Part shown: piece by piece, positions 1-33,302 of the stretch | How the letters are laid out: every line of letters begins with the position of its first letter | How positions within the stretch are numbered: position 1 is the first letter of the stretch | Assembly: GCA_009837815.1 (NCBI GenBank) | Contig: VXSV01000153.1 | Span: forward strand, 1-33,302 | Origin: Acidimicrobiia bacterium | GTDB taxonomy: Bacteria > Actinomycetota > Acidimicrobiia > Spongiisociales > ZC4RG35 | DNA: 33,302 nucleotides | Direction: 5' to 3' | Notes under the pieces: model-generated | The model's input: the letters and a program-made list of their open reading frames with translations, nothing else | The model's database searches: none | What the model was told of the DNA's origin: nothing | Position numbers and translations under genes: made by a program

Positions 1-421
1 CTACCGCACCCATCAGCACCCCGAACGACAGGCCGCTGGTTCCGAGTCCCGCCATCACCCCCAGGTAAAGCACCAGCCCCCCCGACGTTTGGAGTGTGGA
101 GACGGTTACCAGTGAGCCGCCATACAGGAGAGAGCAGACCAGGAGCACCCGCCGGTGGTCGTACCGGTCAGCCAGGTATCCGGCGACCGGCAGCCCCATC
201 AAAAAGCTCAGCGCCGCCACCGCCAGGCTGAACGGCTCCCTCCCTGGTCCAAGGTCTTCGGAGACGGCAAGCAGGAACACCCCCAGGGACTGGCGGATCC
301 CCATGGACAAAAGACCGATTACCGCCCCTGCCAGAACTATCGCCCAGGGAACCTGCGCCGGGGAGGGACGCCTCAGCTTGTCATCGGAGGTGTCGGGCCC
401 CTCGGAAGGGTTCGCGGTCAC
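1..421 (-). CDS. MFS transporter, N-terminal part (cut by window edge)
   Basis: Partial gene: 140 codons read from a GTG at 421 to the left edge of the window, with no stop reached. The protein begins with a short hydrophilic stretch, then a membrane segment (VPWAIVLAGAVIGLL), then the segment SLGVFLLAVSEDLGPGRE and the loop GYLADRYDHRRVLL, which matches the conserved MFS loop between helices 2 and 3 (G-x-L-a-D-r-x-g-r-R). It is a close paralogue of the neighbouring transporter, aligning without gaps over the visible part. The GTG lies 4 nt beyond the stop of that neighbour, so the two are probably co-transcribed and translationally coupled. The substrate cannot be told from the sequence; the family exports or imports small organic solutes across the inner membrane. 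Confidence 0.8.
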   Translation of the reverse strand, partial: MTANPSEGPDTSDDKLRRPSPAQVPWAIVLAGAVIGLLSMGIRQSLGVFLLAVSEDLGPGREPFSLAVAALSFLMGLPVAGYLADRYDHRRVLLVCSLLYGGSLVTVSTLQTSGGLVLYLGVMAGLGTSGLSFGVLMGAV

Positions 422-425
422 CCGG

Positions 426-1685
426 TCACGTCTTCCCGCCCGCCACCGCCGGGGAGGCCAGGATGGCCTTCCGCTGGTCCTGGATGGGAAGGTGGACGAT
501 CACTGCCGCCGCGGCCAGGCCGATGGCGATCAGCCAGATCGGGACGTAGGAGCCGGTGGCGTCGAACACCCGTCCGCCCAGCCACACCCCCAGGAAGGCC
601 CCCACCTGGTGGGAGAAGAACACCACGCCGAACATGGTGGTCAGGTAGCGGGCCCCCAGCAGGTGGGCAACCGTGGCCGAGGTGAGTGGCACGGTTCCCA
701 GCCACACCACTCCCATCGCAGCGCCGAAAACGATGGCCGTCGCGGGGTTGATCGGCGCCAGCAGCAGAGCGATCATCAAAAGCCCCCGGATGCCGTACAG
801 AACGGACAGCAGGGTCCGTTTGCGGTAGCTGTCGCCCAGGCGGCCGAAGAGAGGAGAGCCGAGGATGTTGAAGAGCCCGATCATCGCCAGGGCGATGGAA
901 GCAACCCGGCCGCTGAGCCCTGCGTCGGTCAGGAAGGCGGGAAGGTGGATTGCGATGAAGCTCACGTGAAAGCCGCAAACGAAGAACCCGGAGACCAACA
1001 GCAGGTAGCTCCGGTTGCGACGGGCCCTGCGGAGGGTTTCGACGAACGGCTCGTCGATCGTGTCCTCGCTTCGCGCGCCCTCGCTCCGGCGGCCGGGAAA
1101 AAGGAAGGCCAGTGTTGCTATGAGGGCGGCGGATATCGCTATGACGCCGAAGCTCCATCGCCATCCAATCGCGTCCAGGCCCACCTGGGCGACCGGAACG
1201 GTCAAGAACATCCCTACCGATGCCCCCGCGGTTATCACTCCCAGCACCGACGAACGCCGTTCCACGGGGACCAGCCGGCCCACCGCCCCCATCACCAGAG
1301 CCAGGGACACCCCGCTGAATCCGATGCCTCCCAGGAGTCCTAGAAAAAGCAACAGACCGGCCGCCGAGTTGAGACGGGCCACGCCCACCATGGCTATCCC
1401 GTATATGACCGCCGAACCCAGCAGCACCCGCCGAGGGTCGAACCGGTCGGCCAGGTAGCCGCCGACCGGCAAACCCATGAGCAGGCTGAGGATGGCCACC
1501 GCCAAGCTGTAGGACTCCCGGCCTGATCCCAATTCCTCGGTGACTGCTATCAGGAAGACGCCGAGGGTCTGGCGGGCGCCCATCACCAGGAAGGCGATGG
1601 CGGCCCCCGCCAGTACCACACCCCAGGGGACCGGGATCCTGGAGGAAGGCGGGGCGGTCGGGGGAGATTGCGGGTTCTTGGACAA
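426..1685 (-). CDS. MFS transporter
   Basis: Predicted 12-helix major facilitator superfamily protein of about 419 residues. Visible hallmarks are the first helix (VPWGVVLAGAAIAFLVMG), the helix 2-3 loop GYLADRFDPRRVLLG, and a matching loop in the second half (LFGRLGDSYRKRTLL), as expected for two six-helix repeats. The frame stays open up to 1943, but the extra residues are hydrophilic and low in hydrophobic content. I chose the TTG at 1685 because it gives an N-terminus of the same length as the downstream paralogue; no strong ribosome binding site decides it. The upstream gene is the divergent SLH-VanW gene. Substrate unknown; organic acid or drug-like solutes are typical for the family. 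Confidence 0.8.
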   Translation of the reverse strand: MSKNPQSPPTAPPSSRIPVPWGVVLAGAAIAFLVMGARQTLGVFLIAVTEELGSGRESYSLAVAILSLLMGLPVGGYLADRFDPRRVLLGSAVIYGIAMVGVARLNSAAGLLLFLGLLGGIGFSGVSLALVMGAVGRLVPVERRSSVLGVITAGASVGMFLTVPVAQVGLDAIGWRWSFGVIAISAALIATLAFLFPGRRSEGARSEDTIDEPFVETLRRARRNRSYLLLVSGFFVCGFHVSFIAIHLPAFLTDAGLSGRVASIALAMIGLFNILGSPLFGRLGDSYRKRTLLSVLYGIRGLLMIALLLAPINPATAIVFGAAMGVVWLGTVPLTSATVAHLLGARYLTTMFGVVFFSHQVGAFLGVWLGGRVFDATGSYVPIWLIAIGLAAAAVIVHLPIQDQRKAILASPAVAGGKT

Positions 1686-1836
1686 GGGGGTTCTTCGAAA
1701 GACGGGTGCTGCCCTGATGGTATCCGCATTGCCGGTGGGATTCGATCCAGTCGGGTCCCGAGACGTGTTCGGTCGGAAGGCGGCCTCGAAAGACCTTCCG
1801 CCGCGATGCTCCTCGCTTATTCTCGGGAAAGGCTTG

Positions 1837-3336
1837 GTGACGTCCCGTCTAAGAACTGTCCTGTCTCGTTTGCCCGTCCTTTCTGTAGTCGTGTTGGCGG
1901 CGATGGCTCCTGGGACGACAGCCGCCCCGGCGCCGGTCGCCATCGCCCACTACGACGACAGTGCCGAGGCGGGGGAACACGCCGCCGCGGTCAGAGCCTT
2001 GGCGTCGACGGGCATCTTTTTGGGCACCGATTGCGGCGATGGCAAGTTCTGTCCCGGCGACCCCCTTTCGCGCTGGGTGATGGCGGTCTGGCTCGGGCGA
2101 GTGGCGTTCGGACTGAATCCCTCCCCGGACGGGTCCGGAAGGTTTGTGGATGTGGACGCCGACGCCTGGTGGTCGCCTTTCGTGGACACACTGGCGGAAC
2201 TGGACATCACCCAAGGTTGTCGCCTCCGCCCGGCGCGGTACTGTCCCGACCAGCCGGTCACCCGCGCGCAGATGGCGAGTTTCCTAACCCGGGCCTTTGA
2301 TCTGCCAACCGCAGAGTCGGCCGGTTTCACCGACACGGTCGGCAATGTCCACGCCGGCAACATCGACGCACTGGCGGCCGAACGCATCACCCTCGGGTGC
2401 GCCACCCGCCCGGCGCGGTACTGTCCGGACAGGCCGGTAACCCGGGCGGAGGCGGCCACCTTCCTGGCGCGGGCTGTGAACCTGGTGCCCAGGGCGGAGG
2501 TTGTCCAGGAGGTGGAGCCGATTCGGGAGTTGGAGCGGGCGGGCGACCTTCATCTGGTGTCGCAGTACACCACCTATCACTATTGCTGCTCGGCACGGGT
2601 GACCAACATCCACCTGATCGCCGACCTAGTAGATGGCGCGGTGGTGAACCCCGGTCAGCGGTTCAGTCTCAACCGGCGGGTCGGAAGACGGACCTCGGAA
2701 AAGGGGTTCCTCGAAGCGGGGACCCTAGTGAACGGCACCTTGGTCGCCACTGTGGGAGGGGGAGTCAGCCAGTTCGCCACCACCCTCTATAACGCGGTCT
2801 TCTGGGGCGGCTACCAGGACGTGATCCACATGCCTCATAGTGGCTACTTCTCTCGCTATCCCGAGGGGATAGAGGCAACCATCAACTGGCCGGACATCGA
2901 CCTGATCTTTCGCAACGACTCCTCTTCCGAGGTGCTGATCAGAGCTGAGTACACGGACACATCTCTCACCGTCAAGCTGTTCGGGGACAACAATGGACGG
3001 TCGGTGGCGGGAGAATGGAAGAATGGAGAGGGCCACTTGGAGGTCCTGTTCGAGGGAGGCCCCGAGGCGCGGGTGGTGACAGCCGAGGTCTCCGAGCGTC
3101 TCGACATCGTGGATCCGCCCTCCCCATCGCTGGTTGCGGAACCGGAGATTGCGGTCGGCCACAAAGAGTATGTCCAGGTCGCCCAAGCCGGTTGGACGAC
3201 CCGGGTCATCCGCACCATCCGCCAGGCAGGGGAGGAGACCACCCGGAGATGGAAGATCACCTATGAGCCCCGGCGGGCGATCATCAAGGTAAACCCATGC
3301 ATGCTGGATGGCACCTGTCGGGACCCGTTGGGTTGA
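1837..3336 (+). CDS. Exported S-layer-homology / VanW domain protein
   Basis: About 499 residues. Start GTG at 1837 is preceded by GGGAAAGG (1824-1831) and opens a signal peptide (residues 1-30: basic start, hydrophobic core LPVLSVVVLAAMA, small residues TTAA). Residues 47-215 form three SLH-like repeats; two carry the near-identical phrase RPARYCPD-[QR]-PVTRA, and each repeat has a Cys pair (DCGDGKFC, GCRLRPARYC, GCATRPARYC). Residues 240-385 are a VanW domain with the core GGGVSQFATTLYNAVF at 307-322. The tail (430-480, IAVGHKEYVQVAQAG...) resembles a G5-type beta domain, often found next to VanW. SLH repeats normally anchor proteins to the cell wall, so a wall- or surface-bound protein is likely. 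VanW has no settled biochemical function; nothing here implies vancomycin resistance. Confidence 0.85.
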   Translation: MTSRLRTVLSRLPVLSVVVLAAMAPGTTAAPAPVAIAHYDDSAEAGEHAAAVRALASTGIFLGTDCGDGKFCPGDPLSRWVMAVWLGRVAFGLNPSPDGSGRFVDVDADAWWSPFVDTLAELDITQGCRLRPARYCPDQPVTRAQMASFLTRAFDLPTAESAGFTDTVGNVHAGNIDALAAERITLGCATRPARYCPDRPVTRAEAATFLARAVNLVPRAEVVQEVEPIRELERAGDLHLVSQYTTYHYCCSARVTNIHLIADLVDGAVVNPGQRFSLNRRVGRRTSEKGFLEAGTLVNGTLVATVGGGVSQFATTLYNAVFWGGYQDVIHMPHSGYFSRYPEGIEATINWPDIDLIFRNDSSSEVLIRAEYTDTSLTVKLFGDNNGRSVAGEWKNGEGHLEVLFEGGPEARVVTAEVSERLDIVDPPSPSLVAEPEIAVGHKEYVQVAQAGWTTRVIRTIRQAGEETTRRWKITYEPRRAIIKVNPCMLDGTCRDPLG

Positions 3337-3350
3337 CCTTCCCTCTCCTC

Positions 3351-3373
3351 GGGTCTGGACGCGCTGGAGACCC
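3351..3373. terminator. Possible bidirectional hairpin between convergent genes
   Basis: GGGTCT and AGACCC pair across an 11-nt loop in the 87-nt gap between the convergent SLH-VanW gene and the nitroreductase-like gene. There is no T-tract on either side, so intrinsic termination is uncertain. Confidence 0.3.
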
Positions 3374-3423
3374 CATGTGGCGAGGGTCGTAGGGTCCGCA
3401 GGGGTCGGGGAACTCCGTGGGGC

Positions 3424-3837
3424 TCAGAGGGTGTCCAGAACGATCACTGGTATCTCGCGGGTGGTCTTCTCGTCGTACTCGGCGAAGAATGGGTACTCCC
3501 TCTTCTGGCGGCTCCAGATTCTCTCGCGTTCGGCCCCTTCGGTCACCCGGGCTCGGGAGGGGATGATCTCCCCACCGAGTTCCACGCCGACCTCGGGGTT
3601 GGCCAGCAGGTTGTGGTACCAGTCGGGATTGGTGGGCGAGCCGCCCTTGGAGGCAAAGATGGCGTAGCCTCCCTCGACGTCCTGGTAAAGGAGCGGAGCT
3701 ATTCGCTTGGTCCCGGTCCGGGCGCCGACATGATGGAGCAGCAAGAGCGGCCTGCCCTCGAACTGCCCCGCGCCGATCCCGCCGGCCGCCCGGAATTCCT
3801 CGATCACCTCTTTGTTCCACTTGTTCCAATGGTGCAT
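3424..3837 (-). CDS. Deazaflavin (F420)-dependent nitroreductase family protein
   Basis: 137 residues, the usual length for the DDN-type split-beta-barrel family. Members reduce quinones, nitro compounds or unsaturated ketones with reduced coenzyme F420. The family pattern is clear: the loop GARTGTKR, then EGGYAIFASKGGSPTNPDWY and HNLLANPEV. These segments line the deazaflavin-binding pocket in characterised members. Start ATG at 3837 has GAGGAG nine bases upstream. A second copy lies at 8321-8737, and more than half of the residues are the same. The gene stands between a convergent neighbour and, about 200 bp upstream, the PLP enzyme gene on the same strand. Physiological substrate cannot be read from the sequence. 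Confidence 0.88.
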   Translation of the reverse strand: MHHWNKWNKEVIEEFRAAGGIGAGQFEGRPLLLLHHVGARTGTKRIAPLLYQDVEGGYAIFASKGGSPTNPDWYHNLLANPEVGVELGGEIIPSRARVTEGAERERIWSRQKREYPFFAEYDEKTTREIPVIVLDTL

Positions 3838-4039
3838 TTCCGTTACTCCTCTCCGCCGGTTCTCCTGTCGGATGGGAGGGAGGCTAGGAAGCGTTCCGGG
3901 GTGAGGTCGCCGAGTCGAGGGAAATAACCACGCCAGTGCGGACCCGGAGGCCCCGACGGCGGGGAGATTTCATAGCAAAGTGTGTGGCGGTTCAACAAGG
4001 AAGGCACCCTCGGCGCTCGCTTTTCCTGGTCTGTTGCTT

Positions 4040-5035
4040 TCAGCTCCGATCGACCAGGGCGCCGAAGCCTCCTCCGGTGTGCCAGAAGACGACGTGATCG
4101 TCATCGTCGAATCGGCCGGCGGCGATCTCCTTCCGCAACCCGTAGATTGCCTTCCCGGTGTATGTCGGGTCGAACAAAAGGCCCGTAAGCCGGGTTGCCT
4201 GAGTCTGTACCTCCATCAGTTCCTCGCTGACCTTGGCGTACCCGCCGGTCAGGTATTGGTCGGTGTGCTCCAGCAGCGGTGACGGCATCTCCCCCCCGAA
4301 GGCTTCCACCCCCGACTGCCAGATCGGCCGCACACGCGCCATCAGGGACTCGACCGGCTCCGATATGCAGAGAGCCAAGAGCGGACTCTGGAAGCCGGTC
4401 CGGTCGGCCGCCCAGCCGAAGCCCGACGTGGTGCCGCCCGATGAGCCGGCATGCACCACCGCAGCCACGTCTGCGCCGATCTCTTGGGGGATCTGTTTCA
4501 CCAACTCCCGAAACCCCAGAGACATCCCCCACATCCCCAGCTTGTCGGAAGCGCCCTGGGGGATTACCCACGCCTTGCGGCCCGTAGCGGCCAGGCGGGC
4601 TGCGTCCTCGGCCATGATCTCATCCCGGTGCTCCCAGTCGGCCACCGATATGTAACTGATCGCGGCGCCGGCCAGCATGTCGATGAGCAGGTTCCCGCCG
4701 ACCTTGGCCGGCGCCGCGCCATCCGGGGTGCGGAGCACCAGGCGCACGTCCAAGCCCAACCGGGCACAGGCCAGGGCGGTGGCCCGGCAGTGGTTCGACT
4801 GGTAGGCTCCGCAGGTGATCACTGTGTCGGCGGTGGCCTCAAGAGCCGCCGCCAGGTGAAACTCCAGTTTTCGGACCTTGTTGCCAGACAGGCCGAAACC
4901 GGTCAGGTCGTCGCGCTTCACCCACACATGGGGCCCTCCCCATGCCTCCCTCAATCGGGGGAATCTGTGCAGCGGGGTGGGGGTGAGGGCGAGATCGAGT
5001 TGAGGCAGTGGCTGGCGTAGGGGTGTTTGATCCAT
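4040..5035 (-). CDS. D-cysteine desulfhydrase / ACC deaminase family PLP enzyme
   Basis: 331 residues, normal for the family. PLP-dependent fold-type II enzyme. The cofactor lysine is expected at about residue 53 in LSGNKVRKLE; the next conserved block is CGAYQSNHCRATA, and the C-terminus has DPTYTGKAIYGL and FWHTGGGFGALVD. D-cysteine desulfhydrase splits D-cysteine into pyruvate, sulfide and ammonia; ACC deaminase breaks the plant ethylene precursor into 2-oxobutyrate and ammonia. The tail DP-x-YTGKA with HTGG fits the desulfhydrase branch better to my eye, but the few residues that separate the two activities need a proper alignment. The gene is divergent from pheA. A TATAGT box lies 6 nt before the ATG, so the mRNA may be leaderless. 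Confidence 0.82.
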   Translation of the reverse strand: MDQTPLRQPLPQLDLALTPTPLHRFPRLREAWGGPHVWVKRDDLTGFGLSGNKVRKLEFHLAAALEATADTVITCGAYQSNHCRATALACARLGLDVRLVLRTPDGAAPAKVGGNLLIDMLAGAAISYISVADWEHRDEIMAEDAARLAATGRKAWVIPQGASDKLGMWGMSLGFRELVKQIPQEIGADVAAVVHAGSSGGTTSGFGWAADRTGFQSPLLALCISEPVESLMARVRPIWQSGVEAFGGEMPSPLLEHTDQYLTGGYAKVSEELMEVQTQATRLTGLLFDPTYTGKAIYGLRKEIAAGRFDDDDHVVFWHTGGGFGALVDRS

Positions 5036-5041
5036 CCGCGA

Positions 5042-5047
5042 ACTATA
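5042..5047 (-). promoter_or_regulatory. -10 box (TATAGT) placed for a leaderless transcript
   Basis: On the minus strand TATAGT is followed by 6 nt and then the ATG of the PLP enzyme gene. No ribosome binding site fits in that space. A convincing -35 is not seen. Confidence 0.5.
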
Positions 5048-5204
5048 GGCAAAATACCCCGATGATCACGACGGGGAAGTCGCCAAAATCCCGGCCCCTG
5101 ATTCGGGATCTCTCTCCCAAGGTATGTTGCTGATGCATCGAGTTCGTCATGACAGGACCGGGGTTCGAAGCGTTAACCGCGAAGCCGGGTAGGATTCGCG
5201 TGCC

Positions 5205-6221
5205 GTGATGGCTACTCCTGGTACAAGTTCGCGCTCTTTGGGCTTCCTGGGACCTGCCGGCACCTTCACCGAGGAGGCGCTGGTCACCCGCCAAAGCCTG
5301 GCCGAGATGCGCCGTCAACCGTTCAACTCGATGATGCAGGTACTGAAGGCCGTGGAGTCCGGCAGGGTGGATCTCGGGTTCGTCCCGATCGAGAACATGA
5401 TCGAGGGGGCCGTCACCTCCAGCATCGATGCCCTTGCCTTCGGAACCGGCCTGTTGATCCAGTACGAGGTGACAATGGATGTCCGGCTCACGCTGATGGC
5501 GCTTCCGGGCGCGGATCTCGACGGCGTCAAGTACCTCCGTTCCTACCCCGTGGCTTAGGCCCAGTGCAGTCGGTACCTTATGCGCCGGCTGCCCGACGTC
5601 GTGATGGTTGCGGCGAACTCGACGGCCGCGGCCGCCCGTGAACTGGCCGCCCGGGGGGACTTGGACACGGTGGTGATCGCACCGCAGAGAGCCGCCGACG
5701 TCTACGGCCTGGAGGTGCTGGCGGTGGACATAGAGGACCAGCCCGGCAAAAAGACGCGCTTTCTGCTGGTCGGCCGTGATACCGTTCCGCGACCGACCGG
5801 ACAGGACAAGACGAGCCTGGTCGTGTACCAGCACGCCGACGCACCAGGGTCGCTGGTGGGGAGCCTGGGCGAGTTCGTTGCCAGGTCCATCAACATCACC
5901 AGCCTGCAGAGCCGCCCGACCAAGGCCGGCCTGGGAAGCTACTGCTTCCTCATCGACTGCGAGGGTCACATAATGGACGAACGGTTGGGCGATGCGCTAC
6001 GCAACCTCCAGATGCGCGCGGCCGGGGTCAAGTTCCTCGGTTCCTATCCGGCCGACTCTGTCGACCATGTGCGCGATCCGGCCAACCGGGCAGAGCGCGA
6101 AGATGTGGATGCTTCCTACTTGGACGAGGAGGGATACCTGTTGTTGGCGAGTGTTCCGGACCAGGCGAGCCGTGGCCAAGCCGATGAATGGCTCGCCGAC
6201 GTACGCTCCAGAGTCGTCTGA
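5205..6221 (+). pseudogene. pheA: Prephenate dehydratase with an in-frame TAG at codon 118
   Basis: Prephenate dehydratase makes phenylpyruvate from prephenate in phenylalanine synthesis. The N-terminal part opens with LGFLGPAGTFTEEAL and has FVPIENMIEGAV, both family blocks. At 5556-5558 a TAG interrupts the frame, in the stretch SYPVA-TAG-AQCSRYL, where family members have one ordinary residue. The frame then continues without shift: VVAPQR-like block, the catalytic TRF motif (KTRFLLVGRD), and a C-terminal ACT domain with DAPGSLVGSLGEF and LQSRPTK, the phenylalanine-binding GALV and ESRP-type sites. The total of 338 codons is somewhat longer than usual for the family. Start GTG 5205 or ATG 5208. 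Because everything else is intact, this is a fresh nonsense mutation, a sequencing or assembly error, or readthrough. TAG ends other genes here (nuoH, nuoI, nuoM, betA), so reassignment is unlikely. Confidence 0.85.
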
Positions 6222-6556
6222 TTCGATTTGGGTGACCACCGCGTCAGCCCCACAGCGGAAGTCTTGTCCCTGACTCCTTCAGCCGCAGCCGACGCTGCTG
6301 TGCATCAGGTATGGCGTGGCCTGCGAGATTCCACAACTCTGGTGAGTGGTGTTCAACGGTCAGATGGGCGAGTCCATGCGCAACCGCTGACTCGATGAGG
6401 ACAGGGCCCGGTGTCATCACTCGTGGCTAAGGTTGCCCTGTAGATGTCCTGTGCAGTATGCCCCGAGGGGATGCCGGACGCCTTAGCAAGAGGTTCGGGT
6501 TTGAAGACCCAGTGTGTATTACTTACACCGGAGGCTTTCTCCCGGGGAGCTTGGTT
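6222..6556. other. Intergenic region with small hairpins before the ThDP enzyme gene
   Basis: 335 bp without a supportable gene. Two short perfect hairpins lie near its end: GGGT-TTGAAG-ACCC at 6497-6510 and GTGTA-TTACT-TACAC at 6514-6528, just before the ribosome binding site. They could form a structured mRNA leader, but I do not recognise any known riboswitch. I see no tRNA, and no good -35/-10 pair. Confidence 0.4.
6544..6549 (+). promoter_or_regulatory. Ribosome binding site deciding the start at 6557
   Basis: GGGGAG lies 7 nt before the ATG at 6557. The frame is open further upstream to 6458, but those residues do not fit the family and have no such site, so 6557 is the preferred start. 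Confidence 0.6.
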
Positions 6557-8233
6557 ATGGTGAGAATGACCGGCGGCGAAGCCCTGGTGAGGTCCTTGGT
6601 GATGGAGGGCGTCGACGTGGTGTTCGGGCTTCCGGGCATCCAACTGTACGGAATCGTGGCGGCGCTTCGGGACGAGCCTGCGATCCGGACGATCACGACC
6701 CGGCACGAGCAGGCCACCACGTACATGGCGGACGGGTATGCACGGGCAACGGGAAAGCCGGGGGTGGCATTGGTGGTACCTGGTGCGGGTCTCTACAATG
6801 CTGCTGCCGGCCTGGCTACGGCTTACGCTCGCTGCTCACAGGTGCTGATCATTGCCGGACAGATCCCCCGCGATCAGATCGGGAAGAATCTGGGGGGTGT
6901 TCATGAGATAGCGGATCAGTCCTCGGTGGTGCGGCCGGTGACCAAGTGGCGAACGCTGGTGCTCACTCCCCAAGACATACCGTCGGCGGTCAACGAAGCT
7001 GTCAGGCAGATGCGGACGGGGTGTCCCCGGCCGGTCATGATCGAAATCCCTCCTGATGTGGGAGTGGAGCGTGAGGAGGTGGTGTTGCAACAGCCGGCTT
7101 CCCTTTCGGCGGTTGTGCCCAGCGGGAAACGACTCCAGGAAGCCGCCCGGGCGATAGCTCGATCAAGTCTCCCTCTCATCTATGCGGGCGGCGGCGTGGC
7201 TCGAGCCGACGCGGAAGGCGCGTTGGTCAAGTTGGCCGAAGCCACGAACATCCCGGTCATCACATCCTGTGGCGGGAAGGGAACCATTCCCGACAGCCAT
7301 CCCTTGTCTTACGGTTCGTGTGTCAGCCCCAGGGGGGAAAGACATGAGATGAACCAACTCTATGAGGTAATGCAGTCCGCCGACTTGGTGATCGGCGTGG
7401 GGACGCGCTTTTCTCTGGGGAATCCCGCCGGAGAGTCGTCCACTCTCATAAACATCAACATCGACGAACGGGAACTGACGAGGCTCCAATCCAACACCAT
7501 CCCCCTGCACGGCGACGCTCGGGTGACTATCGAGGCCCTGCTCCCCCTCCTCGACGAAGCCGGGGCAGGAGACCGACCGTCACCTGCAGAAGCCGTGACA
7601 GCCGCGCGGCGCTTGATTGCCCACTACGACATCCAGGACCGCGAACCCCAGTACCCGATCCTGCAGTTGATCCGCGACATTATCCCCGACGATGCCTTCG
7701 TGGTCTGGGGAATCACCCAGTTCGGCTATTACGCCCGCACCCACTTCCAGGTGAATCAGCCCAAGACCTACATAGATTCGGGTTACTCCTTCAACCTCGG
7801 TTACGCATTCCCGACCGCCCTGGGCGTCAAAGTGGGGCAACCCGACCGTCCGGTGGTGTGCATCATCGGGGACGGCGGGTTCATGTTCAACTCGTCCGAG
7901 CTCTCCACTGCAATGAAGTACGGCATCAACCTGACGACCGTGGTGTTCAGGAACGATTCCTTCGGCAATGTGGCCCGGGACCTCGACGAGTTCTTCGACG
8001 GAACCTACGAAACCGACTTGCACAACCCGGACTTTGTGGGGTTCGCCGAGTCATTCGGGGCAGTCGGTCTGAGGGCGGAAGATCCTTCCGACCTGAGCAG
8101 GCTGATCCCCCTGGCGCTCGAACACCCCGCTCCGGTGATCATCGACGTGCCCGTCAAAAACATGCCACTGCCCAGGGCCAAGGCCCTCCAGCACATCCCC
8201 TCCTTAGCCTGGTCCGTACCCGAAAGAGCCTGA
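6557..8233 (+). CDS. Thiamine-diphosphate enzyme, acetolactate synthase large-subunit-like
   Basis: 558 residues with the three-domain layout of the acetolactate synthase/pyruvate oxidase family. The N-terminal ThDP domain has FGLPGIQLYG and the activating glutamate (about residue 51) in TTRHEQATTYMADGYARATG. The middle domain begins near residue 185. The C-terminal domain has the ThDP-Mg motif GDGGFMFNSSEL (from about residue 438), ending in the conserved Asn of VVFRNDSFGN. No small regulatory subunit gene (ilvH/ilvN) or ilvC is adjacent, so a branched-chain biosynthetic role is not supported by context. The family also includes sulfoacetaldehyde acetyltransferase, 2-oxoacid decarboxylases and benzoylformate decarboxylase. 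The exact reaction remains open. Confidence 0.8.
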   Translation: MVRMTGGEALVRSLVMEGVDVVFGLPGIQLYGIVAALRDEPAIRTITTRHEQATTYMADGYARATGKPGVALVVPGAGLYNAAAGLATAYARCSQVLIIAGQIPRDQIGKNLGGVHEIADQSSVVRPVTKWRTLVLTPQDIPSAVNEAVRQMRTGCPRPVMIEIPPDVGVEREEVVLQQPASLSAVVPSGKRLQEAARAIARSSLPLIYAGGGVARADAEGALVKLAEATNIPVITSCGGKGTIPDSHPLSYGSCVSPRGERHEMNQLYEVMQSADLVIGVGTRFSLGNPAGESSTLININIDERELTRLQSNTIPLHGDARVTIEALLPLLDEAGAGDRPSPAEAVTAARRLIAHYDIQDREPQYPILQLIRDIIPDDAFVVWGITQFGYYARTHFQVNQPKTYIDSGYSFNLGYAFPTALGVKVGQPDRPVVCIIGDGGFMFNSSELSTAMKYGINLTTVVFRNDSFGNVARDLDEFFDGTYETDLHNPDFVGFAESFGAVGLRAEDPSDLSRLIPLALEHPAPVIIDVPVKNMPLPRAKALQHIPSLAWSVPERA

Positions 8234-8320
8234 ACTCACCGACATTCCAGAGCGTACGTCAGCAACCTCACCCTTCCGAGCCTACGACGGGTGTTGCCCC
8301 CGCACCGCGGCGGGGCGTTT

Positions 8321-8737
8321 TCACACGGGTTCGAGAACCAACACCGGGATCTGGCGGGAGGTTTTCTTCTCGTAGTCGGCGAACTGCGGGAAGTCGAGCT
8401 TCTGTTGGGCCCAGATGCGCTCTCGTTCCTCTCCTTCCGTCAGCCGGGCCCGGACGGTGAAGGTCTCGGTGCCGACCTCGATCTCGACCTGCGGGTTGGC
8501 CATCAGGTTGTGGTACCAGGCGGGATGGGTGGGTGAGCCGCCCTTGGAGCCGAAGATGGCGTAGCCGCCCTCCACCTTCTGGTAGGCGAGCGGGTTGGTC
8601 CGCAGGGCGCCGGTCCTGGCGCCGTGGTTGAACAGGATCAGCAAAGGCATTCCCTTCAACGGCCCGCCGGCCCATCCTCCGTTGGCTCTGAATTCCTTGA
8701 TTACTTCATTGTTCCAAGCGTTGTAGTCGCGCATCAC
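8321..8737 (-). CDS. Deazaflavin (F420)-dependent nitroreductase family protein, second copy
   Basis: 138 residues, same family as the protein at 3424-3837. The matching blocks are HGARTGALR, EGGYAIFGSKGGSPTHPAWY and HNLMANPQV, followed by EGEERERIWAQQK. Start is GTG 8737 or the adjacent ATG 8734; AAAGGG a few bases upstream serves as ribosome binding site. It lies 34 nt downstream of the helicase gene on the same strand, so it may be co-transcribed with it. It probably uses reduced F420 to reduce a small organic substrate. The close similarity to the other copy, with five kilobases of unrelated genes between, suggests duplication and later separation. Confidence 0.87.
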   Translation of the reverse strand: MMRDYNAWNNEVIKEFRANGGWAGGPLKGMPLLILFNHGARTGALRTNPLAYQKVEGGYAIFGSKGGSPTHPAWYHNLMANPQVEIEVGTETFTVRARLTEGEERERIWAQQKLDFPQFADYEKKTSRQIPVLVLEPV

Positions 8738-8771
8738 CGGGCCCTTTCATGCAGGTCTCCGCCAGATAAGG

Positions 8772-11700
8772 CTAGGGGCGTCGGTGGATGACATTGCCGG
8801 ACCGATCCTCAGCTCGGCGGCTTGACTCGACCAACTCGAGGATGTCCCGTCCATACATGGCGAGCCTTGCGGGGCCGATTCCGTGAACCGCAAGGAGCTC
8901 GGCCTCGGTCCTGGGCCGGAGTCGGGAGATCTCTTCCAGCGTCTCGTTCCGTGAAATGACATATGGGGGGACCTGTTCGCGGCGGGCCGTTGCGGTCCGC
9001 CACTCCCACAGCGCATCGAGCAGAGCGGAGTCCTCCCCGAAAGCGTGCCGGGGCCGCTCCGGCGCGGCTTGGGTGGGCCTCGGCTGCTTTGGTCCGACCG
9101 GAGGATCATCCGACCGGTCTGTTGGCCTCTTGCCGGCGGCAGCGACAATGGTGATTACGTCACGACCGTATCGGGCCAGCTTGAGGGGACCCACGCCCCG
9201 AACTCCCAGGAGTTCTGCTCTGGAGCGGGGCCGGAGTCGGGAGATCTCCTCCAAGGTCCGGTTGGTAAAGACGACGAAAGCGGCCACGCCCTGTTCTCGG
9301 GCTACACCGAGACGCCACTCCCTCAAAGCTTCATAGAGGTCGGCGTCGTACGGTTCGTCCGCTTCGGCGGCACTCGGTCCGGGGGTCTTGGCCGCATCAC
9401 CTCGGGTCCCGGGCTCCGCCGCCGTCGGGGTCTCCGGGTGCGGATCGGTTCGGAGGGTGGGAACCTCCACCGGCGGCGGGCGGTACTTTCGGGCGAGTTC
9501 CCGGATGAAGGGCGACTCCCTGCCCCGCTCGGCCACGACCACCACCTCCCGGCGGCATCGGGTGATCGCCACATGGAGCACTCGACGTTCCTCTTCCACG
9601 TCGTCGGCCAGCACATGGGGCATCAGGCCCTGGTCGACCCCGAATACGATCACCCGATCCCATTCCAGTCCCTTCACACGGTGGACGGAGGTGGCGGTCA
9701 CTCCCGCCGGTGGAGACGGCCCCCGGTTCAGGAGGCGTCGCAGTTCCGTCTCGAAGGTCGGCAGGTCCTCGTACACAGCGGCCGTGCGACGCAGTGCCAC
9801 CAGGTCGTCGGTGTGGGTGGACCGATCGGCCCTGCCCCGTTTGGAGTCCAAGGAGTGGGCGACCCTGCCCAGCCCGACTTCGCTGGAGAGATAGTCCAGC
9901 AAAAGCCCGGTTTCCCCTTGGGCGGCCACCTGCGCTCCGTCCTCTATGGCGGCGGCGAACCTCCGCCAGGTGGCTGCTCTCCGCTCGTCCAGGTCCCGTC
10001 CGAGGGCGGCCAGTTCCCGGATCGAAGTGCTGCCCGAAGGAAGCAACTCGGAAGCCAGCCGGTTGATCCGCCGGGCGGGCCGCCGCACCGCCTCCAGGAG
10101 GTCCCGGCGGCTCATGGACCCGGGGTCCAGTGCGAGCCTCATCCATGCCAGGGCGGCCCGCATGGTGGTCCGTCCCAGGAGGCCCGCGTCGAGTTGGGTA
10201 CGGAAAGGGATGCCGGCCCGCTCGAGCGCCGCCAGCATTGGGAGGAGCGCCGAGTTGACCCTGGCCAGGACCGCGATGTCCCGGGGTGACGCTCCGTCCT
10301 CGACCCACTTGCCTACGATGCCCGCCGGCTCCACCGCCATCCCCTGCCGGTCGGGGGTGATGACCCGAAAGCCCCCCTCGGCGGAGTCCCCGAAGGCCGC
10401 GACGGTCTTGGGGACCCTGATTCGGTTGTGGGAGAGCAGCCGGGAGGCGGCGTCGACCACCTCGGAGGGGCAGCGGTAATTGACGGTGAGGGCGCCGGCG
10501 TCCGCGCCGGGAAAGTACTCGCCGAACTCGATGAGGAACCTCGGATCGGCGCCGGCGTACCCGTAGATGGTCTGGTCGTCGTCTCCGACTCCGAACACGC
10601 TCATCTCCGGTGAGGCCAGCAGTCGCAGCAGGAGGAGGTAGGCGGGGGTCAGATCTTGGAACTCGTCAACCAGAAGATGCCGGCAACGCACCTGCCAGCG
10701 TTTCCGGAGATCCGGGTCAGCCAGCAGCAGTTCGATGGCCCCGTAGATCTGTTCGTTGTAGTCGACCTCGTTCCTCCGGGCAAGGAGGGTCCGGTACGCG
10801 GGGAACAGACCGGCCAGACCCTCGGTGTCGCTCCGGCTTCCCTCGACCTCGTCCGGGTCCCCGAGCGCGATCATGATCTCGGCCAGGCCTTCCAGATAGG
10901 GTCCGATGACGTCGGTGTTGGGGCGGGGCCGCTTGGGGACCAAGGTCTCCAATCTGGTGCGGACTTGCCGCTCGGTCAGCAAGGTGGCGTCGGGCCGGAC
11001 GTCGCGGACGATCGCCCACCCGAGAGAGTGGATGGTGCGGATACTCAGGTCGTCGCGATGCAGACGTTGCCGCATCTCCCGTGCGGCCCGGTTGTTGTAG
11101 GCCACGGCGGTCACGAACTGCGGTTCGACGCCGCGGTCGTCGACCAGGTGAAGAAGTCGGGCGCCGAGCGTGCGGGTCTTTCCCGATCCGGCCGGGGCTA
11201 TCACCCTGACCGGCCCGGCCCGGTGCTCCACCGCCGCCCGCTGGTCCCCGGCCAGATCGGCCCTGGACGTGGTGGCGGGAGGCTGGAGGGCGAGCCGCCC
11301 GCCTTCGATGGTCTGGGCATGGATCACCGTGATGTCCAGAGGCGACCGGGGGCCTCCGTCGACCCAGGCGTGCATTCCCCGCGGGGTGACGATGTCCGCT
11401 CGTCCGCCGAGCCGCGCTCCCAGCCGCGCGGCCTTCCTGCTCCACCACCAGATGGGGTCGGCCCCGCGCACGTCCCAGTTGTTGGCCCAAACCAGGAAGT
11501 GAAGCCTCTCGAGCAGGGGAACGTATCCGGGGCCGAGCATCCACGGCGCCCTCTCCTCTACCACCGGCCGCCGCAACTCGGCTGCTTCCACTCCCAGTTC
11601 CACTGTCACCGGCCGCCGTTCCACCCAATGGCTGTGCAGGCGCTCCACCGCTTCCTCCAGAGCCTGCGGGCCGGACAGCACCGATTCGTCGACGAGGACC

Positions 11701-11783
11701 CGCGGGACTGACTGGAGGGGCGACGGGCTTCCCTCGCTTACCACCACCCCTCGCCCAAGCAGGTCAGGTCCTGGAAAAGTCAT
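8772..11783 (-). CDS. UvrD/PcrA-type superfamily 1 DNA helicase with two HRDC domains
   Basis: 1003 residues, much longer than the roughly 700 of UvrD or PcrA. Residues 1-175 form an N-terminal region I do not recognise (Trp-rich stretch ANNWDVRGADPIWWWSRK at about 100-117). Helicase motifs follow in order: Walker A APAGSGKT (196-203), TIHSLGW, Walker B VDEFQD (372-377), GDDDQTIYGYAGA, NYRCPSEVV, SVHRVKGLEWD and AITRCRRE (about 740). After a Pro-rich linker come two tandem HRDC domains at about 813-885 and 918-990, each with the phrase TLEEISRLRPR. HRDC domains bind DNA in RecQ and UvrD2. The enzyme should unwind DNA 3' to 5' with ATP in repair or recombination. Actinobacterial UvrD2 has one HRDC, so this is a UvrD2-like variant with a duplicated domain. 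Confidence 0.9.
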   Translation of the reverse strand: MTFPGPDLLGRGVVVSEGSPSPLQSVPRVLVDESVLSGPQALEEAVERLHSHWVERRPVTVELGVEAAELRRPVVEERAPWMLGPGYVPLLERLHFLVWANNWDVRGADPIWWWSRKAARLGARLGGRADIVTPRGMHAWVDGGPRSPLDITVIHAQTIEGGRLALQPPATTSRADLAGDQRAAVEHRAGPVRVIAPAGSGKTRTLGARLLHLVDDRGVEPQFVTAVAYNNRAAREMRQRLHRDDLSIRTIHSLGWAIVRDVRPDATLLTERQVRTRLETLVPKRPRPNTDVIGPYLEGLAEIMIALGDPDEVEGSRSDTEGLAGLFPAYRTLLARRNEVDYNEQIYGAIELLLADPDLRKRWQVRCRHLLVDEFQDLTPAYLLLLRLLASPEMSVFGVGDDDQTIYGYAGADPRFLIEFGEYFPGADAGALTVNYRCPSEVVDAASRLLSHNRIRVPKTVAAFGDSAEGGFRVITPDRQGMAVEPAGIVGKWVEDGASPRDIAVLARVNSALLPMLAALERAGIPFRTQLDAGLLGRTTMRAALAWMRLALDPGSMSRRDLLEAVRRPARRINRLASELLPSGSTSIRELAALGRDLDERRAATWRRFAAAIEDGAQVAAQGETGLLLDYLSSEVGLGRVAHSLDSKRGRADRSTHTDDLVALRRTAAVYEDLPTFETELRRLLNRGPSPPAGVTATSVHRVKGLEWDRVIVFGVDQGLMPHVLADDVEEERRVLHVAITRCRREVVVVAERGRESPFIRELARKYRPPPVEVPTLRTDPHPETPTAAEPGTRGDAAKTPGPSAAEADEPYDADLYEALREWRLGVAREQGVAAFVVFTNRTLEEISRLRPRSRAELLGVRGVGPLKLARYGRDVITIVAAAGKRPTDRSDDPPVGPKQPRPTQAAPERPRHAFGEDSALLDALWEWRTATARREQVPPYVISRNETLEEISRLRPRTEAELLAVHGIGPARLAMYGRDILELVESSRRAEDRSGNVIHRRP

Positions 11784-11789
11784 GACCGA

Positions 11790-11795
11790 AATGTA
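11790..11795 (-). promoter_or_regulatory. -10 box (TACATT) placed for a leaderless helicase transcript
   Basis: TACATT on the minus strand ends 6 nt before the helicase ATG at 11783. No Shine-Dalgarno sequence lies in between. Confidence 0.45.
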
Positions 11796-11853
11796 TCAAC
11801 GTCCTGTGACGACAACTCCGTACGGCCAACGGCGGAGGGAAACCGCCGGCGGG

Positions 11854-12255
11854 CTACACGCCGATGACGGTCATGGCCGCAGACCGCGCCGCTTGTCCCT
11901 GGCGTATGTCAAAGGTCAGGAAAGTGGTTTCATTGCCGGCGCGGCGAGCGGCGGCTATGTGTAATGCATCGAGTGAGCGGCAAACCGTCAGTTCGGCCAG
12001 TCGCGCTGCTTCGTTGCAGGTGACGGCGTCGAGGGCTATGACAGCAAAGCTGTGCAGGTCGGATTGGACCTGGCGGCGGGCGCGAATCAGGTTATCCCCT
12101 CTGAGGAGCCGGGTGAGATTGCGGCGCAGTTCGATCTCGGTGAGTCGGGAGGTAACCAGCACCGGGTCGGAGCCCATCAGGTGCTCGGCGAGGTCCGAGT
12201 CCGGTTCGGAGATATACCGTTTCATTAGGGCGCTGGTGTCCACATAAAGGGTCAT
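11854..12255 (-). CDS. vapC: VapC-type toxin, PIN-domain ribonuclease
   Basis: 133 residues, the usual length. The PIN-domain acidic residues that hold the metal are all visible: D6 in YVDTSALMK, E40 or E42 in LTEIELRR, D96 in SLDALHIAAA and D116 in FLTFDIRQG. VapC toxins cut RNA, often tRNA or rRNA, when the antitoxin is lost. Its ATG overlaps the antitoxin stop by 4 nt (ATGA), the normal coupling of such operons. It is intact as far as can be seen, so probably an active toxin kept neutral by the partner at 12252-12506. Confidence 0.9.
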   Translation of the reverse strand: MTLYVDTSALMKRYISEPDSDLAEHLMGSDPVLVTSRLTEIELRRNLTRLLRGDNLIRARRQVQSDLHSFAVIALDAVTCNEAARLAELTVCRSLDALHIAAARRAGNETTFLTFDIRQGQAARSAAMTVIGV

Positions 12256-12506
12256 CCGCGGTCTTCATCCAGCACCTCGGAGATGGTTCTGGAAGCCTTG
12301 TAGCGCTCGATGGGTTTCAGGCCCCCTTGCAACGGTGGGGTGATCCAACCCTCTTCGATGCCCCGGTCAACCATCGAGATCCCACCTAGACTCACTAGGC
12401 GGGCTACCGGTCGGCCGCGATCGGTGATGAGTATCTGTTGCCCCCTGCCGGCCCTTTTGACGTACTCTGAGAGTCCGGCCTTGAGTTCTCGAATGCCTAC
12501 GTTCAT
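12252..12506 (-). CDS. Phd/YefM-family antitoxin of the vapC operon
   Basis: 84 residues from the ATG at 12506. The pattern MNVGIRELKAGLSEYVKRA followed by ILITDRGRPVARLV is typical of the Phd/YefM DNA-binding half, which binds the operon's own promoter; the C-terminal half (ERYKASRTISEVLDEDRG) should wrap around the toxin. The frame is open another 15 codons upstream, but that stretch covers the promoter and operator, and AGAGG sits about 7 nt before 12506, so the shorter start is right. The first gene of a two-gene operon. Confidence 0.88.
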   Translation of the reverse strand: MNVGIRELKAGLSEYVKRAGRGQQILITDRGRPVARLVSLGGISMVDRGIEEGWITPPLQGGLKPIERYKASRTISEVLDEDRG

Positions 12507-12522
12507 GTAGTCACCTCTAATC

Positions 12523-12551
12523 AGTGTAGTGACTACATTGGGATCTGTCAA
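12523..12551 (-). promoter_or_regulatory. Sigma-70-type promoter of the toxin-antitoxin operon
   Basis: On the minus strand a consensus -35 TTGACA (12546-12551), an exact 17-nt spacer and a -10 TACACT (12523-12528). This is the best promoter match in the window. The -10 lies partly inside the palindrome at 12525-12537. Confidence 0.75.
12525..12537. promoter_or_regulatory. Palindromic operator overlapping the -10 box
   Basis: TGTAG-TGA-CTACA is a 5-bp inverted repeat with a 3-bp centre, overlapping the -10 of the promoter. One arm with its flanks (ATGTAGTCA on the minus strand) recurs in inverted orientation as TGACTACAT across the antitoxin start codon (12504-12512). This suggests two sites for the antitoxin or the toxin-antitoxin complex to bind and repress the operon. 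Confidence 0.6.
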
Positions 12552-12598
12552 GTGGGTAGCCGTGTACCGCCAAAGGGCTTTGTGCCGGTGGCCGGCTC

Positions 12599-13696
12599 CT
12601 ATTCATGGACTAACAGGGGGATCTGCGCTTCGACCGGAGTCAATCCGCCGTGGTGGCCGGTCTTTTTGGCGTCCATGCCTCTGGGGAAGATCCCCGTGCC
12701 GTCCCGGGCAAGCAACAGGGCATCGGGCATGCGGGCCTCCAGGTCGGGGTGGGGTCTTCCTCGGCCCAGCAAGGTCCGCAGCGCCTCGGGGGCGATCATC
12801 CTGCTTCCGGTCTTCTCCGCCAGAGCCTCGATCCGGTGGGAAGGGCCGCTGAGCATAAGCGCCCGGCTGTCCCCCCACCAGCGCAGACCCTCGGTGTCGG
12901 TCTTCTTCAGGATGAACTTTCCCTCCTGGGGGATGTCGCAGTGGCCATGTTCGGAGGTGCCCACCATCACCGTGTCGGAGGGAAGTCGGCCGGCCAGCCG
13001 CCCCCAGAGCCGGTCAGCGCCCGCCATTGCCAGACGGTAAGAATCCGAAAGCTGTCCGGCTTCGTGCGCCGCTACGTCCAACGCGTGGTGGTACACCATC
13101 GCCAGGGTCCGCTTCGAGCGGGTGAAGAGATAGGCCGGATCGACCTCCGACGGCGAGGCGTAGCCGCGCATCTCCGCTCCGCGGTAGAGCATCCTGGTGA
13201 GAGGTGTGTCGAAGAAGGCGGCCGGCTGGACAGCCATGCCCCGGACCTGGCGGCCCGACAGCCTCTCCCAAAGGTTGGGAGCGGGAAGGAACGAGGCGGT
13301 GTCGTAGCGGACGTGCCGTCCAGAGAGGTCCGTCCAGCGCAGCAGGCTCACCACCTTCTGAAGGTCGGGCATCCACTGCCGGTATCCGATCACCCCGTGC
13401 CGGAGGGGAGTGAGGCCGGTGCAAATCGACGAGAGGCCCACGGTGGTGGTGGTCGGGAAGGGCGCCTCCAGGATCGCCCGGCGACACCCCGCCAAGGCGG
13501 AGGCTTCGGGGTGGGCCAGTTGGCCGGCCCCCAATCCGTCGAAGACCACCAGCAGGTAATTGCGGGCGGCCGGGATCAGTGCGGAAAGGTCGGAACGGAG
13601 TTCCCTGGTAGGGGAATGCCCGGTGAGACGGCGCTCCAACTCCGCCACCAGGTTGACCAGGTTGTTGCCCGCGTACCCAGGTCCTATCCGCTCCAT
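12599..13696 (-). CDS. Type I phosphodiesterase / nucleotide pyrophosphatase family protein
   Basis: 365 residues from the ATG at 13696 (a TTG three codons earlier is less likely). Alkaline-phosphatase-superfamily fold with two metal sites. Visible ligands: Asp 53 in LLVVFDGLGAGQL, the nucleophile threonine region PTTTTVGLSS, HHALDVAAHE, TSEHGHCD, and the late histidines in TGHHGGL. The family hydrolyses phosphodiester or pyrophosphate bonds in nucleotides or lipids. There is no signal peptide, so it is probably cytoplasmic. It lies between two toxin-antitoxin operons on the same strand, but there is no sign of functional linkage. A TAGCTT box ends 7 nt before the ATG. Confidence 0.82.
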   Translation of the reverse strand: MERIGPGYAGNNLVNLVAELERRLTGHSPTRELRSDLSALIPAARNYLLVVFDGLGAGQLAHPEASALAGCRRAILEAPFPTTTTVGLSSICTGLTPLRHGVIGYRQWMPDLQKVVSLLRWTDLSGRHVRYDTASFLPAPNLWERLSGRQVRGMAVQPAAFFDTPLTRMLYRGAEMRGYASPSEVDPAYLFTRSKRTLAMVYHHALDVAAHEAGQLSDSYRLAMAGADRLWGRLAGRLPSDTVMVGTSEHGHCDIPQEGKFILKKTDTEGLRWWGDSRALMLSGPSHRIEALAEKTGSRMIAPEALRTLLGRGRPHPDLEARMPDALLLARDGTGIFPRGMDAKKTGHHGGLTPVEAQIPLLVHE

Positions 13697-13703
13697 GGCA
13701 GTC

Positions 13704-13709
13704 AAGCTA
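13704..13709 (-). promoter_or_regulatory. -10 box (TAGCTT) placed for a leaderless transcript
   Basis: TAGCTT on the minus strand, then 7 nt, then the ATG of the phosphodiesterase gene, with no ribosome binding site between. Confidence 0.35.
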
Positions 13710-13857
13710 ACGCCGATTTCAAGGTGACGGCCGGTTTCCTGAGTGCCATGGGTCCGGTCGGGGAGGGACTGAGTTCGGGGTCATTCGAGTTTCCCCAAGC
13801 CGTAGGCTTGATGCCCAGAGGCCTGGTTGGTGGTCGATACCCGGAGGCCGGAGTTCC

Positions 13858-14280
13858 TCAATGATCCGGGTGGGGCACCGGGATCAGATCAAGTCCGCTG
13901 ATGGCCGCGTAGTCTTCCGGATTCGTGGTGTAGAGGGGGAGACCTCTGGAGATGGCAGTGGCGGCGATGAGGGCGTCGTAGGCCCGGGCGGAGGGTTTCC
14001 GACCCGCTTTGCGAAGGTCGGAGGCGACCCTACCGAACGCTCTGGCCGCCGCCTGGTCGAAGGGCAGGACGTCGAAGTCGGACTCTGCCTGCTGGAGGTG
14101 AGCCTGACGCCGACCCCGCTCGGTGTGGGTGGACGCGACCAGCGGCCCCACGGACAGCTCGGCCAGTGTGATCGCGGTAATGGTGGGTGCTGCAGGCAGC
14201 GCCCCGGGGTCGGACAACCTCGGAAGGAGTATCACCGTGCTGGTGTCGAGTATGCCCGCGCCGCTTTCGGTGGAGGTCAC
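13858..14280 (-). CDS. vapC: VapC-type toxin, PIN-domain ribonuclease (second locus)
   Basis: 140 residues from the GTG at 14280, which overlaps the antitoxin stop (GTGA). A longer frame exists upstream but lies wholly in the antitoxin gene. PIN acidic residues: D12 in ILDTSTVILL, E41 in TLAELSVGP, D102 in YDALIAATA and D123 in NPEDYAAI. The last block (LYTTNPEDY) is typical of VapC proteins related to the FitB type. Only distantly similar to the first toxin at 11854, so the two loci are not a recent duplication. Probably an active RNase toxin. Confidence 0.9.
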   Translation of the reverse strand: MTSTESGAGILDTSTVILLPRLSDPGALPAAPTITAITLAELSVGPLVASTHTERGRRQAHLQQAESDFDVLPFDQAAARAFGRVASDLRKAGRKPSARAYDALIAATAISRGLPLYTTNPEDYAAISGLDLIPVPHPDH

Positions 14281-14513
14281 AGCGACGGGTCGATGGTCTG
14301 ATCGATGTCCTGTCGGAGGGCGGTTGGATCGAGGTGAGGTAAGTGGCGCCATCGGTCCAGCAAGGTCACCGGATCAGGTCCTCTGCGGGGAAGCGGGCGG
14401 AGTGATGCGACAGGACGCCCGGATCGCGTCACGGTAAGGCTTTCACCCGCCAGCACCCGCTCGATGATTGCTCCGCCCTTGTTGCGGAGGTCTCTGATAG
14501 TCACCTGAGTCAC
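14277..14513 (-). CDS. Phd/YefM-family antitoxin (second locus)
   Basis: 78 residues from GTG 14513; a second GTG at 14504 is also possible. VTIRDLRNKGGAIIERVLAG followed by LTVTRSGRPVASLRPL is the Phd/YefM DNA-binding pattern; the C-terminal part (LDRWRHLPHLDPTALRQDI) would contact the toxin. GAGAGG lies directly before 14513, which favours 14504 if translation uses a ribosome binding site. If the transcript is leaderless, 14513 fits, because a TACACT box ends 6 nt upstream of it. Coupled to the toxin by a 4-nt overlap. Confidence 0.85.
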   Translation of the reverse strand: MTQVTIRDLRNKGGAIIERVLAGESLTVTRSGRPVASLRPLPRRGPDPVTLLDRWRHLPHLDPTALRQDIDQTIDPSL

Positions 14514-14519
14514 CCTCTC

Positions 14520-14535
14520 AGTGTATCACAGGTGA
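14520..14535 (-). promoter_or_regulatory. -10 box (TACACT) and adjoining palindrome before the second antitoxin gene
   Basis: TACACT on the minus strand (14520-14525) is the same -10 as in the first toxin-antitoxin promoter. Next to it is TCAC-CT-GTGA (14526-14535), a small inverted repeat that could be the operator. No good -35 is seen. Confidence 0.4.
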
Positions 14536-14590
14536 GACAATACCGAGTGCCTATGTCTCCGAAATACTTCGAAAGCGCGAAAGAAGAGGG

Positions 14591-14631
14591 GAGACCCACC
14601 TCCCAACGTGCTCTCTTTTCGGTGGGGTCTC
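14591..14631. terminator. Hairpin terminator after betA
   Basis: GAGACCCACC pairs with GGTGGGGTCTC (one bulged base) across a loop of about 20 nt, beginning 3 nt after the betA stop codon. The minus-strand sequence after it is pyrimidine-rich but has no pure T run. Likely the 3' end of the betC-betA transcript. Confidence 0.5.
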
Positions 14632-14633
14632 GT

Positions 14634-16268
14634 CTACCCGTGGCGGTACCAGGACACTTCTTCGGGCGGCAGGGGGGTGTTGCCCAGGATGGCGTCGGCG
14701 GCCTTCTCGGCGATCATCATCACCGGCGCGTAGATGTTTCCGTTGGTGATGGTGGGCATCACCGAGGCGTCCACCACCCGTAGTCCTTCGACTCCGTGCA
14801 CCCGGAGGGTGTCCGGCGACACCACCGCCATCTCGTCGGTCCCCATCTTGGCGGTGCAGGAGGGGTGGAGGGCGGTCTCGGCGTCCCTCCGCACCCAGTC
14901 GAGGATCTCCTGGTCGGTCTGCACCCCCGGACCCGGCGACAGCTCCCCGGCGTCGAAGGGCTCGAAGGCCGGCCGGCCGAGGATGTGGCGGACGGTGCGG
15001 ACCGCCTCCACCCACTCGCGGCGGTCGTCTGGAGTGGAGAGGTAGTTGAAGCGCAGCGCCGGTTTTTCGAAGGGATCGGCCGAACGGAGCGTGATGGAGC
15101 CCCGCACGTCGGAGAACATCGGGCCGACGTGCACCTGGTAGCCGTGTCCCCGGGCGGGGACCGACCCGTCGTAGCGGATCGCCACCGGCAGAAAGTGGAG
15201 CATCAGGTTGGGATAGGCCACCCGGTCGTTGCTGCGAACGAAGCCGCCGCCCTCGAAGTGGTTGCTGGTGGCCGGGCCGGCGCGGAACAGCCACTGCAGC
15301 CCGATCCAGGGCATCCGCCACCTGGCCAGATAGGGCTGGAGGGACACCGGTTGCTTCGAGGCGTGCTGGATGTACACCTCCAAGTGGTCCTGCAGGTTCT
15401 GTCCGACCCCTGCCAGGTCCGCCACCACCTCCAAGCCCAAGGACCGGAGGTGCTCGGCGGGCCCGACGCCAGAGAGCATCAGCGTCTGCGGCGAGTTGAT
15501 GGCCCCCCCGCACAGGATCACCTCGGCCGCCCGGGCCCGCCGGAGCCGCCGGCCCTTGCGGTACTCGACTCCGGTGGCCCTGCGCCCCTCGAAGAGGATC
15601 CGGGTGATGTGCGCCCGGGTGACCACCGACAGATTGGGGCGGTCCATGACCGGGCGCAGGTAGGCCTGGGAGGCGCTCAGGCGGCGGCCTCGGTGGCGGT
15701 TGGCGTCGAAGGCGGCGAAGCCCTCCTGGCGGTAGCCGTTCACGTCGGTGCTGGTGGGAATCCCCGCCTGCTCTCCGGCTTTGAAGAACGCTTCGAACAG
15801 TGGGTTTTCGGCGGGGCCCCGTTCGAGGATCAGCGGTCCCTCGCCTCCTCGGTATTCGTCGACGCCGGCCAAGGTGGTCTCCAGGCGCTTGAAGTAGGGA
15901 AGGCAGTGGGCGTAGTCCCAGCGCTCCATCCCCGGCTCGGCCGCCCACTTCTCATAGTCCATGGGGTTGCCCCGCTGGAAGATCATCCCGTTGATGGAAC
16001 TTGAGCCGCCCAGCACCTTGCCTCGGGCGTGATAGACCCTCCGGCCCCCCATGTGGGGCTCGGGCTCCGATTCGTACTTCCAGTCGTAGAACTTCGACCC
16101 GATCGGGTAGGTCAGCGCGGCCGGCATATGGATGAACACATCCCAGCGGTAGTCGGGGCGTCCCGCCTCGAGCACCAGCACCCGGGCCGACGGGTCGGCA
16201 CTGAGTCGGTTGGCGAGGGCGCATCCGGCGGACCCTCCCCCGATGATCAGGAAGTCGTGGCCGTCCAT
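14634..16268 (-). CDS. betA: Choline dehydrogenase (GMC oxidoreductase)
   Basis: 544 residues, standard for BetA (about 550). FAD-dependent enzyme oxidising choline to betaine aldehyde, and sometimes on to glycine betaine. The N-terminus has the dinucleotide-binding motif [16 protein letters not shown], then the GMC signature [18 protein letters not shown] and HPSCTAKMG near the C-terminus, where the His is the expected catalytic base. The final block [18 protein letters not shown] holds the second active-site residue (Asn). The start ATG lies 19 nt after the stop of the choline-sulfatase gene, so both are in one operon and feed the product of one into the other. No betB, betI or betT is present nearby. 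Other GMC alcohol dehydrogenases look similar, but the sulfatase partner supports choline. Confidence 0.85.
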
Positions 16269-16287
16269 CGCCCGATGCGGATACGGA

Positions 16288-17802
16288 TCAACCGGAGTCC
16301 GGGGGCTTGTAGCGAGGGAAGCGGGACTGTTCCTCCAGGACCCCGATCGGCAGATGGCTGCGGATGTAGAGGTCTTCGCCGCCGAACCTTGGAGTGAAGT
16401 CCCAGCTGATCCCCTGGGTTCGCATCACCCGGCTCACGAAGGCCCTGCGGCGCTGGCTCTCCACCACCTGATCGGTGAGCTGCGCGCTGTCCCACCGCTC
16501 CGAGATCTCCTCTTTCACCCCGGCCAACGTCGCCTCGGTCCCGGCCAGGTTGGAGAGTTCCTCCGGATCGGCCTTCACGTTGAACACCTGGTCGGGATCC
16601 CCCTCGGAAACCACGTACTTGGCGCCCTCCCGCTGGACCATGAACATCGGGTTGAGGGCGCCTTCAGCGTAGTATTCGCCGATCACCTCGTCGTGCCCGT
16701 GGTCGCCGTACAGGTGGGGGAGGAGGGCCCTTCCGTCCAGTCGGGTGGGATAGTCGATGTCCGCGCGGTCGGTGGCCAGCCCCACCAAGGTGGGTCCCAG
16801 GTCCACCAGCGAGACCGCTTCGGTCACCCTGCGGGGTTTGAGCCGGTCGGGGCACCAGAAGATCAGCGGCACCCGCACCGAACGCTCCAGAAAGCTCATC
16901 TTGAACCACATTCCCCGTTCGCCGAGCATGTCCCCGTGGTCGGATGTGATGACAACGATGGTGTCGTCGGCCAGGCCGGTCTCATCGAGGGCCTGTCGCA
17001 CCAGACCCACCCGCCGGTCGAAGTCCGAGACCGACGCGTAGTAGGCCCGGCGGGCCGCCCGGATCTGCTGCTCGGAGAGGACGATGTCGGAGGCCCCGAT
17101 CGACCACCGGAGCCGGTCGCTGTGAGGGTCCGGCGGCGCCTGCTCGTACGTGGTGACCGGCATGTCGATCTCGTCGTCCTCGTACAGGTTCCAGGTCTCC
17201 GGCCGGGCCAGGTAGGGGTCATGGGGCTGGATAAAGGAGATGGTGAGCATGAAGGGCCGTTCGCTGGACCGCGCCCGGTCGTATATCCATCGCTGTGCCC
17301 GGAAGGTCACCTCGTCGTCGTAGTCGATGTTCACCGCAGCCAGGGTGCTCCCGGCCTCGATCACCACCTTCATGGTGTGGAACCAGTCCTGTCTCTCATA
17401 GGGCTGGTCCCAGCGGGGATGCCATACGAAGTCGGCCGGATAGGTGTCGGTGGTCAGCCGCTCTTCGAACCCGTGCAACTGGTCGGGGCCGATGAAGTGC
17501 ATCTTGCCCGACAGGCAGGTCAGATAGCCGCGGTCGGCCAGGTAGTGAGCAAACGTGGGTATCTCGACCGACCACTCGGCGGCGTTGTCCCATGCGCCTA
17601 TCCGCGCCGGCAGGCAGGAGGTCATCATCACGTACCGCGACGGGCCGCAAAGCGGAGAGTTGGTGTATGCCCAGTCGAAGGTGACGCCCTCGTCGGCCAT
17701 GCGGGAGATGTGGGGCGCCACCACCACCCGGTGGCCGTAGCTGGGCAGGAAATGGGGCGCCAACTGGTCCGCCATGATCAGGACGATGTTGGGCTTCCTC
17801 AT
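16288..17802 (-). CDS. betC: Choline-sulfatase
   Basis: 504 residues, the length of known choline-sulfatases. It hydrolyses choline-O-sulfate to choline and sulfate. The formylglycine motif CGPSR starts at Cys 52, which must be converted to formylglycine by a maturase not found in the window. Metal ligands: D12 in LIMADQLAP and the pair in [14 protein letters not shown]. The C-terminal part ([15 protein letters not shown]) resembles the extension typical of choline-sulfatases rather than arylsulfatases. There is no signal peptide, so it acts in the cytoplasm after uptake of the sulfate ester. First gene of the operon with betA. A TAAGAT box ends 8 nt before the ATG. Confidence 0.85.
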
Positions 17803-17810
17803 GGTTGGCG

Positions 17811-17816
17811 ATCTTA
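17811..17816 (-). promoter_or_regulatory. -10 box (TAAGAT) before betC
   Basis: TAAGAT on the minus strand, followed by 8 nt and the betC ATG; no ribosome binding site in the gap, so near-leaderless. No clear -35. Confidence 0.4.
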
Positions 17817-17955
17817 CAGGATTTTCGGACTTTGCGGGGCGCCGATCCGCCGGTATGCGCCGCCGCCGAAAGAGGGTGTCCGCCCGGCCGCCGCCCGCCT
17901 ATCCGGAGATGCGCGGAGTGCGCGGGGGTGGTCTTTGGGGGGCGTTTGGGTTTTC

Positions 17956-17961
17956 TATACT
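17956..17961 (+). promoter_or_regulatory. -10 box (TATACT) of the nuo operon
   Basis: TATACT, one mismatch from consensus, lies 32 nt before the nuoA start. A weak -35 (TTTGGG, spacer 16) precedes it. It lies in the 190-bp gap between the divergent betC and nuoA genes, where only a weak ribosome binding site for nuoA is seen. Confidence 0.5.
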
Positions 17962-17993
17962 GACAAACGGGTGCCTGCTTCAAGTATTCGCGC

Positions 17994-18349
17994 ATGACCT
18001 CTTATTTCGAGAACTATCTGTTCGTGGCTGCCTTTGCCCTTCTCGGGGTGGTGCTGGTGCTGGTCATGCTGGGTGTCGCTTCGATTCTGCGGCCCCATAA
18101 GCCGACCGCCGCCAAGAAACTCACCTACGAATGCGGGGTCGACCCGGTTGGGGAGGAGTGGAGCCAGACATATGTGCGTTACTACGTGTTCGGCCTCCTG
18201 TTCGTGATCTTCGACGTGGAGGCGGCTTTCATCTTCCCCTGGGCTATCCTGGCCGAGGATCTCGGGGTGTTCGGCCTGGTGGCGATCATCATCTTCATGC
18301 TCACCCTGGTGGAGGGTCTGTTCTACGCCATCAAGAAGGGAGTCCTGCG

Positions 18350-18359
<10 letters not shown>
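17994..18359 (+). CDS. nuoA: NADH-quinone oxidoreductase subunit A
   Basis: 121 residues with three membrane helices, as usual. Subunit A helps join the membrane arm of complex I to the peripheral arm near the quinone site. The conserved loop [18 protein letters not shown] holds the Cys and Glu typical of NuoA, followed by [21 protein letters not shown]. First gene of the nuo operon; its stop overlaps the nuoB start. Confidence 0.97.
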
Positions 18360-18830
<471 letters not shown>

Positions 18831-18850
<20 letters not shown>

Positions 18851-19418
18851 GGTGGAGATGGCAGATGCCGAGGGTTCCGGGGAGGACAACTCCCTGGCAA
18901 ATCGGGCCGCCGAGGCGGTGGGAGGGTTGGTGCTGGAAGCCCTGGAGACCGCCAAGGTGGGGGTGGCGGCCGACCGGTGGGCCGAGGCGTTGCGGATCGC
19001 CCGGGACGATCTGGGGCTGTCCTTCTTCTCCTGGCTTTCGGCCGTGCACTGGGCCAACGATCCGCAGGTCGGCGACCCTCTGTCGGCAGAGGTGACCGAG
19101 CGATTCGAGCTTCTGTGCGCGGTCTCGGACGTGACCGCCGGGGAGTTGGTGGTGTTCTCGACCGACCTGGAGGCGACCGATCCCACGGTCGACAGCCTGA
19201 TAGATGTCTACCCGGGGGCGGACTGGCATGAGCGGGAGTGCCGGGAGATGTTCGGCATCAACTTCGCCGGCCATCCCCGGCCCGAGAACCTCTACCTCCC
19301 CAACGGGTTCGTGGGTTATCCGCTGCTCAAGTCCTTCCCCCTGCTCAGCCGGGAAGTGAAGCCCTGGCCGGGAGAGGTGGACGTCGAGGACATGCCCGAA
19401 GTCGCGGGGGGCGGATGA
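18831..19418 (+). CDS. nuoC: NADH-quinone oxidoreductase subunit C
   Basis: About 195 residues. Peripheral-arm subunit of complex I, the 30-kDa family. The signature [20 protein letters not shown] near residue 135 is clear, with an acidic N-terminal extension. Start chosen at GTG 18831 (AGAGAAG upstream, overlapping nuoB); ATG 18858 is an alternative, which would leave no room for a ribosome binding site. Separate from nuoD, unlike the nuoCD fusion of E. coli. Confidence 0.93.
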
Positions 19419-19419
19419 A

Positions 19420-20610
19420 ATGACCATGGCCCCCGACATGGTCCGCCACCTCTCGGGAGCGGCGGTCTCCGTCGAACTGGAGACTCCCGACATGACTCTC
19501 AACATCGGTCCCCAGCATCCTTCGACACACGGGGTGCTGCGTCTGGTGGCCAAGGTCGACGGGGAGAGGGCATTCGACGTGCAGCCGGTGATCGGTTACA
19601 TGCACCGGGGTTATGAGAAGCTGGCCGAGGTGCGGAACTATCCCCAGATCACCGCCCTTATCAACCGGATCGACTGGGTGTCGGGGTATGCCAACGAGAT
19701 TCCCTTCATGGTGGCGGCCGAGCGGCTGATGGGAGTGGAGCCCCCCGATCGGGCCCAGTTCATCCGCCTGATTCTCACCGAGATGGCCCGCATCTCCTCA
19801 CACCTGATCTTCCAGGCCTCTTACCCCCTGGAGTTGGGGGCGGCCACTCCGCTGTTCTTCGCTCTGCGGGACCGCGAACGGGTGCTCGATCTGATCGAGT
19901 CGGTCACCGGCGGGCGGTTCCATCCCAACTTCAACCGGATTGGCGGCGTGAAACCGGCGGTGGGAGCGGGGCCGGTTACTCGTAAGACCATCCAGGACCT
20001 GCCTGCCGGCTTCCTGTCGGAGACCCGGGACGCCATGGACCGGGTGCTGTCGACCGCCGACGAACTGGAGGACCTGGTGGCGGGCAACGAGATCGTCCTG
20101 GCCCGCACCAAGGACATCGGGGTCATCCCACCGGAGGTGGCCCTCTCATACGGCGTGTCCGGACCCATCCTCCGGGCCTCGGGGGTGCCGTTCGACCTTC
20201 GCAGGGTCTCCGACTACCTGCCCTACCACCTGTTCGACTTCGAGATTCCCACCGGAGAGAACGGCGACTGCTGGGACCGCTGGTGGGTCCGCCTGGAGGA
20301 GATCCGCCAGTCGGCTTCCATCATCCGCCAGGCCGTCGACGCCATTCCATCGGGACCGCTGCAGGCCAAGGTGCCCCGCATCATCAAGGTGCCTGCCGGT
20401 GAGATCTACGTGCGGGCCGAGAACCCCAAGGGGGAGATGGGGTACTACGTGGTCTCCGACGGGGGCCTGGGTCCCTACCGGCTCAAGATCCGTTCGGCGT
20501 CCTTTTCCAACATCTCTATCCTGCCCTGGGTATTGGAGGGGACGCTGGTTCCCGACATAATCGCCATCCTGGGATCGCTGGACTTCGTCCTGGGAGACGT
20601 CGACAGATGA
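19420..20610 (+). CDS. nuoD: NADH-quinone oxidoreductase subunit D
   Basis: 396 residues. Subunit D forms the quinone pocket with NuoB. Characteristic blocks are NIGPQHPSTHGVLRL with the quinone-contacting His, IGYMHRGYEKLAE, INRIDWVSGYANE and the C-terminal LGSLDFVLGDVDR. In many subunit D proteins the sequence ends in the same LDFVLGxVDR way, so the gene is complete. Its stop overlaps an ATG by 4 nt, which opens the doubtful frame in the following gap. In most actinobacterial operons nuoE would come next. Confidence 0.97.
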   Translation: MTMAPDMVRHLSGAAVSVELETPDMTLNIGPQHPSTHGVLRLVAKVDGERAFDVQPVIGYMHRGYEKLAEVRNYPQITALINRIDWVSGYANEIPFMVAAERLMGVEPPDRAQFIRLILTEMARISSHLIFQASYPLELGAATPLFFALRDRERVLDLIESVTGGRFHPNFNRIGGVKPAVGAGPVTRKTIQDLPAGFLSETRDAMDRVLSTADELEDLVAGNEIVLARTKDIGVIPPEVALSYGVSGPILRASGVPFDLRRVSDYLPYHLFDFEIPTGENGDCWDRWWVRLEEIRQSASIIRQAVDAIPSGPLQAKVPRIIKVPAGEIYVRAENPKGEMGYYVVSDGGLGPYRLKIRSASFSNISILPWVLEGTLVPDIIAILGSLDFVLGDVDR

Positions 20611-20939
20611 AGCCCTCCACAACTCCCCGCAAGCCGAATTCACACCCGCTATCTCGCGAAATTCGCCACGGCTCTCCCGGCCTATGGGCCCTCCCCCGCC
20701 ACCGCCTTTCCGTGGGTCGAACGCGGGTGTCCGGGGCCGGGTTGGGGGCCGGATGCCGGGTTCGGAGTGTGACCTTCATGCGGTCCGGGGACGTCTGCTC
20801 GGGCCGGGAGGTGTTTGTGACTGCTGTAAGTGTGGATCGGGGCGGTGACACTTTCAACCCCCAAGGGCGGGTTTTCTCGACGACCGGCCGAAAAGTTTCC
20901 CAGTTTCGGGGGACCCCCGCGAGGGGTGGGCGACCGTGA
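20607..20939 (+). other. Gap between nuoD and nuoH where nuoE, nuoF and nuoG are expected; holds a doubtful 110-codon frame
   Basis: The gap proper is 20611-20935, 325 bp. A 110-codon frame fills it exactly, overlapping the nuoD stop (ATGA) and the nuoH start (GTGA) by 4 nt each. Those overlaps look like translational coupling, but the product is Arg-rich, has no recognisable fold or motif, and its third-position G+C (78 of 110 codons) is clearly lower than in the nuo genes beside it. There is no trace of a flavin or NADH site or of the Cys patterns of NuoE, NuoF or NuoG. It may be a scar of a lost nuoEFG block, a spacer, or a short novel gene. Confidence 0.35.
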
Positions 20940-21940
20940 GTCCCTGGCTGGCTTTGGCGATCTGGCTGCTGGTGGTGGCCACCATCATCCCGGTGATGGG
21001 GATGGCGATCGGGTATGCGGAGATGAAGATCTCCGCCCACATGCAGAGCCGGATCGGGCCCTACTTCGCAGGTGGCCGGTTCGGTTGGGCACAGCTCATC
21101 GCCGACGGCGTGAAGTTCTTCCAGAAAGAGGACCTGGTCCCCGACAACGCCGACCGCCCGGTGTTCAAGATGGCCCCGGTGCTGGTGATGGTGGGCACGG
21201 TGGGGCTGTTCGTGGTGATTCCCTTCGGGCCGGGCCTGACCCCCCAGAACCTCGACCTGGGCATCTTCTACGCCCTGGCCATCTCGTCGATCGGCACCAT
21301 CGGGGTGCTGATGGCCGGGTGGTCGTCGGGCAACAAGTACTCCCTGATGGGAGGCCTCCGGGCCGCCGGGCAGTTGATCGCGTATGAGTTGCCGCTGGTG
21401 CTGGCGGTGGTGGGAGTGGTGATCCTGGCGGGCACCATGAGCCTCGACGGGATCGTCCAGGCGCAGATCTCCTGGTTCTCCGAGGCCGGATGGAGCCTGG
21501 GGATGCCCTTCGTGATCGTCCAGGCCGTCGGGCTGGGGGTGTTCTTCGTCGCCAGCCTCGCCGAGTTGTCCCGGATACCCTTCGACATGCCCATCGCCGA
21601 ATCCGAACTGGTCATGGGGTATCTGACCGAGTACTCGGGCTTTCGGTTCCTGTTCTTCTTCCTGGCCGAGTTCGCCAACATGTTCACCCTCTCGGCGATC
21701 GCGGCCACCCTGTTCCTGGGCGGCTACTGGGTCCCCGGAGTCCCCGACTCGATACTCCAGTTCGTGGGACCCCTGGTGCTCCTGGGGAAGATCGCACTCT
21801 TCGTGTTCGTCAGCATCTGGTTCCGCTGGACCTTCCCCCGTTTCCGGGAAGACCAGCTCCAGACGCTGGCCTGGAAGTGGCTGGTCCCCATCTCCCTGGC
21901 CAACATCATCGTCACCGGCGTCCTGAAGGTGGTGCTTTAG
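20936..21940 (+). CDS. nuoH: NADH-quinone oxidoreductase subunit H
   Basis: 334 residues with about eight membrane helices; it connects the membrane arm to the quinone channel. Family blocks: QSRIGPYFAGGRFGWAQLI, ADGVKFFQKED, and the loop with acidic residues IPFDMPIAESELVMGYLTEY, followed by FLAEFANM. Starts with GTG at 20936. Ends in TAG, with nuoI following without any gap. Confidence 0.97.
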   Translation: MSPWLALAIWLLVVATIIPVMGMAIGYAEMKISAHMQSRIGPYFAGGRFGWAQLIADGVKFFQKEDLVPDNADRPVFKMAPVLVMVGTVGLFVVIPFGPGLTPQNLDLGIFYALAISSIGTIGVLMAGWSSGNKYSLMGGLRAAGQLIAYELPLVLAVVGVVILAGTMSLDGIVQAQISWFSEAGWSLGMPFVIVQAVGLGVFFVASLAELSRIPFDMPIAESELVMGYLTEYSGFRFLFFFLAEFANMFTLSAIAATLFLGGYWVPGVPDSILQFVGPLVLLGKIALFVFVSIWFRWTFPRFREDQLQTLAWKWLVPISLANIIVTGVLKVVL

Positions 21941-22414
21941 ATGAAACTGATGAAGCTCTCCGTTCCCGGCGTCGGACTGCTCAAGGGACTGAAGGTAACC
22001 CTCCGCACCCTCTTCACACGCCCGGTCACCGTCAACTACCCCAAGGTGAAGGAGACCCCCGTCCCCCGGGCGAGGGGAGTAATCGCCCTGGAGCCCGAGG
22101 CCTGCACGGTGTGCATGCTGTGCGCCCGCCAGTGCCCCGACTGGTGCATCTACATCGAGGGCCACAAAGAGGAGCGTCCGCCGTCGCGGCCCGGAGGGCG
22201 GCCCCGGGTGCGCGCCACCCTCGATCGCTTCGACATCGACTACGCCCTGTGCATGTACTGTGGGATCTGCGTGGAGGTCTGCCCCTTCGACGCCCTGTTC
22301 TGGAGCCCCGACTATGAGTATTCGGAGACCGAGATGGGTGCGATGCTCCATGACCAGGACCGCCTCTTCGACTGGCTGGGCACCGTGCCCCCCGCCCCGG
22401 CCCTGGAGCGGTAG
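21941..22414 (+). CDS. nuoI: NADH-quinone oxidoreductase subunit I
   Basis: 157 residues, slightly short for actinobacterial NuoI. Carries two 4Fe-4S clusters passing electrons towards NuoB. Both ferredoxin motifs are intact: [12 protein letters not shown] and [12 protein letters not shown]. The first helix-like stretch ([18 protein letters not shown]) is the membrane-facing N-terminus of the family. Because nuoF and nuoG are missing, the electron source upstream of these clusters is not encoded here. Ends with TAG directly before nuoJ. Confidence 0.97.
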
Positions 22415-22969
22415 ATGGGCTTCGAGGACTGGGCGGCCGAGCCGATCAACTGGGTGTTCCTGGCGGTTGCGCTGGCCACCACGGTCTCGGGCCTTAGAGT
22501 GGTCACCTCCCCGAACGTGGTCCACGCCGCCCTGTTCCTGGTGGCCGCCCTGGCCGGGACCGCCGCCATATTCCTGCTGCTGGCCGCCGAGTTCCTGGCC
22601 TGGGTGTTGGTCCTGGTCTACATAGGCGCGGTGATCGTGCTGTTCCTGTTCGGGATCATGATCACCCGCGCCCCCACCGGCCGCGACGAAGCGGAGGTCG
22701 ATCACGGGCGCCGCCTGCCCGCCGTGCTGGTCTCGACCGCCCTCTTCATCCTGCTGTTGTGGGGCCTGGTCTCCCAGTGGGGGGACACGACTCTGGACAG
22801 TGTCACCGCCGGCACGCCCACCTCGGTGCTGGCCGAAGGGCTCCTGGGCCGATTTGTCTTCCCCTTCGAGGTGGTGGGATTCGTGTTGCTGGCCGCCCTG
22901 GTGGGAGGCATAACCATCGCCCGCCGAGACCTCAGTCCGGCAGAGGAAAAGGAGCGAGAGTCCAGGTGA
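22415..22969 (+). CDS. nuoJ: NADH-quinone oxidoreductase subunit J
   Basis: 184 residues with five predicted membrane helices. The third helix has the family pattern [20 protein letters not shown], containing the pi-bulge region involved in proton pumping. The stop overlaps the nuoK start (GTGA). Confidence 0.95.
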
Positions 22970-23271
22970 TCCTCAACCAATTCCTGATCCTGGCGGCACT
23001 GCTGTTCTGCATGGGGGTGTACGGACTCTTGGTGCGCCGCAACGCGGTGATGGTGCTCTTGTCCGTCGAGCTGATGCTGGCCGCGGTGAACATCAACCTG
23101 GTGGCCCTGGACGCCCTCTGGCAGACCGCCGAGGCGCTCGGGCAGATCATGGCGGTGTTCATCATCACCATCGCCGCCGCCGAGGTGGGGATCGGCCTGG
23201 CCATCATCCTCCTGATCTTCCGTAACCGGCGCTCGGCAAACGTGGACGAGCTGAACCTGATGCGCTGGTGA
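22966..23271 (+). CDS. nuoK: NADH-quinone oxidoreductase subunit K
   Basis: 101 residues, three helices, standard for NuoK. The two glutamates needed for proton transfer are present in [12 protein letters not shown] and [16 protein letters not shown] start overlapping nuoJ by 4 nt, with AAGGAG 11 nt upstream. Its stop overlaps the nuoL start. Confidence 0.96.
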
Positions 23272-25310
23272 AAATGGGTGTGAGCGCAAGCCCCCATCTG
23301 GCCGCGGAGAGCGCCGCCGCGGTGGCGACCACCGGCGGTATCTTCTCGGAGTGGGCCGGCTTGATGCTGATCGGGCCCATACTGGCCTTCTTGGTGATCG
23401 TCCTCTTCGGAAAGCGGATGAGACACCAGGGGGCCGAGGTGGCGATCGGAGCCATGGCCTTCAACTTGGTCTGGTCGTCGGCCCTGTTGTTGCTGAACAT
23501 GGGCGACTCCGGAGTCCTGTATGAACGGAGCCTCGAGATCGCATCGGTGGGTGGTGGTCTGGTCTTCGAGTTGGGATGGATTGTGGACGGCCTGTCGATC
23601 ATGATGTACTGGGTGGTGGCGGCGGTGGGACTGGCGGTGTTCATCTACGCCCACGGCTACATGAAGGGGGAGGTCAGGGTCACCTTCTTCTTCGCCGCCC
23701 TGTCGCTGTTCGCCGGGTCGATGCTGGTGCTGGTGGGAAGCCCCAACCTGGTGCAGTTGATCATTGGCTGGGAGGGGGTGGGCCTGGCTTCCTACCTCCT
23801 GATCGGCCACCACTGGGAGCTGAAGGAGAACTCGTCGGCGGCAATGAAAGCCTTCTACACCAACAAGGTGGCCGACGTGGGCCTGGTGATCGGGGTGATC
23901 ATCATCGGGATCACGCTCGGCTCCTTCCACTTCTGGGACCTGGCCTCGGCGGCCGCGGAGCACAGCGCCGCGCTGGGACCCGTGGCGGTGGCGGCCGGTC
24001 TGCTGCTGTTCTTCGGCGCGATGGGAAAGAGCGCCCAGTTCCCCCTCCACATCTGGCTCCCCGACGCCATGGCCGGACCCACTCCGGTCTCGGCCCTCAT
24101 GCACGCCGCCACCATGGTGACCGCCGGGATCTACCTGATGGCCCGCACCTTCCCCCTCTACCAGGAACTGGCCACCGCCGCCCGGCCCTGGATGATTGCC
24201 GCGGGGACCGTCACGCTGTTCGGGATGGGCCTTTTGGCCCTGGTGGCCGACGACATAAAGCGGGTCCTGGCCTACTCCACGGTCAGCCAACTGGGCTACA
24301 TGATGACCGCGGTGGCGGCCGGAGGATACACCGCCGGGCTGTTCCACCTCTTCACCCATGCCTTCTTCAAAGCGCTCCTGTTCCTGGGAGCCGGATCGGT
24401 TATCCACGCCGTGCACTCCAACAATATGTCCGACATGGGGGGCCTGCGCCGCCACATGCCCGACACCTACCGCACCTTCGTGATGGGCGCCCTGGCGCTG
24501 GCCGGCGTCTTCCCCCTGTCGGGGTTCTGGTCCAAAGACGAGATCCTGGCCACCCTCGGCTACGAGGGTTACACCGTGGTGATGTGGATCGCGGTGGCGG
24601 GCGCCTTCGTGACCGCCTTCTACATGGCCAGGGCGGTGGCCCTCACCTTCTTCGGCGAGTTCCGGGGCCACGGCGAGCCTCACGAGTCGCCCCCGATCAT
24701 GACCCGTCCCCTCTGGGCGCTTGCGGTTCCCGCCGTCCTGGCCGGGGTGGTGAACATCCCCGGCCTGAAGCTGCCGTGGATCGGCAACTTCACCTCCTGG
24801 CTATCGGTGCGGAGCGTGCCGATGGGCGACCACCACGCCGAGGCCATCGACCTGGGTCTGGCCGCCGCCGGTCTGGCCGCCGCCGTGGCAGGCCTGTGGC
24901 TGGGCTGGGTGGCCTTCGGTCCGCCCGCCGCCGATCGCACTGACCGGGACCGGGTGGAGGTTCCGGTGCTCTACCCCCTCCTACGCCAAAAGTACTACCT
25001 CGACCATGCCGCCCTGGGGCTGGTGTGGGTGATCCGCCAACCGGCCGCCCGGGCGGTGAACTGGGTGAACGACTACGTGATCGACGGGGTGGTGAACGGG
25101 GTCGGGGCGCTGTGTCAGCGCCTGGCCGGCCTGTTGTACGGCGGGGTCGACCAGCACGGCATCGACGGGGTGGTACACGGGCTGTCGTGGGGCACATCGG
25201 GAATGGGAGGCATGATTCGCCGGATTCAGAGCGGCCGGGTCCAGCAGTATGCTGGCCTGCTGGTGGCGGGTCTCCTGCTGCTGGCGGTCGTGGTCCTTTT
25301 CGTCCTATGA
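23268..25310 (+). CDS. nuoL: NADH-quinone oxidoreductase subunit L
   Basis: 680 residues, one of the three antiporter-like proton pumps. Family blocks: [18 protein letters not shown] with the key Glu, [24 protein letters not shown] with the key Lys, and [15 protein letters not shown]. The C-terminal region (about 560-680) carries the long lateral helix and last membrane helix that brace the membrane arm. Start GTG 23268 (GTGA overlap with nuoK) or ATG 23274. Confidence 0.97.
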
Positions 25311-25333
25311 GATACCGAATGGGAGACTGATAA

Positions 25334-26917
25334 ATGGATTTGTTGGAAAGCTGGGCTCTAAGCCTGATCGTCTTTCTCCCACTGGTGGGAGCGCTGGTGG
25401 CCCTGGCCATCCCCAAGGAGCGAGAGGAGGCGGTGAAGCAGTGGACGCTCCTGGTGAGCGTGGTGACCCTGATCCTGGCGGTGGTGGTCGCCGCCCGCTT
25501 CGACTTCGGGGCGGCCGCCGGATTCCAGTTCGAGGTCGACGTTCCCTGGATCAGCGCGATCGGCGCCAACTACCACATAGGTATAGACGGGATCAGCCTG
25601 CCGCTCCTGGTGCTGTCGGCCCTGGTGGTGGTGTTGTGCGTGATCTATTCCTGGCAGCACTGGGACGAGCCCCGCAACCCTCGGGCCTTCCTCATCCTGA
25701 TGATGATCCTCGCCACCGGGATGAACGGGACCTTCGTGGCCCTGGACCTGGTGCTGTTCTTCATCTTCTTCGAGTTGGTGCTGCTTCCCATGTACTTCAT
25801 GATCGGAATCTGGGGAGACCGCACCATGCGGAAGATCCCCGGGTTCCGAAAAGAGGTAGAGACCCGACTGTACGCGGCGATCAAGTTCTTCATCTTCACC
25901 CTGTTCGGGTCGGCCTTCATGCTTCTGGGTTTTCTGGCCCTCTACTTCAAGTCGGGGTCGGGAGGACAGCAATCCACATTCGACATTCCCGAGCTGATCG
26001 CACGCGGTCACCTCTTCGAAGGCACATTCGCCTGGCTGGTGTTCGGGGCGATGTTCCTCGGCTTCGCGGTGAAAGTGCCCATGTGGCCCTTCCACACCTG
26101 GCTCCCCGACGCCCACACCGCGGCGCCCACCGTCGGATCGGTGCTGCTCGCAGCCATCCTCCTGAAGCTCGGCTCCTACGCGTTCATCCGGATCGCCATC
26201 CCCATCCTCCCCGACACCGCCCGCGACTGGGCGCCGGCCATCGCGGTGCTGGCGGTAATCGGGATCATCTACGGGTCCCTGGCGTGTTTGGCCCAGACCG
26301 ACGTCAAACGGTTGATCGCCTTTTCGTCGGTGGGGCACATGGGGTTCGTGATGCTGGGCATCGCCACCCTCACCGAGGTGGGGATCAACGCCGCCATCAT
26401 CGGGATGGTGGCCCACGGTCTGATCACCGGCCTCCTGTTCTTCCTGGCAGGCTCCATCCACCACCGCTACCACACCCGGGAGATGTCGCGCCTGGGCGGC
26501 AACCTCAAGCTGATGCCGGTCATGGGCGGGATCCTCGGGTTCACCGCCATGGCCAGCCTGGGACTGCCCGGCCTGGCCGGATTCTGGGGCGAGTTCATGG
26601 CACTCCTGGGCTCCTACCAGCCGCTGCCGGGCCTCTCAACCTCCTTCTTTCGCACCGCCATGGTGATCGGCGCAATCGGCACGGTCCTGACCGCCGGCTA
26701 CATGCTCTGGATGCTCCAAAAGGTCAACCTGGGCGAACCGTCGTCCGAGTGGGCCGGGAAGGAATTCCAGGACGTCGACCGCTACGAGATGGCCGCCTGG
26801 GCGCCGCTGATAGTGCTGATCGTGGCGGTGGGCGTCTACCCCAGGCTGGTGCTGGGGGCGACCACCGACGCGGTGGTGGGCTTGGTGGAGACGGCGTTCC
26901 GGGCCGTCGGAGGCTAG
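25334..26917 (+). CDS. nuoM: NADH-quinone oxidoreductase subunit M
   Basis: 527 residues, antiporter-like subunit. Visible blocks are DGISLPLLVLSAL, FFIFFELVLLPMYFMIGIWG with the conserved Glu, and KVPMWPFHTWLPDAHTAAPT with the conserved Lys. GGGAGA precedes the ATG by 7 nt. The 23-nt gap to nuoL is one of the few real gaps in the operon. Confidence 0.97.
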   Translation: MDLLESWALSLIVFLPLVGALVALAIPKEREEAVKQWTLLVSVVTLILAVVVAARFDFGAAAGFQFEVDVPWISAIGANYHIGIDGISLPLLVLSALVVVLCVIYSWQHWDEPRNPRAFLILMMILATGMNGTFVALDLVLFFIFFELVLLPMYFMIGIWGDRTMRKIPGFRKEVETRLYAAIKFFIFTLFGSAFMLLGFLALYFKSGSGGQQSTFDIPELIARGHLFEGTFAWLVFGAMFLGFAVKVPMWPFHTWLPDAHTAAPTVGSVLLAAILLKLGSYAFIRIAIPILPDTARDWAPAIAVLAVIGIIYGSLACLAQTDVKRLIAFSSVGHMGFVMLGIATLTEVGINAAIIGMVAHGLITGLLFFLAGSIHHRYHTREMSRLGGNLKLMPVMGGILGFTAMASLGLPGLAGFWGEFMALLGSYQPLPGLSTSFFRTAMVIGAIGTVLTAGYMLWMLQKVNLGEPSSEWAGKEFQDVDRYEMAAWAPLIVLIVAVGVYPRLVLGATTDAVVGLVETAFRAVGG

Positions 26918-26920
26918 GTA

Positions 26921-28402
26921 GTGACGCGGATCGACTGGCTGGCCATCGCCCCCGAGGTGGTGGTGGCCGCCGCGCTTCTGGTGGTGCTGGCCGTCGATCT
27001 GTTCCTCCCCCGGGAGCGCAAATACTGGGTGGCGGCGCTGGCCGTGGTGGGGACCACCCTGGCCATGGTGCCGGTGATCCTCATGGCGGTCTCAGGCGAC
27101 AACTACTCGATGTTCGGCGGGTCCTATGTGGTGGACGACTTCGCGTTGGTGCTCAAGGGGGTTTTCCTGGTGGCGGGGTACCTGGTGCTCCTGATCTCGG
27201 TCTCCTACATCGAGTCCGACCGCTACTACCAGGGCGAGTACTACCTGCTGCTGCTGTCTTCGCTGCTGGGGTCGATGGTCCTCACCTCGGCGCGGGACCT
27301 GGTGGTGCTGTTCGTCGCCCTGGAGTTGACCACCGGGCCGCTGTTCCTCCTGGCCGGGTGGCGCAAGGGAGACCTTCGCTCCAACGAGGCCTCGCTCAAG
27401 TTCTTCATAATCGGGGTGCTGTCCACCGGCCTGATGCTCTATGGGATGTCGCTCCTCTTCGGTCTCACCGGGGAACTCTCCTTCGAAGGCATCCGGGAGG
27501 CGATCTCGACGGGCGGCATGGCCTCCGAACCGGTGCTGGGCTTGGCGGTGCTCCTCATCCTGGTGGGGTTCGGATTCAAGGTCTCGGCGGTTCCCTTCCA
27601 CTTCTGGGCGCCGGATACCTACCAGGGTTCCCCTCCGCCGGTTACCGCTTATCTCTCGGTCTCCTCCAAGCTGGCCGGGTTCGTGGCCATGCTGGCAGTG
27701 ATCTACCTGGCGCTCCCGGCGGCCACCGACTTCTGGGGCCCGGCGCTGTGGCTGATGGCCGCGGTCTCCATGACGGTCGCCAACCTCTCCGCGTTGCGCC
27801 AGTCTCATCTGATCCGCCTGCTCGCCTACTCGTCGGTCGCCCAGGCCGGGTTCATGCTGGTCCCCTTCGCCGGAGGGGCGATTGCCGAGAACGGTCTGTC
27901 CGAGGGCCTGGGCGCCACCGTCATCTACCTGGTCATATATGCGGTGATGAACCTGGGCGCCTTCGCGGTGGTGATCGCCGGCGGGCGGCGCATCGGAAGC
28001 TACGAGATCGCCGACTGGAGGGGCCTGGGCTCCTACTCGCCCCGTCTGGGGGTGATGCTGGCGGTGTTCTTCCTCTCTTTGGCCGGATTGCCTCCCCTGG
28101 CCGGGTGGTTCGCCAAGTTCGTGATGTTCCGGGCGGTTCTGATCTCCACCGGCCCGGCGGGCGTCTGGCTGGCGGTAATCGCCGCTGTCAACGCGGTGGT
28201 GGCCTTCTACTACTACGCCCGGGTGGTGAAGAGCGCCTGGTTCGACCAAGCGCCCGACGAGATCCCCGAGGACACCGAGACCGGTCCCACCGGGCCTCTC
28301 TCCCTCGCAATGGGCATAGCGCTGGTGGTGGTGTTGGTGGTGGGAGTCTTCCCGGGACTAGCCACCTTCTTCGGTGACGCCGCGGCGGCGCTGGTCCCCT
28401 GA
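26921..28402 (+). CDS. nuoN: NADH-quinone oxidoreductase subunit N
   Basis: 493 residues, third antiporter-like subunit. Family features: LVVLFVALELTTGPLFLLAG with the conserved Glu, GFKVSAVPFHFWAPDTYQGS with the conserved Lys, and LPPLAGWFAKFVMFRA. Begins with GTG 3 nt after the nuoM stop. Last gene of the operon; a short imperfect G/C hairpin spans its stop codon. Confidence 0.97.
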   Translation: MTRIDWLAIAPEVVVAAALLVVLAVDLFLPRERKYWVAALAVVGTTLAMVPVILMAVSGDNYSMFGGSYVVDDFALVLKGVFLVAGYLVLLISVSYIESDRYYQGEYYLLLLSSLLGSMVLTSARDLVVLFVALELTTGPLFLLAGWRKGDLRSNEASLKFFIIGVLSTGLMLYGMSLLFGLTGELSFEGIREAISTGGMASEPVLGLAVLLILVGFGFKVSAVPFHFWAPDTYQGSPPPVTAYLSVSSKLAGFVAMLAVIYLALPAATDFWGPALWLMAAVSMTVANLSALRQSHLIRLLAYSSVAQAGFMLVPFAGGAIAENGLSEGLGATVIYLVIYAVMNLGAFAVVIAGGRRIGSYEIADWRGLGSYSPRLGVMLAVFFLSLAGLPPLAGWFAKFVMFRAVLISTGPAGVWLAVIAAVNAVVAFYYYARVVKSAWFDQAPDEIPEDTETGPTGPLSLAMGIALVVVLVVGVFPGLATFFGDAAAALVP

Positions 28403-28471
28403 CGGGGGGAACCGAACGCCGCCCCGAGCTTGTCCGGCGCGTTCCGCCAGTCTCACAATTCGGGAGCCGGG

Positions 28472-28477
28472 TACAAT
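28472..28477 (+). promoter_or_regulatory. -10 box (TACAAT) before the small hypothetical gene
   Basis: TACAAT lies 39 nt before the ATG at 28517. No convincing -35. It suggests that the small gene has its own promoter rather than relying on the nuo operon. Confidence 0.35.
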
Positions 28478-28516
28478 GTTCAGTGTCGAGGACGCCTTTG
28501 GAAGGAGGGACTTACG

Positions 28517-28888
28517 ATGAGGGATGTGGAGATGGCATCGCCGGGACGGGAGGTTGTAGACCGCAGGCTGCCAACCATGTCGAAGGAGGAGACTGCCCGC
28601 CTGGGCAGGGAGATCTACCAGCGGGATATCCGGCCGCAGGTGGAAGCGGACCACGTCGGGACAGTCGTCTGCATCGATGTGGAGACCGGCATTTGGGCTA
28701 TGGGCGATGAACTCTTGGAAGCAGCGGACCGTCTACGTGAGCAGCGCCCGGACGCCGTCAACGTCTGGGCCGAGCGGGTCGGGTACCGGGCCATGGCCAG
28801 CATGGGGGGCGGCCCCCTGCAGAGGACCTTCCCGCGGAGAGTTCAGTTCAGCCATTTATCCCACAGTAGATACAGGAAGGAGAGATAG
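28517..28888 (+). CDS. Conserved-looking hypothetical protein
   Basis: 123 residues. Start ATG 28517 has a strong ribosome binding site, GAAGGAGGGA (28501-28510). The middle part, MSKEETARLGREIYQRDIRP followed by VGTVVCIDVETGIWAMGDE and RVGYRAMASMGGG, resembles a family of short proteins found in many bacteria, in my recollection often next to a small retropepsin-like protease gene. No such partner follows here. The residues after GGG (PLQRTFPRRVQFSHL...) look unrelated to that family and lie partly over the 3' end of the opposing membrane-protein gene, so the natural end may have been lost or extended. Function unknown. Confidence 0.6.
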   Translation: MRDVEMASPGREVVDRRLPTMSKEETARLGREIYQRDIRPQVEADHVGTVVCIDVETGIWAMGDELLEAADRLREQRPDAVNVWAERVGYRAMASMGGGPLQRTFPRRVQFSHLSHSRYRKER

Positions 28889-30489
28889 GTTCCGGTCGCC
28901 ACCGCGGCGTTGGTCCAGTTCGAAATCCGGCGTTCTCGCTGCTCCCGGCCGCTGCCCTCCGCCGGCGGTTCCGTGCTCACCACCGCCTCCCCGGGAGGTC
29001 TATCAACCCCCCGGGGCCGGCGGGAGGTGTGAAAGGCGGAGGCGGCGATGGCGGTGCAGAAGGAGACCGCGAACATCTCCACCGCCATCCCCACCCATCC
29101 GGTCACCGCAGGTCGGACGATGATCGTCAATACGATCGCCATCGAACCGTACAGGACCATGGTGAACGTCCGGGCAAGGGCGACGCCGTCGGCCATCAGC
29201 GAGATCCTGGCGCCACTTGGCGTCGTCTCCGAAGACGGCGGCGGGGCCTTGGCGTGTCTCCCCCCGGCGGGAGGAGATGCGGTTGCGGAACGGAGAGCCT
29301 GGAGCAGGGCGTACGCCCCGGCCAGCAGAGCCAGGACGCCGAAGAACCTCCCGCTTCCCCACAGCGGGCCTTCGTCTCTGAGATAGACGACCGCGCCTGT
29401 CGTCCACATAGCCAGAATCGCCGACTTGAAACCCCGACTGATCTCTACTTCTGAGTTGATGAGGATGTTGGAGGCGATGATCGCACATGTCCCGAGCACC
29501 AGGTAGTCGACCCGGGAGATGTCGACTTCCCAGAACAGGGCCAGCCACAGCACGCCGAACAGCGGTTCCCCGTAGCCGATGGCGTTGATCCCGAGAGCAT
29601 GGGTGATCTGGTTGGCGTGACGCCAAAGCAGCGAACTTCCCACCCTCAGCGTGCCGCCCATGATCAGGGCTCCCAGTATCACGTCCACCCGGATCGGCTC
29701 TGACGCCGCAAGGCTGAACCCCGCCTTGATCGGAGCGGTGAAGGCATTGGAGACACACACCACCACCGTCATGAAGAACAACTCCATGTTCCGCGACCCT
29801 CCGGCAACCCTCAGGGTTCCGGCCTTGGCGGCCAGGTCCGCAGCCCATGAGAAGGAGAAAATGTTGAGAGTGATCAGCACCCCGCTGAACACCGCGAAGA
29901 CGAACCCGACCCAGGAGGAGTCCGATGTCCAGTCGAATCCGGTCTGCTTGCTTGCCTGCGCCAGGACGACGAAGGCCAGGCCCACCAGGCTGAGGACCAT
30001 GAGCAGCACCAGCGACGGGGTGATCTTCTTGTAGCGGCTGGGCCGCGCCCGGCTGCCGCTGAAGATCCGGCGGAGCAGGAACACGAAAATGATCGGCCAG
30101 CTTCCCCACAGGATCGTTGCCACGGAAGGATCGACGAACCTGGTGCTCCAGGCGAAGAATGTGAACTCGAACGTGCCGCCCAGGACGAAGAGAATCGGCC
30201 AACTCGCCAGGTTCCTCCTGATCAGGGCCAGGATGTTCCGGTCCCGCAGTTGCGCACGGTACCTGCCGGCCAGGAAAGCCAGCGACCCCACGGACGTGCC
30301 GACCGACAGGAAGGCGCCGAACAGCAGCGGGCTGTCGGGCGCCCCCACCATCACCATTACAAGCGGCAGCACCGAGATTCCCACCACGGCGACCAGCGTG
30401 TATGTCGCGGCGGTCCGGTTGCGCTCCGCCTTGGCGGAAAGCGTTGCCATCAGAGGCAGGCTAGCGATGAACATCCGCGGCGGGCGCAA
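28843..30489 (-). CDS. EamA/DMT-like multi-spanning membrane protein
   Basis: 548 residues if started at TTG 30489 (GGAG six bases upstream); ATG 30474 and ATG 30450 are alternatives. Roughly the first 400 residues hold about ten hydrophobic helices arranged like two EamA repeats, with segments such as GTFEFTFFAWSTRFVDPSVA and YGEPLFGVLWLALFW that fit drug/metabolite transporters. A polar, Pro-rich linker (about 410-430) and a further set of about three helices follow, which ordinary members of about 300 residues lack. Substrate unknown. It overlaps the convergent hypothetical gene by 46 bp at its 3' end. Confidence 0.65.
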   Translation of the reverse strand: MRPPRMFIASLPLMATLSAKAERNRTAATYTLVAVVGISVLPLVMVMVGAPDSPLLFGAFLSVGTSVGSLAFLAGRYRAQLRDRNILALIRRNLASWPILFVLGGTFEFTFFAWSTRFVDPSVATILWGSWPIIFVFLLRRIFSGSRARPSRYKKITPSLVLLMVLSLVGLAFVVLAQASKQTGFDWTSDSSWVGFVFAVFSGVLITLNIFSFSWAADLAAKAGTLRVAGGSRNMELFFMTVVVCVSNAFTAPIKAGFSLAASEPIRVDVILGALIMGGTLRVGSSLLWRHANQITHALGINAIGYGEPLFGVLWLALFWEVDISRVDYLVLGTCAIIASNILINSEVEISRGFKSAILAMWTTGAVVYLRDEGPLWGSGRFFGVLALLAGAYALLQALRSATASPPAGGRHAKAPPPSSETTPSGARISLMADGVALARTFTMVLYGSMAIVLTIIVRPAVTGWVGMAVEMFAVSFCTAIAASAFHTSRRPRGVDRPPGEAVVSTEPPAEGSGREQRERRISNWTNAAVATGTYLSFLYLLWDKWLN

Positions 30490-30535
30490 CTCCTGCTCCG
30501 GTCACCGTGATCAACCTGCGAAGTGTGGGGAGACA

Positions 30536-30541
30536 TAAACT
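30536..30541 (+). promoter_or_regulatory. -10 box (TAAACT) placed for a leaderless antitoxin transcript
   Basis: TAAACT, then 7 nt, then the ATG at 30549. The nearest purine-rich stretch (GGGGAG) is 16 nt from the start, too far to act as ribosome binding site. Confidence 0.45.
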
Positions 30542-30548
30542 CACACAT

Positions 30549-30800
30549 ATGCGCACAACCATCGAACTCCCCGATGCGTTGTTGCGGCGAGCCAAGGTCA
30601 CCGCAACCCGAGAGGGTGTCACCCTGCGGTCGATCATCGAAAGAGGGTTGCGGAATGGGTTGGCCCGGCTCAATGCCAGGTCTTATCGGTCGCCCGCTCT
30701 CTCATCCGGAGGCCAAGGCATCTCACCGGGCATAGATGAGGGAGACTGGCCGACGATCCGGGACATCGTATACGGGGCCGGCGCCGATGATCGTGGCTGA
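30549..30800 (+). CDS. vapB: VapB-type antitoxin without an intact toxin
   Basis: 83 residues. The N-terminus MRTTIELPDALLRRAKVTA is the ribbon-helix-helix pattern of VapB antitoxins, and SIIERGLRNGL completes the DNA-binding half. The C-terminal part (DEGDWPTIRDIVYGAG) matches the toxin-binding end of the family. Start ATG 30549 rather than the open frame upstream, which lacks family residues. The reading frame is intact, but its toxin gene survives only as the first codons overlapping its stop. It could still repress transcription or neutralise related toxins, though no other RHH-type partner is in the window. Confidence 0.85.
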   Translation: MRTTIELPDALLRRAKVTATREGVTLRSIIERGLRNGLARLNARSYRSPALSSGGQGISPGIDEGDWPTIRDIVYGAGADDRG

Positions 30801-30810
30801 TTCGACATAG
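30787..30810 (+). pseudogene. vapC: Remnant of a vapC toxin gene
   Basis: An ATG overlapping the end of the antitoxin gene begins MIVADST and then hits TAG. That is how many VapC proteins begin (the first catalytic Asp in MIVAD), and the overlap is what an intact vapBC operon would show. The following 100 bp show no PIN-domain sequence in any frame that I can see, so the rest was deleted or replaced, not merely frameshifted. Confidence 0.6.
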
Positions 30811-30837
30811 ACTTCGAGCGCTTTCCGATCATGATCA

Positions 30838-30862
30838 GAACCCCCGTCGCCGGATAGGGGTT
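30838..30862. terminator. Hairpin with T run between the vapC remnant and the VOC gene
   Basis: AACCCC (30839-30844) pairs with GGGGTT (30857-30862) and runs on into further T residues on the plus strand. It lies between convergent transcription units and could end both. Confidence 0.4.
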
Positions 30863-30916
30863 TTCCCGACCGCCGGCGGCATCCGGACAGGCCCCTGTCA
30901 ACTTGTCGCGGTTTGC

Positions 30917-31378
30917 TCAGGCGCCCAGGACGCAGAACTCGTTGTCCTCGGGATCGGTCATCACCACCCACTTCCCCACCGGTTCGTCGAAGCGCTCTAT
31001 CTCGGTGGCGCCTCTCTCCACCAAGGCCGCGATCTTGGCTTCCCGGTCCAGGTCGTGCTGGTCCTCGGGTAGGGATGGGTCCACCACGTCTATGTCCAGG
31101 TGCCACCGGTTCTTTACCGCCTTTCCCTCCGGCACCTTCTGAAAGAGGATCCGGGGGCCGACCCCTTCAGGGTCGACTACGGCCCCGTATCGCTCCCGTT
31201 CCTCGGCGGACAGGTTCAAAGCGTCCGCGAAGGCCTCCCAGGTCTCGAAGCCCTGGGGCGGGGGCTGAAGAACATATCCCAGAGCAAAGGCCCAGAACTC
31301 GGCCAGCCGGTTGGGATCGCCGGCGTCCACGGTGACCGCCTTGAGGCGGGTGGGGTGAGGATGAGAGATCGGGTTCAC
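30917..31378 (-). CDS. VOC-superfamily (glyoxalase-like) protein
   Basis: 153 residues. Two beta-alpha-beta-beta-beta units are visible: LKAVTVDAGDPNRLAEFWAF with the aromatic stretch after it, and RWHLDIDVVD (metal-type His) followed by WVVMTDPEDNEFCVL at the end, the classic close of VOC proteins. Members include glyoxalases, dioxygenases and resistance proteins, and many have no known role. The GTG start overlaps the racemase stop (GTGA), so it is the last gene of the operon with the decarboxylase and the racemase. Function in that pathway is unknown. Confidence 0.8.
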   Translation of the reverse strand: MNPISHPHPTRLKAVTVDAGDPNRLAEFWAFALGYVLQPPPQGFETWEAFADALNLSAEERERYGAVVDPEGVGPRILFQKVPEGKAVKNRWHLDIDVVDPSLPEDQHDLDREAKIAALVERGATEIERFDEPVGKWVVMTDPEDNEFCVLGA

Positions 31379-32052
31379 GTGGTTGGAGAATCGGATGCTC
31401 TTGCCAGTGCTTCGGCGGCTCTCTGCAGGGCGGCGCGGCAGGGTTCAACCACCGGAACCCCCAGGTCTCCGGAGAGCCGGTCGGCCATCTTAGTCATGCC
31501 CGCACAGCCCAGCACCAACACCTCGGCGCCGACTTCTCGCAACCGGGCCCCGGCGGCCAGCACGTCCTGGTAGGCATCCTCGCTCTCCAGGTCCAAGACC
31601 CCCCGTCCGCAGGCGATCTCTCCGACTATGTCGTCCAAGGCACCCAGTTTGTCCCAGTAGACGGTGTGGCGGGGGATGGCCCCTTGCATTCCGGCGATGA
31701 TCCCGATCGCCGGCGAGATGTCCCGGGCGACCCGGATCGAGGACTCTGCGATCCCGAACACCGGCGCGTCGAGCTCCTGGCGAGCCTGGGCCAGGCCAGG
31801 GTCGGAGAAGCATCCCACCACGTAGGCATCGGCCGGGTGCTCCCTCAGCCGCTCGATCATCGGGAACGCCGCATCCACCACGTCCTGGTCTGATGAGATG
31901 GCCTGCGGCCCCCCGTGGCTGGTGATGACCTCCACCTCCAGTCCCCACCCGGGCGTCTCCGCGGCCGCCTGGGCGAGTTGCCGGGTGATGTACTCGGTGC
32001 TGTTTGGGTTGATCATCACCACCTTGGCGCTGGTCTCGGTCCCCTTGGTCAT
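31375..32052 (-). CDS. Asp/Glu/hydantoin racemase family protein
   Basis: 225 residues from the ATG at 32052. The start MTKGTETSAKVVMINPNSTE is the hydantoin-racemase type opening (INPNST). The two catalytic cysteines of cofactor-independent racemases are in place: C81 in VVGCFSDPGL and C183 in VLGCAGMTKM. The frame is open further upstream to 32679, but that lies inside the decarboxylase gene. The ATG overlaps the decarboxylase stop (ATGA). Related enzymes interconvert hydantoins, aspartate, glutamate, or isomerise maleate and arylmalonate; which applies here is open. The pairing with an aromatic-amino-acid-type decarboxylase suggests a catabolic or modifying pathway for an amino acid derivative. 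Confidence 0.85.
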   Translation of the reverse strand: MTKGTETSAKVVMINPNSTEYITRQLAQAAAETPGWGLEVEVITSHGGPQAISSDQDVVDAAFPMIERLREHPADAYVVGCFSDPGLAQARQELDAPVFGIAESSIRVARDISPAIGIIAGMQGAIPRHTVYWDKLGALDDIVGEIACGRGVLDLESEDAYQDVLAAGARLREVGAEVLVLGCAGMTKMADRLSGDLGVPVVEPCRAALQRAAEALARASDSPTT

Positions 32053-33302
32053 ACATGCTCCTTCGATAGCCGGTCGATCAGTTCCCAAAGACGACGGACG
32101 TGGCGGGCGGTGGTGTTGGTCTGGCCGATCGAGACCCTGATGAAGGGTCGGTTGTCCAACACCGAGGCGGTGACATACGCCCAGCCGGAGAGGTTGATCC
32201 CCTCCGCCAGTCGGGTGGTCTCCTCGTCGCTTCCGGAATGGCGGAACGAGACAAGCGAAAAGGTGGTCGGCGCCACCACATCGAGACTCGGATGGGCCTC
32301 GACTTGTTCGGTCAGCCACCGCGCCAGGCGAACGTCCTCTCGGACTTTCGCCCTGATCCCCTCGGCGCCGTAGGAGCGGAGCACGAACCACAGCTTCAGG
32401 GCCCGAAAGCGCCTCCCCAGCGGCACCTGCCAGTCTCGGTAGTCGATCACCTCCCCTGCTTCGGTGGCTTGGTTGCGAAGGTATGGGGGAGTGATGCTCA
32501 GGGCGTCGATCATCGGACGGCGGTCGGCGAAGTAGGCGGCCGAGCAGTCGAAGTTGGTAAACATCCACTTGTGGGGGTTGAAGACATAGCTGTCCACCAA
32601 CTCCAGGCCGTCCTGATAGTGACGGAACTCGGGACAGATCATGGCGGTTCCCGAGAAAGCCGCGTCCACGTGGTGCCACATTGCCTCTGTCCGGGCGATC
32701 TCGCCGACGGCCCGCACCGGATCGACCGCGGTGGTTCCCGTGGTGCCCACGGTGCTAGCCACGAACGCGGGAGTGAGGCCGCCCGCCCGGTCGGCGGCCA
32801 CCGCGTAGGAGAGGGCCGCGGGGGACATGGCCTGAGTCTCGTCGGTCTCCACCAGCCGAAGGTGGCCGATTCCTGCCACCCGCGCTCCCTTCTCCACCGA
32901 GGAGTGAGCCTGGGCGGAGGTGTAGGCGACCATCTCGTCGGCAGCGACTTGACGGGACTTCAGATGGCGGGCGATGACCACCGCCAGATGAGTGGCCTCC
33001 GAGGCGGTCCCCTGGATGACCCCGCCCCCGGGCCCGGTGGTTTTCCAGTCCTGGGGGAGGCCCATCAGGTCCACCAGCCAGTCCATCACCTGCGCCTCGA
33101 CCTCGGTGCAGGCCGGACTGGTGGCCCAGAGCATTCCCTGCACGCCCAGTCCGGCGGCCGCCAACTCGCCCAGCACCGCCGGAGGCGACGAGTTGGCGGG
33201 GAAGAACGCAAACCATCCGGGCGACTGCCAGTGGGTGATCCCCGGCATCACGATCCTGTCGAGGTCGGCCATGATCTCTGCAAACGACTCAGGACGCTCG
33301 GG
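32049..33302 (-). CDS. PLP-dependent (group II, aromatic-L-amino-acid type) decarboxylase, N-terminus outside the window
   Basis: 417 codons visible plus stop; the frame runs off the right edge. An in-frame ATG at 33272 exists, but the residues before it (PERPESFAEI) continue the normal family sequence, so the true start lies beyond. Family features counted from that ATG: GVIQGTASEATHLAVV (substrate and cofactor region), HVDAAFSGTAM with the Asp that holds the PLP ring (203), and the PLP lysine at 235 in FNPHKWMFTN. The end LWELIDRL is normal. Group II members decarboxylate DOPA, tryptophan, tyrosine, histidine or glutamate; HVDAAFSG and NPHKW fit the aromatic branch. First visible gene of the operon with the racemase and the VOC protein. 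Confidence 0.88.
   Translation of the reverse strand, partial: PERPESFAEIMADLDRIVMPGITHWQSPGWFAFFPANSSPPAVLGELAAAGLGVQGMLWATSPACTEVEAQVMDWLVDLMGLPQDWKTTGPGGGVIQGTASEATHLAVVIARHLKSRQVAADEMVAYTSAQAHSSVEKGARVAGIGHLRLVETDETQAMSPAALSYAVAADRAGGLTPAFVASTVGTTGTTAVDPVRAVGEIARTEAMWHHVDAAFSGTAMICPEFRHYQDGLELVDSYVFNPHKWMFTNFDCSAAYFADRRPMIDALSITPPYLRNQATEAGEVIDYRDWQVPLGRRFRALKLWFVLRSYGAEGIRAKVREDVRLARWLTEQVEAHPSLDVVAPTTFSLVSFRHSGSDEETTRLAEGINLSGWAYVTASVLDNRPFIRVSIGQTNTTARHVRRLWELIDRLSKEHV

Follow-up and report, generated by a model that had tools for sequence, protein, structure and literature searches.

Monofunctional bacterial PheA proteins combine a prephenate dehydratase (PDT) domain with an ACT domain (PF00800 and PF01842 in Pfam; PRK11898 in NCBIfam). 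The gene described here, pdt2, is likewise collinear with the whole profile and has the TRF motif and an ACT region; unlike PheA, the copy under study has a stop at codon 118 and a lysine in place of the asparagine of the NxTRF motif (Asn in 15 of 15 other aligned rows). The nearest solved sequence is 3mwb_A, which an intact orthologue from the same genus matches with an E value of 3.9e-58, extending about 50 residues past the matched region at its C end. Pseudogenes of laterally acquired, redundant genes offer a further comparison: pdt2 shares with them a single nonsense mutation, an intact paralogue, raised dN/dS and a patchy distribution, and apart from the fact that its decay is very young, with one lesion, there is no notable difference. 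Mobile insertion cassettes consist of passenger genes lying between insertion-sequence ends. Segments carrying pdt2 are likewise flanked by pieces of a short dispersed repeat, and stand at different sites in related genomes, but they lack convincing terminal inverted repeats and their borders vary by genome. A literature search at title level found no title on pdt2.

The window, that is, the whole stretch of 33,302 nucleotides that was analysed, belongs to a draft genome (G000) of 2,343,800 bases in 156 contigs, estimated as 94.4% complete. The features around pdt2 are the following.

4040-5035, minus strand: D-cysteine-desulfhydrase-family gene (D-cys), the left flank of pdt2, used as a divergence control
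5063-5118, plus strand: left part of the repeat of about 300 bp, diverged (79-80% identity)
5119-8280, no strand assigned: segment with pdt2 and the TPP enzyme, absent between the flanking genes in the related genome G001 (comparison with its contig C110; borders approximate)
5205-6221, plus strand: pdt2, accessory prephenate dehydratase (PDT and ACT), interrupted; Pfam and NCBIfam models matched on either side of the stop; the order has 14 further genomes with an orthologue
5205-5555, plus strand: pre-stop fragment of 117 codons, covering the beginning of the PDT domain (PF00800 positions 2-104 of 181)
5556-5558, plus strand: in-frame TAG, codon 118; TAT in G003, G004 and G005
5559-6221, plus strand: post-stop part, with the remainder of the PDT domain including the TRF motif, and the ACT region (Pfam matches)
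From 5580, plus strand: ATG-initiated open reading frame (ORF) of 213 aa within the post-stop part (ORF listing)
6557-8233, plus strand: thiamine-pyrophosphate (TPP) enzyme, acetolactate-synthase-like
8281-8320, plus strand: fragment of the right part of the repeat of about 300 bp (80% over 40 bases, E 1.8e-4)

Read from the GTG at 5205, the pdt2 frame contains a single internal stop, the TAG at 5556-5558, which is real in the assembled sequence, and downstream of it the frame stays open up to the TGA at 6219-6221. PF00800 is matched at positions 2-104 on the 5' side of the stop (E 3.3e-23) and at positions 106-179 of 181 on the 3' side (E 5.4e-19), a collinearity far beyond chance; only one column of the profile is missing between the two halves, and thus only one codon is affected. 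The NCBIfam model PRK11898 is also matched on either side (4-110 and 112-281). The ACT domain lies 3' of the stop and scores 25.8 bits, slightly below the Pfam cut-off of 27. The initial annotation had described a single in-frame TAG in an otherwise collinear prephenate dehydratase, with the TRF motif and ACT region after it, and these matches bear it out. Counting both sides of the stop, the window copy has the whole PDT profile; with its frame interrupted at codon 118, it is a broken member of the family.

Codon 118 is TAT (Tyr) in G003, G004 and G005, the three nearest relatives, all of the same genus; in more distant relatives it is a serine codon, TCG in G058 and G051 and TCT in G038. The 15 other aligned rows, which include one locus (L050) with the same protein as G075, have tyrosine here in 4 cases and serine in 11. 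The proposal that the stop arose one base away from a sense codon therefore stands, while the source codons put forward for it (TTG, TCG or TGG) do not agree with the closest relatives, TCG being found only in distant ones. The pdt2 frame is open in 13 of the 15 genomes that carry the gene, so that the window copy has the inactivating lesion against intact orthologues that characterizes a pseudogene. The other exception is G045, from another family, whose copy (L046, contig C68, about 4430-4460, minus strand) has a frameshift at about codon 80; this copy shows no relaxation of selection (omega 0.079), and its frameshift may thus be an error or very young.

A PF00800 search of the G000 genome gave two places: the window copy, with its one TAG, and a stop-free match on contig C81 (40301-40816). 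The latter lies in an ORF of 268 aa in which PDT and ACT domains both score above their cut-offs. Each of the six genus genomes has an orthologue of the C81 gene without internal stops; G001 and G002 yielded no other PDT, the window type being absent from both. The C81-type protein shares about 63% identity with two copies from elsewhere in the family and about 55% with two from another family, f6, values that might fit a vertically inherited gene; its identity to pdt2 is only about 30-35%. We infer from these comparisons that the C81 gene serves as the functional pheA and that phenylalanine synthesis runs on its product. The initial annotation had listed phenylalanine auxotrophy among its options and had named a second intact pheA as evidence against its own reading. 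The search for such a gene found one, so that the TAG in pdt2 does not imply auxotrophy, which is not supported; with synthesis probably running on the C81 enzyme, loss of pdt2 is expected to be harmless. In 13 genomes of the same family (L003-L013, L016 and L023) PDT domains occur in open frames of 687-853 codons, which are far longer than plain PDT and are possible fusions.

Of the 138 genomes of the order, a protein search found pdt2 in 15: four of the six in this genus and 11 in f6. The f6 copies are 77-87% identical in protein to the G003 copy; core PDTs are about 55% identical between the same two families. Synonymous distances of pdt2 from G000 to G003, G004 and G005 are 0.096, 0.095 and 0.107, respectively. 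For the same pairs, all 27 distances at nine nuo genes fall between 0.20 and 0.43 (0.245-0.264 when concatenated), those at the D-cys flank gene are 0.22-0.34 and those at the core PDT 0.41-0.45. Pairs without G000 show a weaker contrast: between G003 and G005, which are a closely related or recombining pair, nuo distances are 0 to 0.19 versus 0.062 for pdt2. On these distances and this distribution, pdt2 is an accessory paralogue, not the ancestral pheA of the lineage, and it looks recently acquired.

The positions of the gene differ as well. The four genus genomes that carry pdt2 (G000, G003, G004 and G005) have it at four different sites, and when the DNA around the window, G003 and G005 copies was searched against all six genus genomes, only the gene and short flanks were common to the sites. 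G005, G001 and G000 lack pdt2 at the G003 site, and the flank of the G005 site is present without pdt2 in all five other genomes. At the window site in G001 (C110), the two flanking genes are 188 bases apart with a whole copy of the repeat between them. In the window the TPP enzyme lies downstream of pdt2 in the same direction; in the f6 genomes examined a TPP enzyme adjoins pdt2 and is convergent with it (L035, 8580-10268; also L037, L038, L046 and L050). The f6 neighbours of pdt2 are, as we take them to be from their translations, heme-A-synthase-like genes, the TPP enzyme and a large membrane protein, and these neighbour genes gave no hint of the function of pdt2.

The dispersed intergenic repeat of about 300 bp was found only in this genus (six of 137 genomes of the order, with the best five or fewer candidates scored per genome), whose genomes have between 3 and 29 matches each at E <= 0.001. 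In the window, pdt2 and the TPP gene lie between its left and right parts, where G001 has the whole repeat. Left and right parts also flank pdt2 in G003 (L032, 9793-9840 and 10902-10963), and in G004 the right part abuts pdt2 while the matching G003 locus holds a whole repeat. Evidence at the G005 site is weaker: among the four other alleles that were examined, a repeat occurs in the G004 allele alone, some 130 bases past the junction. The pdt2 segments showed no convincing terminal inverted repeats, and their borders differ among G000, G003, G004 and G005. A fixed mobile cassette was rejected on these two grounds, which favour recombination at the repeats instead.

Several further observations concern the repeat and the window at large. 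The window's own locus is occupied by the bare repeat in G001 (L086) and runs into a contig end in G003 (L078, C38); in G004 (L085, C59) it holds a putative membrane-protein-like gene, read by eye, and in G005 (L132, C16) an IS1595-transposase/DNA-methylase ORF. A contig of G005, its own C81, has a lipoprotein-like ORF of 154 aa without a Pfam match between two repeat parts (L135, 2511-2975), and the repeat was also noted at L090 (995-1330). A 34-base fragment of it lies between nuoD and nuoH in the window (20689-20722). The complex I cluster to which these genes belong (window 17994-28402) runs from nuoA-D directly to nuoH-N, without nuoE, nuoF and nuoG between; two genes of a NuoF-like family (PF01512) are found on other G000 contigs, C155 and C59.

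Selection on pdt2 was estimated with our own codon model (GY94 type, F3x4) on 15 sequences, with the stop and the break masked and L050 left out. Omega is 0.416 on the G000 tip versus 0.119 elsewhere (2dlnL 12.0, p 0.0005), the strongest signal among 15 tips tested singly; at the control genes the same tip has omega 0.05 (D-cys) and 0.12 (core PDT). Fixing omega at 1 on this tip fits worse (2dlnL 5.1), and thus most of the G000 branch was under some constraint. The open frame of G004 has an omega of 0.44, and G000 (0.417) is not significantly higher than the other three genus tips taken together (0.234, p 0.22). Since the G000 tip is not separable from them, relaxed constraint belongs to pdt2 in the genus generally. 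The TAG is compatible with this relaxation but is not proved by it.

The account that these observations make highly probable is that window pdt2 is a dispensable, recently laterally acquired and redundant paralogue inactivated by a nonsense mutation, with phenylalanine made via the intact C81 enzyme. The gene would have been gained recently by lateral transfer within a segment of about 3.2 kb between two parts of the dispersed repeat; a one-base change to a stop at codon 118 would then have ended its function and left a product of 117 aa that lacks the TRF motif and the ACT domain. The main rival, that pdt2 is intact in the organism and the TAG stems from a wrong base call, from misassembly or from a minority strain in the bin, is distinctly less probable, though not negligible. 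It draws on the fragmentation of the draft genome, on the openness of the remaining frame and on the failure of omega to separate G000 from the intact genus copies. Against it, the nine nuo genes, the D-cys gene and the TPP gene of the window have no internal stop, and the sole broken gene is the redundant, relaxed one; moreover, five of the 14 residues private to G000 pdt2, including the lysine that replaces asparagine in NxTRF, occupy columns that do not vary among the 15 other rows. Several intact copies equal or exceed G000 in private residues at invariant columns (G069 has 13). We infer that the organism carries the TAG as a fixed mutation and that it is not a base-call error.

Two further explanations keep the gene working. 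Programmed or leaky readthrough of the TAG, yielding a full-length enzyme, would account for the constraint still seen in the post-stop part (omega 0.365; 1 rejected, 2dlnL 5.9), but the pre-stop part is no better conserved (omega 1.37, indistinguishable from 1), and the constraint is thus explained by the time preceding the mutation. Nor is the TAG present in any of the 14 other pdt2-bearing genomes. It is an ordinary terminator in this organism, closing seven of the 27 coding sequences listed in the window (the other 20 end in TGA), and the G000 genome has a release factor 1 gene (prfA) above cut-off. Scans found no tRNA in the window and no Rfam family either there or in three loci of the repeat; pdt2 is without a conserved recoding signal that needs explanation. 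Readthrough is accordingly very improbable, and reassignment of TAG as a sense codon, which the initial annotation had already thought unlikely from the ends of neighbouring genes, was rejected on the same terminator count and the presence of RF1. The least probable explanation, for which we see almost no room, is that pdt2 has become two genes whose pieces are made separately and assemble as a split enzyme: the in-frame ATG at 5580, seven codons past the stop, could serve as a restart, but the arrangement occurs in no other pdt2 genome, the PDT domain itself is cut (at position 105 of 181 in PF00800), and no clear ribosome-binding site was seen by eye upstream of 5580. Ordinary gene decay is most likely the kind of event recorded here, and neither a lost pathway nor a new genetic code.

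With decay of a redundant paralogue as the preferred reading, the claim of auxotrophy or recoding that this contig alone would suggest is removed, and pathway calls from draft genomes must check for paralogues. The repeat apparently takes up genes that differ between species. More tentatively, it is possible that pdt2 belongs to a pool of genes moving between species of the genus via the repeat of about 300 bp, which would act as a landing pad for cargo without a recombinase, and that such cargo usually ends up inactivated, as by this TAG. If that is true, a short repeat gathering transferred genes within a single bacterial genus would matter more than the decay of pdt2 itself.
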